From Tateyamaria omphalii (GTDB taxonomy: Bacteria > Pseudomonadota > Alphaproteobacteria > Rhodobacterales > Rhodobacteraceae): a stretch of DNA of 64,000 nucleotides. Made by a program: the position numbers and the translations under genes. The notes under the pieces are model-generated. The model did not search any database and had not been told where the DNA came from. It worked only from the letters and a program-made list of their open reading frames with translations. Positions 1-64,000 of this stretch are shown here, one piece after another. The stretch covers positions 3,626,001 through 3,690,000 of the forward strand of contig NZ_CP019312.1 in NCBI RefSeq assembly GCF_001969365.1, read 5' to 3'. The stretch's first letter is position 1, and every line of letters begins with the position of its first letter.

Positions 1-13
1 CACCGGCCCTTCG

Positions 14-40
14 GGGAGGATTTTCTTGAACCAGAGAAGA
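14..40 (+). repeat. Intergenic repeat element, copy 1
   Basis: A G-rich tract followed by a T-rich run and CCAGAGAAGA. The same layout recurs at 8703-8730 (opposite strand), 23501-23534 and 27552-27597. It sits just beyond the 3' end of the minus-strand permease gene. Elements of this form are common between genes in Rhodobacterales; that statement is from memory. A transcription-termination role is possible, but this copy has only a weak stem. Confidence 0.5.
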
Positions 41-51
41 CAGGGCCCCGG

Positions 52-813
52 TTAGGTGGGGTTGCGTTCTGCCCAGCCGGCGAAGACCTTTTCAAGTGCC
101 ACCACCACGTAGTAGAGCACGATGCCCATCAGTGCCAAGGCGATCAGGACGGCGAACATCAGCGGGTAATCCGCGCTGATCTTGCCGCTGTCGAAGAGAT
201 GGCCGAGGCCGCGGCCGTGGGGTTCGACGATTTCCATCAGGTTGGTGCCGATGAAGGCGAGGGTGACGGCGACCTTCAGGGCGCCGAAGAACTCGGGCAG
301 GGTTTTGGGCAGGGCGATTTTCCAGAAGATGGTGAATTTCGACGCGCCGAGGGAGGCGAGGATGTCGCGGTACTCGGGCTCCAGCGTGGACAGGCCGATG
401 GAGACGGAGACCGCGATGGGAAAGAAGGAGATCAGGAAGGCGATCAGGATCGTGTTCATGTCGTGCTGGCCCACGAACATCAGCGCGATGATGGGCACCA
501 CGGTTGCCTTGGGGATGGCGTTGAAGCCCACCAGCAGGGGGTAGAGCGCATCGCGCATGGTGCGCGAAAGGCCCATGATCATGCCGAGGAAGGTGCCGAA
601 GACGACGGACAGCAGCAAACCCACGACGGTGCGCCACAGGGTGTCCCAGCCGTATTCAAAGAAGAGCCCACGGAATTTCCAGAAGGCGGGCCAGATGTCG
701 CTGGGCGAGGCCATCTTGTAATTGGGCCAGCCGTTGACCCAGACGAGCCATTCCCAGAAGAGGCCGAACAGGATGAGTGCGGCGAGGGGGACGGTGATCT
801 GGCGCAGGGTCAT
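52..813 (-). CDS. ABC transporter permease, ThiX/SsuC-like
   Basis: A 253-residue inner-membrane permease of a thiamine/pyrimidine-precursor or taurine-type ABC importer. The start is the ATG at 813, whose ATGA overlaps the stop of the upstream ATPase gene, so the two are translationally coupled. The longer open frame upstream is only shadow of the ATPase. About six hydrophobic segments are visible. The BPD_transp_1 coupling (EAA) loop reads ILASLGASKFTIFWKIALPK, which contacts the ATPase. Order on the minus strand is binding protein, small membrane protein, ATPase, permease. Substrate is inferred from the binding protein and could equally be another small heterocycle. Confidence 0.88.
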   Translation of the reverse strand: MTLRQITVPLAALILFGLFWEWLVWVNGWPNYKMASPSDIWPAFWKFRGLFFEYGWDTLWRTVVGLLLSVVFGTFLGMIMGLSRTMRDALYPLLVGFNAIPKATVVPIIALMFVGQHDMNTILIAFLISFFPIAVSVSIGLSTLEPEYRDILASLGASKFTIFWKIALPKTLPEFFGALKVAVTLAFIGTNLMEIVEPHGRGLGHLFDSGKISADYPLMFAVLIALALMGIVLYYVVVALEKVFAGWAERNPT

Positions 814-1592
814 GCGGCGTCCCGCCCTTGGGCGATGCGGATTTGCTGGCGCAGGGTGTTGAGCGCGTCGGCGGATTCGGCGGTGTAGAGCATTTCGATG
901 TCGCGTTCGCCGCGCAGGTGCACGTCCATGACGTATTGAGTGCGCGCAGGGCGGCCCGACAGGACGATGACCTGGTCGGCGAGGAAGATGCTCTCGCGCA
1001 GGTCGTGGGTGATCAGGACACCGGTGAACGGCTCCTCTGCCTTGACCTTGTGCATGGTCTGCCAGAGGTCTTCGCGGGTGAAGGCGTCGAGCGCACCAAA
1101 GGGTTCGTCGAGGATCAGAACTTCGGGCTTGTGTACGATGGACCGGCAGAGCGAGGCGCGTTGGCGCATGCCGCCAGACAGTTCCGAGGGGCGTTTGTCT
1201 TCGAACCCGTCGAGGCCCACGAGGTTCAGAAGGTGGCGCGCGCGGTCTTCGCTCGCCTTGCGGCTCATCCCGGTTTTGACGATTTCGAGGGGGAGCATGA
1301 CGTTTTGCAGGATGGTCCGCCATTCCAGCAGGACGGGGTTCTGGAAGGCCATGCCGACGGTGGATTTGGGGCCGGTGACCTTTTGGCCGTGCAGCCAGAC
1401 CTCGCCCTCATCCGGTTTCATCAGGCCCGCGACGAGGCGTGTGAGGGTGGATTTGCCGCAGCCGGAGGGGCCGACGACGGCGGCGAACCCGCCTTCGGGC
1501 ACGGAGAGTTCCAGCCCGTCGAGCACGGGCAGCGGGCCGGAGGGGGTCTTGTAGGCGTGGCGCACGCCCTTGATGTCGATGAGATTGCTCAT
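810..1592 (-). CDS. ABC transporter ATP-binding protein, ThiZ/SsuB-like
   Basis: A 260-residue ATPase that powers the importer. Visible motifs are Walker A GPSGCGKST near residue 41, signature LSGGMRQR near 138, Walker B VLILDEPF near 158 and the H-loop ITHD near 195. Together these are typical of the nitrate/sulfonate/thiamine-precursor subfamily. The stop overlaps the permease start by 4 bases. The ATG at 1592 lies 31 bases after the small membrane gene. No domain is missing. The family is certain; the substrate is not. Confidence 0.93.
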   Translation of the reverse strand: MSNLIDIKGVRHAYKTPSGPLPVLDGLELSVPEGGFAAVVGPSGCGKSTLTRLVAGLMKPDEGEVWLHGQKVTGPKSTVGMAFQNPVLLEWRTILQNVMLPLEIVKTGMSRKASEDRARHLLNLVGLDGFEDKRPSELSGGMRQRASLCRSIVHKPEVLILDEPFGALDAFTREDLWQTMHKVKAEEPFTGVLITHDLRESIFLADQVIVLSGRPARTQYVMDVHLRGERDIEMLYTAESADALNTLRQQIRIAQGRDAA

Positions 1593-1623
1593 CCCAGCGT
1601 TCCGGCATCAATATCAGTTTTGT

Positions 1624-1920
1624 TTATTTGCTCCGTACTCGATCTAGCAATATCATTTTTTCGGCCTTCTCCTCCGCTTTTTTTTTCCACGCCGGATATG
1701 CAAGAAACGGCGCGATCAAAAATCCAACAATTAAAAAATTGAGAACAAGTACGATTAACGCTCGGGCGTAGAAAGCATGCACCGCAAAGTAGATTGGACC
1801 AAAAAGAAATGCCCACAACCATGACAAACCTGTGCTTTCGTTTAATTGTTCTGCTAGCAATTCTATCTCAGCATTGTCTGCTGCAACTCTATCAGCCAGT
1901 CTATTTTCTTCCAATTTCAC
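1624..1920 (-). CDS. Small AT-rich membrane protein, possibly DUF2628-like
   Basis: A 98-residue protein: an acidic N-terminal helix (1-30), two hydrophobic segments (about 34-52 and 55-75), then a lysine/glutamate-rich tail. The pattern FGPIYFAVHAFYARA resembles small DUF2628-type proteins, but the match is only by eye. The stretch is strikingly AT-rich against its neighbours: bases 1681-1740 hold 22 G+C in 60. It sits inside the transporter operon, after the hairpin that follows the binding-protein gene. This suggests an acquired gene lodged in the operon. Function unknown. Confidence 0.65.
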   Translation of the reverse strand: MKLEENRLADRVAADNAEIELLAEQLNESTGLSWLWAFLFGPIYFAVHAFYARALIVLVLNFLIVGFLIAPFLAYPAWKKKAEEKAEKMILLDRVRSK

Positions 1921-1954
1921 TCACCGCACATTTGACTTTCTAACGTGGACTATT

Positions 1955-1985
1955 GCCGGGAATGTTCCTTAAGAACAACCCCGGC
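1955..1985 (-). terminator. Hairpin after the binding-protein gene (attenuator)
   Basis: An inverted repeat: outer stem GCCGGG/CCCGGC and inner stem TGTTC/GAACA around a CTTAA loop, 9 bases beyond the stop of the binding-protein gene. Such hairpins commonly stabilise the binding-protein message or partly end transcription, so that binding protein is made in excess of the membrane subunits. No long U run follows, so partial attenuation or 3'-end protection is more likely than full termination. Confidence 0.6.
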
Positions 1986-1993
1986 TAGTGACG

Positions 1994-3001
1994 CTATTGC
2001 AGTTTCCGCGCATCTGCGGCGGGCAGGTATGCGTCGGTGAAGTAGAGGCTGGCGTCGGGCGCGTTCTGGAACGCGTAGGTTTCGGCCAGTTGCTCTAGCG
2101 CCGTTGCCATGCGGTCGGCATCCACTGCGCCCATGCCGTTTGCTTCCACCGCATCCGTCAGCACATTCGCGTCGATGGCCAATTGCAGGCGACGCTGTTC
2201 AAGGGCGGCGTCGGCGGCCGGGTTGCGGTCGATCAGGCTGGCGATGGCGGCCTCGGGGTCGGCGATGGCGTCTTTCCACCCTGCCGCGATGGCGGTGAGG
2301 AAGCCGGTCACGATTTCGGGGTTTGCGCTCGCGAAGTCGGTGTTGACGATGATGGCGTTGCCATAAAGCTCAAGCCCATAGTCGGCCATGAGGATGGTCG
2401 AGATGTCCTCCTCCGGCACGCCCAGACGCACGAGGTTGAGGAAGGACGAAAAGCTGAAACCGGTGACGGCGGCCACGTTGCCTTCGGCCAACATCGGCTC
2501 GCGCGTGGGGAAGCCCACGGGTTCGACGGTGATCTTGTCCATGTCGAGGCTGTTGGCGGTGGCGAAGGCCGGGAATTGGGCCCATGCGCCATCTGGGGGC
2601 GGGGCGCCCAGAACGCGCCCTTCGAGGTCCTTGGGCTCGGACACGCCCAGTGATTTGCGGCCCACCACGGCGAAGGGCGGTTTGTCATAGACCATCATGA
2701 CGGCCGTGACCGGCGCGCCGGGGTTCTGGTCGAGGAATTTCACGAGGCTGTTGATGTCGGCAAAGCCCATGGGGAACGCGCCCGAGGCGACCTTTGGGAT
2801 CGCGTCGAGCGAGCCCTGGCCGGCGGAGATTTCCACGTTCAGATCGGCGGCCCCGAAATGGCCGTTGTCGATGGCGGCGAAATAGGGGGCGGCGGGCCCT
2901 TCGAATTTCCAGTCGAGGGCAAAGGGCACGTCGGTTTCGGCCATGGCGGCGCCCGCGAGTGCGGCGGTCGCGGCAAAGGCGGCGAGGGTACGTTTGAGCA
3001 T
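1994..3001 (-). CDS. ABC transporter substrate-binding protein, NMT1/THI5-like
   Basis: A 335-residue periplasmic protein with a signal peptide (basic MLKRT, hydrophobic core, AMA cleavage near residue 21). The mature part starts with the DWKFEGPAAPYFAA pattern of NMT1/THI5 proteins, which bind thiamine-pyrimidine precursors, riboflavin or related small molecules. The start ATG at 3001 has GGGAGAAA a few bases upstream. It is the promoter-proximal gene of the importer operon and diverges from the aminotransferase gene. I looked for a TPP riboswitch in the 195-base leader and saw none, so thiamine control is not supported. Confidence 0.88.
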   Translation of the reverse strand: MLKRTLAAFAATAALAGAAMAETDVPFALDWKFEGPAAPYFAAIDNGHFGAADLNVEISAGQGSLDAIPKVASGAFPMGFADINSLVKFLDQNPGAPVTAVMMVYDKPPFAVVGRKSLGVSEPKDLEGRVLGAPPPDGAWAQFPAFATANSLDMDKITVEPVGFPTREPMLAEGNVAAVTGFSFSSFLNLVRLGVPEEDISTILMADYGLELYGNAIIVNTDFASANPEIVTGFLTAIAAGWKDAIADPEAAIASLIDRNPAADAALEQRRLQLAIDANVLTDAVEANGMGAVDADRMATALEQLAETYAFQNAPDASLYFTDAYLPAADARKLQ

Positions 3002-3196
3002 TGGTTTCTCCCAGGTGGTGACTGCGCGACGTTAGGGGGTGCTGTTCCGGGACGGAACGGGCGGCCCCCCGCCGCGTCGTTTTCTTTGCGCCCGGACTGT
3101 GCGGTGTGATGAAAAAATGTGCAAACGCTTTTGATGTGCATTGTGCGGGCGCGCGGTTCATGCCCTTGTGGTGGGGAACCCGGATGGAGGCCCGAG

Positions 3197-4546
3197 ATGA
3201 AAGACGACAATTTCCTGCGCGCCAACAACGCCCGCCACATGTGGCACCCGATGGGCCACCCGGGCGAGGCGATGGCCCATGCGCCGACCATCATCACGGG
3301 CGCCGAGGGGTCCGTGATCGAGGATATTGACGGGCACAAGACCGTCGATGCCGTGGGGGGCCTGTGGTGTGTGAACCTTGGGTATTCCAACACTGCGGTG
3401 AAGGATGCGATTGCGAAGCAGTTATACGATCTGCCGTATTATTCCGCGTTCTTTGGGACGTCGAACCCGACGGCGATCGAGGCGTCCTATGCCGTGCGCG
3501 AGTTCTTTGCCGCGGATGGCATGGCGCGGGTGTTCTTTACCTCGGGCGGGTCGGATTCGGTTGAGACCTGTTTGCGTCTGGCCCGGCAGTACCACCGCAT
3601 CAAGGGAGAGCCGGGGCGGACCAAGTTCCTGTCGTTGAAGAAAGGGTATCATGGGACGCATTTTGGTGGGGCGTCGGTGAACGGGAACAACCGGTTCCGC
3701 GTCGCCTATGAGCCGCTGATGCCCGGCTGTTTTCATCTGCCGTCGCCCTATCCCTATCGCAACCCGTTTCACGAGACCGATCCGGCGGTGCTGGCGCAGC
3801 ACATTGCCGCCGCGATGGAGGATGAGATCCAGTTTCAGGGGCCCGGCAGCATTGCCGCCTTTATCATGGAGCCCATTCAGGGCGCGGGCGGCGTGATTGT
3901 CCCGCACGAGACGTTCATGCCGCTGATGCGCGAGATTTGTGAACGGCATGGGATTTTGATGATTGCCGATGAGGTGATCACCGGGTTTGGACGCACCGGC
4001 GATTGGTCCGGCTCGCGCCATTGGGGCGTGCAGCCCGACATGATGGCGTGCGCGAAGGGGATCACGTCGGGCTATTTCCCGGTCGGTGCTGCGCTGATGA
4101 GCGAGGCCGTGGCGGAGGTGTTTGAGCAGGCCGATGCCGATGGGGCAATCTTCCATGGCTATACCTATTCCGCGCATCCCGTGGGGGCGGCGGCGGTGGC
4201 GGCCTGTCTGGAGGAGACGCTGCGCCTGGACACCAAGGCCAATGCCGGGCCGCGTGGTGCGCAGCTGTATGAGGGATGCGTTGCGCTGATGGAAAAGCAC
4301 GACATCGTGGGCGATGTGCGGGGTGGCCATGGGTTGATGACGGGGGTCGAGCTGGTCAGCGACCGTGCGGCCAAGACACCGCTGGATGCCGAGGCGGCCA
4401 AGCGGATCCACAAGGCCACTTACGAAGCCGGTGCGATGGTGCGGATCGGCGGCAACAACATCATGATGTCGCCGCCGCTGGTCATCACGGAGGATGAGAT
4501 CGCGCAGGTTTTGAGCGCCCTGGACGCCGGTTTGTCAGCTGTTTGA
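3197..4546 (+). CDS. Class III PLP-dependent aminotransferase
   Basis: A 449-residue fold-type I transaminase of the omega-amino-acid:pyruvate family. Visible features are the phosphate-binding FTSGGSDSVET, the cofactor-ring aspartate in IADEVITGFGRTG and the Schiff-base lysine at about 287 (CAKGITSGYFPVGAA). The start at 3197 is chosen because GGAGG lies 6 bases upstream; 26 further residues in frame upstream have no ribosome site. It diverges from the ABC importer, so the importer may supply an amine or precursor, but that is inference. Relatives include taurine-, beta-alanine- and putrescine-pyruvate transaminases; sequence alone does not decide. Confidence 0.9.
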   Translation: MKDDNFLRANNARHMWHPMGHPGEAMAHAPTIITGAEGSVIEDIDGHKTVDAVGGLWCVNLGYSNTAVKDAIAKQLYDLPYYSAFFGTSNPTAIEASYAVREFFAADGMARVFFTSGGSDSVETCLRLARQYHRIKGEPGRTKFLSLKKGYHGTHFGGASVNGNNRFRVAYEPLMPGCFHLPSPYPYRNPFHETDPAVLAQHIAAAMEDEIQFQGPGSIAAFIMEPIQGAGGVIVPHETFMPLMREICERHGILMIADEVITGFGRTGDWSGSRHWGVQPDMMACAKGITSGYFPVGAALMSEAVAEVFEQADADGAIFHGYTYSAHPVGAAAVAACLEETLRLDTKANAGPRGAQLYEGCVALMEKHDIVGDVRGGHGLMTGVELVSDRAAKTPLDAEAAKRIHKATYEAGAMVRIGGNNIMMSPPLVITEDEIAQVLSALDAGLSAV

Positions 4547-4590
4547 TCATCCCAGGCTCTGGCTGTTTCCGTTGAGAAAGGTGCAGCAGA

Positions 4591-5091
4591 TCAGTTGCTG
4601 GTCTGTTCCGGCCCAATCGGTCGATTGAACGCAATGGCCGCCGTGACAGGGTTGAAATACTCCGTCATCTCGACAATTTGACCGTCCTCGAAGTCAAGCC
4701 GCCAGACATATAGATTGCTGTAGGGGCGACCGTCGGCGAGAATCATGTCCCCCCGATTTTCGACAAAGACGGTTTCTCCATCACCAGACACCGTGACCTT
4801 GGCGTCGATGAAGGACACGGTTGGGATGAATTGGCTCGCCCCTTCAAAATAGGCGATGACCTCGGCCTTGCCGCTGTAGATCCGGAAGGCGTCGGGCGTT
4901 GTCGCGCCGCTTGCCGCGTATGGCAAGGTGTTTACAACGTCATCGGCCATCAGGGCCGCAACGGCGTCGAGATCGCCTTGCTCCAGTGCTTGGAAAAACG
5001 CCGTCGTGGTTTCGATCGTTGTGTCGGTGTCTGCCAGGGCCATGCCTGTCGTCGCGCCAAGCAACGCGATGGCGGGGATGAAGTTGCGCAT
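4591..5091 (-). CDS. Secreted NTF2/SnoaL-like protein
   Basis: A 166-residue protein with a clear signal peptide (cleavage after MALA near residue 21). It is followed by a SnoaL/ketosteroid-isomerase-like fold: helix TTAFFQALEQGDLDAVAALMADDV, the mid GKAEVIAYF pattern and the terminal strands FEDGQIVEMTEYFNP. Such domains bind small hydrophobic ligands or act as polyketide-type cyclases and isomerases; no catalytic role can be assigned here. AAGGGAA lies 5 bases before the ATG. It is divergent from a LysR regulator, the usual arrangement for a LysR target. Confidence 0.8.
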   Translation of the reverse strand: MRNFIPAIALLGATTGMALADTDTTIETTTAFFQALEQGDLDAVAALMADDVVNTLPYAASGATTPDAFRIYSGKAEVIAYFEGASQFIPTVSFIDAKVTVSGDGETVFVENRGDMILADGRPYSNLYVWRLDFEDGQIVEMTEYFNPVTAAIAFNRPIGPEQTSN

Positions 5092-5156
5092 CAGAATTCC
5101 CTTTCATTGATCCGTATGGGGTTGGTCCTGTGCTCGATGTTGGGTGACTTTGTGCA

Positions 5157-5179
5157 TTATCCAGACTATTGAATGATAA
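5157..5179. promoter_or_regulatory. Candidate LysR operator, TTATC-N13-GATAA
   Basis: A perfect 5-base dyad separated by 13 bases, between the divergent NTF2-like gene and the LysR gene, ending 22 bases before the LysR ATG. LysR-type regulators bind interrupted dyads near their own start, so this fits an autoregulatory site. The short arms mean chance occurrence cannot be excluded. Confidence 0.4.
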
Positions 5180-5201
5180 GTTTGATAGAAAAGGGTTATC
5201 A

Positions 5202-6062
5202 ATGCCCGCACTGGATCTGGCCGATTATCGTGCCATCGTCGCGATTTTCACGCACCGGCATTTTGGCCGGGCGGCAGAGCACCTGGGTGTCAGCCAACCG
5301 TCACTGACGTCCCGGTTGAAACGGATGGAAGCCCGGATGGGCGCGCGTTTCTTTGAACGGGATCGCAAGGGCGTAGAGCCGACGGCCGTCGGTCTCGCGC
5401 TGTTTGATTCCGCGCAAGACGTGCTTTTGTCGGCTGAAACGGCGGAGCGCGCCGCGCGCGATGCGGCCGAAGGGCGGGGCCACATCATCAGGGTGGGATT
5501 TACGCAGATTTCTGCCCAGACCGTGCTTGTTGATGCGCTGTCCGCATTTCGTATGCGTCATCCGAAACTGCGCTTGCGATTGACCGAAGCCTCAAGCGCC
5601 CAGCTGGAACGCGGTTTGGAGGCACGCGCCATGGATATCGCGTTTCTGCATCCGCCAACCCATGTCACGGGCCTGAGGCAAAAGATCATTCACGAGACGT
5701 CGGGCGTGCGTTTGCAGCTTTGCCCCGAAGGCGCGAACGCGTCGGTTATCGGTTATCCGAATGCGGACGCGCCGGTCCTGATGACTGCGTTGGCGGAAGA
5801 GCTGGACGATGTGGCCGCTTCGGAAAACTTCACGAGTGTGGCGGATACGGTCCTTGGTGCGATTGTCTTGTCACGCGCAGGATACGGGCAAGCCGTCACG
5901 CCGCAGGACTACCAACATCCTTTGGTCGCTGACGCGCCCCGGAGGACCGAAGCGCCGGTCGACTTGATATTGCAGACCGCAGTGGCCGTTCGGACGACGG
6001 ACCGAAGACCCGTGATGACCGAACTCTTCGGTCTTGCCACGCAGGCTGCGCGCGCAACCTGA
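5202..6062 (+). CDS. LysR-family transcriptional regulator
   Basis: A 286-residue regulator. The N-terminal winged helix-turn-helix spans residues 1-60 (GRAAEHLGVSQPSLTSRLKR), followed by a linker helix and an effector-binding domain from about 90. I chose the ATG at 5202; an in-frame TTG at 5169 would add 11 residues but has no ribosome site. It probably controls the divergent secreted NTF2-like protein and itself through the dyad in the shared 110-base gap. The inducer is unknown. Confidence 0.9.
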   Translation: MPALDLADYRAIVAIFTHRHFGRAAEHLGVSQPSLTSRLKRMEARMGARFFERDRKGVEPTAVGLALFDSAQDVLLSAETAERAARDAAEGRGHIIRVGFTQISAQTVLVDALSAFRMRHPKLRLRLTEASSAQLERGLEARAMDIAFLHPPTHVTGLRQKIIHETSGVRLQLCPEGANASVIGYPNADAPVLMTALAEELDDVAASENFTSVADTVLGAIVLSRAGYGQAVTPQDYQHPLVADAPRRTEAPVDLILQTAVAVRTTDRRPVMTELFGLATQAARAT

Positions 6063-6296
6063 GCCTGACATGGGCGTGCCCGTTGTGACGGAAAGCACGG
6101 TCCGCATTGAGCGAAAGTGACCCTCAATTCTGTCCCTTGGACCGCCAAGCCCATGTATCGGCATCCCTGAACCCTGGGCAACACTCTGTGACAAAACGCG
6201 CATGTGCACCCTGTCGCACCCCTGCTGACCTGCGGCGGGCGCTCTCTATATGCCACTCAAATCATATCGTGTAACCGTTTTTGGGCGGAGGTCTTT

Positions 6297-7685
6297 ATGG
6301 ACACCCTCATGCTGTCCCGCATTCAATTCGGGGCGAATATCTCGTTTCACATTCTGTTCCCGACGATCACCATCGCCTTGGGCTGGGTCCTGCTGTTTTT
6401 CAAGCTGCGCTACAACGCGACCGGCAATGTGCGCTGGATGGAAGCCTATCGCTTCTGGGTGAAGGTGTTTGCGCTGTCCTTTGCCATGGGTGTCGTGTCG
6501 GGCATCACCATGTCGTTCCAGTTCGGGACCAACTGGCCCGGTTTCATGGAGACGGTGGGTAATATCGCGGGCCCGCTTCTGGCCTATGAGGTGATGACGG
6601 CCTTCTTTCTTGAGGCTGTGTTCCTGGGCATCATGCTGTTCGGTTTTTCCCGCGTGCCGGGGTGGTTGCATACTTTGGCAACGTTCCTTGTGGCATTCGG
6701 CACGAGCATGTCGGCGTTCTGGATTATCGTGCTGAACAGCTGGATGCACACGCCGCAGGGGTTCGAGATGCGCGAAGGCGTGGCCTTTGCCACCAACTGG
6801 TTCGAGATCATCTTTAACCCGTCGATGCCTTACCGCTTTACCCATATGATGCTGGCATCCGGCCTGACCGTCGCGTTCCTGCTGGCCGGTCTGAGCGCGT
6901 TCCGCTGGCTTTTGGGGGACCGCAGCAATGGTGTGCGCGTGACCCTGAAGACCGGTGTTTACATGGGTGCGCTGCTGATCCCGGTGCAGATTTTCATGGG
7001 TGACATGCACGGGCTGAACACGCTGGAGTACCAGCCGCAGAAGGTTGCCGCGATGGAGGGCAACTGGGAGACGCAGTCGAACGTGCCCCTCTTGCTGTTC
7101 GCCATTCCCGACGAAGAGGCGCGCGAGAACCGGATGGAGGTGGGTATTCCCAACATGGCCTCCATCATCCTCAAGCATAAAGCTGATGGTGTCGTGCCCG
7201 GTCTGAATGATTTTGTGGCCGAGGACGGTACAGTCATGCACCCGCCCGTGGCGCCCGTGTTCTGGTCGTTCCGGATCATGGTGGGCACAGGGTTTGCCAT
7301 GCTGTTCCTAAGCTGGGCGGCGGCGTTCCTCATGCTGCGGAAAAAGCGGGGGCCCGAAGGCATACCGACCTTCATGTATTACGCGATGGTGCCGATGGCC
7401 TTTTCGGGCTGGGTGGCCACGCTGGCGGGTTGGTACACCACCGAGATTGGCCGCCAGCCCTGGCTGGTGCAGGGTGTGCTGACCACCGAGATGGCCGTGG
7501 CCGATGTGCCGGCGCCCTTTGTCGGGACGACCTTGGCTGCGTATCTGTCGATCTATGCCCTCCTGTTGGCCGCTTATGTGGGGGTTCTGTTCTTTCTTGC
7601 GCGCAAGGGTGTGGATGGTGACGTGCCGCGCCCGCGCACCCCATTGTCGGGGCAAGCCATCGCGCGCGAAATCCCTGCGGAGTGA
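6297..7685 (+). CDS. cydA: Cytochrome bd-type quinol oxidase subunit I (CIO type)
   Basis: A 462-residue integral membrane subunit carrying haems b558, b595 and d; it oxidises quinol and reduces oxygen to water. Residues matching the known ligands are His18, His183 and Met328. Lys249 and Glu254 match the quinol-site pair, and GRQPW at 385-389 is the family signature. The quinol loop is short (462 residues against about 520 in E. coli CydA), which fits the cyanide-insensitive oxidase branch. The start at 6297 has GGAG 6 bases upstream. The stop is 5 bases before cydB, so the two form an operon. Confidence 0.95.
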   Translation: MDTLMLSRIQFGANISFHILFPTITIALGWVLLFFKLRYNATGNVRWMEAYRFWVKVFALSFAMGVVSGITMSFQFGTNWPGFMETVGNIAGPLLAYEVMTAFFLEAVFLGIMLFGFSRVPGWLHTLATFLVAFGTSMSAFWIIVLNSWMHTPQGFEMREGVAFATNWFEIIFNPSMPYRFTHMMLASGLTVAFLLAGLSAFRWLLGDRSNGVRVTLKTGVYMGALLIPVQIFMGDMHGLNTLEYQPQKVAAMEGNWETQSNVPLLLFAIPDEEARENRMEVGIPNMASIILKHKADGVVPGLNDFVAEDGTVMHPPVAPVFWSFRIMVGTGFAMLFLSWAAAFLMLRKKRGPEGIPTFMYYAMVPMAFSGWVATLAGWYTTEIGRQPWLVQGVLTTEMAVADVPAPFVGTTLAAYLSIYALLLAAYVGVLFFLARKGVDGDVPRPRTPLSGQAIAREIPAE

Positions 7686-7690
7686 CATGA

Positions 7691-8701
7691 ATGAACCTGT
7701 TTGGCGATCCGGCCATTTGGCTGCCCTTCACCTTCGCGGCGCTGATGGGCGTGTCGATCCTGGTCTATGTTGTCCTTGATGGATTTGACCTGGGCGTGGG
7801 GGTCCTGTTCCCCTTCGCCACGGACGATGAGAAGGACATGATGGTTGCCTCCATCGGGCCGTTCTGGGACGCGAACGAGACGTGGCTGGTGCTGGCCATT
7901 GGCCTGTTGCTGGTCGCCTTCCCAACGGCTCATGGCACGATCCTGACGGCACTGTACCTACCCGTGGCGATCATGCTGATCGGTCTGATCCTGCGCGGTG
8001 TCGCGTTCGAGTTTCGGGTCAAGGCGCCGACACCGCACAAGGCCACGTGGAACTGGCTGTTCTTTGCCGGCTCGCTCATGACGTCGCTGGCGCAGGGCTT
8101 TATGCTGGGCAAATACGTGATGGGGCTGGAAAGCACATGGGGCACCTGGGCCTTTGCCTCGATCACGGCGGTTTTCCTGACCGTCGCCTATTCGATGATC
8201 GGGGCCTGCTGGCTGATCCTGAAGACAGAGACGCAGCTGCAAGCCAAGGCTGTCACATGGGCGAAGGGGGGCATTTGGGGGCTGGTCCTTGGTCTGGGCG
8301 CCGTGTCGCTCGCCACCCCGTTGGTGAGCCCGCGTATCTTCGACAAGTGGTTTACGATGCCTGAGATCTTCTACCTCGCGCCTCTGCCCATATTGTCCGC
8401 CGTGATGGTCCTGTTTCTGTGGCGGTCGCTGCAGCGCTTGCCGAACCCGACTGATGCAGGCGCGCGCGCGCCGTTTTCTTACGCCATTGCGCTTTACATC
8501 CTGGCCTTTGGCGGTCTGGCCTATTCCTTCTACCCCTATGTGGTGCCGGAGCAGTTGACGATCTACGAGGCGGCAAGTGCGCCCGAAAGCCTGATGATCA
8601 TCCTGGTCGGGGCCATATTTGTCATCCCGATGATCGGGGGGTACACGGCGCTGGCCTATTGGGTGTTCAAGGGCAAGGCGGCAGAACTGCGCTATGACTA
8701 G
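7691..8701 (+). CDS. cydB: Cytochrome bd-type quinol oxidase subunit II (CIO type)
   Basis: A 336-residue polytopic partner of CydA with about eight hydrophobic segments and the family signatures DGFDLGVG near residue 30 and GPFWDANETWLV near 55. It stabilises the haem-bearing subunit and forms the pseudo-symmetric heterodimer. The 5-base gap from cydA indicates co-transcription. No small CydX-type gene follows, and the CydDC haem/thiol exporter is not in this window; both absences are common for CIO-type oxidases. A repeat element follows the stop. Confidence 0.95.
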   Translation: MNLFGDPAIWLPFTFAALMGVSILVYVVLDGFDLGVGVLFPFATDDEKDMMVASIGPFWDANETWLVLAIGLLLVAFPTAHGTILTALYLPVAIMLIGLILRGVAFEFRVKAPTPHKATWNWLFFAGSLMTSLAQGFMLGKYVMGLESTWGTWAFASITAVFLTVAYSMIGACWLILKTETQLQAKAVTWAKGGIWGLVLGLGAVSLATPLVSPRIFDKWFTMPEIFYLAPLPILSAVMVLFLWRSLQRLPNPTDAGARAPFSYAIALYILAFGGLAYSFYPYVVPEQLTIYEAASAPESLMIILVGAIFVIPMIGGYTALAYWVFKGKAAELRYD

Positions 8702-8702
8702 G

Positions 8703-8760
8703 TCTTCTTCTGACTGAAAATACCACGGGGGTGAGCGCGCCAGCGCGAGGGGGCTGGCCT
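8703..8760 (-). repeat. Intergenic repeat element, copy 2
   Basis: Read on the minus strand this is a GC-rich hairpin region (CGCGCTGGCGCG) followed by CCCCC, a GGTATTTT run and CAGTCAGAAGAAG. That is the same layout as the copies at 14-40, 23501-23534 and 27552-27597. It lies immediately beyond cydB and may act as a terminator. Confidence 0.5.
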
Positions 8761-8830
8761 CCTTCATCCCCGCTTCCCCTTGGCGCGCAGGCTGCTATTC
8801 TGCACCGCAGAACGCAAGGGATCCGACCTC

Positions 8831-10039
8831 ATGTATGACTTCGCCGCCATGGGTGCGTGGCTGGAATTCGCGGTGCGCTGGCTGCACGTGATCACGGCCA
8901 TCGCGTGGATCGGGTCGTCGTTCTACTTCATCGCGCTGGATCTGGGCCTGCACCGCGACCGCGACCTGAAAAGCGGTGCAGACGGTGAGGAATGGCAGGT
9001 CCATGGCGGTGGCTTCTACCATATCCAGAAGTATCTGGTGGCGCCTGCAGGCATGCCGGACGGGTTGATCTGGCACAAATGGCAAAGCTACTGGACCTGG
9101 ATCAGTGGGTTCATCCTGCTGGTGCTGGTCTATTACCTCGGGGCCGAGTTCTATCTGATTGATCCGAACGTGATGGATCTTGCGACATGGCAGGCCGTTG
9201 GGCTGTCGCTGGTGTCGCTTGGGCTGGGGTGGGTGATTTACAACACGCTGTGCAAGGTGTTCGTGAACGCGGATCAGACGGTTTTGATGATGGCGCTTTT
9301 TGCGGTGCTCATCGCGATGTCGTGGTTTTATGCCCAGGTGTTTACGGGGCGCGCGGCGCTGCTGCATCTGGGGGCGTTCACCGCCACGATCATGTCGGGC
9401 AACGTGTTCTTCATCATCATTCCGAACCAGAAGGTTGTCGTGGCTGACCTGATGGCGGGCCGCACGCCGGACGCGATCTACGGCAAGATCGCCAAGCAGC
9501 GGTCGACCCACAACAACTACCTGACGCTGCCGGTCATCTTCCTGATGCTCAGCAACCACTACCCGCTGGCCTTTGCCAGCGAGTGGAACTGGGTGATCGC
9601 GAGCCTTGTCTTCCTGATGGGCGTGACGATCCGGCATTGGTTCAACACGCATCACGCACGTAAGGGCAACCCGCACTGGACGTGGGGCGTGACCGTGATC
9701 CTGTTCATTCTGATCGCATGGTTGTCCGTTGCGCCGGGTGCGCAGCGCGAGGCCTTCGTGGTGACCCGTTTTGCCGAGGCGGCGGGGTTCGCGGACGTGC
9801 ATGATATCGTGTTGGGCCGCTGTTCCATGTGTCATGCGGCCGAACCGGTCTGGCCCGGATTGCACTGGGCCCCCAAGGGTGTCGCGCTGGAAACGGAGGC
9901 GGACCTGACCCGTCATGCCCGCGCCGTGTATCTGCAATCGGGTGTGTCCCATGCGATGCCCCCGGCCAACCTGAGCTACATGGAGGACGATGAGCGCGCG
10001 GCCATTGTGGCCTGGTACAAGGCGGCGACGGGCTCGTAA
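8831..10039 (+). CDS. puuD: Membrane-bound urate oxidase with cytochrome c domain
   Basis: A 402-residue protein: an N-terminal multi-helix domain of the DUF989/urate hydroxylase type (motifs HVITAIAWIGSSFYF near residue 15 and HNNYLTLPVIFLM near 225). It ends in a cytochrome c domain with a CxxCH haem site at 331-335 (CSMCH) and a distal Met in SHAMPP. PuuD oxidises urate to 5-hydroxyisourate and passes electrons to the respiratory chain instead of making hydrogen peroxide. The start at 8831 (MYDFAA) follows the usual family N-terminus. It stands alone, with a hairpin terminator directly after the stop; other purine-degradation genes are not adjacent. Confidence 0.92.
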   Translation: MYDFAAMGAWLEFAVRWLHVITAIAWIGSSFYFIALDLGLHRDRDLKSGADGEEWQVHGGGFYHIQKYLVAPAGMPDGLIWHKWQSYWTWISGFILLVLVYYLGAEFYLIDPNVMDLATWQAVGLSLVSLGLGWVIYNTLCKVFVNADQTVLMMALFAVLIAMSWFYAQVFTGRAALLHLGAFTATIMSGNVFFIIIPNQKVVVADLMAGRTPDAIYGKIAKQRSTHNNYLTLPVIFLMLSNHYPLAFASEWNWVIASLVFLMGVTIRHWFNTHHARKGNPHWTWGVTVILFILIAWLSVAPGAQREAFVVTRFAEAAGFADVHDIVLGRCSMCHAAEPVWPGLHWAPKGVALETEADLTRHARAVYLQSGVSHAMPPANLSYMEDDERAAIVAWYKAATGS

Positions 10040-10058
10040 GGCGGAGGTGTCCTCCGCC
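10040..10058 (+). terminator. Hairpin terminator after puuD
   Basis: An 8-base perfect stem GGCGGAGG/CCTCCGCC with a TGT loop, beginning at the base after the puuD stop and followed by AAAACC. The identical 19-base hairpin recurs at 14445-14463, so it looks like a recurrent terminator module of this genome. Confidence 0.7.
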
Positions 10059-10105
10059 AAAACCGGCATGGTCGAATCGCGCCAGCTCATGCTAAGTCTT
10101 GTGGC

Positions 10106-11923
10106 ATGAACTCCTACGCCCCCAACATACGTCCTGTTATCCGGCAGTTGGACGACGCTGCAATCAATCGCATCGCGGCAGGAGAGGTGGTGGAGCGCCC
10201 GGCCTCTGCCGTGAAAGAGCTGCTTGAAAACGCGATAGATGCGGGGGCCAAGCGCATTTCCGTTGACGTGGCCGACGGGGGCAAGACCCTGATCCGCGTG
10301 ACGGACGACGGATGCGGGATCGCGGCGGAGGACCTGCCGCTGGCCCTGTCCCGCCATGCGACGTCCAAGATTGACGGCAGCGACCTGCTTAACATCCACA
10401 CCTTTGGTTTTCGGGGCGAGGCGTTGCCGAGCCTGGGTGCGGTAGGGCGGCTGACCATCACCAGCCGTGTGCCGGGTGAGCCTGCCGCTGAGATCAGCGT
10501 GGCGGGTGGCGCGGTTGGCGCCGTTAAGCCGGCCGCTTTGAACAGTGGCACGGTCATCACGTTGCGGGATTTGTTCTACGCTACCCCTGCGCGCTTGAAA
10601 TTCCTGCGCACCGACCGGGCGGAAGCGCAGGCGATCACGGATGTGGTCAAGCGGCTGGCCATGGCTGAACCTTTTGTCCGCTTCGAGTTGCGCGACGTGT
10701 CGAATGACCCGCGCACTGTGTTCAAGGCCGAGGCGCAGGGTGGCGACGTGGTGGCCGCGCTCAAGGGCCGTTTGCGCGACGTGCTGGGTGCCGAGTTCAC
10801 CGACAATGCCATCGCCATTGATGCCGAGCGTGATGGGCTGCATCTGACAGGCTTTGCTGCCTTGCCCACCTATTCGCGGGGTGCCGCGGTGGCGCAGTTC
10901 CTTTACGTGAATGGCCGTCCGGTGAAGGATAAATTGCTGACCGGGGCGCTGCGTGCTGCCTATTTCGATTTCCTTAGCCGGGACCGGCACCCGGCGGCTG
11001 CGCTGTTCGTGGATTGCGATCCGCAGCGTGTGGATGTGAACGTGCACCCGGCAAAATCCGAAGTCCGGTTCCGTGATCCCGGTGTCGCGCGGGGGCTGAT
11101 CGTGTCGGGCCTGCGTCATGCGCTGGCAGAGGCAGGGCACCGCGCATCGACCACCGTTGCGGGGGCGACGCTGGGTGCGATGCGGGCCGCGCCGACCGCG
11201 CCGCGTGTCTACCAGATGGACCGGCCCAGCCTTGGGCCGCGGGCGTCTGTCGACACCGGTTTTGCCGAGATGGCGCAGGACTTCAGCGCGCAGGTGGTCG
11301 AAGCACCCCAGCCGATGAGCGAAGGCGAAGAGGCCCGGGTAGACCTGCCGCTTGGGGTGGCGCGCGGGCAGGTGCACGAGAATTACATCGTCGCCCAGAC
11401 CGCAACGGGTATGGTCATCGTGGACCAGCACGCAGCGCATGAACGTCTGGTCTATGAAAAGCTGAAACGCCAGATGGCCGACAACGGTGTCGCGGCGCAG
11501 GCGCTGCTGATCCCCGAGATTGTCAGCCTGTCTTCCGGCGACTGCGCGCGGCTTCTGGAGATTGCCGATGATCTTGCCCGCTTTGGCCTCGGGATCGAGG
11601 CCTTTGGCGGGGACGCCATTGCGGTGCGTGAAACCCCTGCCATCCTGGGCGAAGTGGACGCCAAGGCGATGATCCACGACATCCTTGATGAGTTGGCCGA
11701 CCTTGGGTCCAGCCAATCGGTGCAGGCTCAGGTCGAGGCGATCCTGTCTCGCGTCGCCTGTCACGGTTCCATCCGTTCCGGTCGGTGGATGCGCGCGGAA
11801 GAGATGAACGCGCTGCTGCGCGAGATGGAGGCGACGCCCCATTCCGGGCAGTGCAACCACGGGCGCCCCACCTATGTAGAGTTGAAGCTGGCCGATATTG
11901 AGCGGCTGTTCGGACGCACATGA
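10106..11923 (+). CDS. mutL: DNA mismatch repair protein MutL
   Basis: A 605-residue protein. The N-terminal GHKL ATPase shows Glu41-Asn42, DDGCG at 67-71, HATSK at 84-88 and GFRGEAL at 101-107. The C-terminal dimerisation part carries the endonuclease motif DQHAxxExxxxE from residue 440, plus CHGSIRSG and CNHGRPT. This MutL therefore nicks DNA itself, as expected where MutH is absent. It couples MutS mismatch recognition to strand removal. Its TGA overlaps the rmuC ATG, so mutL, rmuC and the cyclase form one coupled operon. Confidence 0.97.
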   Translation: MNSYAPNIRPVIRQLDDAAINRIAAGEVVERPASAVKELLENAIDAGAKRISVDVADGGKTLIRVTDDGCGIAAEDLPLALSRHATSKIDGSDLLNIHTFGFRGEALPSLGAVGRLTITSRVPGEPAAEISVAGGAVGAVKPAALNSGTVITLRDLFYATPARLKFLRTDRAEAQAITDVVKRLAMAEPFVRFELRDVSNDPRTVFKAEAQGGDVVAALKGRLRDVLGAEFTDNAIAIDAERDGLHLTGFAALPTYSRGAAVAQFLYVNGRPVKDKLLTGALRAAYFDFLSRDRHPAAALFVDCDPQRVDVNVHPAKSEVRFRDPGVARGLIVSGLRHALAEAGHRASTTVAGATLGAMRAAPTAPRVYQMDRPSLGPRASVDTGFAEMAQDFSAQVVEAPQPMSEGEEARVDLPLGVARGQVHENYIVAQTATGMVIVDQHAAHERLVYEKLKRQMADNGVAAQALLIPEIVSLSSGDCARLLEIADDLARFGLGIEAFGGDAIAVRETPAILGEVDAKAMIHDILDELADLGSSQSVQAQVEAILSRVACHGSIRSGRWMRAEEMNALLREMEATPHSGQCNHGRPTYVELKLADIERLFGRT

Positions 11924-13158
11924 TCCAGATTGGTGAAACGACACTCGACACCAGCGACCCGCTGGTGATGGCGGCCCTGACCGGGGCTGCGGTCCTGTGC
12001 CTGATCGTGATCCTGCTGATCCTCGCCCTGCGCGCGGCAGGCCGGTCGGCGCGGGCGGCGGAGCCTTTGGCGCAGCAATTGGGGTATCTTGGTCAGCACG
12101 TTCAGGGGCTGGCCCAGGGGCAGGAGGGTTTGCGCGCCTCGATCCAAACGGTGTCGGATACGGCGACGAATGGTCAGGCGCAACTGGTGCAGACGGTCGA
12201 GATGCGCCTGTCTGCGGTCCAGCAGCAGATGCAGGACCGGCTGGCCGACAATGCGATGCGCCAGAACCGCGCCCTGACCGAGATGCAGGAGCGGATGAAG
12301 GAGACGCTGCATGGCTCGTCCAAGCAGACGACCACCAGCCTGACGCAGCTTCAGGAACGCCTCGCCGCCATCGACAAGGCACAGGACAACATCACCAATC
12401 TGTCGGGCGATGTGCTGAAACTGCAGGACATCCTGTCGAACAAGCAGACGCGCGGTGCGTTCGGGGAAATCCAGCTGCGCGACATCGTGGGCAAGGCGCT
12501 GCCCAGCGACAGCTATGCCTGGCAGCCGACGCTGTCGAATGGCAAGCGCGCCGATTGCATGGTGCATCTGCCCAATCCGCCGGGGCCGATTGTGATCGAT
12601 TCCAAGTTTCCGCTGGAAGCCTATGAGGCGCTGCGCCGGGCCGAGACGGATCATGAGCTGAAGCAGGCTGTCGCCATGATGAAGACGGCGGTGAAAAAGC
12701 ACATCTCTGATATTTCCGAGAAATACATCATCGAGGGGGAGACCGCCGACGGCGCCCTGATGTTCTTGCCGTCCGAGGCGGTCTATGCCGAGTTGCACGC
12801 CAACTTCCCCGACCTTGTGCGCGAAGGGTTTGACAAGCGGGTGTGGATCGTGTCGCCCACCACCTGCATGGCGACGCTGAACACGATGCGCGCGATTTTG
12901 AAGGATGCGCGGATGCGCGAGCAGGCGGGTGAGATCCGCAAGATGCTGCGCAATCTGCACCGCGATGTTGAATTGGTGGTCGAGCGGGCAGGTAAATTGG
13001 AGACCCATTTCGATCAGGCCCGGCGCGACGTCGAAGGGATCACGACCGCCGCTGAACGCGCGGGCAAGCGGGCGGGCAAGCTCGACAATTTCGATTTTGA
13101 AGAGTTGCAGGATCAGGACGCTTTGCCGCTGAACAATCGCCCCGCGGCGGCGGAATGA
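11920..13158 (+). CDS. rmuC: DNA recombination protein RmuC
   Basis: A 412-residue protein: an N-terminal membrane anchor (about 13-32), a long Gln/Glu-rich coiled coil (about 45-155), then the RmuC PD-(D/E)XK-like nuclease-fold domain (about 160-385) with GAFGEIQLRDIV and VIDSKFPLEAYE. RmuC is thought to limit inversions at short inverted repeats and to restrict DNA rearrangement. Both ends overlap neighbours by ATGA (mutL and the cyclase), giving tight coupling of two genome-integrity genes with a signalling gene. Confidence 0.95.
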   Translation: MIQIGETTLDTSDPLVMAALTGAAVLCLIVILLILALRAAGRSARAAEPLAQQLGYLGQHVQGLAQGQEGLRASIQTVSDTATNGQAQLVQTVEMRLSAVQQQMQDRLADNAMRQNRALTEMQERMKETLHGSSKQTTTSLTQLQERLAAIDKAQDNITNLSGDVLKLQDILSNKQTRGAFGEIQLRDIVGKALPSDSYAWQPTLSNGKRADCMVHLPNPPGPIVIDSKFPLEAYEALRRAETDHELKQAVAMMKTAVKKHISDISEKYIIEGETADGALMFLPSEAVYAELHANFPDLVREGFDKRVWIVSPTTCMATLNTMRAILKDARMREQAGEIRKMLRNLHRDVELVVERAGKLETHFDQARRDVEGITTAAERAGKRAGKLDNFDFEELQDQDALPLNNRPAAAE

Positions 13159-14417
13159 CCCCGCAGGCACAGCGTATCTTTTTCGAAGCCGAGGCGCAGG
13201 CCGAATGGTTCATTGCCATTCTGCGCCTGGTCATTTCGTCTACTTTGGCGCTGGTTCTGTTCACAACCGTATGGTTCACGGGCCTGCCCGAGTCCGATGT
13301 GCTGGAATCGCAGCTGATCTATGCCGCGATGACGATGATCAGCTATTTCGCGCTGGGCATCACCATTCTTCTGGTCATCCGCGCGGGCCGGTTTCGCGCT
13401 TGGATGGCATGGCCTTCGGCGCTGATCGACTGTGTGTTTATCTTGCTTGGGTCGTGGCTGAGCCTGTCGAATATGGGTCTGTCGGGTGAGTTTATTGCGG
13501 CCTTCCCCACGATCTGGCTGATCCCGGTTGTTCTGGCGTGCGGGGCGCTGCGGTTCAATCCGGCCTTGCTTGCGTCGATGGCGGTTGTACTGATCGCGGG
13601 CTTTGCGGCGATCCTGACGATCCCCTTTCTCGCGAGCGAGGCTGAGGCGCGGCAGGGGTTGATATTTCTGTTCGGGATGCCCCCCAATATCGTTCGGCTG
13701 GTGATGATTGCGCTGGCGTCGCTGGTTCTGGTCGCCGCGTCCATGCGCATCCGTGCGCTCTTGCGCCGATCCATTGACGAGGCTGAAGCGCGCGGTCAGT
13801 TGACCCGGTTCTTGCCCGCCGAGTTGGATGATCAATTGGCGGCCCGCGGGCTCGAGGCGATGCGGGAGGGCCAACAGCAGCGTATGGCCGTCGTGTTTGT
13901 TGACATCCGTGGATTTACCGCGCGGGCCGAAACCCTATCGCCTGCTGATCTGTCTGCATTCCTGGAACGCTATCGGGCGAGTATCTCGAAGGCGGCGGAT
14001 GAAACAGGTGGGATTGTCGACAAGTTCGTGGGCGATGGCGCCATGGTGGTCTTTGATGATCGACATCTTGATGCGGCCAGCTGCGCCGTGGTTTTTGCCC
14101 GCGAAGTGCTCGACCGGATATCGGACGTCCGCCTGGGCGTTGGTATTCATGTGGGAGAGGTGTTCGCCGGGGTGGTCGGCGGCGAAGGGCGCCTGGAGTA
14201 CACCGTGTTGGGCGACACCGTGAACGTTGCCGCCCGGCTGGAGGCTGCGACGAAGGTTGAGGGCGTATCCTTGCTGGTGTCGGAAGATGTCATGCAGGCG
14301 CTTGATGTCCGCCAGAGCGATTGGCAGCATTTTCCGACGCTTGTATTGCCAGGCCGCCAAAAACCGATATCGGCATGGGGCCTGATGCGTGGATATGCGG
14401 AAAGCGACCCCGCCTAG
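13155..14417 (+). CDS. Membrane class III adenylate/guanylate cyclase
   Basis: A 420-residue protein with about six hydrophobic segments in residues 20-205 and a class III cyclase catalytic domain from about 243. The two metal-binding aspartates are Asp250 (VDIRGF) and Asp294 (VGDGAMVVF). The later VLGDTVNVAARLE block carries the transition-state region. It should make cAMP (possibly cGMP) in the cytoplasm in response to a membrane signal. It is the last gene of the mutL operon; whether the coupling to repair genes is functional is unknown. A perfect hairpin follows. Confidence 0.9.
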   Translation: MTPQAQRIFFEAEAQAEWFIAILRLVISSTLALVLFTTVWFTGLPESDVLESQLIYAAMTMISYFALGITILLVIRAGRFRAWMAWPSALIDCVFILLGSWLSLSNMGLSGEFIAAFPTIWLIPVVLACGALRFNPALLASMAVVLIAGFAAILTIPFLASEAEARQGLIFLFGMPPNIVRLVMIALASLVLVAASMRIRALLRRSIDEAEARGQLTRFLPAELDDQLAARGLEAMREGQQQRMAVVFVDIRGFTARAETLSPADLSAFLERYRASISKAADETGGIVDKFVGDGAMVVFDDRHLDAASCAVVFAREVLDRISDVRLGVGIHVGEVFAGVVGGEGRLEYTVLGDTVNVAARLEAATKVEGVSLLVSEDVMQALDVRQSDWQHFPTLVLPGRQKPISAWGLMRGYAESDPA

Positions 14418-14442
14418 ATTTGCATGACAGAAGGGTCATTCG

Positions 14443-14465
14443 GAGGCGGAGGTGTCCTCCGCCTC
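14443..14465. terminator. Bidirectional terminator between cyclase and chrR
   Basis: A perfect 10-base stem GAGGCGGAGG/CCTCCGCCTC with a TGT loop, between two convergent genes. Its 19-base core is identical to the hairpin after puuD at 10040-10058. Confidence 0.75.
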
Positions 14466-14471
14466 GTGTGA

Positions 14472-15134
14472 TCAGATCCGCGCGAACCGCTGCGCGATTT
14501 TCGGCAACAACCCTTCGAACCGCAAAGGCGCGTCGGTGACTGCCAGGCAGATGCAGTCTTCGTGAATGTCCGCCACGGGCGTATGGTGCAGGTCGCTATT
14601 GGCCACCTCGACATCGCCGCGCGCAAAGTAATCGTCGTCGTCCTGGAACGCGCCTTGCAGCACCATGGTCATCTCGGTGCCGTGGTGGCCGTGATCCGGC
14701 ATCGCCATGCCTGCGGGGATGTAAAGCAAGCGGGCTGACGCATCCTTGGACGTGGGCAGGATCGCTTGTTTCACGCCCATACCGACCGACCGCCATTTGA
14801 CGTTGTCCAACCCACCGCCCACGTATTCGAGCAGCGGTTGCGGTAGCACGGTGTCGCGTCCCCGTGTTGTACGGATCGTGTCGGGCGCCCCGCCCGCTAT
14901 CAGTGCCATCGTGGCGGCAAAGCTGCCGGGTGTCAGCGACACGTCGTTGCCGGGCGTCTGGTCCAGCACCTCGCCCCCCAACGTGTCATAGCTTTCGACC
15001 GCAGCGCGACATTCATCGCAGAGCGACACATGGGTCGCGACCATGAGATTAAATGCCTCTGGCAGCGTCCCGGCTGCGTAGGCCATGAGAACCTCGTCCG
15101 TCAGGTGATGCTTAATCTTCTGTTCCATATCCAT
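14472..15134 (-). CDS. chrR: ChrR-type zinc cupin anti-sigma factor
   Basis: A 220-residue ZAS-family anti-sigma factor that sequesters RpoE until singlet oxygen or related stress. The N-terminal zinc site is His10, His35, Cys39, Cys42; the spacing (25, 4, 3) is the same as His6, His31, Cys35, Cys38 of Rhodobacter sphaeroides ChrR. The C-terminal cupin keeps His148, His150, Glu154 and His184, again with the same spacing as the known metal ligands (2, 4, 30). The start at 15134 overlaps the sigma stop by one base (TGATG), so partners are made in step. Confidence 0.95.
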   Translation of the reverse strand: MDMEQKIKHHLTDEVLMAYAAGTLPEAFNLMVATHVSLCDECRAAVESYDTLGGEVLDQTPGNDVSLTPGSFAATMALIAGGAPDTIRTTRGRDTVLPQPLLEYVGGGLDNVKWRSVGMGVKQAILPTSKDASARLLYIPAGMAMPDHGHHGTEMTMVLQGAFQDDDDYFARGDVEVANSDLHHTPVADIHEDCICLAVTDAPLRFEGLLPKIAQRFARI

Positions 15135-15682
15135 CACTTCATCGCGTGGCGCAGTCGTTCCAGCGCCAGCCTGATCCTTGATTTGATCGTGCCGAGGGGC
15201 AGACCGGTTTGGTCGGCAATTTCGCTGTGGGACAGATCCCCGAAATATGCCTTTTGTATCAGTTCCCGCTGGGCTGGGGGCAATTCGGAAATGGCCCGGC
15301 CCAACTGTTCGCTTTCCTGTTGCAGGGCCATCACATCGGCCTGATCAGGTTCGTCTTCGGGCCCCCACCCCAGATCTTCGGGTTCGGGGCGGCGCTGCTT
15401 GCGCAGCACGTCAATCTTCCTGTTCCGCGCGATGGTGAAGATCCAGGTCGCCACCGATGCCCGCGCGGGGTCAAACATATGCGCCTTGTGCCAGCAGGTC
15501 GCCATGACCTCCTGTGCGCATTCCTCTGCCAGCGACGCATCTGCGCCGGATTTCATCAGGAACCCTTTGACCCGTGGGGCAAAATGGTCAAACAAGTCGG
15601 CGAAGGCCGCCTGGTCCTGGTCGTCGCGGATCCGGATCATGTGGTCGACCCACAACATCCGCTTTCCGTCGCTGTCTTGCAT
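15134..15682 (-). CDS. rpoE: ECF sigma factor RpoE (singlet-oxygen response)
   Basis: An ECF11-type sigma factor. Region 2 is visible as FADLFDHFAPRVKGF to ATWIFTIARNRKIDVLRK; region 4 as ISELPPAQRELIQKAYFGDLSH to GTIKSRIRLALERLR. It directs transcription of singlet-oxygen defence genes when ChrR releases it. The open frame extends to 15826, but a sigma-E-like promoter (15772-15800) lies inside that extension. I therefore take the ATG at 15682, giving 182 residues, close to the usual family length. The ATG at 15766 would sit at the predicted transcription start and is the alternative. It is coupled to chrR by TGATG. Confidence 0.9.
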   Translation of the reverse strand: MQDSDGKRMLWVDHMIRIRDDQDQAAFADLFDHFAPRVKGFLMKSGADASLAEECAQEVMATCWHKAHMFDPARASVATWIFTIARNRKIDVLRKQRRPEPEDLGWGPEDEPDQADVMALQQESEQLGRAISELPPAQRELIQKAYFGDLSHSEIADQTGLPLGTIKSRIRLALERLRHAMK

Positions 15683-15771
15683 GAGTGCCGGTCCTGTCGC
15701 CCCCACCGGAAAGACCCCGGCGGTTGGCAGCGCATCTGTTTCAGCCGTGTCTAAACCCGCAAACATATCCA

Positions 15772-15800
15772 GTCTACGCGACACAATGCGTTTCGGATCA
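15772..15800 (-). promoter_or_regulatory. Sigma-E-like autoregulatory promoter of rpoE-chrR
   Basis: Minus strand TGATCC (15800-15795), 18 bases, then TAGAC (15776-15772). This closely resembles the RpoE promoter form of Rhodobacter (TGATCC, about 18 bases, TAAGA; from memory). Transcription would begin near 15765, leaving a leader of about 80 bases before the ATG at 15682. It implies positive autoregulation. Confidence 0.65.
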
Positions 15801-15822
15801 AAAATAAATGTCTGGTTTTTGT

Positions 15823-15851
15823 ACATCCGGTTGCGCCATCCCTGCGTAAAC
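15823..15851 (+). promoter_or_regulatory. Sigma-E-like promoter of the amine oxidase operon
   Basis: Plus strand ACATCC (15823-15828), 18 bases, then TAAAC (15847-15851), about 37 bases before the ATG of the flavin oxidase. The spacing equals that of the divergent rpoE promoter and the ATCC and TA-AC bases agree, so both directions are probably served by the same sigma factor. The first two bases of the -35 box depart from TGATCC. Confidence 0.5.
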
Positions 15852-15888
15852 TAAAGCAAACCTTGAGACCGACGGGACATCACCACTT

Positions 15889-17190
15889 ATGCCTTTTGAA
15901 ACTGCTACGACCGCCTTGAAGCGCATCGCCGTGATCGGTGGCGGGATTTCCGGAATGGGCGCGGCCCATGCGTTGTCGTCTGATCACCGTGTCACCTTGT
16001 TCGAGGCCGAGCCCCGCCTGGGTGGGCACGCCCGGACCATCATGGCCGGCAAACGCGGTGACCAGCCCGTGGATACCGGTTTCCTGGTCTTTAACTACGC
16101 CAACTATCCCAACATGGCCCATTTGTTTGCCGAGTTGGATGTGCCCGTCGTCAAGTCCAACATGAGCTTTGGAGCGTCCATTGACGGGGGGCGGTTGGAA
16201 TACGGCCTGGCCAGCCTTGATGCGCTGTTCGCCCAGCGGCGCAATGCGTTGAACCCCAAGTTTCTTGGCATGGTCCGCGACGTGATGCGTTTCAACAAGC
16301 ACGCCCTGCGCGTCGCGAACGAAGATCGCATCCGCACTATTGCGCAATTTCTGGATGTGATGGGCACTGGTGATTGGTTTCGCGACTACTATCTGTTGCC
16401 CCTCAGCGGTGCGATCTGGTCGACGCCCACCGAAAAGATCATGGATTTCCCGGCGCACGCCCTGATCCAGTTTTTCGAGAACCATGCGCTGCTGAACCAC
16501 ACCGGCCAGCACCAATGGTACACCGTGAACGGCGGGTCGGTGGAATATGTCCGTCGGATCGAGGCGGCGATGCTGGGCAACGGCGTTGATATCCGGCTGG
16601 GCGCCCCTGTGCAGTCGGTGCGTCGCTCCGCCGGGGGGGCGCAGGTCAAGGCGTGGGGCGGTGAATGGGAGACGTTCGACGAGGTCATCTTTGCCACCCA
16701 TTCCGATGACAGCCTGTCGCTGCTGGCCGATCCAACGGGCGATGAAACGGCGGCATTGGGTGCGGTCAAGTACCAGCCCAACGATGTCGTCCTGCACCGC
16801 GATGCCGCCATCATGCCGGCGCATCGCCAGGTCTGGTCCAGCTGGGTTTATACCGAGGACAAAGGCGTGCAGTCGGACCGGATCGACCTGACCTACTGGA
16901 TCAACTCGCTGCAGCCGATCCCGATGGATGACATGCACTTTGTCACCCTAAACACCAAGCGGACGATCCGTGAGGAAATGATCTACGACCAGACGGTGCT
17001 GCGCCACCCGGTCTATGACCTTGCCGCGCTGGCCGCACAGGACAAGGTGCGCGCCATGAACGGATCCAACAACACGTGGTATTGCGGCGCCTGGATGCGC
17101 CATGGGTTCCACGAGGACGGGCTGTCCTCGGGCCTTGACGTGGCCCGCGCGTTGCTGCGCGCGCCGCAGATGCAGGTCGCGGCGGAATGA
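15889..17190 (+). CDS. FAD-dependent amine oxidase/desaturase-like protein
   Basis: A 433-residue flavoprotein with a Rossmann FAD site at the N-terminus (VIGGGISGMGAAHAL, then Glu-Ala-Glu and LGGHA) and a C-terminal NTWYCGAWMRHGFHEDG flavin-closing block. It belongs to the NAD(P)/FAD-binding group often called cyclopropane fatty-acid associated. In R. sphaeroides, from memory, the homologue is a direct RpoE target (RSP_1091) implicated in ChrR turnover and furan fatty-acid synthesis. It is first in a five-gene operon and its stop overlaps the next gene by ATGA. Confidence 0.85.
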   Translation: MPFETATTALKRIAVIGGGISGMGAAHALSSDHRVTLFEAEPRLGGHARTIMAGKRGDQPVDTGFLVFNYANYPNMAHLFAELDVPVVKSNMSFGASIDGGRLEYGLASLDALFAQRRNALNPKFLGMVRDVMRFNKHALRVANEDRIRTIAQFLDVMGTGDWFRDYYLLPLSGAIWSTPTEKIMDFPAHALIQFFENHALLNHTGQHQWYTVNGGSVEYVRRIEAAMLGNGVDIRLGAPVQSVRRSAGGAQVKAWGGEWETFDEVIFATHSDDSLSLLADPTGDETAALGAVKYQPNDVVLHRDAAIMPAHRQVWSSWVYTEDKGVQSDRIDLTYWINSLQPIPMDDMHFVTLNTKRTIREEMIYDQTVLRHPVYDLAALAAQDKVRAMNGSNNTWYCGAWMRHGFHEDGLSSGLDVARALLRAPQMQVAAE

Positions 17191-17948
17191 CGGCAACCGT
17201 CGATCATATCGCGGGGGTCACCTTTCACGGGCGTAAGGGCGGCATTGATAATGCGTTCCGCTACACCGTGGATTACATGCTGCTGGATGCGGAGGCCGAG
17301 CTGCGCCTGCCGCGCCTGTTCGGGCGGAACGCGCGCGGCGTGATGGCGCTGGACGACACTGATCATGGCGGGGCGCCCAAGGCCGGGCGTGGCGCTGCGT
17401 GGGTGCGTGATGTGCTTCAGGCGCACCAGATCAGCGGTGTCGTGCGGATTGAGCTGTTGGCCCAACCCAAGGTGCTGGGCCATGTGTTCAATCCGGTCAG
17501 CTTTTGGCTGTGCCGCCGCGATGACGATCAGATGATTGCGGTGATCGCCGAGGTGACGAACACGTTTGGCGATCGCCACAGTTATCTCGTGAACCACCCC
17601 GACATGAGGCCCATCGCGCCCGCGGATCGGCTGCGTGCGACCAAGATTTTCCACGTATCCCCGTTCCAACCTATTGAAGGTGGGTATGAATTTCGCTTCG
17701 ATATCCGGGACGACCGGATCGGCGTGTGGATCGACTATTCCCGAGGTGGTGAGGGCGGGCTGATTGCCACGCTCACAGGACGTCGCTGTGCTCTTACCAA
17801 TCGTGCGATTGTGAGCGCCGCCCTGCGCCGCCCCTTTGGATCGCGCCGGGTTCTGGCCCTGATCCATTGGCAAGCGGTGAAGCTGTGGTGGAAGCGCGCG
17901 ATCTATCGTGCCCGCCCCGTGCCCCCGTCGGAAGAGGTCTCGCGGTGA
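17187..17948 (+). CDS. DUF1365 family protein
   Basis: A 253-residue DUF1365 protein, recognised by HGRKGGIDNAFRYTVDYML near the start, the VFNPVSFWLCRRDD block near 105 and the HVSPFQPIEGGYEFRF block near 155. It overlaps the flavin oxidase by ATGA and the MFS gene by GTGA, so the three are translationally coupled. DUF1365 genes nearly always accompany the flavin oxidase and are tied to fatty-acid modification in the singlet-oxygen regulon. The exact reaction is not established by anything visible here. Confidence 0.88.
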   Translation: MTATVDHIAGVTFHGRKGGIDNAFRYTVDYMLLDAEAELRLPRLFGRNARGVMALDDTDHGGAPKAGRGAAWVRDVLQAHQISGVVRIELLAQPKVLGHVFNPVSFWLCRRDDDQMIAVIAEVTNTFGDRHSYLVNHPDMRPIAPADRLRATKIFHVSPFQPIEGGYEFRFDIRDDRIGVWIDYSRGGEGGLIATLTGRRCALTNRAIVSAALRRPFGSRRVLALIHWQAVKLWWKRAIYRARPVPPSEEVSR

Positions 17949-19180
17949 GCAACGCGGCACCCCAACGTTTGCCAGCCTACGCGGTTTTTGCCGCGTTGCT
18001 GAGCGCGGCCGGGCTGCCGATTTATATCCATGCGCCCAAGTTTTACGTCGATGAATATGGCGTGTCGCTTGCGGCCCTTGGCGCTGTTCTGTTTGGTCTG
18101 CGTCTGCTGGACGTGGTGCAAGACCCGCTGTTTGGTCGCTTGTCCGAGGCGTTGCGGTCGCGGCGCGGTCTGGCCGTGCTGATCGGGTGCAGCGTCATGG
18201 CGCTGTCGATGCTGGGCCTGTTTGCCGTGCCGCCGCTTTTGCCGCCGCTGATCTGGTTTGCGCTGATGCTGACGGGTGTGTTTTCGGCGTTCAGTTTCCT
18301 CACGATCAACTTCTATGCTCAAGGGGTGGTCAAGGCAGACCGGCTGCCGGGGCAGGGGCACCTGATGCTGGCGCGCTGGCGGGAAACCGGGGCGCTGTTG
18401 GGTGTGTGCGTGGCGGCCATCGCCCCGGTGATGTTGGGCGGTTTCATGGGCGCCCCCTTTGCCGGGTTCGCCGTCGGGTTTTTGGTGCTGGCGCTGGCCG
18501 CCGTCGTGATGATGCGCGGCGAATGGGTCAGTGATGGCTTGCCCCCGTCGGTGGGGTTCAAGGCCGTTCTGGGCGATGCGCTGGCGCGGAAGCTGCTTTT
18601 GATCGCCTTGGTGAATGCGGCACCTGTCGCCGTCAGCTCTACCCTGTTTTTGTTCTTTGTCGAGAGCAGGCTGGAGGCACCGGGGTTCGAAGGGCCCTTG
18701 CTGCTGTTGTTCTTTCTGAGCGCCGCGCTGGCCGCCCCCGTCTGGGGGCGTTTGGCAGAACGCTACGGCCCAAAACCGGTGCTGCTGAGTGCCATGGTTC
18801 TGGCCATTCTGGCCTTTGGCTGGGCAGTTACGCTGGGGCCGGGCGACTGGTTGGCGTTCGCCATCATCTGTGTCTTGTCGGGCGCCACGTTGGGTGCCGA
18901 TCTGACCGTGCTTCCGGCCGTGTTTGCGACCCGCATGGCCCGCATCAGCCCCTCGGCCGCCGAGGGGTTCGGGCTGTGGTCCTTTGTTTCGAAATTCACC
19001 TTGGCTTTTGCTGCTGTCACCCTTCTGCCCGCGCTTGAACGGGCCGGGTTTGACAGCGGTGCCGCCACCCATCCGCCCGAAGCGCTCGCGCTTCTCACGC
19101 TGCTTTATGCAGCTGTGCCTTGTGGCCTCAAGGTCGTGGCCATCGCGCTGCTTGCCACCACAGATTTGAAGGAGACGTGA
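17945..19180 (+). CDS. MFS/GPH-type transporter
   Basis: A 411-residue polytopic membrane protein with about 12 hydrophobic segments and the GPH-family cytoplasmic loop DPLFGRLSEALRSRRG after segment 2. The start is the GTG at 17945, overlapping the DUF1365 stop as GTGA; a longer open frame upstream only shadows DUF1365. GPH proteins usually move sugars with cations, but those in this operon lack an assigned substrate; a lipid or peroxide product is possible. It matches the transporter of the R. sphaeroides RpoE operon in position. Confidence 0.85.
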   Translation: MSNAAPQRLPAYAVFAALLSAAGLPIYIHAPKFYVDEYGVSLAALGAVLFGLRLLDVVQDPLFGRLSEALRSRRGLAVLIGCSVMALSMLGLFAVPPLLPPLIWFALMLTGVFSAFSFLTINFYAQGVVKADRLPGQGHLMLARWRETGALLGVCVAAIAPVMLGGFMGAPFAGFAVGFLVLALAAVVMMRGEWVSDGLPPSVGFKAVLGDALARKLLLIALVNAAPVAVSSTLFLFFVESRLEAPGFEGPLLLLFFLSAALAAPVWGRLAERYGPKPVLLSAMVLAILAFGWAVTLGPGDWLAFAIICVLSGATLGADLTVLPAVFATRMARISPSAAEGFGLWSFVSKFTLAFAAVTLLPALERAGFDSGAATHPPEALALLTLLYAAVPCGLKVVAIALLATTDLKET

Positions 19181-19181
19181 T

Positions 19182-19763
19182 ATGGACGGCTTGATTTTTA
19201 CCCTCTTGGGGGCTGCGTTCGTTTTGTTCATTGGCTGGACCAAGTCGCGCTATGCTGACTTTCTGGCGCAGAGCCCGGAGGAATACGCCCAAGGAAACGG
19301 ACCGCAATTTGATGTGCGGACGCATCTGAATGGTCCGATCATTTGCGAAGGCGTGATCTTTGGCCCGACGGGGCGCGTCTCGTCGCGCTTTGTGGGCGAG
19401 TTCGATTGCAAATGGGAAGGCAACACTGGCGTCATGGACGAGGTGTTTACCTATGATGACGGATCGCAGCAGACGCGGGCTTGGCGGTTGACGATCGGGA
19501 ACGATGGGAAAATCGTCGCGCGTGCTGATGACGTCGTGGGCGATGGATCGGGCCAGCAGAGCGGCAATACCGTTCAATTGAAATACAAGTTTCGCTTGCC
19601 CGAAGCGTCGGGCGGGCATGTACTGGACACGGTCGACTGGATGTATCTGGCGCCGAATGGAACCATCGTGAACCGGTCGCAGTTTCGCAAATACGGGATC
19701 AAGGTGGCCGAATTGGTGGCAACAATGCGCCCGGCAAATGAAGAGTTTAAAGAAGCAGCATGA
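19182..19763 (+). CDS. DUF3833 family protein
   Basis: A 193-residue protein with an N-terminal hydrophobic anchor (about 4-20) and an eight-stranded-barrel-like body of the DUF3833 family: LNGPIICEGVIFGPTGRVSSR near 48, then FDCKWEGNTG and the repeated DDVVGDGSGQQSGN block. It is probably attached to the inner membrane facing the periplasm. It begins one base after the MFS stop and overlaps the SDR gene by ATGA. A DUF3833 member occurs in the same slot of the RpoE operon in related bacteria. Lipocalin-like ligand binding is a guess. Confidence 0.82.
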   Translation: MDGLIFTLLGAAFVLFIGWTKSRYADFLAQSPEEYAQGNGPQFDVRTHLNGPIICEGVIFGPTGRVSSRFVGEFDCKWEGNTGVMDEVFTYDDGSQQTRAWRLTIGNDGKIVARADDVVGDGSGQQSGNTVQLKYKFRLPEASGGHVLDTVDWMYLAPNGTIVNRSQFRKYGIKVAELVATMRPANEEFKEAA

Positions 19764-20497
19764 CGGACATTTCCCTGAGCGGCAAACGATATTGGCTGGT
19801 GGGCGCAGGCGACGGTTTGGGCCGTGCGCTTGCGCATTGCATGAGCCGCGCGGGGATCGAGGTGATCGTGTCGTCACGCAGCGAGGACAAGCTGCAAGAG
19901 CTGGTTGAAGCCCTACCCGGCAAGGCGTCGTATCAGACCATCGACATCGCGGATGACGAGAGCGTCAAAGCGGCAGCAGAGGCCGTCGGAGAGATTGACG
20001 GTCTGGTGCTACTGGCCGGAGTGTATTGGCCTTTTTCCGCCAAGGAATGGAATGCCGAGCAAGCGACGGCGATGGCCGATGTCAATTTTACCGGCTTCAT
20101 GCGGGTGCTGGGGCAGGTGGTGCCACACTTTGTCGAAAGGGATGCGGGGCACATTGTCCTGACCTCTTCGCTCACTGGGTTTCGGGGGCTGCCGGGGTCG
20201 ATCGGGTATACCGCGTCGAAGGCCGCGACGATGTCGTTGGCGGAGTGTATGCACGCCGATTTGCGCGACACCGGCGTGCGGGTGCAGGTGGCCAACCCCG
20301 GCTTTATCAAGACGCAATTGACCGACAAGAATGATTTCAACATGCCCTTCATCATGGAGCCGGACAAGGCGGCGCGGGTGATGTTCGAATTCATGCTGAC
20401 CGACAATTTCAAAAAGAGCTTTCCAACGTTTTTTTCGCTGTTGTTCCGCGGGTCGCAATTCCTGCCCGACTGGCTGTATTACCGGATCTTTGCCTAA
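19760..20497 (+). CDS. Short-chain dehydrogenase/reductase
   Basis: A 245-residue classical SDR: the cofactor glycine motif GAGDGLGRA near residue 14, the NNAG-equivalent LLAGVY near 80, catalytic Ser in LTSSL and the YTASK catalytic pair near 155. Expected to oxidise or reduce a carbonyl/alcohol with NAD(P). It is the last gene of the sigma-E-linked operon, overlapping DUF3833 by ATGA, so it probably acts on the same modified lipid or a stress product. A possible hairpin terminator lies about 80 bases downstream. Confidence 0.88.
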   Translation: MTDISLSGKRYWLVGAGDGLGRALAHCMSRAGIEVIVSSRSEDKLQELVEALPGKASYQTIDIADDESVKAAAEAVGEIDGLVLLAGVYWPFSAKEWNAEQATAMADVNFTGFMRVLGQVVPHFVERDAGHIVLTSSLTGFRGLPGSIGYTASKAATMSLAECMHADLRDTGVRVQVANPGFIKTQLTDKNDFNMPFIMEPDKAARVMFEFMLTDNFKKSFPTFFSLLFRGSQFLPDWLYYRIFA

Positions 20498-20577
20498 GCG
20501 CAGCGCGAGCGTGATCGCCGTGGGTCACCAAAGCATCGGTCATTGCGCATGTCTGGGTCGTGAGGGTTGCTGCCTTT

Positions 20578-20628
20578 GACTGGTTGTAAGCGCCAGTTGC
20601 AACAGTCTGACCCTGACCCCTCTTTTTT
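20578..20628 (+). terminator. Possible terminator of the amine oxidase operon
   Basis: An imperfect hairpin with arms GACTG (20578-20582) and CAGTC (20603-20607), extended by TTG/CAA pairing, followed after 14 bases by a run of six T. It lies about 80 bases after the SDR stop. The gap between stem and T run is longer than ideal. Confidence 0.4.
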
Positions 20629-20661
20629 GATCCGAATACCGCGCATACCCGTCGTCTCGAT

Positions 20662-20675
20662 TTGATCCCGATCAA
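20662..20675. promoter_or_regulatory. FNR/FnrL box TTGAT-CCCG-ATCAA
   Basis: An exact match to the FNR-family half sites TTGAT and ATCAA with a 4-base spacer, centred 55 bases upstream of the DUF3775 ATG. With a typical leader this places it close to the -41.5 position used for activation under low oxygen. No equally good box precedes any other gene in the window, including cydAB. Confidence 0.75.
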
Positions 20676-20723
20676 AGCCGCGGCGTGCGGAGTGTTTCAA
20701 GGTCAGGTCAGGAGGGTTGATCC

Positions 20724-21047
20724 ATGGATCTTGAGATTGAGCGCGCCGTTGTTGCGCAAGTGGTGTTGATGGGCCACGAGTTGGAGCGGGCCGAGGCCGA
20801 GTTGCGCGGTCTGATTGACCGGCTGGACACGGACGAACAGGCCGAGCTGGTCGCGATCATGTGGATCGGGCGCGGTGCGTTCGAACCGGATGATTGGGAG
20901 GAAGCGCTGCACACAGCAGAGGCAGAGGCGACCACCCCGTGCGCTGACTACCTGCTGGGCACGCCGCATTTCCCGGACCATCTGGAGGCGGGGATGGAAG
21001 CGCTGGGTCTGCCGCTGGGCGATGATGAGGATGCGCTGCTGCGGTAA
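20724..21047 (+). CDS. DUF3775 family small protein
   Basis: A 107-residue soluble acidic protein with the DUF3775 layout: an N-terminal helix, LDTDEQAELVAIMWIGRG near 35-52, the WEEAL block and the TPCADYLLGTPHFPDHLEAGMEALG tail. AGGAGG lies 8 bases before the ATG. The gene stands alone behind a perfect FNR box, suggesting expression under oxygen limitation. Function is unknown; the family is widespread in alphaproteobacteria as a short orphan protein. Confidence 0.85.
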   Translation: MDLEIERAVVAQVVLMGHELERAEAELRGLIDRLDTDEQAELVAIMWIGRGAFEPDDWEEALHTAEAEATTPCADYLLGTPHFPDHLEAGMEALGLPLGDDEDALLR

Positions 21048-21102
21048 CTGTCTTTGCCGTGCGCGCCAGATGGCCTCCGGTCCCAGTGCGGTTTGAGTGT
21101 TC

Positions 21103-22167
21103 TCAGTCAGACGGCATCGCCTCTATGGCGCCGTCGAATGTCTGTTTGGCGCGGCCCCAGACGCCTGATGTCAGGTCGGACAGCATGAGCAGGCTGGGCA
21201 GGAGTTGGTCGGCGTAGTCTTCGCTGCTTTCCACTGGCAGCATTGAGGGCAGGTTGTCGATTGCGGTCACATCGAGCGGTGGGTTGACGTGAACGCGAAG
21301 CGCGGGCGCATCCCATGTGGTGGTCCGGTCGTAGACCTTGATCGGGGAAAAGTCGCTGTCGGGATCGCAGGCGATGTCGCCGATGACAGTCAGTTTGCGC
21401 GCTTGGTGTGGTGTCCCCGCGGGGACAAAGACCGGCGTGCCGGGGCGCGCCAGGATGCAGTTGAAGAAGAGGTCGTGTTGCATGATTTCGGGGAAGGGGC
21501 CGCCATGGGCGGTTTCCGTCATGTCCCAGCGAGTGGTGGGCACGCCCATGACGGTGCAGAGGTCTGCGGCGCCTGAGCCGACGCGGCCGAGGGCACCGAT
21601 GATGAGTGCCGTCGGGCGCTGCGTGCCGGTCGCCACCAGGTCGGATTGCAACTCTGCCAGCAGGTGGTTGGAGCTGGGGTAGGCGGTGACCGGGCCCACG
21701 ATCCTGCCCTGTTGCTGGGCGATCCAGCATTTGAGCGCGACGGCCGCCCCTGCGTAGCCGGCCCAGTAGCCGAAGGCCGCGACCCGTTTGCCTGTCTCGT
21801 CCACCAGATATTCGAGGTCGTAGAGCGCGCCACCGCCCGCTTTGAACCGGTCGAGCAGGACTTGGCCCGCTGGCTGTCCCTTGTAGGCGTGGCCGAACAT
21901 GATGTGCTTGTGCGGCAGGGGCGTGCCGTCGTCGGGCAGTTCCTTGAGCCCGAAGATGATGGCGTCTGTTGGTGCCGTGGGCCAGGTGTTTTCGGGGGCG
22001 ATGGTGGCGCCTGCCTGCGCGTAGCGGTCGGTGGGGATGCAGCGGGTTCGGCTGTCTTCGACCGTGACCGTGATCCCGTTTGCGATCAGTTTCGAGGTCC
22101 CTTCGGGGGTGAGGCCCACGCGGTCTTCGTTCTGGCGTTGTTCGGCGCGGACCCACAGATGTGTCAT
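21103..22167 (-). CDS. Saccharopine dehydrogenase (NAD+, L-lysine-forming) type
   Basis: A 354-residue dehydrogenase of the AlaDh/PNT-like LYS1 group: RAEQRQNEDRVGLTPEG at the N-terminus, the FGHAYKGQ block near 88 and the Rossmann segment ALIIGALGRVGSGAADL near 205. It would interconvert saccharopine with lysine and 2-oxoglutarate, or a similar substrate. The start at 22167 overlaps the GST stop by ATGA. It is the third gene of a minus-strand operon with a phosphatase and a GST. Confidence 0.88.
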   Translation of the reverse strand: MTHLWVRAEQRQNEDRVGLTPEGTSKLIANGITVTVEDSRTRCIPTDRYAQAGATIAPENTWPTAPTDAIIFGLKELPDDGTPLPHKHIMFGHAYKGQPAGQVLLDRFKAGGGALYDLEYLVDETGKRVAAFGYWAGYAGAAVALKCWIAQQQGRIVGPVTAYPSSNHLLAELQSDLVATGTQRPTALIIGALGRVGSGAADLCTVMGVPTTRWDMTETAHGGPFPEIMQHDLFFNCILARPGTPVFVPAGTPHQARKLTVIGDIACDPDSDFSPIKVYDRTTTWDAPALRVHVNPPLDVTAIDNLPSMLPVESSEDYADQLLPSLLMLSDLTSGVWGRAKQTFDGAIEAMPSD

Positions 22168-22775
22168 CCGAGCATGCCCTTGGCGCGGATGGTTTTGACG
22201 CTGTCGCGCGCCTCCATCGCGTCCATGAAGCTGCGGAGTTTGGGGAAGGGGGCGAGGTCGACACCGTCGCCGGGCAGCCATGTGCAGACCATGAAGAGGT
22301 AGGTGTCGGCGATGGTGATCTGGTCGCCGAGGATGAAGGGACCGGTGAGGCAGTCGGTTTCAATATACTGGGCGGAGGCGGTCATGGTTTCCGGCACCTT
22401 GGCTTTCATGTCCTGCTTGCTGCTGTCCTGATCGGCCCAACGGTGGCCGCGCATCTTGTGCGCGTGGTTCACGTGCATGGTGGAGGCGAGGTAGTACATG
22501 ACGCTGCGCGCCCTGGCCGCCTGGATCGGGTCAGTGGGCATGAGGTGCGGCGCTTGGGTGGCGATGTAGTCGAGGAGCGCGCCGGTTTCGGTGAGGATCG
22601 TGCCGTCCACCTCGAGTGCGGGGACGCGGCCCTTGGGGTTCACTTTCGCGTAGCCGGGGGATTGCTGGTCGCCTGCGGCGAAGTTGAGTTGGTGGGTGTC
22701 GTAGGGCAGGCCCGCTTCCTCGAGCGCGATGGCGACGGCGATCGAGATGGTGCTGGTGGCGTAGTAGAGTTTCAT
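22164..22775 (-). CDS. Glutathione S-transferase family protein
   Basis: A 203-residue GST. The thioredoxin-like N-terminal domain begins MKLYYATSTISIAVAIALEE; NPKGRVPAL holds the cis-proline, and TETGALLDYI forms the glutathione-binding turn. An all-helical C-terminal domain with the GDQITIADTYLF capping box follows. The active Ser/Cys near residues 8-12 (TSTIS) places it with beta/theta-like bacterial GSTs. It lies between the phosphatase gene (9-base gap) and saccharopine dehydrogenase (ATGA overlap). The substrate is unknown. Confidence 0.9.
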   Translation of the reverse strand: MKLYYATSTISIAVAIALEEAGLPYDTHQLNFAAGDQQSPGYAKVNPKGRVPALEVDGTILTETGALLDYIATQAPHLMPTDPIQAARARSVMYYLASTMHVNHAHKMRGHRWADQDSSKQDMKAKVPETMTASAQYIETDCLTGPFILGDQITIADTYLFMVCTWLPGDGVDLAPFPKLRSFMDAMEARDSVKTIRAKGMLG

Positions 22776-22784
22776 GCGCGTTCC

Positions 22785-23438
22785 TTAGACATGGGTCTGA
22801 GCGTGGTGCCGATCCGGGTGTTCGAGATGCGGCACAGCGTTGAACATCACCGGCGACCACGTGCCACCGATGGGGTGCAGCCGGTGCATCGAGGTGTTCA
22901 TGATCGCAAGCGCGACATTGGCCATCGCACCGACCTCGAGCCCCAGGTGCAGCCGCATGGTCATCGCGATGAGGCCGCCCGAGGTCACGACGAGGGCGGG
23001 GCCGTCGCCCTGGCCGATTTCGGTCAGTGCGTCCTTGATCCGTGTCTCAAACTCCGAGAACCGTTCGGGCACGTTTTTCAGCTTATCGTCCTGCCAGTGG
23101 GCAAGCACCTTGGGGAAGTGGTGCACGAACTCCGATGGCGCGGTGGGGACCGGGATGCCATGTTCGTCCTCCAGCGCCTGGGCCATGGTGAAGTATTCAA
23201 GTTCGTTCAGGCGCGCATCTTCGGTGGCCCTCATCCCGGTTTCCATGCCGTTGGCCGTCTCGCGGTGGCGCCTGAGCGTGCCGGTGTAGAGCCGCGTGTG
23301 GTGTTGGTGCGTCGCCTGCATGTGGGCGCCGAGCCAGGCCGATTGCTGGTGGCCGAGGTCGGAGAGCTGGTCGTAGCTGGCTTCGTCCTTGGCATGCGTG
23401 TTGGCTTGGCCGTGGCGGATGAGGGTGATGTGGGACAT
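22785..23438 (-). CDS. Histidine phosphatase superfamily protein
   Basis: A 217-residue phosphoglycerate-mutase-like protein. Catalytic motif LIRHGQA is at residues 6-12, the second arginine region is TGTLRRHRETA near 54 and the distal catalytic His equivalent is in the VTSGGLIAM block; note Ser/Gly there where many members have SHG. The second histidine is therefore not obvious, so activity may be altered. A much longer open frame upstream has no homology feel; the ATG at 23438 gives the family-standard start. It is first in the operon with GST and saccharopine dehydrogenase. Confidence 0.85.
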   Translation of the reverse strand: MSHITLIRHGQANTHAKDEASYDQLSDLGHQQSAWLGAHMQATHQHHTRLYTGTLRRHRETANGMETGMRATEDARLNELEYFTMAQALEDEHGIPVPTAPSEFVHHFPKVLAHWQDDKLKNVPERFSEFETRIKDALTEIGQGDGPALVVTSGGLIAMTMRLHLGLEVGAMANVALAIMNTSMHRLHPIGGTWSPVMFNAVPHLEHPDRHHAQTHV

Positions 23439-23500
23439 GGGTGCCTGTTGGTTTGTTGCTCTTGTTCTAGGCCGGTGACGTGCGTGTGGAAAGTGCGGGA

Positions 23501-23534
23501 GCCTCCGGCGGGGATTTTTTTGAACCAGAGAAGG
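23501..23534 (+). repeat. Intergenic repeat element, copy 3
   Basis: GCCTCCGGCGGGG followed by a run of seven T, GAA and CCAGAGAAGG. It is the closest relative of copy 1 at 14-40, sharing TTGAACCAGAGAAG. It lies just beyond the 3' end of the minus-strand AbrB-type gene. Confidence 0.55.
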
Positions 23535-23548
23535 CGGACTGTGGTGCG

Positions 23549-24592
23549 TCAGTGTTTGCGGATGCGCCCGACGAAGGCTGGGAGGAGGACTGTCAGGAAG
23601 AGGAGGCGGGAGACGTGGGCAGCGGCGACAAAGCCTGGGTTGGCGCCGAGGACGACGCCCATGGCGATCATGGTTTCCAGGCCGCCCGGCGCGAAGGCGA
23701 TGAGGACGTGGGTGGGGTCGAAGCCGAGTGTGTAGGCGATGGGCAGCGCTGCGGCGAGGGCCATGAGGACGGTAAGTGTTGTGACGGTGAGACCAGCGAG
23801 AAGCGAGGTGGCGAGGGCCTGGCGTGTGATCCCGTTGAACCGGGCGCCGATGAGGGTGCCGACCGTCATCAGCCCTGCGTAGCTGAGCCAAGGGTGCATG
23901 ACCCCCGGTGTCACTTCCGTTGTGTGGCCGAGGGCGGAGGCGACCATGCCGCCGATCAGGAGCGGGGCGGGCAGCCCGATCTTGTCGAGGGCGTAGCCGA
24001 GGGCGAGCCCTGCTAGCAGGAGAAGGCCCAGATGGGTCCAGGCCATGGCCGGGCCGGGGGGCAGGATCTGGCCTGTCAGTTCGAACCCGAACGCGAGGGC
24101 GATGGCGGGGACCGTGAGTGTGAGGGCGAGCAGGCGGACGGACTGGATGACCACGATGCGCGTTGTGTCGAGGTTGAGGCCTGTGGAAAGACCCACCACA
24201 AAGCTGAGGTGACCGGGGGCGGCGGCGAGATAGGCGCTGCGTTTGTCGAGGCCGAAGCCATGGTGCAGGAGCCGCCCGCAGAGCCAGAGCGTGGCCCAGA
24301 GCATCACGCCAAGTGCCGCGAAAGCCAATGGCCAGCGCAGCATGGCCTGGGTTGCGCTGCTGTCTACGCCACTGCCGATGCTGACCCCTACCAGGAGGAA
24401 GACGAGGTTGCGCACCGTGTCGTCGATGCCGGTGCGCAGCCCCGCGAGGGCGGCGAGGCTGACGAACAGTGCCGGGCCGGTGAGGACGGCGATGGGGGCG
24501 CCGATGGCTTCCGCGATCCCTGCGCCGATGGCGCCCATGATCAGGGTTTGGCCTGTGATGCGCAGGCTGTGGGCGGTGGGGCGTGTAAGCAT
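23549..24592 (-). CDS. AbrB family membrane protein (ammonia monooxygenase-like)
   Basis: A 347-residue integral membrane protein made of two similar halves with about ten hydrophobic helices; the repeated GAPLLIGGMVASALGH- and GAPIAVLTGPALFVSL-type hairpins are the mark of the COG3180/AbrB membrane family. Members are often misnamed ammonia monooxygenase; they are probably transporters or membrane regulators with unknown substrate. The ATG at 24592 has AAGGGG directly adjacent, so a slightly later start is possible. It diverges from the formate dehydrogenase gene with a 149-base gap. Confidence 0.8.
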   Translation of the reverse strand: MLTRPTAHSLRITGQTLIMGAIGAGIAEAIGAPIAVLTGPALFVSLAALAGLRTGIDDTVRNLVFLLVGVSIGSGVDSSATQAMLRWPLAFAALGVMLWATLWLCGRLLHHGFGLDKRSAYLAAAPGHLSFVVGLSTGLNLDTTRIVVIQSVRLLALTLTVPAIALAFGFELTGQILPPGPAMAWTHLGLLLLAGLALGYALDKIGLPAPLLIGGMVASALGHTTEVTPGVMHPWLSYAGLMTVGTLIGARFNGITRQALATSLLAGLTVTTLTVLMALAAALPIAYTLGFDPTHVLIAFAPGGLETMIAMGVVLGANPGFVAAAHVSRLLFLTVLLPAFVGRIRKH

Positions 24593-24741
24593 CCCCTTTG
24601 GCTATCCGTGTTGCCGGGGGTGAGCAATGGTTGCGGATCGGAAACCTCTATGGCGCAAAACCGGGGTGCGGTGTCGGGATTGGGAGTCACCTGGCCCCCA
24701 ATGCTCCCCTATATCGGATGGAGCACAGGGAGATTTGGCGC

Positions 24742-27507
24742 ATGTCGGACAAGGTGACGTTCACGCTGGACGGGCAAGAGGTTGTGGCCGAGGCGGGCAT
24801 GACCATCTGGGACGTGGCCCATGGCCGCGGTCTGGTGATCCCGCATCTGTGTCACAAGCCTGCGCCCGGCTATCGCCCTGACGGGAACTGTCGCGCCTGT
24901 ATGGTCGAGATCGAGGGCGAGCGGGTGCTGGCCGCGTCGTGCATTCGCGAGCCCAGCGACGGCATGGTTGTGACCACCAATTCTGCCCGTGCAGAGAGTG
25001 CACGGAAGATGGTCGTCGAGATGCTGATGGCCGATCAGCCCGAGCGCGACGTGGCGCATGACAAGTCCGCCCACCTTTGGGACATGGCCGAGATGAACGG
25101 TGTGTCCGAGAGCCGGTTTCCCAAGCTGGAAGAGGGGCGCATTCCGCTGCTGGATGACAGCCACGTGGCGATGTCGGTGAACCTCGATGCCTGCATTCAG
25201 TGCGGGCTGTGCGTGCGCGCCTGTCGCGAGGTGCAGGTCAATGACGTGATCGGCATGGCGGGGCGGGGGCATGACAGCTATCCGACCTTTGATATGGCCG
25301 ACCCGATGGGCGAGAGCACCTGTGTGGCCTGCGGTGAATGTGTGCAGGCCTGCCCGACGGGGGCGTTGATGCCGTCGACTGTTGTGGACGACGCGCAGGT
25401 TGGGGACAGCAAGGACTACGACAGCGAGGTCGAGAGCATTTGTCCGTTCTGCGGTGTTGGGTGTCAGGTGTCGCTGAAGGTGAAGGATGGCCGCGTCAAA
25501 TATGTCGAGGGCATCAATGGGCCCGCAAACGAGGGGCGGCTCTGTGTGAAGGGGCGCTTTGGCTTTGACTACATCCATCACGATCACCGTCTGACCAAAC
25601 CGCTGATCCGGCGCGAGGACGCGCCTGCGAAGGGGCTGAATGTGGACCCCGGCGATTGGTCGACGCATTTCCGGGAAGCGTCCTGGGAGGAGGCTTTGGA
25701 TTTTGCTGCCAACGGTCTGAAGGGGCGCGGGCGTGAAGTGGCTGGCTTTGGGTCGGCGAAGTGTACGAACGAGGAAGCCTATCTGTTTCAGAAGATGATC
25801 CGGCAGGGCTTTGGCCACAACAATGTCGATCACTGCACGCGGTTGTGTCATGCGTCATCCGTGGCGGCGCTGATGGAGAATGTGGGGTCGGGTGCTGTGA
25901 CGGCGACCTTCAACGAGATCGAGAATGCGGATGTGGCGATTGCGATTGGGTGTAACCCGATCGAGAACCACCCGGTGGCGGCGACCTATTTCAAGCAGTT
26001 CACCAAGCGCGGTGGCAAGCTGATCGTGATGGACCCGCGAGGGCAGGCGTTGAAACGTTTTGCCAGCCACATGTTGCAGTTCCGGCCCGGCGCGGATGTG
26101 AGCATGCTTAACGCGATCATGCATGTGATCGTCGAAGAGGGTCTGTACGACCAGCAGTATATCGACGCCTATACCGAGAATTGGGACGCAGAGAAGGCGC
26201 ATCTGGAAGGCTTTGCGCCCGAGAAGATGGCGGAGATCTGTGGGATCGAGGCGGAGGTGCTGCGCGATGTGGCGCGCACCTTTGCCGGGGCCAAGTCGGC
26301 GATGATCTTCTGGGGTATGGGTGTCAGCCAGCACATTCATGGGACCGACAATTCGCGCTGTCTGATTTCGCTTGCGCTGATGACCGGGCAGGTGGGGCGG
26401 CCAGGGGCTGGCCTGCATCCGCTCAGGGGCCAGAACAATGTGCAAGGCGCGTCTGATGCCGGCCTGATTCCGATGTTCCTGCCTGACTACCAGACGGTGA
26501 CGGATGATGGCGTGCGCTCGGCCTTTACCGATGTCTGGGGGTCTGGCGATTTCTCGAACGAGAAGGGGCTGACCGTCACTGAAATCATGGATGACGTGCA
26601 TGCCGGGAACATCAAGGCGATGTATATTCTGGGTGAGAACCCGGCCATGTCGGACCCGGATGTGGAGCATGCGCGCGATGCGCTTGCCAAGCTGGATCAT
26701 CTGGTGGTGCAGGACATTTTCATCACCGAGACGGCGAATTATGCCGATGTGATCCTGCCTGCCTCGGCCTTTGCCGAGAAGACGGGGACCGTGACCAACA
26801 CGAACCGTCAGGTGCAGATGGGGCGCCCCGCGGTGCCGCCGCCCGGCGAGGCCAAGGAAGATTGGTGGATCGAGGTGGAACTGGCCAAGCGGCTGGGCCT
26901 GGGCTGGGAGTATCAGAGCCCGGCGGATGTGTTTGCCGAGATGAAGTTGAACATGAAGTCGCTCGACAACATCACGTGGGCGCGGCTGGAGGGGCAGAAT
27001 GCTGTCACCTATCCGTCCTTGAGCCCGGAGGATCCGGGGCAGGCGATTGTGTTTGGCGATGGGTTTCCGCGCCCGGAGGGCCGTGCGCGGTTTACGCCCG
27101 CGTCGGTGATTGCGCCGGACGATGTGCCGGATGCCGAGTACCCGATGATCCTGACCACGGGGCGGCAGCTCGAGCATTGGCATACCGGGTCGATGACGCG
27201 CCGTGCGACCGTTCTGGATGCGGTGGAACCGGAGGCGAATTGTTCCTTGCACCCTTCGACCTTGCGCAAGCTGGGGGCCGTGCCGGGCGATATGGTGCGG
27301 TTGACGACCAAGCGCGGGTCCATCGAGATCATGGCGCGGGAAGATCGTGCGGTATCACCCGACATGGTGTTCCTGCCCTTTGCCTATGTCGAGGCGGCGG
27401 CGAACATTCTGACGAACCCGGCCGTTGATCCCTATGGCAAGATTCCGGAGTTCAAGTTTTCGGCTGTCCGCGTTGAGGCCGTGGCCGGGGCTGTTGCGGC
27501 GGAGTGA
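24742..27507 (+). CDS. fdhA: Formate dehydrogenase alpha subunit (molybdopterin)
   Basis: A 921-residue catalytic subunit oxidising formate to carbon dioxide. N-terminal 2Fe-2S domain (CHKPAPGYRPDGNCRAC), two 4Fe-4S sites (CIQCGLCVRAC and CVACGECVQAC), the CPFCGVGC cluster, then the bis-MGD domain with the metal-ligand Cys369 in RLCHASS, where some enzymes have selenocysteine. AGGGAG lies 9 bases before the start. The beta and gamma (NuoF/NuoE-like) subunits that accompany such alpha subunits in NAD-linked enzymes are not next to it, so its electron partner is elsewhere or is a ferredoxin. Confidence 0.9.
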   Translation: MSDKVTFTLDGQEVVAEAGMTIWDVAHGRGLVIPHLCHKPAPGYRPDGNCRACMVEIEGERVLAASCIREPSDGMVVTTNSARAESARKMVVEMLMADQPERDVAHDKSAHLWDMAEMNGVSESRFPKLEEGRIPLLDDSHVAMSVNLDACIQCGLCVRACREVQVNDVIGMAGRGHDSYPTFDMADPMGESTCVACGECVQACPTGALMPSTVVDDAQVGDSKDYDSEVESICPFCGVGCQVSLKVKDGRVKYVEGINGPANEGRLCVKGRFGFDYIHHDHRLTKPLIRREDAPAKGLNVDPGDWSTHFREASWEEALDFAANGLKGRGREVAGFGSAKCTNEEAYLFQKMIRQGFGHNNVDHCTRLCHASSVAALMENVGSGAVTATFNEIENADVAIAIGCNPIENHPVAATYFKQFTKRGGKLIVMDPRGQALKRFASHMLQFRPGADVSMLNAIMHVIVEEGLYDQQYIDAYTENWDAEKAHLEGFAPEKMAEICGIEAEVLRDVARTFAGAKSAMIFWGMGVSQHIHGTDNSRCLISLALMTGQVGRPGAGLHPLRGQNNVQGASDAGLIPMFLPDYQTVTDDGVRSAFTDVWGSGDFSNEKGLTVTEIMDDVHAGNIKAMYILGENPAMSDPDVEHARDALAKLDHLVVQDIFITETANYADVILPASAFAEKTGTVTNTNRQVQMGRPAVPPPGEAKEDWWIEVELAKRLGLGWEYQSPADVFAEMKLNMKSLDNITWARLEGQNAVTYPSLSPEDPGQAIVFGDGFPRPEGRARFTPASVIAPDDVPDAEYPMILTTGRQLEHWHTGSMTRRATVLDAVEPEANCSLHPSTLRKLGAVPGDMVRLTTKRGSIEIMAREDRAVSPDMVFLPFAYVEAAANILTNPAVDPYGKIPEFKFSAVRVEAVAGAVAAE

Positions 27508-27551
27508 TCCGGATGTGCGCCTGGCGGCGCGCGCGATTCATTTTTGTGAAT

Positions 27552-27597
27552 GGGGGCTCTGCCCCCAAACCCCCGAAGTATTTCTGGCCAGAAGAAG
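27552..27597 (+). repeat. Intergenic repeat element, copy 4, with hairpin
   Basis: A perfect stem GGGGGC/GCCCCC with TCT loop (27552-27566), AAACCCCC, then AAGTATTTCTGGCCAGAAGAAG. It shares the CCCC-TATTT-CAGAAGAAG layout with copy 2 on the opposite strand and lies between fdhA and the amidohydrolase. The final AAGGGGAG also serves as ribosome site for the next gene. Confidence 0.6.
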
Positions 27598-27606
27598 GGG
27601 AGTGCG

Positions 27607-28809
27607 GTGGCGCTGAATTCTGAGCGGTTCGTGGCAGATTTGCATATCCTGCGCACCTTTGGTGCGTCGGGGGTGGGCAAGGGTGTCGTGCGCCCCGCCT
27701 ATTCCGAGGCGGATATGGCGGCGCGGGACTGGTTGGCATCGCGTATGGCAGAGGCGGGGTTGGAACCGCGCTTTGATGTGATGGGGAACCTGTTTGGCGT
27801 TGCCGAGGGGCCGTCGCTGCTGCTTGGGTCGCATTCGGACAGTCAGCCGCAGGGCGGGTGGCTGGATGGGGCGCTGGGCGTTGTCGCTGCCTTGGAAGTG
27901 GCGCGGGCGAGTGTCGAGGCGGGTGGGCCTGCGATTTCGGTGGTGTCCTTTCAGGATGAAGAGGGGCGCTATGGCGTGACCACCGGATCGAACGTCTGGA
28001 CCGGTGGGCTGTCCTTGGCCGACGCGGATGCGTTGGTGGACCATGATGGGGTCGCTTTGGGTGAGGCCCGGCGGGTTGTCGGGGACCGGGTTGGCGCGCC
28101 GGTTGATCCCGCGCAGTTTACCGCTTTTGTCGAACTGCATATCGAGCAGGGGGCGACTTTGGATACTGCCGGCGCGCAGATCGGGGTTGTGACGGACATT
28201 GTCGGCATTCGGGATCGGGTGATCACCCTGACAGGGCAGCAGAACCACGCGGGGACGACGGCCATGGCGCTGCGCCGGGATGCGTTTCAGGGGCTTGTGG
28301 CCTTTTCCGGCCGATTGAATGAGCGGCTGCGGAATGTGGTGACGCCCTCGTCCGTCTGGACCATTGGACATGTCGCTGTCGCGCCGAATGCGTCGTCCAT
28401 CGTGCCGGGACAGGTGCGGTTTTCGATGCAATGGCGTGATGGGGACGCAGACCGGTTGGCGCGGATGGAAGCGGTGATCGAGGAAACCCTGGCCGAGGTC
28501 GCGGCCGAGATGAATTTGGGTGTCGAACAGGGGCCGCTTTTGGGGTTGGAGCCTGTGGCGATGGATGGCCATCTGCGGGCATGCCTGGAGGCCGGAGCGG
28601 AGGCTGTGGCGCCGGGCAAGTGGCGGCGCATGCCATCTGGCGCGCTGCATGATGCCACGAATGTGGCGCGGGTCATGCCTGTCGCGATGCTTTTTGTACC
28701 GTCCATTGGCGGCATCAGCCATGCGTTTGAGGAAGACACGGATGAGGCTGATCTGGTGGCGGGTCTGCGGGTGCTGGCCCATGCTGCGGGGCTTCAGGCC
28801 CTGGCATAG
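27607..28809 (+). CDS. M20-family Zn amidohydrolase (allantoate/N-carbamoyl amino acid type)
   Basis: A 400-residue amidase/hydantoinase-type hydrolase. Metal ligands lie in [18 protein letters not shown] near 79 and DEEGRYG near 119; HIEQGATLD near 178 and the Gly-rich lid-domain segment are also visible. Enzymes of this type release ammonia from allantoate, ureidoglycine or N-carbamoyl amino acids. The start is the GTG at 27607 with GGGGAG 4 bases upstream. With puuD elsewhere in the window, allantoate is an attractive substrate, but N-carbamoyl amino acids fit equally. Confidence 0.85.
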
Positions 28810-29012
28810 CCCCGGTTGAGCGCGCGTTGCCGGTAGCGGTCGGCAGCAGTGGAGGCGGCGCGGAGGTCGCTGTGGCAGGTGATGTGGCGGCAGGGTTTTC
28901 CGCCCTTGAACCCCCATTCGATCACCACTGATGCCTCGGCAAAGAGGTTCAGCGTGATTTCGACCCGGTAGAACCGGGCGTCGTCAGATCGGTAGAGGAG
29001 CGCTTCGACCAT
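28794..29012 (-). CDS. WGR domain small protein
   Basis: A 72-residue protein consisting of one WGR-like domain: [26 protein letters not shown] with Trp-Gly-Phe in place of Trp-Gly-Arg, and the terminal helix leading to [12 protein letters not shown] domains bind DNA or act as small accessory modules; stand-alone forms are common in alphaproteobacteria with no known role. Its 3' end overlaps the convergent amidohydrolase gene by 16 bases. Confidence 0.78.
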
Positions 29013-29039
29013 GTTCGGATTCTGCCACGGGTTGAATCC

Positions 29040-29741
29040 TCATGTCCACTGCACATCGCCAAGAAAGATGTATCCGGCACCATAGATCGTTTTGATTAGG
29101 CGGGGGTTTTTGGGGTCTTCGCGCAGTTTGGTGCGCAGGCGGCTGATGCGGACATCCATGGCGCGGTCGAAACTGTCCCCTGCACCGCCGCCCAGCATTT
29201 CTTGCATTTGTGCGCGTGAAATCAGGCGCTTGGGCGCGTCGAGGAAGAGGCGCAGCACTTCGCCTTCGGCGTGGGAGAAGGGGGTTTCGCTGCCCTGATC
29301 GTCGGTGAGCGTGTAGCTGTCGAAGGACGCGGTCCAGCCGTTGAACTGCGCGATCTGGCCGGTCTGGGTGGCGGTTTTCGGCGTGCGCAGGCGGACGCGG
29401 ATGCGGGCCACGACCTCGGCCGGGTCGAAAGGCTTGATGATGTAATCGTCTGCGCCAAGCTCGAGCCCGGTCACCCGGTCCTGTACCTGCGCGCGGCCCG
29501 AGATGATGATGACGGCCGCCCCTTGTTCCAGCGCGAGTTTGTGCACAAGCGTCAGGCCGTCGGTGTCGGGGAGGCCGAGATCGACGAGGCACACGTCGGG
29601 TTTGTGGGTTTTGAGCGCCGCCTCGAAGGCGGAGGCGCGGGAAAAGGAGAGGGTGCGAAACCCGGCCTCTTCCAGCGCATCCGCAAGGATTGTGCGGATC
29701 GCCGGTTCATCGTCCAGGATGGTGACAAGAGCCCCGGTCAT
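29040..29741 (-). CDS. OmpR-family response regulator
   Basis: A 233-residue regulator: receiver domain with acidic pocket Asp10-Asp11, phosphoacceptor Asp54 (VDLGLPD) and Lys near 104 (IIKPFDP), then a winged-helix DNA-binding domain ending in MDVRISRLRTKLREDPKNPRLI and the YGAGYIF wing. It overlaps the histidine kinase gene by ATGA and is its output partner. Given the position directly beside the divergent acyl-CoA ligase/ABC operon, that operon is its likely target. Confidence 0.93.
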   Translation of the reverse strand: MTGALVTILDDEPAIRTILADALEEAGFRTLSFSRASAFEAALKTHKPDVCLVDLGLPDTDGLTLVHKLALEQGAAVIIISGRAQVQDRVTGLELGADDYIIKPFDPAEVVARIRVRLRTPKTATQTGQIAQFNGWTASFDSYTLTDDQGSETPFSHAEGEVLRLFLDAPKRLISRAQMQEMLGGGAGDSFDRAMDVRISRLRTKLREDPKNPRLIKTIYGAGYIFLGDVQWT

Positions 29742-31630
29742 GCGGCGTCTGCCTGGAGGAGGGCGGCGAGGTCTGCGACTTCGAACGGTTTGCGCAAGAC
29801 AGGGGCGGTGCGTGTGGCCGTCAGGAAGGTCGGGTCGCTGGGCAGGAGCGATGTCATCAGGATCACGGGCAGGGTGCCGTTCAATTGGATTGCAAGGTCG
29901 ATGCCTGTGCGCGTGACGGAGCCGAGGTTGATGTCCGACAGGACAAGGCCGATGTCGGGCAGGTCGGCGGTCAGGGCGACCGCCTCGTCCACGCCTGCGG
30001 CTTCGATCACCGCGTGGCCCATGCCCATGAGCATGTCGCGGTAGTGTTGACGCAGGTCGGGATCATCCTCGACCAGCAGCACGAGGGCACCGGCAAGCTG
30101 CAGGGCAGGGCGCAGGGGCAGGCGGAGGCGCACCTGCGCCCCCGTGTTTCCGTTGCCGAGTTTCAGGTCGCCGCCCGCCCGTTTGGTCATGTCGTAAACC
30201 ATGGGCAGGCCCATGCCGGACCCCTCGGAGCCCTTGGTGGTGAAGAAGGGGTCGAATGCGTGTTCCAGCGCCTCGGTCGAGAAGCCGGGGCCGGTGTCCG
30301 TCACCGTGAATTCGAGCCATGTGTCGTGGACAGGGCGGGCGGTCAGGGTGATCTGGCCGGTTGTGCCGCAGGCGTCGCGGGCGTTGAGGATGAGGTTCAG
30401 GAGGCTGTCCTTGACCAGGCCGGGATCCAGCATATGAGGGCCTGTGACCGTGGTGTAGGTGGAGAGCGACAGGCCCGGCGGCAGGGTCGATTGCGCCATG
30501 GTCGTTACGTCGCTCAGTAGCGTTTCGATGTCCGTTGCGGCGGGGCGCATCGCGCGGCCTGCGGTCATGTCCGCGATGGCGTTCAGAAGCTCGCCGCCGC
30601 GCCGCGCGGCTGAGACCGTACCGTCGATCAAGTCGGCGGCCCCCTGCGGGAGAGAGTCCATACGAGACAGTTTGGACTGAAGGCCGAGGATAATGGTCAG
30701 CAGGTTTGAAAAGTCGTGCGCCATGCCCGATGTCATCTGTGCCGCAAGCGTGCGGCGGCGATTTTGTTGCAGGGCGACACGGGCCTGGGTTTCTTCGGTG
30801 ATGTCCATGGACAGGATGTAGACGCCGCCCGAAGCCTCGGGGGTAAAGGACACACGGATGCGTCTGGCGCTCGCCTCGTCCGTGAACTCGAACACCGACG
30901 CCTCTCCCTGATAGGCGCGGGCGAGGTTGGAGGCGATGCGGCCATAGGCAAAGGGGCCAAGCGCATCGGAGATATGTTCCCCCACAATCTCTGACGGGCG
31001 GTTGGGGATGACCGTACTGAGCCGTCTGTTGGAGTAGGTATAGTGCCCCGTGGCGTCCACATGGGCGATGTGCGCGGGCATCATTTCGGTCGTCAACCGT
31101 GTGCGCGCCTCGGTTTCCGTCAGTTGGCGCTTGGCCTCTTCGAGGGCGGACACGGTGGCGGCAAGCTGGCGGTTGGTGGTGCTGAGCGCTTCGGTATGTT
31201 GCAGGACCTGATCGCTGAGTTCAGTGGCACGTGCGCGCAAGAGCGCCTCTTGCGCCTTGGTATGCGAGATGTCGGTGTAGACGGTGACCCAGCCGCCCTG
31301 GGGGAGCGGCGAGCCTTCGACAGAAATGGTGCGGCCGTTGGCGCGGGTGCGTTCCATATAGTGCGGCTCGAACGCGAGGGCCTGATCGACGCGTTCCTGC
31401 ACGAAAGCGTGCAGATCGTCGACGGGGCCATACTCCCCCCGCTTGGCCAGATGGATGATCGTTTCGCGAAAGGTGGAACCGGGGGTGACCAGCGCGTCTG
31501 GCAGGTCGAACATCTGCTGGAAGGGGGCGTTGCACACAGCAAGGCGCAGGTCGCGGTCGTAAATCGTGAGCGCCTGCGCGATCAGGTTCAGGCCGGAGGC
31601 CGTCAGAGATGCGGTGTGATCCTGTGCCAT
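29738..31630 (-). CDS. Cytoplasmic hybrid PAS histidine kinase
   Basis: A 630-residue kinase without membrane segments. Two PAS domains (about 10-120 and 175-285) are joined by a coiled coil. HisKA has the phospho-His in GMAHDFSN near 318, and the HATPase_c domain shows NLILNARDAC, DTGPGF and GSGMGLPM. A C-terminal receiver (about 505-625) has Asp-Asp pocket VEDDP and LSDINLG. It senses an internal ligand or redox state and phosphorylates the co-transcribed OmpR regulator. It diverges from the acyl-CoA ligase gene with a 186-base gap. Confidence 0.92.
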   Translation of the reverse strand: MAQDHTASLTASGLNLIAQALTIYDRDLRLAVCNAPFQQMFDLPDALVTPGSTFRETIIHLAKRGEYGPVDDLHAFVQERVDQALAFEPHYMERTRANGRTISVEGSPLPQGGWVTVYTDISHTKAQEALLRARATELSDQVLQHTEALSTTNRQLAATVSALEEAKRQLTETEARTRLTTEMMPAHIAHVDATGHYTYSNRRLSTVIPNRPSEIVGEHISDALGPFAYGRIASNLARAYQGEASVFEFTDEASARRIRVSFTPEASGGVYILSMDITEETQARVALQQNRRRTLAAQMTSGMAHDFSNLLTIILGLQSKLSRMDSLPQGAADLIDGTVSAARRGGELLNAIADMTAGRAMRPAATDIETLLSDVTTMAQSTLPPGLSLSTYTTVTGPHMLDPGLVKDSLLNLILNARDACGTTGQITLTARPVHDTWLEFTVTDTGPGFSTEALEHAFDPFFTTKGSEGSGMGLPMVYDMTKRAGGDLKLGNGNTGAQVRLRLPLRPALQLAGALVLLVEDDPDLRQHYRDMLMGMGHAVIEAAGVDEAVALTADLPDIGLVLSDINLGSVTRTGIDLAIQLNGTLPVILMTSLLPSDPTFLTATRTAPVLRKPFEVADLAALLQADAA

Positions 31631-31816
31631 GACCCATGGCTAGCACTGGTTCCGGCGCCCACACAACGGGGGCGGGGGCGCTGTTACAATTCGTAAGGTT
31701 TCGGAAAACATCAGGAAAAAGTTGACGCGCAGCGTGAAGGAGACATCCTTAGGCAAGTAAGAATCGTCAAAGCGATCATGTGTGCCCCGGGGAGGGGGCG
31801 CTCGGGAGGAGAATTC

Positions 31817-33787
31817 GTGGTCAAGTCGCCTGAAGGCGCAGACGGGCTTGTGTCCGTGCCTGCGTTGTTACACCGAAATGCCAAGGCATTTGGATCGGCC
31901 CCGGCCTATCGCGAGAAGGAATTCGGGATCTGGCAAAGCTGGACGTGGGCCGAGACGCTGGAAGAGGTCGAAGCGCTGGCGCTTGGCCTGATCGACCTTG
32001 GCGTGCAGCCCGGTGATCATATCGCGGTGATCGGACGCAACCGGCCCTATCTGTACTGGTCGATGATGTCTGCGCAGATGGCGGGTGCGATCCCTGTGCC
32101 GCTCTATCAGGACGCGGCGGCCGAAGAGATGGCCTATACCCTTGATCACTCGGGCGCGCGCTTTGTTATTGCGGGCGATCAGGAGCAGGTGGACAAGGTC
32201 ATAGAGGTCCAGGGCGGTCTGCCGAATTTCGAGCAGATGATCTATCTCGATCCACGGGGGTTGCGGAAATACGATCATTCGAAGTTGCACCAGTATTCCC
32301 ATGTGCAGGATGCCGGTCGGGCCAAGCGCGATGAGCTGGCACCGGAGATGGCGAAGCGCATTGCCGTACAGGATTACGATACCACCTGCGTGATGCTCTA
32401 CACGTCCGGCACCACGGGCAAGCCCAAAGGTGTCGTGCTGTCAAACCGCAACGTGATCGAGACGTCGAAATCGTCGTCCGAGTTCGACGGATTGCGGCAA
32501 TCGGATGACATTCTGGCCTATCTGCCGATGGCCTGGGTGGGTGACTTCATCTTTTCCGTGGGCCAGGCGCTGTGGTCAGGGTTCTGCACGAACTGCCCCG
32601 AAAGCGCCGACACGATGCATGTGGACTTGCGCGAGATCGGGCCGACCTACTACTTCGCGCCGCCGCGTGTGTTCGAGGGGCAGCTGACCAATGTGATGAT
32701 CCGGATGGAGGATGCGGGCGCCTTCAAGAAGAAGATGTTCCATTATTTCATGTCGCACGCGCGCAAGGTGGGGCCGGCCATTCTGGACGGGAAGTCCGTG
32801 AGCTTTGTAGATCGGCTCAAGTACGGCTTGGGAGAGTTGATGGTCTATGGACCGTTGAAGAACACGCTTGGATTTTCGCGCGTGCGCGTGGGTTATACCG
32901 CAGGCGAGGCGATCGGGCCGGAAATCTTTGATTTTTATCGGTCCTTGGGCATCAACCTGAAGCAGCTTTATGGGCAGACCGAAGCGACGGTGTTCATCAC
33001 CGCGCAGCCCGATGGCGAGGTGCGCAGCGATACGGTGGGCGTGAAATGCCCCGGTGTGGAGTTGAAGATCGAACCCAATGGCGAGGTGTTCTATCGCTCG
33101 CCCGGCGTGTTTGTCGAGTATTACAAGAACGCCGAAAGCACCGCCGACACCAAGGATGCCGAGGGCTGGGTGGCCACAGGTGACGCCGGGTTTATCGAGG
33201 AAGACACAGGCCACCTGCGCATCATCGACCGCGCCAAAGACGTGGGACAGATGGCGTCAGGCGCGCTATTTGCGCCGAAATATGTTGAGAACAAGCTGAA
33301 GTTTTTCCCCAACATTCTGGAGGCCGTGGTTTTTGGCAACGGGCGGGATGAATGCACAGCGTTCATCAACATCGACCTGACCGCTGTCGGCAACTGGGCA
33401 GAGCGGAACAACATCGCCTATGCGTCCTATCAGGAATTGGCGGGGCATCCGCAGGTGTTGGCGACGATCACCGACCATGTGGAAGAGGTGAACCGGTCAG
33501 TGGCCGAGGACGAGATGCTGTCGGGCTGCCAGGTGCATCGCTTCGTCGTGCTGCACAAGGAACTGGATGCGGATGATGGTGAGCTGACCCGGACACGTAA
33601 GGTGCGTCGCCGCATCATCGAAGAGAAATACGCCGATATCATTGCTGCGCTCTACGATGGGTCTGGGGAGGTGTCGACGGTGACCGAGGTGACCTATGAA
33701 GACGGGCGCAAGGGGTCGATTTCTGCGACGCTTGAGATCAGGTCGGCTGCGACGTCGGCAGTTGTGCAAAAGATGGCAGCGGAATGA
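31817..33787 (+). CDS. AMP-dependent long-chain-type acyl-CoA ligase
   Basis: A 656-residue ANL-superfamily ligase. P-loop YTSGTTGKPKGVV near 196, the YGQTEAT motif near 387, the hinge Asp region GWVATGDAGFIEEDTGHLRIIDR near 450. The start is the GTG at 31817 with GGGAGGA 6 bases upstream. It should activate a carboxylic acid to its CoA thioester via the acyl-adenylate. It heads the ABC-transporter cluster and is divergent from the two-component pair, implying regulated uptake and activation of an acid. Chain-length preference is not readable; long-chain and bile-acid-type ligases are relatives. Confidence 0.88.
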   Translation: MVKSPEGADGLVSVPALLHRNAKAFGSAPAYREKEFGIWQSWTWAETLEEVEALALGLIDLGVQPGDHIAVIGRNRPYLYWSMMSAQMAGAIPVPLYQDAAAEEMAYTLDHSGARFVIAGDQEQVDKVIEVQGGLPNFEQMIYLDPRGLRKYDHSKLHQYSHVQDAGRAKRDELAPEMAKRIAVQDYDTTCVMLYTSGTTGKPKGVVLSNRNVIETSKSSSEFDGLRQSDDILAYLPMAWVGDFIFSVGQALWSGFCTNCPESADTMHVDLREIGPTYYFAPPRVFEGQLTNVMIRMEDAGAFKKKMFHYFMSHARKVGPAILDGKSVSFVDRLKYGLGELMVYGPLKNTLGFSRVRVGYTAGEAIGPEIFDFYRSLGINLKQLYGQTEATVFITAQPDGEVRSDTVGVKCPGVELKIEPNGEVFYRSPGVFVEYYKNAESTADTKDAEGWVATGDAGFIEEDTGHLRIIDRAKDVGQMASGALFAPKYVENKLKFFPNILEAVVFGNGRDECTAFINIDLTAVGNWAERNNIAYASYQELAGHPQVLATITDHVEEVNRSVAEDEMLSGCQVHRFVVLHKELDADDGELTRTRKVRRRIIEEKYADIIAALYDGSGEVSTVTEVTYEDGRKGSISATLEIRSAATSAVVQKMAAE

Positions 33788-33924
33788 GGACGCCGGTGCG
33801 ACGCTCGGCTGCGCCATCGCCCCGCCCGCCATCCCGTCTCGCACATCAGTGCGACCCGGACGGCCGCCTTGCGGATCGAACCTCCCGGGGGAGTTTACCC
33901 GGCAAAGTGAAGAGGATTTCTGCG

Positions 33925-34089
33925 CTACTCGTGAAAGACGTGCCGCACTGCGCATGTCAGGCGGTTGTCACCCGTAAAGTAACCGATGTTGCGCCGCATG
34001 ATCTTGCGGGTTTCGCCGGCGCTCAGCCCCTGTCGGCGGCATTGATGCGCGAGTTTCAGCAGGTAGCGGCGTTCAAGTGCGTCAAACAT
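33925..34089 (-). CDS. Small basic protein, unrecognised
   Basis: A 54-residue ORF (start MFDALERRYLL, end AVRHVFHE) on the strand opposite the transporter operon. GGAGGG stands 6 bases before the ATG at 34089, a strong ribosome site, and the protein is helical and Arg-rich (RRQGLSAGETRKIMRR) with one Cys. These two features make it a believable gene despite its size. I do not recognise a family. It sits in the 385-base gap between the ligase gene and livG; the remainder of that gap shows only GC-rich inverted repeats. Confidence 0.5.
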   Translation of the reverse strand: MFDALERRYLLKLAHQCRRQGLSAGETRKIMRRNIGYFTGDNRLTCAVRHVFHE

Positions 34090-34171
34090 GGGATGCCCTC
34101 CGAAGCGATGCCCAAGGGTGCTCATAAAATGGTTAACATACCCGCAATGCGGCGGGCGATGGAGGCGGTTG

Positions 34172-34990
34172 ATGCTTGATCAGGCCGAAGGATACATCAC
34201 CGCCGATGGTCGCAAGATCGGTGCCGTGGTGATGGAGATGAAGAACATCACCCTGCGCTTTGGCGGGGTGGAGGCGATCAAGGACATCTCCTTTGACATT
34301 CGCGAGGGTGAGATCCGGGCCATCATCGGACCGAACGGAGCGGGTAAATCCTCAATGCTGAATGTCATCTCCGGGTTCTACATCCCGCAAGAGGGGCAGG
34401 TATACTACAAAGGCGCGCCGCGCCCGCCGATGAAGCCCTTTGAAGTGGCCCGGCAGGGGATCGCGCGCACCTTTCAGAACATCGCGCTGTTTGAGGGGAT
34501 GACCGTTCTGGACAACGTGATGACCGGGCGGCTGACCCATATGAAGACGGGTCTGTTCGGGCAGGCGATCTGGAAAGGCAAGGCCGAGGCGGAAGAGACC
34601 GCCAATCGGGAAGTGGCCGAGAAGATCATTGATTTTCTTGAGATTCAGGCCATTCGGAAGACCCCGGTGGCGCGCCTGCCCTATGGGTTGAAAAAGCGTG
34701 TGGAACTGGCGCGGGCGCTTGCGGCCGAGCCGTCGCTTTTGCTGCTGGACGAGCCGATGGCGGGCATGAACGTGGAGGAGAAAGAGGACATGAGCCGCTT
34801 TATTCTGGACGTGAATGACGAATTTGGGACGACCATTGCGCTGATCGAGCATGACATGGGCGTGGTCATGGATCTGTCGGACCGGGTTGTCGTGATGGAT
34901 TACGGCAAGAAGATCGGTGATGGCACGCCGGACGAGGTCCGCAATAATCAGGACGTGATCGACGCCTATCTTGGGGTTTCGCATGATTGA
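34172..34990 (+). CDS. Branched-chain-type ABC transporter ATPase (LivG-like)
   Basis: A 272-residue ATPase. Walker A GPNGAGKSS near 49, the long LivG-type insertion around TGRLTHMKTGLFGQAIWKGK, signature LPYGLKKRVELARAL and Walker B LLLLDEPMAGMN. ATG at 34172 with GGAGG 6 bases upstream. It pairs with the LivF-like ATPase at 39595 to power uptake through the LivH- and LivM-like permeases. The 18-residue leader before the first strand is longer than in E. coli LivG but common in this subgroup. A short secreted-protein gene overlaps its end. Confidence 0.92.
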   Translation: MLDQAEGYITADGRKIGAVVMEMKNITLRFGGVEAIKDISFDIREGEIRAIIGPNGAGKSSMLNVISGFYIPQEGQVYYKGAPRPPMKPFEVARQGIARTFQNIALFEGMTVLDNVMTGRLTHMKTGLFGQAIWKGKAEAEETANREVAEKIIDFLEIQAIRKTPVARLPYGLKKRVELARALAAEPSLLLLDEPMAGMNVEEKEDMSRFILDVNDEFGTTIALIEHDMGVVMDLSDRVVVMDYGKKIGDGTPDEVRNNQDVIDAYLGVSHD

Positions 34991-35174
34991 TCGGGTGCTT
35001 GCAGGATTTTTGGCGGCGCTGGTCTGTACAGGCGCGGCCCATGCACAGGACAAGGCGGCGTTCGATGCCGGTCTGGGGGACTGCGCCCGCTACATCACGG
35101 CCAAGCCGGTTGTTGCCTGGGCCTTTCAGACGGCACCTGCCGCGCTCTGCACCTCAACGGGATGGAAAGGGTAA
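34983..35174 (+). CDS. Short secreted peptide within the transporter operon
   Basis: A 63-residue protein starting MIDRVLAGFLAALVCTG with an AHA cleavage site near residue 21, leaving a mature part of about 42 residues with two Cys that could form a disulfide (GDCARYITAK, ALCTSTGWKG). It overlaps the livG end by 8 bases and ends 3 bases before livH, so it is translated as part of the operon. No family is recognised. Periplasmic location is inferred from the signal peptide; an accessory role to the binding protein is speculation. Confidence 0.65.
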   Translation: MIDRVLAGFLAALVCTGAAHAQDKAAFDAGLGDCARYITAKPVVAWAFQTAPAALCTSTGWKG

Positions 35175-35177
35175 ATC

Positions 35178-36209
35178 ATGTCCGACCAACTGATCTATGC
35201 CAGTGAGGTGTTCCTGAACGGTCTCATGGCCGGGGTGCTTTATGCCCTCGTGGCGCTTGGCTTTGTCCTGATCTTCAAAGCGTCGGGCATCTTCAACTTT
35301 GCCCAAGGGGTCATGGCGCTGTTTGCGGCCATGACGCTGGTGGGCATCCAGAACGGACAGGTGCCCTTTGCCCACCTGATCAACGCCGTCTTTGGCACCG
35401 ATATCCACTATTTCGGGTGGGAGGTGCATTCGATCCTTGCCATTCTGCTGACGGTTGTCGTGATGATCTTGCTCGCCTGGATGGTGCAGCGCTTTATCTT
35501 CAAGCATCTGGTGGGGCAGGAGCCGATCATCCTGTTCATGGCGACCATCGGTCTGGCCTATCTGCTCGAAGGGGTGGCGGACCTGATGTGGGGGTCCGAG
35601 ATCAAGAAGTTGGATGTGTGTCTGGCCGAAGGCACGTGCCTGCCGCAGGGCATCAACCTTGCCATCGACGAGGCGACGTTCAACCTGTTTGGCTACGGGT
35701 TCTTTATCGACAATCTGGACATCACGGCGACGATCATCGCGATCCTGCTGGTGACGGCTCTGGTGATCTTTTCGCAATACACCAAGCAGGGGCGCGCGAT
35801 GCGGGCCGTGGCGGATGACCACCAGGCCGCGCTCAGCGTGGGCGTGTCACTGAACTACATCTGGATACTCGTGTGGTCCGTTGCGGGCTTTGTCGCGCTG
35901 GTCGCGGGCATCATGTGGGGTGCGAAATCGGGCGTGCAGTTTTCGCTGTCGTTGATTGCGTTGAAGGCGCTGCCGGTGCTGATGCTGGGCGGCTTTACCT
36001 CCATCCCCGGGGCCATTGTTGGTGGCTTGATTATTGGCGTGGGCGAGAAGCTGTTCGAATTCTTCATGTCCTCCAGCGATCTGGCTGGGGCGCTCTTTGG
36101 CTTTACCATGAACGCGACCGAGAACTGGTTTGCCTACGTTCTGGCGCTGATCTTCCTTGTCTTCCGTCCGCAGGGCCTGTTCGGGGAGAAGATCATTGAG
36201 CGGGTCTAA
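35178..36209 (+). CDS. Branched-chain-type ABC transporter permease (LivH-like)
   Basis: A 343-residue permease with about eight hydrophobic helices: FLNGLMAGVLYALVALGFVL at the start (the LivH hallmark), FNFAQGVMAL near 40, and SVGVSLNYIWILVW plus PVLMLGGFTSIPGAIVGGL in the coupling region. It forms the membrane channel with the LivM-like permease. It is longer than E. coli LivH because of a loop around 145-175 holding two Cys (DVCLAEGTCL). It is co-transcribed with the preceding ATPase and peptide gene; the next gene overlaps its end by 14 bases. Confidence 0.92.
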   Translation: MSDQLIYASEVFLNGLMAGVLYALVALGFVLIFKASGIFNFAQGVMALFAAMTLVGIQNGQVPFAHLINAVFGTDIHYFGWEVHSILAILLTVVVMILLAWMVQRFIFKHLVGQEPIILFMATIGLAYLLEGVADLMWGSEIKKLDVCLAEGTCLPQGINLAIDEATFNLFGYGFFIDNLDITATIIAILLVTALVIFSQYTKQGRAMRAVADDHQAALSVGVSLNYIWILVWSVAGFVALVAGIMWGAKSGVQFSLSLIALKALPVLMLGGFTSIPGAIVGGLIIGVGEKLFEFFMSSSDLAGALFGFTMNATENWFAYVLALIFLVFRPQGLFGEKIIERV

Positions 36210-36621
36210 GGCGTGCCGATTGTTGCCGGCTGCGCTTATTGCGATCTCCGTCACGAGCGCTGCATGGGCCAGTTGCAGCCCCATTGACGACCCGGAAGCC
36301 CTTGCGGATTTGGAGCGGTTCAAAACCTTGGTCACCGACGGTGAATTCGGTACCGCGATGCTGCCCTTCGAAATCTCGCAAAGCGCCAAGACACAGCTTG
36401 TCGGCGGCCTGGAGGCGGTTGCCCCGAACGGGTTCGAGGACTGCACCACGATAAAGCGTGTCCGTCAAAGCGACCACTTCATTTCAGAGATCTTTATGAC
36501 CGAAGCCGACGGAAAGGTGCTGTATTGGGCCATCTCGGGTCAAATTCGCCGCGGCAGCTTTCGGATGATCAACTTCAACTATTCAGACAGGTTCGAAGAC
36601 TTCCGGGAGCTGATGTACTGA
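36196..36621 (+). CDS. Secreted protein in the transporter operon, unrecognised
   Basis: A 141-residue protein. The start is the TTG at 36196, with GGGGAGAA 5 bases upstream, inside the last codons of the livH-like gene. The N-terminus LSGSKACRLLPAALIAISV is a signal peptide ending at AWA. The mature part holds two Cys (SCSP and EDCTT) and ends FEDFRELMY. No family recognised. Translational coupling to the permease points to a periplasmic or surface accessory role. Confidence 0.65.
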   Translation: MSGSKACRLLPAALIAISVTSAAWASCSPIDDPEALADLERFKTLVTDGEFGTAMLPFEISQSAKTQLVGGLEAVAPNGFEDCTTIKRVRQSDHFISEIFMTEADGKVLYWAISGQIRRGSFRMINFNYSDRFEDFRELMY

Positions 36622-36634
36622 TGCCCGTTGTTCG

Positions 36635-36964
36635 TCACCCTTGGTCCAATTGTCTGAACAGCGCGACGGTCAGTGCGGCCAGCACCGTGATCGACAGTGT
36701 CATGGCCAGCATGATGTCGCCCGTCAGCACGAGAGTGGTGCCTGCACAGAGCGTCAGCACGAAAATGCACAAGAGCAGCGTCTGGCTCAGCCGGGATTGT
36801 ACCCGCGCCGGTGGTTCGCGCGCAGGTGTTTCAACCAGCACGTCGTCAACGTCCGGTATCGCTTCGAACAGCTTTGCCTTTTCTGCTGCCAGGTCGACAG
36901 CATTCAACTCACCCCGCGCATGCGCGGCATCGAGACGACGGATGTCGTCCAGAATTGCGGTCAT
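36635..36964 (-). CDS. Small two-helix membrane protein
   Basis: A 109-residue protein: an N-terminal helical, SHOCT-like segment (ILDDIRRLDAAHARGELNAVDLAAEK), a polar linker, then two hydrophobic helices (about 62-78 and 82-100). GGAG lies 8 bases upstream of the ATG at 36964. It is on the strand opposite the transporter operon and physically splits livH from livM. Function unknown; a longer open frame upstream on this strand is a shadow of livM. Confidence 0.65.
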   Translation of the reverse strand: MTAILDDIRRLDAAHARGELNAVDLAAEKAKLFEAIPDVDDVLVETPAREPPARVQSRLSQTLLLCIFVLTLCAGTTLVLTGDIMLAMTLSITVLAALTVALFRQLDQG

Positions 36965-37090
36965 AGATCCCACTCCATTTACCCGCGCCCAGTGTGCAAC
37001 GGCGATTGGGGCGAAATGTGGCAAAACAGGAAAACTGCGGATGGTGGTAAAGCGCGCGTTCACCAAAGACGCGGCAGAGGGAGAAAGCTG

Positions 37091-38167
37091 ATGTTCTATC
37101 GTGAGGCAGGCGATTTTTCGACCACATATCCGCAGGATAGCCAGACCTTCCCGATCAAGTTCGACCGCTATCGCTACTATGTCGTGCTGGCGGTGGCCGT
37201 GTTGGTCATGCCCTTCGTGATGACGGATTATCTGGTCAATTCGATCTTTCTGCCGTTTTTGATCTACGCGATCGCGGCGATTGGGCTGAATATTCTGACC
37301 GGATATTGCGGGCAGGTGAGCCTTGGCACCGGCGGTTTCATGGCCGTGGGCGCCTATGCCTGCTACAAGCTGATGACGGCCTTTCCGGATGTGAATATTT
37401 TCTTCCATGTGATCCTGGCCGGGGGCATCACGGCGATGGTTGGGACGCTTTTCGGCCTGCCATCGCTGCGCATCAAAGGGTTCTACTTGGCCGTCGCCAC
37501 GTTGGCGGCGCAGTTCTTCCTTGTCTGGCTCTTCAACAAGGTGTCGTGGTTCTACAACTACTCCGCGTCTGGCCAGATCAACGCGCCGGAACGCACGGTG
37601 TTCGGCATCGAAGTGACCGGCCCGAACACCGAAGCCTGGGCCACCTACCTGTTCTGTCTGGTCTTTACGGTCGGCGCTGCGATCCTGGCGCGCAACCTGA
37701 CCCGTGGGTCGGTGGGCCGGGAATGGATGGCCATCCGCGACATGGATATCGCAGCCGAGATTATCGGGGTGAACCCGCTGCGCGCCAAGCTGACCGCCTT
37801 TGCCGTGTCGTCGTTCTTTGTGGGCATATCGGGCGCCTTGTTCTTTGCCGTCTATCTAGGCGCGGTCGAGGTGGGCGAAGTGTTTGGCATCACCAAGTCG
37901 TTCCTGGTCTTGTTCATGATCATCATTGGTGGGCTGGGCTCGATCTTCGGCTCTTTTGCGGGGGCTGCGTTCCTTGTTGTCCTGCCTGTGGTGCTCAAGA
38001 TCGTGGGCGTGGACCTTCTGGGCTGGCCCACCGACATCGTGGCGCATTTCCAGCTTGTGATCGTCGGCGGGCTGATCATCCTGTTCCTGATCCTGGAACC
38101 GCACGGGCTGGCGCAACTGTGGCGCGTGGCCAAGGAGAAGTTGAGATTGTGGCCGTTCCCGCATTAG
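37091..38167 (+). CDS. Branched-chain-type ABC transporter permease (LivM-like)
   Basis: A 358-residue permease with about nine hydrophobic helices and the LivM signature GLNILTGYCGQVSLGTGGFMAVGAY near 73, the coupling block IRDMDIAAEIIGVNPLRAKLTAF near 220 and GGLGSIFGSFAGAAF near 282. GGGAGAAA precedes the ATG at 37091. It is the partner of the LivH-like permease and lies 76 bases upstream of the binding-protein gene. The opposite-strand membrane gene before it means a separate promoter may serve the livM half. Confidence 0.92.
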   Translation: MFYREAGDFSTTYPQDSQTFPIKFDRYRYYVVLAVAVLVMPFVMTDYLVNSIFLPFLIYAIAAIGLNILTGYCGQVSLGTGGFMAVGAYACYKLMTAFPDVNIFFHVILAGGITAMVGTLFGLPSLRIKGFYLAVATLAAQFFLVWLFNKVSWFYNYSASGQINAPERTVFGIEVTGPNTEAWATYLFCLVFTVGAAILARNLTRGSVGREWMAIRDMDIAAEIIGVNPLRAKLTAFAVSSFFVGISGALFFAVYLGAVEVGEVFGITKSFLVLFMIIIGGLGSIFGSFAGAAFLVVLPVVLKIVGVDLLGWPTDIVAHFQLVIVGGLIILFLILEPHGLAQLWRVAKEKLRLWPFPH

Positions 38168-38243
38168 GGCGCGACCGTAGGGTGTGCGTTTTTCGCGCAC
38201 CGCACCGAAGACATCGGAATAAAACCATAGGGAGGAAACACCG

Positions 38244-39518
38244 ATGAACTACAAATTAGGCACCTACGCCGTCGCCGCCATGATGGCTGCAAGCCCCGTG
38301 ATGGCGGACCTCGTGTTCCCGTCGCTCAGCTACCGGACCGGCCCATATGCGGCGGGGGGTATCCCCTTTGCGGATGGCTATGCTGATTACTTCACCCTGC
38401 TGAACGAACGCGATGGCGGTATCGGCGGCGTGGAAACCCGCGTGCTGGAATGCGAGACGGGCTACAACACGGAAAAGGGTGTGGAATGCTATGAAGCGAC
38501 CAAGGGCGAGGGCAGCCTTGTCTATCAACCCCTGTCGACCGGCATCACCTACCAGCTGATCCCCAAGACAACCGCTGACGGCATCCCCATGCACACGATG
38601 GGCTATGGCCGGACCTCTGCCGCCAACGGTTCGGTCTTCAGCCATACGTTCAACTACCCCGCCAACTACTGGAACGGGGCGTCGGGTGCCATCAACTACC
38701 TGATGAGCCAGGGTGACATCGCGGGCAAGAAGATTGCGCTGGTCTACCACAACTCCGCCTATGGCAAGGAGCCGATCCGCACGCTCGAAGAGTTGTCGGA
38801 AAAGCACGGGTTCGAGCTGATGCTGGTGGCCGTCGATCACCCCGGTCAGGAGCAGAAGTCCCAATGGCTGCAGATCCGCCGTGAGCGTCCCGATAATGTC
38901 ATCATGTATGGCTGGGGCGTGATGAACCAGGTGGCCATTCAGGAAGCCGCCAACATCCGGTATCCGATGGAGAACTTCATCGGCATCTGGTGGTCCGGGT
39001 CGGAGAACGACGTGCTGCCCGCGGGTGACGCGGCCAATGGCTACAAGGCGCTGACATTCCACGGTGTGGGCAGCGACTTCCCCGTGTTTGACGACATTCA
39101 GGAACATGTCGTGGACAAGGGGCTGGCCGCCGGTGCAGGTGATCAGATTGGCACGGTGCTCTACAACCGCGGCCTCTATGCCGCGATGCTGGCCGCCGAA
39201 GCTGCCAAGACTGCGCAAGAGATCCACGGTGAGGCCGAGATCACACCCGCGATGATGCGCGACGGCATGGAAGCGCTGGAGATCACCGAAGCCAAGATGA
39301 CCGAACTGGGTCTGCCGGGCTTTGGTCCGTCCTTCAGCGTGTCGTGCGAAAACCATGGGGGGCCGGGCCTGATCGGCATGACCCAGTGGGATGCGTCGGC
39401 AGGCACTTGGTCGCTGATCTCCGACTTCTCGGAGACGGATATGGAGGTCATCCAGCCTCTGATTGACGAGGACAGCGCGTCCTACGCCAGCGAGAACAAC
39501 ATCGAAGCGGGCTGCTAA
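38244..39518 (+). CDS. Branched-chain-type ABC transporter substrate-binding protein
   Basis: A 424-residue periplasmic protein of the Leu/Ile/Val-binding (Peripla_BP_6) fold: signal peptide to VMA near residue 22, then YRTGPYAAGGIPFADGYADY with the substrate-loop region and ALVYHNSAYGKEP between lobes. AGGGAGGAAA lies a few bases before the ATG. It is larger than E. coli LivJ and has Cys pairs (LECETG, VECYE). Together with the CoA ligases it probably binds an aromatic or fatty carboxylate rather than an amino acid; that is inference. Confidence 0.9.
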   Translation: MNYKLGTYAVAAMMAASPVMADLVFPSLSYRTGPYAAGGIPFADGYADYFTLLNERDGGIGGVETRVLECETGYNTEKGVECYEATKGEGSLVYQPLSTGITYQLIPKTTADGIPMHTMGYGRTSAANGSVFSHTFNYPANYWNGASGAINYLMSQGDIAGKKIALVYHNSAYGKEPIRTLEELSEKHGFELMLVAVDHPGQEQKSQWLQIRRERPDNVIMYGWGVMNQVAIQEAANIRYPMENFIGIWWSGSENDVLPAGDAANGYKALTFHGVGSDFPVFDDIQEHVVDKGLAAGAGDQIGTVLYNRGLYAAMLAAEAAKTAQEIHGEAEITPAMMRDGMEALEITEAKMTELGLPGFGPSFSVSCENHGGPGLIGMTQWDASAGTWSLISDFSETDMEVIQPLIDEDSASYASENNIEAGC

Positions 39519-39594
39519 GCCCCAAGCCCCGGCGGCGGCACCCGCTGCCGCCGGGGGTGTGCATATTTTTGGAACAATGAAGGTGGCCCACGCT

Positions 39595-40419
39595 ATGTTG
39601 GATGCCGAGACGCAGACCGAGACCGTTCTTGAGGTCAACAATATCGAGGTGATCTACAACCACGTGATCCTCGTGTTGAAGGGCGTGTCGCTTAAGGTGC
39701 CCAAGGGCGGAATCACGGCCCTGCTGGGCGGCAATGGCGCGGGCAAGACCACGACGCTCAAAGCCATTTCGGGGCTGCTTGCAAGCGAGCGGGGTGAGGT
39801 GACCAAGGGGTCCATCCTGCACAACGGCGAGAACACAGCCGAAAAGGACCCCGCCGACCTGGTCAAGCGCGGCGTGGTGCAGGTGATGGAAGGGCGCCAC
39901 TGTTTCGAGCACCTGACGGTGGAAGAGAACCTGTTGACCGGAGCATACACGCGGTCTGACGGCAAGGGTGCTGTCGCCGCCGATCTTGAAATGGTCTACA
40001 ACTATTTCCCGCGTTTGCGCGAACGCCGGAAATCTCAGGCAGGCTATACCTCGGGTGGCGAGCAGCAGATGACTGCGATTGGTCGCGCGCTGATGTCCCG
40101 GCCCGAAACCATCCTGCTGGACGAGCCTTCGATGGGGCTCGCGCCGCAGCTGGTCGAACAGATCTTTGGCATCGTGAAATCGGTGAACGAGAATGAGGGC
40201 GTGACGTTCCTGTTGGCCGAGCAGAACACCAACGTCGCCCTGCGGTTCGCCCATTATGGCTATATTCTTGAGAGTGGCCGCGTGGTGATGGACGGGCCTG
40301 CGGCTGAGTTGCGTGAGAACCCGGATGTGAAGGAATTCTACCTCGGCATGTCGGACGAGGGGCGCAAGTCCTTCCGCGATGTGCGGTCCTATCGTCGCCG
40401 CAAACGGTGGCTGAGCTAA
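39595..40419 (+). CDS. Branched-chain-type ABC transporter ATPase (LivF-like)
   Basis: A 274-residue ATPase: LEVNNIEVIYNHVILVLKGVS, Walker A GGNGAGKTT near 44, the LivF block VMEGRHCFEHLTVEENL, signature TSGGEQQM and Walker B ILLDEPSMGLAP. The start is taken at the ATG at 39595 with AAGGTGG 8 bases upstream; an ATG at 39577 adding six residues is the alternative. It follows the binding-protein gene and completes the five-part importer. A basic tail (SYRRRKRW) extends beyond the usual LivF end. Confidence 0.9.
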   Translation: MLDAETQTETVLEVNNIEVIYNHVILVLKGVSLKVPKGGITALLGGNGAGKTTTLKAISGLLASERGEVTKGSILHNGENTAEKDPADLVKRGVVQVMEGRHCFEHLTVEENLLTGAYTRSDGKGAVAADLEMVYNYFPRLRERRKSQAGYTSGGEQQMTAIGRALMSRPETILLDEPSMGLAPQLVEQIFGIVKSVNENEGVTFLLAEQNTNVALRFAHYGYILESGRVVMDGPAAELRENPDVKEFYLGMSDEGRKSFRDVRSYRRRKRWLS

Positions 40420-40431
40420 GGGAGTTTGGAC

Positions 40432-40812
40432 GTGAAGCGATTTGTTTTGACCGCAGCCGCCCTGTTGATGGCCAGCACCGCTTGGGCGCAGGATATCGAA
40501 CGCGAAGAAATCCGCCGCGCCGCCGTGCCGGGATCGGACACGATGGAAGTGGTCGTGTTCCGTCTGACTGTGCCTGTGGGGGCGACCATTCCGCTGCACA
40601 CGCATCCCGGTGACGAGCACACCGTTGTGGTGACCGATGCGCGGGCCGAGGCGCCCAATGGCAACATCGTCGAGTTCGCCGTCGGCACGCCGCTCTATTT
40701 TCCCGAAGGGCAGGTGCATGGCGGTCTGACCAATGTGGGCGCCGCGCCGATGGTGGCGATCACCACCTTTGTCGTGCGGAAGGGTGAGCCGCTCACCGTT
40801 CTGGCGAACTGA
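40432..40812 (+). CDS. Secreted cupin-domain protein
   Basis: A 126-residue protein with signal peptide (MKRFVLTAAALLMASTAWA) and a single cupin barrel: IPLHTHPGDEH holds the first metal His/His/Glu set and FPEGQVHGGLTNVG the second-motif His. The start is the GTG at 40432 with AAGGGAG 7 bases upstream. It follows the LivF gene by 12 bases and precedes a 95-residue gene by one base, so it belongs to the operon. Periplasmic location is unusual for a cupin; metal binding and possible ring-cleaving or sensing roles are open. Confidence 0.78.
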   Translation: MKRFVLTAAALLMASTAWAQDIEREEIRRAAVPGSDTMEVVVFRLTVPVGATIPLHTHPGDEHTVVVTDARAEAPNGNIVEFAVGTPLYFPEGQVHGGLTNVGAAPMVAITTFVVRKGEPLTVLAN

Positions 40813-40813
40813 C

Positions 40814-41101
40814 ATGGACAAGGTCGCCTGCCGCACCCCGGCCGAAGGGCGGGATGGGATCACGAACATCCCGGCCTGGAAGTTCGACGTGGTGCGCGGT
40901 GCGATCCTTGGGGCGCTGGAATGTGGCCCGATCCTGTACAAAGACCTCAATGCGGCGGTGCAGGCGCGGTTGGATGACCAGACCCTTGCCGATCTCGGCA
41001 AGCTGGGGTGGCACGTGGTTACGGTCAAATTGGAAATGGAAGTGCGGGGCGAGATCGCGCGCCTCGATGTCAAAGGTCCGCAACAGATCAAGGCGGTATG
41101 A
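40814..41101 (+). CDS. Small DUF6958-like protein
   Basis: A 95-residue soluble protein with a winged-helix-like pattern: WKFDVVRGAILGALECGPILYKDL, then LGKLGWHVVTVKLEMEVRGEIARLD. The GW-VVTVKL-ME-RG-I run resembles the DUF6958 group as I remember it, but the link is not certain. It begins one base after the cupin stop and overlaps the next ligase by ATGA, so it is firmly part of the operon. The wing-like end allows DNA binding, which is not shown. Confidence 0.65.
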   Translation: MDKVACRTPAEGRDGITNIPAWKFDVVRGAILGALECGPILYKDLNAAVQARLDDQTLADLGKLGWHVVTVKLEMEVRGEIARLDVKGPQQIKAV

Positions 41102-42312
41102 AACAGATGCTGGACAAAGTGTATTACGACGACCTCGAAACCCGCTCCTCCGACGCGCGCCACGCCGCCCAGCTTGAGGCGGTGAACGCCCAGCTTGCTC
41201 GCGTGGCCGAGGCGGCGGGCAATTGCCTGCCCGACATCGGCAAGTTGAAATACCTCGATGACCTCGCCCACCTGCCCGTCCTGCGCAAATCGGAACTGGC
41301 CAAATGGCAGGCTGAAAAGCCGCCCTTTGGTGGCATCCCGGTGTCGAACATCGCCCATGTCTTCCAATCTCCCGGCCCCATCTATGAACCCGGGGGCATC
41401 AGCCACGACTGGTGGCGCATGGGCCGCTTCCTGCATGCCGCTGGGTTCGGGCCGGGTGACGTGGTGCAGAATTGCTTTGGCTATCATCTTACGCCTGCAG
41501 GCATGATCTTTGAAAACGGGGCTCGGGCCGTGGGTGCGAAAGTGCTGCCTGCCGGTACGGGCCAGACCGAATTGCAGGTGACGGCCGCACGCGATGTGGG
41601 CACGACGGCCTATGCCGGAACGCCGGATTACCTGAAGGTGATCCTCGACAAGGCGGCCGAGATGGGCGTCGAACTCCAAATCACCAAGGCGGCGGTGGGC
41701 GGCGGTGCGCTCTTCCCCTCGCTGCGCCAGGAATACGCGGATCGCGGTGTCACCTGCATGCAGTCCTATGCGACCGCCGACCTCGGCAACATCGCCTACG
41801 AATCCTCTGCCCTCGAAGGCATGATCGTGGACGAAGGCGTGATCGTGGAAATCGTCACCCCCGGCACCGGTGATCCAGTGGCACCGGGTGAGGTGGGTGA
41901 GGTGATCGTCACCTCCCTCAACCCAGATTACCCGCTGATCCGTTTTGCCACCGGTGACATGAGTGCCGTGCTGCCCGGCTACAGCCCCTGTGGCCGCACC
42001 AACATGCGGATCAAGGGCTGGATGGGCCGCGCCGACCAGACGACCAAGATCAAGGGGATGTTCGTGCGTCCCGAACAGGTCGCGGCTTTGGTCGCCAAGC
42101 ATGAAGAAGTCACCCGCGCCCGTGTCATCGCGACCCGCCAAGGTGAACAGGACGCCATGACCGTGCAGATCGAAAGCCCGCGTGATGTGGCGGACGCCTA
42201 CGCGCAATCCATCACGGATACGCTCAAACTCAAGGGCACCATCGAAATTCACGCCCCCGGCAGCTTGCCGAAGGACGGCCTCGTGATCGAGGATCAGCGA
42301 AGCTACGACTAG
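41098..42312 (+). CDS. Phenylacetate-CoA ligase-like adenylate-forming enzyme
   Basis: A 404-residue member of the PaaK branch of ANL enzymes. YYDDLETRSSDAR at the N-terminus is the family opening, TAYAGTPDYL is the nucleotide-binding region, YGTADLG-equivalent is YATADLGNIAYE near 226, and the C-terminal domain has GRADQTTKIKGMFVRPEQV. It activates an aromatic or related acid to a CoA thioester. ATGA overlap couples it to the 95-residue gene. A second ligase in the operon beside the long-chain-type one is notable. Its exact substrate cannot be read off. Confidence 0.87.
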   Translation: MKQMLDKVYYDDLETRSSDARHAAQLEAVNAQLARVAEAAGNCLPDIGKLKYLDDLAHLPVLRKSELAKWQAEKPPFGGIPVSNIAHVFQSPGPIYEPGGISHDWWRMGRFLHAAGFGPGDVVQNCFGYHLTPAGMIFENGARAVGAKVLPAGTGQTELQVTAARDVGTTAYAGTPDYLKVILDKAAEMGVELQITKAAVGGGALFPSLRQEYADRGVTCMQSYATADLGNIAYESSALEGMIVDEGVIVEIVTPGTGDPVAPGEVGEVIVTSLNPDYPLIRFATGDMSAVLPGYSPCGRTNMRIKGWMGRADQTTKIKGMFVRPEQVAALVAKHEEVTRARVIATRQGEQDAMTVQIESPRDVADAYAQSITDTLKLKGTIEIHAPGSLPKDGLVIEDQRSYD

Positions 42313-42665
42313 TCGGTGATCAAGAGCGGCGCAAAGCCTCCATAGATCAGGCGCTTGCCATCAAAGGGCATCGGGTTCTGATCGGGTGCCATGCGCGGGT
42401 CCTCCATCACCTTGGCCCAGCCTGCATCCCGCGTGTCCTTGTCGGGCCAGACGATCCAGCCGAATGACACGGCCTCACCCTCCTTGGCAGCGACTGCCTT
42501 GTGCATTGAAGTCACCTCTCCGGCTGGCACGTCATCTTCCCACGCGTCTACAACCGTCTCAGCGCCGTATTCCTTGAAAATCGCGTGCTGTTGCTTCAGC
42601 CACGTGGCGTAGGCCTCTTTCCCATCTATAGGCACCGGTGCGAGGAAACCGTCGATGTAGGGCAT
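42309..42665 (-). CDS. DUF1428 family protein
   Basis: A 118-residue protein of the DUF1428 (YbaA-like, dimeric alpha-beta barrel) family: MPYIDGFLAPVPIDGKEAY at the start, VDAWEDDVPAGEVT near 42, FGWIVWPDKDTRDAGW near 70 and the MPFDGKRLIYGGF end block. AGGAG lies 8 bases before the ATG at 42665; an ATG six bases further upstream lies too close to that site. It is convergent with the PaaK-like gene, overlapping by 4 bases. Role unknown. Confidence 0.88.
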   Translation of the reverse strand: MPYIDGFLAPVPIDGKEAYATWLKQQHAIFKEYGAETVVDAWEDDVPAGEVTSMHKAVAAKEGEAVSFGWIVWPDKDTRDAGWAKVMEDPRMAPDQNPMPFDGKRLIYGGFAPLLITD

Positions 42666-42815
42666 GTCCATATCTCCTGTTTGCATGTGTGCACGGCATT
42701 CTACCACGTGCCTGATGCCCGATTGTGTCAGTTTTCGTCGGTGGCCCGCGCCAAACACTGGAAACCCGAGCGAAAACATAAGATAAGTCTCGAAGCTCAG
42801 AGCTTGGGAACACAC

Positions 42816-44474
42816 GTGGCGCTTACCTCCTTTTTCCAGTCCGACACTCCGCGCAGTGCGGCGCCGCGCACTTTGCCCATCCTCGGCTGGCTGGTCGCAC
42901 TCATTTGCCTGCTGCCAATGGCGGCCGTTGCGGTGGCCGCTGCGACGGGCGGGACGGAGACGGTGCAGCACCTGATCGGCACGGTTCTGGGACGCTATAC
43001 CGGCAACACGCTCCTACTGGTGGCGCTTGTGTCCATCGGCACTTTCGCCATCGGCACCGGGGCGGCATGGCTTGTGACCATGACACGCTTCCCCGGCGTG
43101 CGCCTGTTCGAGATCGCGCTCGTGCTGCCGCTCGCCTTCCCGGCCTACGTGCTGGCCTATGCCTACACTCACATTCTCGACCACCCCGGCATCGTGCAAA
43201 CCACCCTGCGCAGCGTCATGGGCTGGGGGCCACGCGACTACTGGTTCCCGGAAATCCGCAGCCTTGGCGGGGCGGCGGCGATGCTGGTGCTGGTGCTCTA
43301 TCCCTACGTCTACCTGCTCAGCCGCGCGGCCTTCATCCAGCAAAGCGGGTCCACCTTCATGGCCGCACGGGCGCTGGGGTCACGGCCTCTGGCCGCATTC
43401 TTCCGGGTCAGCCTGCCGCTCGCACGCCCCGCCATCGCGGCGGGCGTTCTGCTGGCGGTGATGGAAACCATCGCCGATTTCGGCACGGTCGCCTATTTCG
43501 GCGTGCAGACCTTTGCCACGGGCATCTACACCAGCTGGTTCTCGATGGGGGACCGGGCGGGCGCCGCGCAACTGGCACTTTGCCTCCTCAGCTTCGCGCT
43601 GCTGCTGGCGGTGCTGGAACGGACCCAACGGGGGCAGGCCAAGTACCACGATCCCAGCCGTGGCCAACGCCACCACCCGCCACTGACGCTCACAGGCTGG
43701 CCAGCCACAGGCGCAATCGCCTTGTGCAGCGTGCCCGTGCTCTTCGGCGCGCTCTTCCCTATCATCGCGCTGTTGAACATGGGGATCGGGTCGGAACAGG
43801 ACCTGCTCAGCAGCCGTTACCTGGGCTTCATCCGCAATTCACTGGTGCTGGCGACGACCGCCGCGGGGCTCACGCTCGTGGCGGCGATCACCGTGGGCTA
43901 CTACCTGCGCAGCCGTCCGGGACGGCCCTCGACCATCGCGGCCTACATCGCGCGGCTGGGATACGCGGTGCCGGGCGGGGTGATCGCCGTGGGACTGCTG
44001 GTGCCGTTCGCTGCCTTCGACAACGCCCTTGATGCGTGGATGCGGGCCACGTTCGACATCTCGACGGGGCTGCTGATCACCGGCTCAATCTGGCTTCTGG
44101 TCTTTGCCTACATGGTGCGGTTCCTCGCCGCCGCCCTTGGCGCCTACGAAGGCGGGCAGGCGCTGGTTCACGCCAACATGGACGCGGCCAGCCGGTCGCT
44201 GGGCAAGGGGCCGTTCGCCACCCTGCGCCGCGTGCACCTGCCGATCCTGACGCCCAGTCTGCTCACGGCGCTGCTGATCGTGTTCGTGGACGTGATGAAG
44301 GAACTGCCCGCCACGCTGATCATGCGGCCCTTCAACTATGACACGCTGGCGGTCCAAGCGTACCGGCTGGCGTCGGATGAACGGCTGAACGGCGCGGCGG
44401 TCCCCAGCCTCGTGATCGTGGCCGTGGGCCTGCTGCCGGTGATCCTGATCTGCCGCCAAGTGGGGCGCCGCTAA
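42816..44474 (+). CDS. Fused iron(III)-type ABC transporter permease (FbpB-like)
   Basis: A 552-residue permease made of two fused BPD_transp_1 units with about twelve hydrophobic helices; coupling loops are AARALGSRPLAAFFRVSLP near 185 and AASRSLGKGPFATLRRVHLP near 465. AFPAYVLAYAY and ADFGTVAYFGVQTF are typical of the iron(III) FbpB/SfuB group. The start is uncertain: GTG at 42816 fits the family N-terminus but has only a weak site. No binding protein or ATPase gene is adjacent, so it is an orphan that relies on genes elsewhere. Confidence 0.85.
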   Translation: MALTSFFQSDTPRSAAPRTLPILGWLVALICLLPMAAVAVAAATGGTETVQHLIGTVLGRYTGNTLLLVALVSIGTFAIGTGAAWLVTMTRFPGVRLFEIALVLPLAFPAYVLAYAYTHILDHPGIVQTTLRSVMGWGPRDYWFPEIRSLGGAAAMLVLVLYPYVYLLSRAAFIQQSGSTFMAARALGSRPLAAFFRVSLPLARPAIAAGVLLAVMETIADFGTVAYFGVQTFATGIYTSWFSMGDRAGAAQLALCLLSFALLLAVLERTQRGQAKYHDPSRGQRHHPPLTLTGWPATGAIALCSVPVLFGALFPIIALLNMGIGSEQDLLSSRYLGFIRNSLVLATTAAGLTLVAAITVGYYLRSRPGRPSTIAAYIARLGYAVPGGVIAVGLLVPFAAFDNALDAWMRATFDISTGLLITGSIWLLVFAYMVRFLAAALGAYEGGQALVHANMDAASRSLGKGPFATLRRVHLPILTPSLLTALLIVFVDVMKELPATLIMRPFNYDTLAVQAYRLASDERLNGAAVPSLVIVAVGLLPVILICRQVGRR

Positions 44475-44528
44475 GGCCGCGACCGCGTCCGCCAGCACTC
44501 CGTGCCCCGCAACAATCCAGCGCGCCGT

Positions 44529-45302
44529 TCACTCGGCAGGCAGGTCGTCGCCATCCCGCCGGGGCCGACCGCCACGCCCACCGATAAAGTCCTCCGACAC
44601 CGTGCCTTTGAAACAGCGCGGGAAGAACGGGTAGGTATCGGTTGCGAAATAGACATACTGCCCGTCAACCATCGCCCCGTTGCATTCATCCAGCGTGCCG
44701 GACCCTGCAACAAACTCGTAATCCTGCACATAGGTGCCGTCATGGGCGCCACCGGGACCGGATTCGCGCGCGCCAGGTTTCAGCTGCCAAGACGATTGCA
44801 CGTCTGCGCCGACATAGTGAATTTCGAACCCGTCCGCCGCATAGCCAAACAGCGTACCGTCAAGCGCGCCTGTCACGGCCGAAGGGATGCCGTGGTAGTG
44901 ATACATCCCGTCCCCGTCCACATGCGCGTTCTGCGCATCCATGATCAGTCCGCCCATACCTTCGACATTCCAGCCGGACGACGGATCGCGTGACCAGCCG
45001 CGCTCATCTGTCGGGTCATAATATTCCGCGGTGCCCGGACGCAGGGGGATGCCGGTCACGGTGATGCCCGAAATACGAACCCTATCGGTGATCGTGTCGG
45101 TCAGCTCCGGCGTCGCATCCATGCAAAAATTGTGGTCCTGCGGCTCTACCGTGGCTCCGGGCCGCCATGTGCCGGTGTCGTGGTCCGGCACGCCGTCGGA
45201 CGTGATGCAGCGCTGATCCCCATCCACGGTGATGGTGACGTGTGCTTGAACCGCACCGCCGGTCAAAGCCGTCAGAACAAGCGTGATGCAGAGTGTCTTC
45301 AT
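44529..45302 (-). CDS. Secreted YHYH-domain protein
   Basis: A 257-residue secreted protein: signal peptide to VQA near residue 19, then a YHYH domain with MYHYHGIPS near 145 and the ALDGTLFGYAADGFEIHY block near 158. The start at 45302 is preferred because GGAGGG sits 4 bases upstream; a TTG or ATG 12 bases earlier would put that site inside the gene. The family is widespread in marine bacteria, often with possible metal-binding histidines; no reaction is known. Cys residues (RCITS, NFCMD, DECNG, RCFKG) suggest disulfides. Confidence 0.85.
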   Translation of the reverse strand: MKTLCITLVLTALTGGAVQAHVTITVDGDQRCITSDGVPDHDTGTWRPGATVEPQDHNFCMDATPELTDTITDRVRISGITVTGIPLRPGTAEYYDPTDERGWSRDPSSGWNVEGMGGLIMDAQNAHVDGDGMYHYHGIPSAVTGALDGTLFGYAADGFEIHYVGADVQSSWQLKPGARESGPGGAHDGTYVQDYEFVAGSGTLDECNGAMVDGQYVYFATDTYPFFPRCFKGTVSEDFIGGRGGRPRRDGDDLPAE

Positions 45303-45422
45303 GGTGCCCTCCATGTGTTTGGCTAAGAGTTCAACGGGGGCAACGGGTGTTTCTGTCGGTTGTCGGTTGAGAGTGGAGGGGCGGCCATTGTCGGTGAGCG
45401 GGTGTTGGCCGATGCGGCTATC

Positions 45423-45881
45423 TTAGATAATCCGCTGCTCCAGTTCCGCAGGATCATCTGTCTCGACGTGCCAGAACGCGGCCGCGCCTTCGGGCATGCG
45501 ATCCAGCACGCGCGCAAAATCCCTCGCATTGGTGCAGCGCCGGATGGCCCAGGCCGTGGCCTCGATCGCGTTGTCCGGCGTCAGGTTGTGGTTCACCCGG
45601 ATCGCTTGCGCTTCGGCGATCAGGTCGGAACGCGCGGAAAATGGAACCGGAGGGACGCTTACATCCCAGCCCTGAACAAAGATGGCCCGCAGCACACTGG
45701 GCAGCACGGCTGCAAATTCCAGCCCCTGCTGCGCGGTCAAGCGTCGTCGAAACACCTGCAGCACGGCGTCCACAGCGGTATAGGCCATGTTGTCAGAGGT
45801 GAGCGACATCCGCTCTTTCACATCATCAAGAAAGGCGTGCCATTCCTTGGACGCGTGCCTGTATGTCCACGGCATCGGCAT
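45423..45881 (-). CDS. DUF2267 family protein
   Basis: A 152-residue all-helical protein: WTYRHASKEWHAFLDDVKER at the N-terminus, TAVDAVLQVFRRRL and AAVLPSVLRAIFVQGWD are diagnostic of DUF2267. The C-terminal part (VNHNLTPDNAIEATAWAIRRC) looks like a second, degenerate copy of the repeat. The start is uncertain between 45899 (TTG), 45881 and 45875 (ATG). Function unknown; relatives are induced by general stress in some bacteria. Confidence 0.78.
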   Translation of the reverse strand: MPMPWTYRHASKEWHAFLDDVKERMSLTSDNMAYTAVDAVLQVFRRRLTAQQGLEFAAVLPSVLRAIFVQGWDVSVPPVPFSARSDLIAEAQAIRVNHNLTPDNAIEATAWAIRRCTNARDFARVLDRMPEGAAAFWHVETDDPAELEQRII

Positions 45882-46001
45882 GGGCGGTGACCACTCCAAA
45901 CAGGATCAGTACGGACAAGCCTAGCGCCATCAGGGATGGGCTGTCGATATCCCTGGGTGCAGATGGTCCGTTACATTGTCAGTTGCAGAGGGAACCCCTC
46001 T

Positions 46002-46481
46002 TTACGACAGGCAATTTGCCAGTCGCACTGTCGCAACGCCCGACGCATCAAAGGCTGCGGATTGTCCATCGGCCCGCAGCATCGCGCCCGCCATTTCCGA
46101 TCCGTCCACCGTGATCTGGCGGGTGCTGGTCGTGTCGTCGATATCGACGGTAAAGGCCCAGCTTGCCCCCGGCGTCACGTCGTCCAGAGACACGGACAAC
46201 AGCGTGTCGCCATCCGTGACGTCAGACGTGCTGGCCGTCCCCGACACCCATTCAAGTGGCTGAAACACCTGAACGCCGGCACCCGCCGATGTCGTGTCAA
46301 AGATCAGCCCGGCTGGGGCTGCGCCCAGGTCGATCTGCACGTCCAGCCGGTCCAGCGCACAGGCGCCATCATAGCTGAGGGTGAATCGGTCCTTCGGCGC
46401 GCCGTCGCGGAAACTGACCGTCAGATCGGCAAGGGCGAAAGACGGGGCAAGGACGGCAAGGGCAACGAGGATGGGGCGCAT
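46002..46481 (-). CDS. Secreted aggregation-factor-core-like protein
   Basis: A 159-residue protein with signal peptide (MRPILVALAVLAPSFALA) and a beta-rich mature part: FRDGAPKDRFTLSYDGACAL, then GLIFDTTSAGAGVQVFQPLEWVSG and the DGSEMAGAMLRADG block. This resembles small Rhodobacterales proteins named aggregation factor core, as I recall. Two Cys (near 41 and the C-terminal NCLS) may pair. No enzymatic motif is seen. It stands alone between DUF2267 and a GST gene. Confidence 0.7.
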   Translation of the reverse strand: MRPILVALAVLAPSFALADLTVSFRDGAPKDRFTLSYDGACALDRLDVQIDLGAAPAGLIFDTTSAGAGVQVFQPLEWVSGTASTSDVTDGDTLLSVSLDDVTPGASWAFTVDIDDTTSTRQITVDGSEMAGAMLRADGQSAAFDASGVATVRLANCLS

Positions 46482-46676
46482 GAAGTGGATCTCCGATCAG
46501 GTAGATGGCATACGAGCTAGCCTGCGAAATGCGCCAGACAACCGACCGCGCCCCGTCGGGCACGAGGGTGCCTTGGAACCGGTTAATACGCGCTACCGGA
46601 CCGTGCGGTACGGCAGCGCGTTCTTTTTGGGCGAGTTTCAGACACAGGTAAAGATCCGGTATCGCGCCCGAACCCC

Positions 46677-46694
46677 TTGTCCCCGCGGGGACAA
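46677..46694. repeat. Perfect 18-base palindrome TTGTCCCC-GCGGGGACAA type
   Basis: An exact palindrome centred on CCCCGCGGGG, just beyond the 3' end of the minus-strand GST gene. Its 16-base core is identical to 21412-21427 (inside saccharopine dehydrogenase) and its 10-base centre recurs at 47617-47626 upstream of the GST gene. It could act as a terminator stem or a protein site. Confidence 0.55.
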
Positions 46695-46701
46695 ACCGGC
46701 C

Positions 46702-47577
46702 TCAGTCGTCCTTTGGCGCGATCTTGTCCTGCGTCTGCGTGTCAAAATCCGACGCGTCATGGCGGTTGTGCAGCTGCATCTCCGGCTCTCCGAAGGCCCG
46801 GTTCACCATGCGCCCCCGCAACGTCGCGGGCCGCGCGTCGATCTTCTTGGCCCAGGCCAGCACATTGGAATAACTCTCCACATCCAGAAACTCCGCCGCG
46901 CCATAGAGCCGCCCTAGGCACAGCTGCCCGTACCAAGGCCAGATCGCCATGTCGGCTATGGTATAATCGTCGCCCGCAATAAACGGCTTCTCCGCAAGTT
47001 CGCGGTCCAGCACATCAAGCTGCCGCTTGCTCTCCATCGCGTAACGGTTGATCGGGTATTCGTACTTCTCCGGCGCGTAAGCATAGAAGTGCCCGAACCC
47101 GCCGCCCAGGAACGGAGCAGAGCCCATTTGCCACATCAGCCAGTTGAGGGTTTCCGTGCGCGCAGGACCGGAGGCGGGAAGGAACATGCCGAATTTTTCA
47201 GCGAGGTGGATCAGGATCGAACCGCTTTCAAAGACGCGCAATTCCGCGTCGCCTGACCGGTCGATGAGCGCGGGGATCTTGGAGTTGGGGTTGGCGCCGA
47301 CAAAACCCGACCCGAACTGGTCACCCTCTCCGATGTCGATCAGCCAGGCGTCGTACTCGGCGTCTGAAACGCTCGCTTCCAGCAGCTCTTCGAACAGCAT
47401 CGTGACCTTCACCCCGTTGGGCGTGGCCAGCGAGTAAAGCTGAAACGGATGCTTGCCGACCGGCAGGTCCTTGTCCTGGGTCGGCCCGGCGATCGGGCGG
47501 TTGATCGAGGCGAACTTGCCGCCGGACTCTGCGTCCCAGGTCCATTTTGCGGGGGGCGTGTAGGTGGGATCGCTCAT
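46702..47577 (-). CDS. yghU: YghU-type glutathione S-transferase/disulfide-bond oxidoreductase
   Basis: A 291-residue nu-class GST. The N-terminal extension (SDPTYTPPAKWTWD and GKFASINRP) is the YghU hallmark. The thioredoxin-like domain follows (FQLYSLATPNGVKVTMLFEELLE), with the binding loop NPNSKIPALID and VFESGSILIHLAEKFG. The helical domain keeps MGSAPFLGGGFGHFYAYAPE and DDYTIADMAIWPWYG. YghU proteins reduce disulfides with two bound glutathiones. The start at 47577 gives the family N-terminus. The flanks carry the CCCCGCGGGG palindrome on both sides. Confidence 0.9.
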   Translation of the reverse strand: MSDPTYTPPAKWTWDAESGGKFASINRPIAGPTQDKDLPVGKHPFQLYSLATPNGVKVTMLFEELLEASVSDAEYDAWLIDIGEGDQFGSGFVGANPNSKIPALIDRSGDAELRVFESGSILIHLAEKFGMFLPASGPARTETLNWLMWQMGSAPFLGGGFGHFYAYAPEKYEYPINRYAMESKRQLDVLDRELAEKPFIAGDDYTIADMAIWPWYGQLCLGRLYGAAEFLDVESYSNVLAWAKKIDARPATLRGRMVNRAFGEPEMQLHNRHDASDFDTQTQDKIAPKDD

Positions 47578-47616
47578 GTCGGTGGCCTTTCGGTTCAAGT
47601 GTGACGGCAAGGTATT

Positions 47617-47626
47617 CCCCGCGGGG
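47617..47626. repeat. CCCCGCGGGG palindrome upstream of yghU
   Basis: The 10-base centre of the palindrome found at 46677-46694, here 40 bases before the GST start and continued as GGGGACAC on one side only. Being in the promoter region it could be an operator, but with its twin beyond the gene end it is better treated as a repeated palindrome. Confidence 0.4.
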
Positions 47627-47666
47627 ACACGCGCAAGGGGGCAGGCTGTGCCGTGGCGCACAAGGG

Positions 47667-48530
47667 TCAGTCAGGCAGCAGCGCATCCAGCATCGGATGG
47701 GGAAAGCTGCGCTGGGTGGTGACGGCATAGAACGTGTCGGTGATGCCTGTATCGAAGGGCGCGGTGACAAGCTGGCCGGAGGCGATTTCGTCTGCCAGCA
47801 CGATGTCAGGTGCAAGGGCAAGGCCCGCCCCTTCGCGCGCGAGCAGGCGAACCATCGCCATGTCATCCACGTCCGCAATGATGCGGGGCTGCAAGCCCAG
47901 CCGCGCGGTCAGGCGGTTGAAGCCCGTGCGGATAGCGCTTTCGGTGGGCACGATCACAGGCTCGGAATTCAGAAGTGAAATCAATGTCTTGTGTCGCATT
48001 CGGTCTGCGGTACCATGCAGGCTGACGGCGTGGCCGGCAAGGCGGTGGGCAATGAAGTCTGATCCGGCCGCACTGGTCGGCGCGTCTGTGGTCAGCACGA
48101 CATCAAGCGCCAGCTCGGAAAGTGACCGGAGCAGGGGCGTGTTTTGTCCGGATTTCAGCACAATATCGACCTCCGGGTGATCGAGCACCGGGCGCAGGAA
48201 CTGCATCTGGAAGTTGCGCGACAGGGTCGACAGCGCGCCGACGCGCAGGGGTGGGGCGTGGGCCGCACTGCGGTTCAGGGTCTCCATCAACTCCTGCCCG
48301 GTGCCAAAGATGCGGTCCGCGTGGTCGAGGGCGATGCGTCCGACCTCCGTCAGCTTCAACTGGCGGCCCACGCGGTCAAAGAGGGCATGGCCCAGTCTCG
48401 CCTCCAACGCCTTGATCTGCGTGGATAAAGCAGATTGCGACAGGTTCAGCTTTTCCGCGGCGCGGGTCAGGTTGCCCTCATGTGCAACGGCGCGGAAATA
48501 GCGGAGGTGGTGGTAGTTCAGGGTGTCCAT
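47667..48530 (-). CDS. LysR-family regulator of the SbtA-like gene
   Basis: A 287-residue LysR regulator: HTH at 1-60 (YHHLRYFRAVAHEGNLTRAAEKLNLSQSALSTQIK), effector domain from about 90. The start at 48530 (MDTLNYHHLRYF) is the usual family opening. It is divergent from the sodium/bicarbonate-type permease gene with a 96-base shared promoter region that contains a 10-base palindrome. Regulation of inorganic-carbon uptake by a LysR protein (CmpR/CcmR type) is known in cyanobacteria; a like role here is inference. Confidence 0.9.
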   Translation of the reverse strand: MDTLNYHHLRYFRAVAHEGNLTRAAEKLNLSQSALSTQIKALEARLGHALFDRVGRQLKLTEVGRIALDHADRIFGTGQELMETLNRSAAHAPPLRVGALSTLSRNFQMQFLRPVLDHPEVDIVLKSGQNTPLLRSLSELALDVVLTTDAPTSAAGSDFIAHRLAGHAVSLHGTADRMRHKTLISLLNSEPVIVPTESAIRTGFNRLTARLGLQPRIIADVDDMAMVRLLAREGAGLALAPDIVLADEIASGQLVTAPFDTGITDTFYAVTTQRSFPHPMLDALLPD

Positions 48531-48551
48531 ACATTCAGAATATAGAACGAA

Positions 48552-48561
48552 ATTGCGCAAT
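48552..48561. promoter_or_regulatory. Candidate LysR operator ATTGCGCAAT
   Basis: A perfect 10-base palindrome inside the AT-rich gap between the divergent LysR and SbtA-like genes, 21 bases before the LysR ATG. A TATAAG at 48578-48583 could be the -10 box of the permease gene. The LysR T-N-A pattern is compatible but not proof. Confidence 0.4.
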
Positions 48562-48626
48562 AGTTATATTTTTTATCTATAAGACACGCCGCTACATCCT
48601 CCGTCAGACCAAAGGAGAGGCGAGTC

Positions 48627-49682
48627 ATGGATATTGTTACCGAGATCGTTACGACCATTCTGGCGCAATTGCAGAAGCCGACGCTCGCCTTTCTGATTGG
48701 CGGGATGGTGTTGGCCGCGCTGGGCAGCAAGTTCGAGATCCCCGACGCGATCTACAAGTTTATCGTTGCGCTGCTGTTGCTCAAAGTTGGCATCGGCGCG
48801 GGGATTTCGGTGCGCGAAGCAAACTTTGTGGAACTGGCGGTGCCGGCCCTTCTCGCGGCGGCGCTTGGCATTTCCATCGTCGTCCTGGGCCGCTTCACAC
48901 TGTCCAAATGGCGGGGCGTGTCGCAGCTGGATGCGACGGCCACGGTCGGCTTGTTTGGCGCGGTGTCCGCCTCGACCCTCGCGGCGGGCATGGCGGTTCT
49001 GGATGACGAAGGCATCGCTTATGAAGGGTTCATCGGCGCGCTGTACCCGTTCATGGATGTGGCGGCGCTGGTGACGGCCATTGTGCTGGCGCGGCTGGCG
49101 ACCGCGCGCAAGGCGGCGACGGCCAATGTGCAGGGTGGAACCATCACCATGGGCGGCGGCACAGGCGGTCCGGCGGTCGAAAAGGGTCTGATCAGGGGTA
49201 TTCTTGTCGACACTGCGCGGTCGCCTGCGATTTCCGCCCTGCTTCTGGGTATCGCGCTTGGCCTCTTTGCACGGCCTGAATCGGTCTATGCCAGCTTTTA
49301 CGAGCCGCTGTTCCGGGGCCTCTTGTCGGTGCTGATGCTGATCATGGGGATTGAGGCGTGGTCGCGGCTGTCGGAGTTGAAGGGCGTGGCGCACGCCTAT
49401 CTGTTCTACGGAATCACTGCGCCGCTGGTGCATGGGGCGCTGGGATTTGGTGCAGGTCTGATCGCGCATCATCTGACAGGCTTTTCGGCAGGCGGTGTGG
49501 TGCTGTTGTCGATCATGGCGGCGTCGAGCTCTGACATCTCTGGTCCGCCCACGATGCGCGCCGCGCTGCCGGAGGCGAACCCGTCCGCCTATGTGGGCAC
49601 GTCCACGGGGCTGGGCACGCCGGTGGCAATCCTGAGCATCCCGCTGTTCATGGCGCTGGCCGATTGGTTTGTGGGGTTTTGA
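48627..49682 (+). CDS. SbtA-like sodium-dependent bicarbonate permease
   Basis: A 351-residue integral membrane protein of two five-helix halves. FLIGGMVLAALGSKFEIPDAIYKFIVALLLLKVG near the start, FGAVSASTLAAGMAVLDDEG near 112 and MAASSSDISGPPTMRAALPEANPS near 298 are SbtA-family blocks. SbtA imports bicarbonate with sodium in cyanobacteria; proteobacterial members are less studied. No SbtB-like PII partner is adjacent. AAAGGAGAGG lies 8 bases before the ATG. Control by the divergent LysR is likely. Confidence 0.85.
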   Translation: MDIVTEIVTTILAQLQKPTLAFLIGGMVLAALGSKFEIPDAIYKFIVALLLLKVGIGAGISVREANFVELAVPALLAAALGISIVVLGRFTLSKWRGVSQLDATATVGLFGAVSASTLAAGMAVLDDEGIAYEGFIGALYPFMDVAALVTAIVLARLATARKAATANVQGGTITMGGGTGGPAVEKGLIRGILVDTARSPAISALLLGIALGLFARPESVYASFYEPLFRGLLSVLMLIMGIEAWSRLSELKGVAHAYLFYGITAPLVHGALGFGAGLIAHHLTGFSAGGVVLLSIMAASSSDISGPPTMRAALPEANPSAYVGTSTGLGTPVAILSIPLFMALADWFVGF

Positions 49683-49811
49683 TGGAGCCGAACCATTCCG
49701 GTCAGGCCATTGATGTGTCTAACCCGGATGCTTTTCTTGCGGTGTGCCAGTTGTGGCGGCCATAAATCCACGTAAGTTCCAGGACTGAATGTCGGAAACG
49801 CGGTGCACCCC

Positions 49812-50138
49812 ATGTCTGAAGACCCCCCCGTTCCCTTAACACTTGAGGGCTATCTGCTTTTCTTTGGTGTTCTGCTTGTTCTGATCGTCGTTTTGTTTTG
49901 GTGGCTGCAGAAACATGAGAAGCGCGCGCGGGATAGTTTCTTTGCGCAGTTTGATCCTTCGGAACTAAGGATGAGCCCGCACAAGGTGGGGTTGGTTTTC
50001 AAGGTAGTCAGGGCCGACGGGGATATCGTGATAGTGCAACCAGTGTGGGACGGAAAAGCGGCGATACTCAATGGGAAAGAGGCGCGGCTGACTGCAGTTC
50101 AGGTGATGCCATTTGATGCCTCGCGATTTTTTGCCTGA
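49812..50138 (+). CDS. Small single-pass membrane protein, unrecognised
   Basis: A 108-residue protein: short acidic N-terminus, one strong transmembrane helix (about 11-31, LLFFGVLLVLIVVLFWWL), a basic stretch (KHEKRARD) that would face the cytoplasm, then a beta-rich soluble part (KVGLVFKVVRADGDIVIVQPVWDGKAAILNGK). A GTG three codons earlier is an alternative start. No family recognised. It stands alone after the SbtA-like gene. Confidence 0.6.
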   Translation: MSEDPPVPLTLEGYLLFFGVLLVLIVVLFWWLQKHEKRARDSFFAQFDPSELRMSPHKVGLVFKVVRADGDIVIVQPVWDGKAAILNGKEARLTAVQVMPFDASRFFA

Positions 50139-50386
50139 TCCAGACGGGATTTCTACTCACCGGCACGGAGTCAAGCCGAAGGCGCCGTGCATCGCCAGAC
50201 CGCCCCGCCGGGCTGGCGATTTGGTTGGTCTGGGTGCATCGCTCGTATCGAAGATGTGTTTGGCTGCCATAAAGTGAATCGAACTTGCCTTGGATCGCCA
50301 CCCCGCGGTCTGGCAATGCACGCCTCAGGTTTTGCACAACTGTTCAAGCAGCGGAGGCTGACGTAGCACGACTACCGCCTCAACGT
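50139..50386. other. Gene-free gap with inverted repeats
   Basis: Nothing coding is seen between the small membrane gene and rpmJ. Two inverted repeats stand out: CACGG...CCGTG at 50165-50189 and ATCGCCAG...CTGGCGAT at 50191-50220, the latter with a GC-rich 14-base loop. They could end transcription of the upstream gene or belong to a small RNA. No T run follows either stem. Confidence 0.4.
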
Positions 50387-50415
50387 AAAAAGCCGCCCCG
50401 GTTGGAGCGGCTTTC
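50387..50415 (-). terminator. Intrinsic terminator of rpmJ
   Basis: Read on the minus strand: AAAGCCGC, a 10-base spacer region, GCGGCTTT followed by TTT. It lies 22 bases beyond the rpmJ stop. The stem of eight pairs with a U run is a textbook intrinsic terminator. Confidence 0.8.
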
Positions 50416-50436
50416 AAAGCTTTATCGCTGTGAGCC

Positions 50437-50562
50437 TCAGCCCTGGCGGGCTTTGAACCGGCGCTGCGTCTTGTTGATGACGTACACACGGCCCTTGCGG
50501 CGCACGACGCGGCAGTCGCGGTGCCGGTTCTTGAGCGAGCGGAGCGAGTTTCGAACCTTCAT
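50437..50562 (-). CDS. rpmJ: 50S ribosomal protein L36, zinc-free type
   Basis: A 41-residue ribosomal protein, too short for most gene callers. It starts [17 protein letters not shown] and ends [12 protein letters not shown]. It has a single Cys and lacks the CxxC...C...H zinc set of the classical form, so it is the YkgO-like C-minus paralogue that is standard in alphaproteobacteria. GAGGAAG lies 5 bases before the ATG on this strand. L36 helps fold 23S rRNA in the large subunit. An intrinsic terminator follows; tRNA-Val lies upstream on the same strand. Confidence 0.93.
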
Positions 50563-50671
50563 GGCGCTTCTTCCTCATGTTTCATGGCGCGAAGCAGCGC
50601 CGGGGTTGCGTTTTGGCACTTGGGGTGCCGGTGTATGTGCCCAAGCGGGTTGCCCCGTTTGGCGGAATGAA

Positions 50672-50746
50672 TGGTGGGCGATACAAGGATCGAACTTGTG
50701 ACCCCTTCGATGTCAACGAAGTGCTCTACCGCTGAGCTAATCGCCC
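50672..50746 (-). tRNA. tRNA-Val (GAC)
   Basis: A 75-base tRNA on the minus strand including an encoded CCA. The acceptor stem is GGGCGAT/ATCGCCC, the D arm TAGCTCAGCGGTAGAGC, and the anticodon stem CTTCG/CGAAG holds loop TTGACAT with anticodon GAC. The T arm contains the GTTCGATCC loop. It reads valine codons GUC and GUU. It lies between rpmJ and the N-formylglutamate amidohydrolase gene. Confidence 0.96.
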
Positions 50747-50895
50747 ACTCTGACCGTCCCGAATTGCCTGCCCACAAAGAAAGTGGGCGCGGGAATCCGC
50801 GCCGGGTGAGGGGCGTATAAAAGGAGTCGAAGAGAGGATCAAGGGCTTTTGGCTTTCCCATTTCTCGGGCTATGTTGGACGCCAGAGGAGGGGCC

Positions 50896-51756
50896 ATGCC
50901 CAAGGTCGCATACGAAGTTCTGCACCCGGAGCGTCGCACATCGTGCGTCGTGTTCGCGTCGCCCCATTCGGGCCGCGACTACCCGTGGAGTTTTCTACGC
51001 CGGACCGTTCTGGATGAACAGACTGTCCGGTCGTCCGAGGATGCCTTTGTCGATAAGCTCTTTGACATGGCGCCGCAATACGGTGCCCCCTTGTTGAAGG
51101 CGGGTGCGCCGCGCGCCTTTGTCGATTTGAACCGCAGTGCGGACGAGTTGGACCCGGCCTTGATCGAAGGCGTGCGGCGGCAGGGGCACAATCCGCGCAT
51201 CGCCAGCGGTTTGGGTGTGATCCCGCGCGTTGTGGCCAATGGCCGTGTGATCTACCGCGGCAAGCTGCCCATGCGCGAGGCCGAGCGGCGGATTGATCTC
51301 TATTGGCGGCCCTATCATGCCGCCCTGCAAAAGCTGCTGGATGGGGCGCATCAGCATCATGGGCTGACTGTTCTGATTGATTGCCATTCGATGCCGCATG
51401 AGGCGATGGACGGGATCGCGCAGGGCGCGCGCAAGCGCCCCGACGTGGTGCTGGGCGACCGCTTTGGTGCCGCTGCGGGGGGCGAGATCGTGGATATGGT
51501 CGAGGCGGCCTTTGCCGCGGCGGGCTTTACCGTGGCGCGCAATGCGCCCTTTGCCGGGGCCTATGTGACGCAGGCCTATGGCCGTCCGTCCCGCCACCAA
51601 CACGCGGTGCAGGTGGAAATTGACCGGTCGCTTTATATGAACGAGCGGACGATTACCCGCCATTCGGAATTTGACGCCGTGCGGGACCGGTTGCGTGCGG
51701 TTGTGTCCGAGGTGTCGACCATCGGGCAAAGCCGGATGCCGCTCGCGGCGGAGTGA
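50896..51756 (+). CDS. N-formylglutamate amidohydrolase family protein
   Basis: A 286-residue metal hydrolase of the FGase family: VVFASPHSGRDYP near 22 and LIDCHSMPHEAM near 163 supply metal-ligand His and Asp; HQHAVQVEIDRSLYMNE near 243 is the terminal signature. Such enzymes release glutamate from N-formylglutamate in histidine degradation, though stand-alone members may act on other N-formyl amino acids. AGGAGG lies 6 bases before the ATG at 50896. No hut genes are adjacent. Confidence 0.88.
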   Translation: MPKVAYEVLHPERRTSCVVFASPHSGRDYPWSFLRRTVLDEQTVRSSEDAFVDKLFDMAPQYGAPLLKAGAPRAFVDLNRSADELDPALIEGVRRQGHNPRIASGLGVIPRVVANGRVIYRGKLPMREAERRIDLYWRPYHAALQKLLDGAHQHHGLTVLIDCHSMPHEAMDGIAQGARKRPDVVLGDRFGAAAGGEIVDMVEAAFAAAGFTVARNAPFAGAYVTQAYGRPSRHQHAVQVEIDRSLYMNERTITRHSEFDAVRDRLRAVVSEVSTIGQSRMPLAAE

Positions 51757-51759
51757 TCT

Positions 51760-53013
51760 TCAGCGCAGGGCGCGCCCTTTGACAATTGCATCTTGGCCAA
51801 ACCGGTCGCGGATGGCGTCGGCGGCGCGTTCCGCTTCGCCCCGTTTGCGCGCCCCCGGATCCAGCAGATCGCCCGAGGCCTGCACGCTGCCCGCATCCAC
51901 AAGGTCCGAGATGCCGCACCCGAGCAGCCGGTACGGTCCTTCGTTCCCCACCTGATCGAACAGCCCACGCGCGGTGCGGTAGATCGTGTCGGCCAGTTGC
52001 GCAGGATCACGCAGCGACACGCGGCGGGTGAGCGAGGAGTGGTCGTGCCGTTTCAGTTTCAGCGTCACGACCCGGCCTGCGATCCCCTTGGCCTTGGCCC
52101 GGCTCGCCACCTTGTCCGCCATGCGCCAGAGGTGCCCGTCGAGGATGTCTGGGTCGTTCGTATCCTCGCCAAAGGTAGTTTCGTTGCTGATCGACTTCAT
52201 TGGCGCGTTGCGGGTGACGCGCCGTGCGTCCTTGCCCCGCGCGAGGTTCCACAGCCGGTCGCCCATGGACCCAAAGCGGGCCACGAGGTCCGTCTGCTCC
52301 CACCGCAGGAGGTCGGCAAAGCTGCGGATACCGGCCTTTTCCAGCGAGGCCTGGGCGGCAGGGCCGATACCCCAGATCAGCCGCACGGGCTTGTCGCGCA
52401 GAAAATCAGTCGTCTCTGCCGCGCCGATGATGGAAAACCCGTGCGGCTTTTCCAGGTCGGAGGCGACCTTGGCCAGGAACTTGTTGTGCGACAGACCAAT
52501 GGAGCCGGTCAGGCCCAGCTCGTCCCGCATCCGTTTGACCAGCCGTGCCAGCATCACGGCGGGCGGCGCGCCGTGCAGGCGGGCCGTGCCGGTGAGATCC
52601 AGAAACGCCTCGTCCAGGGACAGAGGTTCGATGGCGGGCGTCATCTCTTCCATCATGTCGCGGATGGCGCGCGAGGCTTCGACATACGCCTCCATCCGCG
52701 GTTTGATCACGACCGCGTCGGGGCACAGTTTCAGGGCCTGGAACATCGGCATGGCAGACCGCACACCGCGGATACGCGCGACGTAGCAGGCTGTCGAGAC
52801 CACGCCGCGCCGCCCGCCGCCGATGATGACCGGCTTGCCCTCAAGGCTGGGATCGTCGCGTTTCTCTACTGACGCATAGAATGCGTCGCAGTCCATGTGC
52901 GCGATGGACAGATCGTGGAGCTCGGGGTGGCTGACCACCCGCGGCGCACCACAGGACGGACAGCGGGAACCCGCTGCAAAACTTGTCAGGCAATCACGGC
53001 ATAGGCTGGGCAT
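51760..53013 (-). CDS. dinB: DNA polymerase IV (Y family) with zinc-ribbon N-terminus
   Basis: A 417-residue translesion polymerase. Catalytic carboxylates are Asp41 (MDCDAF) and Asp134-Glu135 (SLDEAF); the steric residues YASVE follow, helix-hairpin-helix (WGIGPAAQASLEKAGI) near 215 and the little-finger domain from about 270. An N-terminal zinc ribbon Cys5, Cys8, Cys18, Cys21 precedes the palm, an extension seen in Rhodobacterales members. It makes error-prone bypass synthesis. No LexA-type GTTC-N7-GTTC box is visible in the 54-base upstream gap. Confidence 0.93.
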   Translation of the reverse strand: MPSLCRDCLTSFAAGSRCPSCGAPRVVSHPELHDLSIAHMDCDAFYASVEKRDDPSLEGKPVIIGGGRRGVVSTACYVARIRGVRSAMPMFQALKLCPDAVVIKPRMEAYVEASRAIRDMMEEMTPAIEPLSLDEAFLDLTGTARLHGAPPAVMLARLVKRMRDELGLTGSIGLSHNKFLAKVASDLEKPHGFSIIGAAETTDFLRDKPVRLIWGIGPAAQASLEKAGIRSFADLLRWEQTDLVARFGSMGDRLWNLARGKDARRVTRNAPMKSISNETTFGEDTNDPDILDGHLWRMADKVASRAKAKGIAGRVVTLKLKRHDHSSLTRRVSLRDPAQLADTIYRTARGLFDQVGNEGPYRLLGCGISDLVDAGSVQASGDLLDPGARKRGEAERAADAIRDRFGQDAIVKGRALR

Positions 53014-53067
53014 GGGGCGGCTTTGTGGCTAGTGATGCCAGCGTAGCAAATCGGCGCGGGGTTGAAC

Positions 53068-53502
53068 ATGGCCAGTCGGATCACTGGGGCGAAACTGGCC
53101 TTGTTCGTCGGGGACAAGCTGGCCACGCTGTTGCGGGATGACATTCCAAGTATCTCGTGGCCTAACTACTGGGACCTGCCCGGCGGCCAATGGGAAGAGG
53201 GCGAGACCCCGCTGCAATGCGCCCTGCGCGAGACCCGCGAAGAACTGAACCTGTCGGTTGATCCCGCGCTGGTGCGCTGGGGTCGCGATTACGGCGCGAC
53301 CAGCGGAAACATCACCTGGTTCTTTGCCGCCCACATGCCCGAAGAAACCGCGCAGGACATCACCCTTGGGGACGAAGGACAGGCGTGGGGCCTGATGGAT
53401 GTGCAGACCTTTCTGGACCACGACATGGTTGTCCCGCTGTTCAAGCCGCGCCTGCGCGATTACCTGGCCGGTGTGACGTCTGCGGAGTTTGAGAGGCCCT
53501 GA
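53068..53502 (+). CDS. Nudix hydrolase
   Basis: A 144-residue Nudix protein with the box GGQWEEGETPLQCALRETREEL near 46-67, matching G-x5-E-x7-REUxEE. It would cleave a nucleoside diphosphate linked to another group, perhaps damaged nucleotides. The start ATG at 53068 is two codons after a TTG that opens the frame. It diverges from dinB; both concern nucleotide damage, but co-regulation is only suggested. A strong terminator follows 7 bases after the stop. Confidence 0.9.
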   Translation: MASRITGAKLALFVGDKLATLLRDDIPSISWPNYWDLPGGQWEEGETPLQCALRETREELNLSVDPALVRWGRDYGATSGNITWFFAAHMPEETAQDITLGDEGQAWGLMDVQTFLDHDMVVPLFKPRLRDYLAGVTSAEFERP

Positions 53503-53509
53503 CATAAAG

Positions 53510-53530
53510 CCCCCCGCGCGAAGCGGGGGG
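53510..53530 (+). terminator. Hairpin terminator after the Nudix gene
   Basis: A perfect 8-base stem CCCCCCGC/GCGGGGGG with a 5-base loop, 7 bases after the stop codon. There is no T run after it, so termination may be Rho-assisted; the preceding AAAG gives a short U run only in the opposite direction. Confidence 0.6.
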
Positions 53531-53578
53531 AGGTGACGAACCACAGGAAGAGCTGGTCCGTCGGGGAGTATCACCTAA

Positions 53579-53608
53579 CGTAAACTACCACTTTTACGGG
53601 AGTTTACG
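53579..53608. promoter_or_regulatory. TTTACG repeat cluster (inverted and direct)
   Basis: Three copies of TTTACG: CGTAAACT at 53579-53586 (inverted), TTTACG at 53593-53598 and AGTTTACG at 53601-53608. The outer pair is a perfect 8-base dyad; the last two are direct repeats ten bases apart. The cluster sits between two convergent genes, where an operator for either is not expected, so it may mark a small RNA or a structural site. Confidence 0.4.
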
Positions 53609-53721
53609 AGTAGGGATTTCCTGACCTGTCCAATATACGGTGGTCCGTTGCCGAAATGGCACAAACCCTTGATCCCAAACAGCGTCAATTCAGGCATACG
53701 GGTGTGAAAAGACGCGCGTTG

Positions 53722-54438
53722 TCAGTGGTTTGGAGAATGTGCCTGCGGACTGTGCATTTCTGCCAAAATCGCCTCTGCCGCAACTTTTGGGTGTGGAGAT
53801 GTCCAGATGGGACGCCCCACAACGATGTGGTCTACTCCGCTGGCGATGGCATTTGCGGGGGTTGCGACTCGCTTCTGATCGCCCAGATCGGCACCTGCGG
53901 GGCGCACGCCGGGGGTCACGATCAGCCGGTCCTTCGCCTCGGGCAGCGCCCGGATCGTGGCCGCCTCGTGCGGAGAGGCGATGACGCCATCGGCCCCGGC
54001 CTCAAACGCGCGCGCGGCCCGTTCGCTGACCAGATCGCCAATGTCGCCAGGCTTGATCAGGCTGTCGTCCAGGTCCTGCCGGTCAAGCGAGGTCAGGATC
54101 GTGACTGCCAGGATTTTCATGTCGCTGCCTGCCGCCCCCTCCTTGGCGGCGCGGACGACATGGGGGTCGCCGTGCACGGTTAGAAAGTCGAGGTCGAATT
54201 GCGCAAGACCGCGCACCGCCGATTCAACCGTTGCGCCGATGTCGAAAAGTTTCATGTCGAGGAAGATGCGTTTGCCGTGTTCCTGCTTCAGCTCATTGGC
54301 CAGGGCAAGGCCGCCGCCGGTCAACATGCCCAGCCCGATCTTGTAGAAACTGACGCTGTCGCCCAGCCGGTCGGCCAGGTCCAGCCCGGCCACCGCATTG
54401 GGTACGTCCATTGCCACGATCAACCTGTCATCTGCCAT
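53722..54438 (-). CDS. pyrF: Orotidine 5'-phosphate decarboxylase
   Basis: A 238-residue TIM-barrel enzyme for the last step of UMP synthesis, orotidine-5'-phosphate to UMP. Catalytic tetrad Asp61, Lys63, Asp66 (LDMKLFDIG), substrate-phosphate loop TPGVRP near 180 and VVGRPIW near 210. The start is taken as ATG at 54438; an ATG two codons earlier is directly against the GGGGGA site. It is a single gene, convergent with the Nudix gene. Confidence 0.96.
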   Translation of the reverse strand: MADDRLIVAMDVPNAVAGLDLADRLGDSVSFYKIGLGMLTGGGLALANELKQEHGKRIFLDMKLFDIGATVESAVRGLAQFDLDFLTVHGDPHVVRAAKEGAAGSDMKILAVTILTSLDRQDLDDSLIKPGDIGDLVSERAARAFEAGADGVIASPHEAATIRALPEAKDRLIVTPGVRPAGADLGDQKRVATPANAIASGVDHIVVGRPIWTSPHPKVAAEAILAEMHSPQAHSPNH

Positions 54439-54489
54439 CTTCATTCCCCCACGCTTGGCCTGCGGTCGGTGTAGGGTAGGTGCGGCGTG

Positions 54490-54521
54490 AAAAAAAGCCC
54501 GGATGCGATCTGCATCCGGGC
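54490..54521 (-). terminator. Intrinsic terminator of the 103-residue gene
   Basis: A 10-base stem GCCCGGATGC/GCATCCGGGC with a 5-base loop, followed on the minus strand by TTTTTTT. It lies about 110 bases beyond the stop of the small protein at 54634 and before pyrF. This is a strong, classical intrinsic terminator. Confidence 0.85.
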
Positions 54522-54633
54522 AAGTGTCAGAGACTTAGCAGGCAGGCACCTGTCTCTGTTGTGGTATCGTTGCGGTGCATGGCGCGGGGGACAGAAGAAG
54601 CGCAATGCGGATCCGGCAACGAACCGAGGGAAC

Positions 54634-54945
54634 TTAGGCCGCGCGCGGGCGCAGCGTTGCGAATTTGTCGATGGTCATGCGCCGCAGTCCGGCCAGGCGG
54701 TTGGGACGGCGCGGTGTCATTGCTGCAGGCAGGTGCGCATTGCGGGATCGGCCGTGGGTATGCCGCCGCATCGCCTGCGTGGCGAGCCCTTCGGCCGCAT
54801 CCTCGAACGCCATGGTGATGGGTGCGTTGATGGCGCAGGCATAGCTGCGCGAATCTCTGTCGTCGTGAACGGTCACGAGGGCTTCGAAAGACTGCGTGGC
54901 GGCGTTGTAGATCACATCGCTCAGTTGCAACGGAACAGTCTGCAT
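54634..54945 (-). CDS. Small conserved-looking Arg-rich protein
   Basis: A 103-residue protein: the first half has a beta-rich pattern (LQLSDVIYNAATQSFEALVTVHD), with YACAINAPITMAFEDAAEGLATQAMRR in the middle; the second half is Arg/His-rich with probable helix. The ATG at 54945 has AGGTG 6 bases upstream. A strong terminator follows downstream, supporting a real transcript. No family name recalled. It is divergent from clpB, in a 444-base shared gap. Confidence 0.7.
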   Translation of the reverse strand: MQTVPLQLSDVIYNAATQSFEALVTVHDDRDSRSYACAINAPITMAFEDAAEGLATQAMRRHTHGRSRNAHLPAAMTPRRPNRLAGLRRMTIDKFATLRPRAA

Positions 54946-55281
54946 TTTGGTCACCTACATGTTGTGGTTCTGCTCGTACAACTTGCAAGATGGGTGGCCG
55001 GTTCCCGGATTTCAGGGGGAAAATCTGTCACGTCGATTCACGGAACCGTGCGTGTGTGACTGGTGCGCCTGTCTGGATTTTTCGCAAGATTCTGAAATCG
55101 TTAACTTTTTGGCAACGGTCGCGTATGGAAAATAGGCTTGGGCGTAAGCCGTTGAATCAGCAAGATTTTGCTGAAATTTGTGAGCAGCCCGTATGGTTGT
55201 GAAGGAAAACCGTGAGTTTGGGGGCGTTTTGGCGCCGTGACATGTGGCGTGAAAATTTGGCGCAGAATTCGACCTGTGACA

Positions 55282-55310
55282 CTTGTGCAACGCATGCGCC
55301 TTCCCCATTT
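55282..55310 (+). promoter_or_regulatory. Sigma-32 (heat-shock) promoter of clpB
   Basis: CTTGTG (55282-55287), 16 bases, then CCCATTT (55304-55310), close to the RpoH consensus CTTGAA/CCCAT-T. The -10 end is 80 bases before the clpB ATG. The remaining 5' part of the 444-base gap (54946-55281) is AT-richer than the genes and shows no further gene; it would also hold the promoter of the divergent small protein. Confidence 0.65.
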
Positions 55311-55389
55311 CTGATGCGTAGGCCCGAAGGCCCGTGTGCCTCTGAGAGGGCGCGGCTCGAACCGGGCGCTAAAAAAGGAGAAATGACCC

Positions 55390-58005
55390 ATGGACTTGTC
55401 GAAGTTCACGGAGCGGTCGCGCGGCTTTGTCCAAGCGGCCCAGACGATTGCAGCCCGCGAAAGCCACCAGCGGCTGGCCCCCGAACATGTGTTGAAAGCG
55501 TTGATGGATGATGAGCAGGGCCTCGCCGCCAACCTGATCACGCGTGCTGGCGGTGATCCGGGCCGGGTGCTGACCCATGTGGACCAGACGTTGGCCAAGA
55601 TGCCCCAGGTGACGGGCGATGCGGCCCAGGTCTATCTGGACAACGCGACGGCCAAGGTGCTGGCCGAGGCCGAGGCGCTGGCCAAGAAGGCGGGCGACAG
55701 TTTCGTGCCGGTGGAGCGTGTGCTGATGGCGCTTGGCATGGTCAAATCGGGCGCCAAGGATGCGCTTGAGGCGGGCAAGGTGAACCCGCAGGCGCTGAAT
55801 TCTGCCATCAATGATATTCGCAAGGGCCGCACCGCCGACAGTGCCAGCGCCGAGGAAGGCTATGACGCGCTGAAGAAATACGCGATGGACCTGACAGAGC
55901 GTGCCGAGGCGGGCAAGATCGACCCCATCATCGGGCGTGACGAGGAAATCCGCCGCGCCATGCAGGTGCTGAGCCGCCGGACCAAGAACAATCCGGTTCT
56001 GATTGGTGAACCTGGTGTCGGTAAGACCGCGATTGCCGAGGGGCTTGCTCTGCGCATCGTCAACGGTGACGTGCCCGAGAGCTTGCGCAACAAGCGGCTG
56101 TTGGCCTTGGACATGGGCGCACTGATCGCGGGTGCAAAGTACCGCGGTGAGTTCGAGGAACGGCTCAAGGCCGTACTGACCGAGGTGACTGAGGCGGCCG
56201 GAGAGATCGTGCTGTTCATCGACGAAATGCACACGCTTGTGGGTGCGGGCAAGACGGATGGTGCGATGGATGCTGCCAACCTGATCAAACCGGCGCTTGC
56301 GCGCGGTGAGTTGCACTGTGTTGGGGCCACGACCCTCGATGAGTACCGCAAGTATGTCGAGAAGGACGCCGCTCTGGCCCGTCGTTTCCAGCCGGTGATG
56401 ATTGCCGAGCCGACGGTGGAGGATACGATCAGCATCCTGCGCGGGATCAAGGAGAAGTATGAACTGCACCACGGTGTGCGCGTTTCGGATTCTGCGCTCG
56501 TGACCGCTGCAACGCTGTCGCATCGCTACATCACGGACCGCTTCTTGCCCGACAAGGCGATTGATTTGGTGGATGAGGCCGCCAGCCGTTTGCGGATGGA
56601 GGTGGATTCCAAGCCCGAGGAATTGGATGCCTTGGACCGCCAGATCCTGCAAATGCAGATCGAGGTAGAGGCGCTGCGGCTTGAGGACGATCAGGCGTCG
56701 AAGGATCGGCTTGAGACCCTTGAAAAGGACCTTGCCGACCTGCAGGAGCGCAGTGCCGAGATGACGGCGCAGTGGCAGGGTGAAAGGGACAAGCTCGCCT
56801 CGGCTCGTGACATCAAGGAGCAGTTGGACCACGCCCGCGCCGCGTTGGATATCGCCAAGCGTGAGGGCAACCTCGCGAAAGCGGGAGAGCTGTCCTACGG
56901 CGTGATCCCCGATCTCGAGCGCAAGCTGTCCGATGCCGAAGGCGGCGAGACGGACGCGATGGTGGCCGAGGCCGTGCGCCCCGAGCAGATCGCGAGCGTG
57001 GTAGAGCGTTGGACCGGTATTCCGACCTCGAAGATGCTGGAAGGCGAACGTGAAAAGCTGCTCCGCATGGAAGACCAGCTGCACAATCGTGTCATCGGTC
57101 AGGACAGCGCCGTGCGGGCCGTTGCCAACGCAGTACGGCGCGCGCGCGCTGGGCTGAATGATGAGAACCGTCCGCTTGGGTCGTTCCTGTTTCTCGGGCC
57201 GACAGGCGTGGGCAAGACCGAGCTGACCAAGGCGGTTGCCGAGTTCCTGTTTGATGACGATAGCGCGATGGTTCGGATCGACATGTCGGAATTCATGGAA
57301 AAGCACGCGGTTGCGCGGCTGATCGGGGCGCCTCCGGGCTATGTGGGATATGATGAGGGCGGCGTGCTGACCGAGGCTGTGCGGCGGCGCCCCTATCAGG
57401 TCGTTCTTTTTGATGAGGTCGAGAAGGCGCACCCGGATGTCTTCAATGTGCTCCTTCAGGTTCTGGATGATGGCGTGCTGACGGATGGGCAGGGGCGGAC
57501 CGTGGATTTCAAGCAGACGCTGATCATTCTCACCTCGAACCTTGGCGCTCAGGCGCTCAGCCAGCTGCCGGATGGGGCGGATGCGTTCCAGGCGCGGCGG
57601 GATGTGATGGATGCGGTGCGGGCGCATTTCCGGCCGGAATTCCTGAACCGGCTGGATGAGACGATCATCTTTGACCGGCTGGCGCGCGAGGATATGGACG
57701 GGATCGTGACCATCCAGATGGCCCGGCTTCTCAAGCGGTTGGCGGCCCGGAAAATCGAGCTGTCGCTGGATGAGGCGGCCAAGACCTGGCTGGCGGATGA
57801 GGGATATGACCCGGTTTTCGGGGCGCGGCCCTTGAAACGGGTGATCCAATCGGCGCTTCAGAATCCGCTGGCAGAGATGCTGCTGGCCGGGGATATCAAG
57901 GATGGGGAGACGGTCGAAGTGACGGTCGGATCCGAGGGGCTTTTGATCGGGGACCGGGTTTCGGGGACCAATCGGCCCCGGCCCGAGGATGCGGTCGTGC
58001 ACTGA
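55390..58005 (+). CDS. clpB: ATP-dependent disaggregase ClpB
   Basis: An 871-residue Hsp100 chaperone, slightly longer than E. coli ClpB (857). Clp-N repeat domain (1-145), AAA1 with Walker A GEPGVGKT at 206-213 and Walker [11 protein letters not shown], coiled-coil middle domain (about 405-525), AAA2 with Walker A GPTGVGKT at 603-610 and FDEVEKAH. It extracts proteins from aggregates with DnaK. GGAG lies 9 bases upstream; an out-of-frame ATG at 55383 sits between it and the true start. A heat-shock promoter precedes it and a perfect hairpin follows. Confidence 0.97.
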
Positions 58006-58037
58006 TTTTGATGGGCCCCGGATGGGGCCGTGGACCT

Positions 58038-58060
58038 GGGTGTCCCACGCTGGGACACCC
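58038..58060 (+). terminator. Hairpin terminator of clpB
   Basis: A perfect 10-base stem GGGTGTCCCA/TGGGACACCC with loop CGC, 33 bases beyond the clpB stop. The composition falls sharply to AT-rich from about 58080 onward, so this hairpin is the last native-looking sequence before the NACHT island. Confidence 0.75.
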
Positions 58061-58197
58061 CACGCCCCCTTAGACTTCAATGGGTTACAGATGGGGATTT
58101 AGGATTTGTTAGGGTTTTGCTTCCCTATCAAAACTGTCGGGAGCATGCGCACTTGCAGTTGCCCCAAGTCAATAGACCGACACATTGATATTCTCCG

Positions 58198-60153
58198 TCA
58201 GAATAGATCGGAAAACGCGCCGCTGACAGACTTGTATGCTTTCCGCTCTTGTTTGACAAATGCTATAAAAATTTTTGCCTCTTCCACAATAAAAGCATGC
58301 ATGCGCGATTGCTTAAAGGCATCAACCAAACCGGCTTCGTCGTCCGGCGGTATTTGATTGTCCGCGAGGGATTCGCTTGAAGAAATCCGAATTCGATTCG
58401 CTTCAACCAAAACAAATATTCTATCAAACAATTTCTCGAACTTTTTGAGCGCGAGGCGCTCAAACTTCATGTCATCTTTTGTAGAGGAATCGTGCCTCGC
58501 CCAACCTTGATTGGATGCAACAGACCTTATAGCGTAGTAGAAATCAGCCATCTCCCCGCTATGCCGCAGCGTTATTTGCGCGCGTTTCTGTTTGCGCTTG
58601 CTTACAACTTCGCTGAATACCTTATCCAAGTGTATAGTGAATACAGAGCCAGTTCTCGCGGAAAAGCTTTCATAGATTTTGGCATCAGTCTTTCTGTCAA
58701 TTAAGGATTTAAATTTCTGTGTATTGGGAATTACATACTTTTCGCGAAATAAATCTGGGTTTATATCGGCGACCATAGGCAAAACACTATCGCTGACGCG
58801 TGCCGCGAACTTGGAAAAAATTTCTTCTATGTTTCTGCTCGCTACTCGTGCAATACAGTATGCCGCAAAATACTCCTGAAATGAACGGTGAGTAAATGTA
58901 TATGTAAGACCCTCTAGTTTGAGTAAACATACACTTATCGTAAGGTCATCAAGAAAATGTTCGCTGCTTACTTGGTGTGCTTCAATGGTCTGCGCTTGAT
59001 TGATGGCATCCAGTAACTCACTGCGCGTGAATTCAATTTGCTCATCGTAGTAAGTTTTTAGACAGAAGTACGCGGTGAGACGCAGAAAGTCGAACTTGTC
59101 AAGGTCGCAATGAAATATGCGCTTATATCCCTTCGTGAGGTCGTGCCGGTGATAGAGCGCCTCGAATGCTTGCTCATAAAACTGAAACATTCTCTTCGGG
59201 ATGTCAGGATTGTAAGAAAAGCTAACAAGCATCATGTATGCGAGTAACGGGTTTGACAGGAAGTCCTGGTGCGCCGAAAAAAGAGACTCAAATCTTTGAA
59301 GGAATTTTGATTTCAGATCAGCATCGTAGTCTGCTCTTTCGATCAACAGCTTTGATCGCTCTTCATCCAGCGCTTCAACTTTGGCGACAGAAAAATCGTC
59401 CCAACCCATAAACCGCTCGTCGGGCCGACTTGTCAACACAATACAAAGCTTTGGATTGCTGTTTTTTAACTGAAGTATAAGATCTTGAAATCTCTGTCGT
59501 CGGTCGAAGTTGATCTCATCAAAGCCGTCAAGAAACAGAATAAACTCACCATTTCTAAGAGCCCTGTTGAATTCATCTTGTCTTATTTGTGATCCTGACT
59601 TTGTGATTGAGTGATATATGAAATCCTCAATATTATTATGTGTAAAGTTGTTGAGGTGTCTCAACTCAAGAAAAAATGGAATCAATCCATCTGGCTTTTC
59701 AAAATATGATAGCCACAAATACCTCATGAACATAGATTTTCCGCCACCGCCGGCACCCAAAATCACGGTTGATACACCAGATCGTATCTTTTCAATTAAA
59801 CTATACTGATCATAACTCCGACCATTCATGTTGAAAGATTGGTCTACGTATATCGATAACGTTTCGGATGATACGTCAGAGTTCAAAATTGTTTTTACTT
59901 TCGTACACTTATTGAATGTTGCCTCTAGATGATCAGAGAAGTCTCTCTTCAGTGTTTCGCCGGTGCTCTGAATCTGACGATGCGGCCGCTTTACATAGTC
60001 GGTCGTAAGGTTTGTTAAAAGACCCGAGAAACCCTGTATTGCAATTTGTCCCAATATACTATCGGCAACCATCATGACCCTCGCTAAGCTTTTTTTGTCG
60101 GCACTTTGCAGCGAAAGTATCCCATCAACATTGACCGGTAAACGCACAATCAC
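58198..60153 (-). CDS. NACHT-module STAND NTPase (bacterial NLR-like protein)
   Basis: About 651 residues. An N-terminal region (1-125) of unrecognised fold precedes the NACHT module: Walker A GAGGGGKS at 133-140, Walker B FILFLDGFDEI at 204-214, sensor-1 region IVLTSRPD at 238-245 and the winged-helix end YTFTHRSFQEYFAAYCIA near 420. An unrecognised C-terminal domain of roughly 200 residues may be the sensor. Proteins of this bNACHT kind act as anti-phage NLRs that oligomerise on infection. The gene is markedly AT-rich (59641-59700 has 22 G+C in 60). Start uncertain: GTG at 60153 or 60147, or ATG at residues 27-28. Confidence 0.88.
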   Translation of the reverse strand: MIVRLPVNVDGILSLQSADKKSLARVMMVADSILGQIAIQGFSGLLTNLTTDYVKRPHRQIQSTGETLKRDFSDHLEATFNKCTKVKTILNSDVSSETLSIYVDQSFNMNGRSYDQYSLIEKIRSGVSTVILGAGGGGKSMFMRYLWLSYFEKPDGLIPFFLELRHLNNFTHNNIEDFIYHSITKSGSQIRQDEFNRALRNGEFILFLDGFDEINFDRRQRFQDLILQLKNSNPKLCIVLTSRPDERFMGWDDFSVAKVEALDEERSKLLIERADYDADLKSKFLQRFESLFSAHQDFLSNPLLAYMMLVSFSYNPDIPKRMFQFYEQAFEALYHRHDLTKGYKRIFHCDLDKFDFLRLTAYFCLKTYYDEQIEFTRSELLDAINQAQTIEAHQVSSEHFLDDLTISVCLLKLEGLTYTFTHRSFQEYFAAYCIARVASRNIEEIFSKFAARVSDSVLPMVADINPDLFREKYVIPNTQKFKSLIDRKTDAKIYESFSARTGSVFTIHLDKVFSEVVSKRKQKRAQITLRHSGEMADFYYAIRSVASNQGWARHDSSTKDDMKFERLALKKFEKLFDRIFVLVEANRIRISSSESLADNQIPPDDEAGLVDAFKQSRMHAFIVEEAKIFIAFVKQERKAYKSVSGAFSDLF

Positions 60154-60253
60154 TCTTTTTTGCCGAGCGCCTCCGAGTTACGTGGATCGGTTCGAGGTCT
60201 GTATTGCTGGTTTGATGGGTCTGGTTCGCAGTGACTTTTACGGATGAATGCCT

Positions 60254-60288
60254 ACACAGCTTCTTTGCAATAGCTGCCGAAGCTGTGT
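60254..60288 (-). terminator. Hairpin beyond the parB-like gene
   Basis: A perfect 10-base stem ACACAGCTTC/GAAGCTGTGT around a 15-base loop, 32 bases after the stop of the minus-strand ParB-like gene. No U run follows. It would separate ParB transcription from the NACHT gene downstream on the same strand and marks the right edge of the AT-rich island. Confidence 0.55.
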
Positions 60289-60319
60289 TTGAATTTAGAA
60301 GTGAACCCTCGCGGCGGGG

Positions 60320-61162
60320 CTAGCCCTCTGTCCCGAAGAGCCGCTCTATGGTTTCCATCACGTCGTCCATGAGGCCCGGAACCCTGGCCTCTGGTCCCGA
60401 AAACCGCAGGATCCAGCCGGAGCGGGTGACTTCGCGGCGGATTTGCAGGCCGCGGGCGAACTTGATCGACCGGCGGGGGGCCGTGGGCGTGCCGGGGGCG
60501 GTGTCGCCGTGTTGGGGGTTGAGCGCTTCGGTGATGACCGGTTCGAGTGCTGCCCATTGGCCCGCCAGCGTGTCGCTGCCCGAGGTGCGGAGGGTGTCGG
60601 AGAGGAGGTCTTCCCACCCGGCGCGCAAGGCCGAGGCCAGCCGTTCGATGCGCGCGGTGGAGAGCCTTTCGGGGGTGGCGAGGGCGCCGTCGAAGACCTG
60701 TACCACCAGGACGATGCTGCGCAGCCGCGCCTTTTTCTGACGCGAGAGCGGGCCGAACAGGGTGGCGATGGCGGCCTCTTCGCCCTCGAACAGGTCGGAG
60801 CGGATGCAATCGAGGATCAGCCGTCCTTTCTCCCACGGGCTGATCTGGGACCGGATTTCGTTTTCGGTGACCATCGCGGCCATCGCGTCGGGGATGTCGC
60901 GGGGGCTGCGGAGGAAGGCGGGGATCGTCTCGTGTTTCAGCGCGCGGGCTGCGGCCAGGCGGCGGAAGCCGGAGATCAGCCCGTAGCGGTGCCCGTCCTG
61001 TGGTTGGCTGAGTTGCCAGACCTCGATCGGTTGGCGCAGGCCGTTGAGGAGGATGGAGTGTTCCAGCTCCGCCTGCGCTTCGGCGTCCTGCGTGTCGCGG
61101 TCGCGGGGCAGGGCGTTTGCGTAGATTTCGCTGAGTGGGATGGTCTGGAGGGGGTCGGTCAT
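60320..61162 (-). CDS. ParB-like partition/nuclease-fold protein
   Basis: A 280-residue protein. The ParB/Srx N-terminal domain (1-115) holds SILLNGLRQPIEVW, GFRRLAAARAL and TENEIRSQISPWEKGR, which form the CTP-binding and clamp region. A central helical domain (about 120-190) and a C-terminal RepB-like part with FARGLQIRREVTRSGWILRF follow. ParB proteins slide on DNA for segregation; here no parA is adjacent, so this is an orphan chromosomal paralogue of RepB type. Its function may be regulatory. It lies directly upstream of the NACHT gene on the same strand. Confidence 0.82.
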   Translation of the reverse strand: MTDPLQTIPLSEIYANALPRDRDTQDAEAQAELEHSILLNGLRQPIEVWQLSQPQDGHRYGLISGFRRLAAARALKHETIPAFLRSPRDIPDAMAAMVTENEIRSQISPWEKGRLILDCIRSDLFEGEEAAIATLFGPLSRQKKARLRSIVLVVQVFDGALATPERLSTARIERLASALRAGWEDLLSDTLRTSGSDTLAGQWAALEPVITEALNPQHGDTAPGTPTAPRRSIKFARGLQIRREVTRSGWILRFSGPEARVPGLMDDVMETIERLFGTEG

Positions 61163-61225
61163 GGGGGCCTCATCTGCGGGTTGGCGTGCAGTATGGGGCC
61201 GGGGGGCGCGGTGTTGCGCAAAGCG

Positions 61226-61252
61226 AAGGGGCCCCGAACGGTGGGGCCCCTT
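61226..61252 (-). terminator. Hairpin terminator of the fasciclin gene
   Basis: A perfect 10-base stem AAGGGGCCCC/GGGGCCCCTT with a 7-base loop, 12 bases after the fasciclin stop on the minus strand. The A/T ends of the stem give a partial U tract (TTCGCTTT). Confidence 0.75.
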
Positions 61253-61264
61253 GCTGTGGTCGGT

Positions 61265-61753
61265 TTAGCTGTTGCCTTCGGGCAGGATCACCTGGTCGAT
61301 CACGTGGATCACGCCGTTCGAGGTTTCGATGTCGGCGGAGACGACGGTTGCCTGTTCGACCATGACGCCGTTGTCGAGGTCGATGGTGACGGCCTCACCC
61401 TGGACGGTGGTTGCTTCCATGTCGTCGGACAGGTCGGTCGACATCACTTTGCCCGGCACAACGTGGTAGGTCAGGATCGCCACGAGCTGGTCCTTGTTCT
61501 CGGGCAGCAGCAGGGTTTCGACCGTGCCTTCGGGCAGGGCGGCGAAGGCCTCATCCGTGGGTGCGAAGACGGTGAACGGGCCGTCGCCTTTCAGCGTGTC
61601 GACGAGGTCGGCGGCCTGCACGGCGGCGACCAGCGTTTCGAACGTGCCTGCGTCAACGGCGGTGTCGACGATGTCTTTTTTCATCGAACCTGCGATGGCT
61701 GCGGTGGCGAAGGCTGCGGTGGCGACTGTGGCCAGAAGTGTCTTACGGAACAT
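61265..61753 (-). CDS. Secreted fasciclin (FAS1) domain protein
   Basis: A 162-residue secreted protein: signal peptide to AIA near residue 21, then one FAS1 domain. Conserved FAS1 boxes H1 ([14 protein letters not shown]) and H2 ([12 protein letters not shown]) are present, with the YHV motif between. FAS1 domains mediate adhesion or bind small hydrophobic molecules. GGAG lies 9 bases before the ATG at 61753. It is a single gene, convergent to none and followed by a strong hairpin. Confidence 0.93.
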
Positions 61754-61999
61754 AGGTGTGTCTCCATTAAGGTTGCGATAACCGTCAGGCGGCATCGTGA
61801 AGCTAACGCGCGTGGGGGCTGCTTGGATCACGTGGAAATTTTTCCCACGGTGTCTTGAAATGGGGCGCGGGTTGCCTAAGCTGGGGCGGTTTGCGATTTC
61901 CACTCACGGTTTTGTTAAGTTTGGCAAAAAGCTGCCTGTCCTTGCGTCCGCCTGCGCGCCTTTGCAGAGTGGCCGCGACGTGCATGGGAGGGTGGCCGG

Positions 62000-63493
62000 T
62001 TGAGTTTTGCGATGTCCGTGCTTGAGGTGATGGTCCTTGGGTTTTTCTTTGTCATTGGCCTTGGCGTGGCCGTGGCGCTGGTGATGTTTGTCATCGACCG
62101 GGTGCAGACCCATGATGCCATTCGCCGGAACTATCCCGTCATCGGGCGGTTTCGGCATTTGTTTTCGCAGCTGGGCGAGTTCTTTCGTCAGTACTTCTTT
62201 GCCATGGACCGGGAGGAGCTGCCGTTCAACCGCGCACAGCGGGAGTGGATCAAGCGGTCGGGCGAGGGGGTCAGCAACACGGTGGCGTTCGGGTCCACGC
62301 GGAACCTGAGTGTCGTGGGGACGCCGATTTTTGTGAATGCGGCCTTTCCCCCACTGGCCGATCAGTTTGCCCGCACCGCGCCGATGGTGATTGGCGAGGG
62401 CGCGCGGGTGCCGTTTACGGCGCGGTCGTTCTTTAACATCTCGGGGATGAGTTATGGGGCGATTTCGAAGCCTGCGGTCCGGGCGTTGAGCCGGGGCGCG
62501 AAGGAGGCGGGTGTTTGGATGAACACCGGTGAAGGGGGCCTGAGCCCCTATCATCTGGAGGGCGGCTGCGACATTGTCTTTCAGATCGGGACGGCCAAGT
62601 TCGGGGTGCGCGACGAGGAGGGCAACCTGAGCGACGACAAGCTGCGCGAGGTGGCGACGCACAAGCAGGTGCGGATGTTCGAGATCAAGCTGGCGCAGGG
62701 GGCGAAGCCGGGCAAGGGCGGCATCCTGCCCGGCGAGAAGGTGACGGAGGAGATTGCCAAGATCCGTGGGCTGCGGGTCGGTCAGGACGGCATATCGCCC
62801 AACCGCCATGCGGAGGTGGATGATTGGGGCGACCTGCTGGATCTGATCTGCCACATTCGTGGCGTGACCGGCAAACCGGTGGGCATCAAGACCGTGGTGG
62901 GCGCGGAGGCCCCGATTGCGGACCTGTTTGCCACGATCAACGCGCGCGGTGCGGAATGCGCGCCGGACTTTATTACTGTCGACGGGGGCGAGGGCGGCAC
63001 GGGTGCCGCGCCCATGCCGCTGATCGACCTGGTGGGCATGTCCATCCGCGAGGCGCTGGTGTCGGTCGTGGACCTGCGGGATCAGGCGGGGTTGAAGGAT
63101 CGTATTCGCGTTGTCGCCTCCGGCAAGCTGGTGAACCCCGGCGATGTGGCCTGGGCGCTGGCGGCGGGGGCGGATTTTGTCACCACCGCGCGCGGCTTCA
63201 TGTTCAGCCTGGGCTGTATTCAGGCGCTCAAGTGCAACAAGAACACGTGCCCAACGGGCATCACCACACATGACAAGCGGTTCCAGAAGGGCCTTGTCGT
63301 GGCGGACAAGGAAAAGCGTGTCACCCGCTATGCCAGCGAGATCATCCACGAGGTCGAGACCATTGCCCATTCGGTCGGCGTGGCCGAGCCGCGGATGATG
63401 CGCCGCCGTCATGTGCGCATCGTGCAGGATGATGGTCGGTCGCGGCCGCTGAATGAAATCACCCCGAGTTACAGCCCGGTGACAAGGCCGTGA
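62000..63493 (+). CDS. FMN-binding glutamate synthase-like protein
   Basis: A 497-residue protein with an N-terminal membrane helix (about 5-30) and the synthase (GltB alpha-2) domain. The FMN loop TVDGGEGGTGAAP lies near 330. The 3Fe-4S cluster cysteines C-x5-C-x4-C are in the SLGCIQALKCNKNTCPTG segment near 412. The glutaminase domain is absent, so it should use free ammonia or act on another substrate. The start at TTG 62000 is supported by GGAGG 9 bases upstream; ATG at 62012 would lie 21 bases away. It precedes msrP by 72 bases. Confidence 0.88.
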   Translation: MSFAMSVLEVMVLGFFFVIGLGVAVALVMFVIDRVQTHDAIRRNYPVIGRFRHLFSQLGEFFRQYFFAMDREELPFNRAQREWIKRSGEGVSNTVAFGSTRNLSVVGTPIFVNAAFPPLADQFARTAPMVIGEGARVPFTARSFFNISGMSYGAISKPAVRALSRGAKEAGVWMNTGEGGLSPYHLEGGCDIVFQIGTAKFGVRDEEGNLSDDKLREVATHKQVRMFEIKLAQGAKPGKGGILPGEKVTEEIAKIRGLRVGQDGISPNRHAEVDDWGDLLDLICHIRGVTGKPVGIKTVVGAEAPIADLFATINARGAECAPDFITVDGGEGGTGAAPMPLIDLVGMSIREALVSVVDLRDQAGLKDRIRVVASGKLVNPGDVAWALAAGADFVTTARGFMFSLGCIQALKCNKNTCPTGITTHDKRFQKGLVVADKEKRVTRYASEIIHEVETIAHSVGVAEPRMMRRRHVRIVQDDGRSRPLNEITPSYSPVTRP

Positions 63494-63565
63494 GCGGGGT
63501 TCAATTTGGAACCCATTCGGAACCATCTATGTGACAAGGTGCTTGGAACCGCAGGAGACACATGA

Positions 63566-64000
63566 ATGGCCCATCGTTGGAAGAACACCCTGACGCGCGC
63601 AGACGCGACGCCGCTGGCGGCGTATATGAACCGTCGGCAGATCATGGCAGGGGCGATGGGCCTGGGCCTGATGGGCGCGGCGGGCATGGCGCGGGCGCAA
63701 GAGGCCGAGGAGCTGGTGCCGAGCGCCTGGGAAGACATCACACAATATAACAATTTCTATGAGTTCGGGACGGGCAAGGGTGATCCGGCACGCAATGCGC
63801 ATACCCTGACGACAGAGCCGTGGACCGTTGTCATCGACGGGTTGGTCGACAACCCCGGCGACTATTCCATGGAACAGATCATGGACGCCATGACGTTCGA
63901 GGAACGCATCTATCGTTTCCGCTGTGTCGAGGCGTGGTCGATGGTGATCCCGTGGAACGGATTTGAACTGGCGGACCTGCTGACCTTGGCCGGCGTGCAG
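63566..64000 (+). CDS. msrP: MsrP-type methionine sulfoxide reductase catalytic subunit (partial)
   Basis: The first 145 residues of a molybdopterin periplasmic reductase; the gene continues past the window end. Tat signal peptide with twin Arg in MNRRQIMAG (residues 21-29) and cleavage near ARAQ at 45. The mature part shows YNNFYEFGTGKGDP and the molybdenum-ligand Cys in RFRCVEAWSM near 119. It repairs oxidised periplasmic methionines and takes electrons from the MsrQ haem protein, whose gene should follow outside the window. AGGAGA lies 7 bases before the ATG at 63566; an ATG four bases earlier is out of frame. Confidence 0.93.
   Translation, partial: MAHRWKNTLTRADATPLAAYMNRRQIMAGAMGLGLMGAAGMARAQEAEELVPSAWEDITQYNNFYEFGTGKGDPARNAHTLTTEPWTVVIDGLVDNPGDYSMEQIMDAMTFEERIYRFRCVEAWSMVIPWNGFELADLLTLAGVQ

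Follow-up and report, generated by a model that had tools for sequence, protein, structure and literature searches.

The clades of bacterial NACHT (bNACHT) proteins were reportedly defined in a 2023 Cell paper. In the sections of PMC12169576 that deal with them, bNACHT02, bNACHT11 and bNACHT12 are clade 14 proteins with a SNaCT domain, clade 14 proteins are described as having no readily discernible effector domains, and bNACHT12 is reported to defend E. coli against both DNA and RNA phages; bNACHT02 also protects E. coli from phages. In the same sections, the clade 6 proteins bNACHT25 and bNACHT32 carry an N-terminal PD-(D/E)XK nuclease together with NCH1 (PMC12169576).

Here, we compare with these systems a gene of Tateyamaria omphalii that lies in a window of 64,000 nucleotides, the window being the whole stretch of DNA analysed. 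A preliminary description of this DNA had reported an AT-rich gene for a NACHT STAND NTPase between clpB and a ParB-like gene, and this observation is confirmed as real. The gene is most likely of a known kind, in a subfamily distinct from the bNACHT12 group, and we consider it reasonably probable that it is a solitary anti-phage STAND NTPase of the bNACHT kind, built like bNACHT02, bNACHT11 and bNACHT12. The subfamily is absent among the matches listed in literature searches on SNaCT, bNACHT, clpB hotspots and NACHT amphipathic helices.

Gene, motifs and composition

The open reading frame at 58198-60153 on the minus strand is present and open in the window, as first described, but the length of 651 aa given for its product probably does not hold. 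The protein probably has 624 aa and starts at the ATG at 60072 (Table 1), because close homologues begin at this ATG, which is residue 28 of the longest ORF, and a GAGG lies six bases ahead of it; the ATG at 60075 is a possible alternative. The Pfam NACHT match (E 4.4e-11; 43.3 bits, the cut-off being 26.7) and the intact motifs bear out the earlier assignment to NACHT-module STAND NTPases of the NLR-like bNACHT kind. Walker A, a Walker B of the DGxDE form and the sensor arginine are all found, with TSRPDERF at residues 214-221 and SFQEYFAAY at 397-405, and the key motif residues fall in invariant or nearly invariant columns of an alignment of 113 sequences.

Table 1 Features of the NACHT gene and its site, in window coordinates
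Feature	Position	Strand	Remarks
clpB, left flanking gene	55390..58005	+	
Conserved left border past the clpB stop	58006..58122	.	Contains a palindrome with 10-bp arms, GGGTGTCCCACGCTGGGACACCC, at 58038-58060
Cargo stretch	58123..60316	.	DNA absent from six sister genomes having both borders
NACHT STAND NTPase gene	58198..60072	-	624 aa plus stop; longest ORF extends to 60153
C-terminal domain	58201..58698	-	Residues 459-624; order of predicted secondary-structure elements like that of SNaCT; presumed to be the sensor side
Helical and winged-helix region with FTHRSFQEYFAA	58699..59307	-	Residues 256-458
NACHT nucleotide-binding domain	59308..59772	-	Residues 101-255
Walker B FLDGFDEI	59512..59535	-	Residues 180-187
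Walker A GAGGGGKS	59734..59757	-	Residues 106-113 of the 624-aa form
N-terminal part of NACHT region, conserved CxxxKT	59773..59991	-	Residues 28-100; homologous to the bNACHT12 N-terminus
Predicted N-terminal helix	59992..60069	-	Residues 2-27; sole element outside the stretch overlain by NLR structures; putative output part
ParB-like gene (ParB_N, TIGR00180), right flanking gene	60320..61162	-	Borders the exchange site

Besides NACHT, no Pfam family scores above cut-off in the protein, and a nuclease, TIR or other killing domain was sought there and not found, as had been stated from the first. The central NACHT module is shared with the clade 6 proteins bNACHT25 and bNACHT32, but the window protein is set apart from them by their description, no nuclease family matching it at E up to 10. 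EruA (NF058535) resembles it weakly in the NACHT region (E 0.0039), but the EruA model has 1318 positions and a cut-off of 1000 bits, against 15.3 bits for the window protein. PADLOC 2.0 has no match for the gene, a PDB sequence search none for the protein at E up to 1, and an Rfam scan none within 54000-64000; a promoter and terminator scan, with counts near or below those of shuffled sequence, gave no promoter-like site before the start.

In composition the gene (GC 0.42, GC3 0.45) breaks from its five neighbours (GC 0.63-0.68, GC3 0.75-0.86), and its description as an AT-rich single-gene island between clpB and the ParB-like gene stands. Homologous stretches were compared with their flanks at 80 loci, seven of which were dropped for short flanks; GC of the matched stretch is lower in all 73 testable loci (median difference -0.153), and the same holds for 32 of 69 control stretches. 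AT-richness is a family trait and is not peculiar to the genome of T. omphalii. We rejected it as a sign of recent transfer into one genome alone because the loci of the relatives are also GC-poor.

Relation to bNACHT12 and predicted structure

Compared directly with bNACHT12 (WP_021519735.1, located by accession at L077:2673-4508), the window protein has 28% identity over residues 102-412. Profiles of the two families align over window residues 3 to 484 (probability 100, E 4.4e-50). With profiles of single segments, the first 100 residues pair with the corresponding bNACHT12 segment (81.6%, E 1.3e-6). Matches reach 99.9% for NACHT and for the middle, the C-terminal segments do not match (3.3% probability), and all non-corresponding pairs stay below 5%. 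The N-terminal region had been put forward as undescribed, a claim that this alignment removes. Iterated C-terminal profiles did not link the families above decoys (lowest E 0.042 between families and 0.11 for a decoy in that run, one small seed set drawing in decoys too), and no sequence relative of the C-terminal region was detectable beyond its own family. Pfam SNaCT1 (PF22710) matches neither the window protein nor bNACHT12, itself of clade 14, and so does not discriminate here.

In a tree of the NACHT region with 47 rows, four of them on long branches and none a labelled member of another published clade, the window protein sits in a 23-row group of its own homologues (support 97/99), outside the separate bNACHT12 group of 21 rows (99/84). 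Because the tree sets it apart in this way, we do not file the protein as clade 14 and call it only built like clade 14.

The predicted model of the protein (mean pLDDT 92.4) finds its best structural matches in NLRC4, NLRP3 and NOD2, the top two tied, from about residue 36 onward, and shares with these animal NLRs the arrangement of NACHT, winged-helix and helical parts. Unlike them, it has no CARD, PYD or LRR match, and its N-terminal addition is one predicted helix. A viral structure library gave generic AAA/STAND matches. Two helices are predicted ahead of the NACHT region, and since the NLR matches start near residue 36, most of residues 1-125, left unrecognised in the preliminary description, belongs in the model to the NACHT region. 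Structure prediction thus yields an NLR-like body and reduces the supposed extra N-terminal domain to helix 2-27.

Past the winged helix, the model runs through H430-437, H439-453, h455-458, H466-474, E477-481, E499-503, H507-521, H532-545, E551-557, E560-564, H576-587 and H590-623. The model of P0206, a protein with Pfam SNaCT1 at 442-637, runs through H434-443, H445-458, h462-466, H470-482, E486-492, E499-503, H511-518, H527-537, (h552-558), E561-565, E583-589, H590-596 and H600-636 (mean pLDDT 86.7, with low values in 540-546 and in 568-580). Save for one short extra helix the order is the same, as a likeness of element order and not a superposition. The C-terminal region, also offered as undescribed, accordingly has its predicted helices and strands placed and ordered as in the SNaCT1 carried by Vibrio and related bNACHT12 relatives, although unlike those carriers it is without a Pfam SNaCT1 match.

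Judged by sequence and model, we take the window protein to be a bNACHT protein of SNaCT-like build, solitary and from a distinct subfamily, because its N-terminus is homologous to that of bNACHT12 and its C-terminal elements follow the order of SNaCT1. With bNACHT12, and by description with bNACHT02 and bNACHT11, it shares a one-gene make-up with a product of about 600 aa, homology over the N-terminal 100 residues, a NACHT module, a winged-helix end, a short C-terminal domain in the same predicted element order (order only) and the lack of a recognisable effector domain. It differs from bNACHT12 in its 28% identity being confined to the NACHT region, in a C-terminal sequence that is not detectably related and in its own tree group.

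The site between clpB and the ParB-like gene

The ParB-like gene borders a cargo-exchange site, and that site is the less expected part of the finding. In six genomes, DNA shared with the window reaches 58117-58122 and resumes at 60317-60334, with none between; G002, one of the six, has clpB and the ParB-like gene on separate contigs. No integrase, flanking direct repeat or tRNA was found at the cargo borders. We rejected integrase-driven or tRNA-directed integration, given that no direct repeat flanks the cargo and that the sole tRNA of the window lies at 50672-50746.

Across the genus, clpB is followed by differing AT-rich ORFs, by RTX-type ORFs or by nothing, and the clpB-FAS1 gaps of G003, G010 and G012 (57-108 bp) are free of cargo. 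RTX-like ORFs often come after clpB in G017, G019, G009, G018, G008 and G013, which have no ParB-like gene; the one that was scanned matched HemolysinCabind, and the others are judged by similar starts only.

An orthologue of the ParB-like gene is present in 8 of 20 genus genomes (67% identity or more) and in 15 of 295 family genomes (E up to 1e-60), two of them already counted, which gives 21 loci in total; clpB lay outside the fetched stretch in 5 of the 13 family loci with the gene. No ParA was seen with it (window 60320-61162; L053-L071, L191-L203), and the adjacent AT-rich cargo differs between genomes. Recognisable defence-type families lie beside it in seven of the 21 loci, the NACHT gene of the window included. 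The other six hold DUF4297 (two ORFs) with HerA (G007), an OLD/GajA/AriA-like ATPase (G016), DUF4062 (G270), GmrSD in pieces with an insertion between (G065), a PtuA/OLD-like ATPase (G315) and GmrSD_N (G166); DUF4062 is a TIR-like NADase in the part of PMC13174449 that treats it. An ABC-type ATPase in G011 was left out of this count. At ten loci (G002, G004, G011, G014, G015, G078, G179, G222, G277 and G292) the adjoining ORFs, where scanned, belong to no counted family, a figure that includes the unscanned G179 and unscanned parts of G277 and G222, and four loci (G071, G122, G206 and G288) have no clear cargo ORF. Single AT-rich ORFs of 519-600 aa occupy the site at L055:696-2498, L054:6731-8416, L057:859-2415 and L192:5771-7546, and these four have no Pfam or PADLOC match. 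With several such AT-rich cargo ORFs beside the ParB-like gene, the exchange site is a place to seek further defence genes.

It had been proposed that the NACHT protein may work with the ParB-like protein. We rejected such a partnership because the ParB-like gene occurs in seven other genus genomes without the NACHT gene and at none of the 80 loci of NACHT relatives.

The palindrome of the left border lies directly after clpB. Its TGTCCCANNNTGGGACA, at 58041, recurs with at most two mismatches in 11 of the 20 other stretches that bear the ParB-like gene, in none of 12 ParB-less stretches after clpB, and four times in 1.35 Mb of unrelated loci; a longer form of the palindrome has two exact copies in the genome. 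The pattern is partly due to shared descent, and the palindrome may serve the ParB-like protein as an operator or simply form a hairpin. One open reading is that the ParB-like gene and the palindrome act as an anchor that makes the 3' side of the gene a standing exchange site for defence genes.

Distribution and proposed function

Among 7996 scored candidates, 544 proteins match the window protein at E up to 1e-3, and the closest relative in the best 120 of these, the window's own record aside, has 61% identity. A scan of named genomes confirmed 116 relatives; the 80 that were kept span alphaproteobacteria, other proteobacteria, Bacteroidota and Firmicutes. Relatives occur in 184 plasmid records and 2 phage records. 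The comparison with related genomes that was proposed at the outset found the gene to be patchy: a real relative is present in 1 of 20 genus genomes (T. omphalii itself), a second match being weak (28% identity over 152 residues) and left out of the count, and 2 of 295 family genomes, the window genome included, match at E up to 1e-30. At L092:12520-14310, a distant relative bearing the note NLR_like_bNACHT01 lies in a small phage record of Vibrio (Vinavirales).

ORF calling covered 47 of the 80 loci, and a single host ORF was present at 45 of these. They have 236 neighbour ORFs, and among the 146 scanned the commonest families are ABC_tran (5), SMC_N (4), AAA_29 (4), ThiC (3) and UvrA (3), with TIR_2 (2) and phage integrase (2) also present; PADLOC matches (E up to 1e-15) are mainly to ABC-type models, with single matches to GajB, AriB and RTasHel. 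No conserved partner gene was found among these scanned neighbours. Relatives adjoin UvrA in L122, L131 and L132 and ThiC in L103, L109 and L138, three loci each, which suggests that the ends of housekeeping genes, such as clpB here, are favoured places.

The evidence for a solitary anti-phage NTPase seen here is the intact NACHT module, the NLR-like fold prediction, the N-terminal homology to bNACHT12, the SNaCT1 element order, the patchy and mobile distribution and the lack of a conserved partner. Against it stand the C-terminal sequence that matches neither SNaCT1 nor bNACHT12, the empty PADLOC result, the tree position outside the bNACHT12 group, the lack of a promoter-like site in the scan and the modest share of exchange-site loci (7 of 21) with recognisable defence-type genes. 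By analogy with the family, the gene would protect its host from phage, with sensing by the C-terminal domain, switching by NACHT and output through the N-terminus. In the resting state the NACHT module would be closed; upon infection the SNaCT-like domain might be acted on by a product of the phage or by a host process that has been disturbed, whereupon the module would exchange nucleotide and oligomerise, and the clustered N-termini (helix 2-27) could stop growth or kill the cell before phage release. The NACHT body and the N-terminus are well kept, and the C-terminal sequence has diverged yet kept its element order, which points to the C-terminus as the sensor.

Its place beside clpB and the ParB-like gene could instead indicate that the NACHT STAND protein serves in regulation or in stress, linked for example to ClpB or to chromosome partitioning, and bNACHT25, of another clade, works via the host chaperone DnaJ in the sections of PMC12169576 that deal with it. 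We regard this role as distinctly unlikely, given that clpB, the ParB-like gene, FAS1 and gltS lie near none of the 80 related loci (flanks up to 10 kb, several contigs shorter), and that 19 of the 20 genus genomes lack a real relative, clpB there adjoining other cargo or none. The plasmid and phage records and the exact cargo borders common to six genomes would suit cargo that protects a mobile element from rival mobile DNA or plasmids, and not the host cell from lytic phage. This too is unlikely, since the borders bear none of the marks sought there and no element structure surrounds the NACHT gene in the window. Some relatives are split, and 2 of the 47 loci with called ORFs have no single ORF, but a decayed, inactive acquisition is very improbable for the window copy, which has its full 624 codons, no inner stop and every motif intact.

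For the solitary anti-phage NTPase, helix 2-27 is the only candidate output part in the predicted model, and a weak one. That this helix alone is the effector of SNaCT-like bNACHT proteins, with infection-triggered NACHT rings gathering the helices and disturbing the membrane, seems rather doubtful to us; the first helix of some plant resistosomes acts likewise on the membrane. In helix 2-27, neither mean hydrophobicity (0.31) nor moment (0.34) stands out, and both are exceeded in other helices that are shorter. As the NLR-like body and the C-terminal domain account for all of the model but one short helix, the question of clade 14 output is open to small deletions. In close relatives the helix follows the pattern IxxxGFxGLLxNLxxxY, and of 113 aligned rows 76% have the residue of F15, 65% that of L18 and 65% that of L22, each the most frequent at its position.
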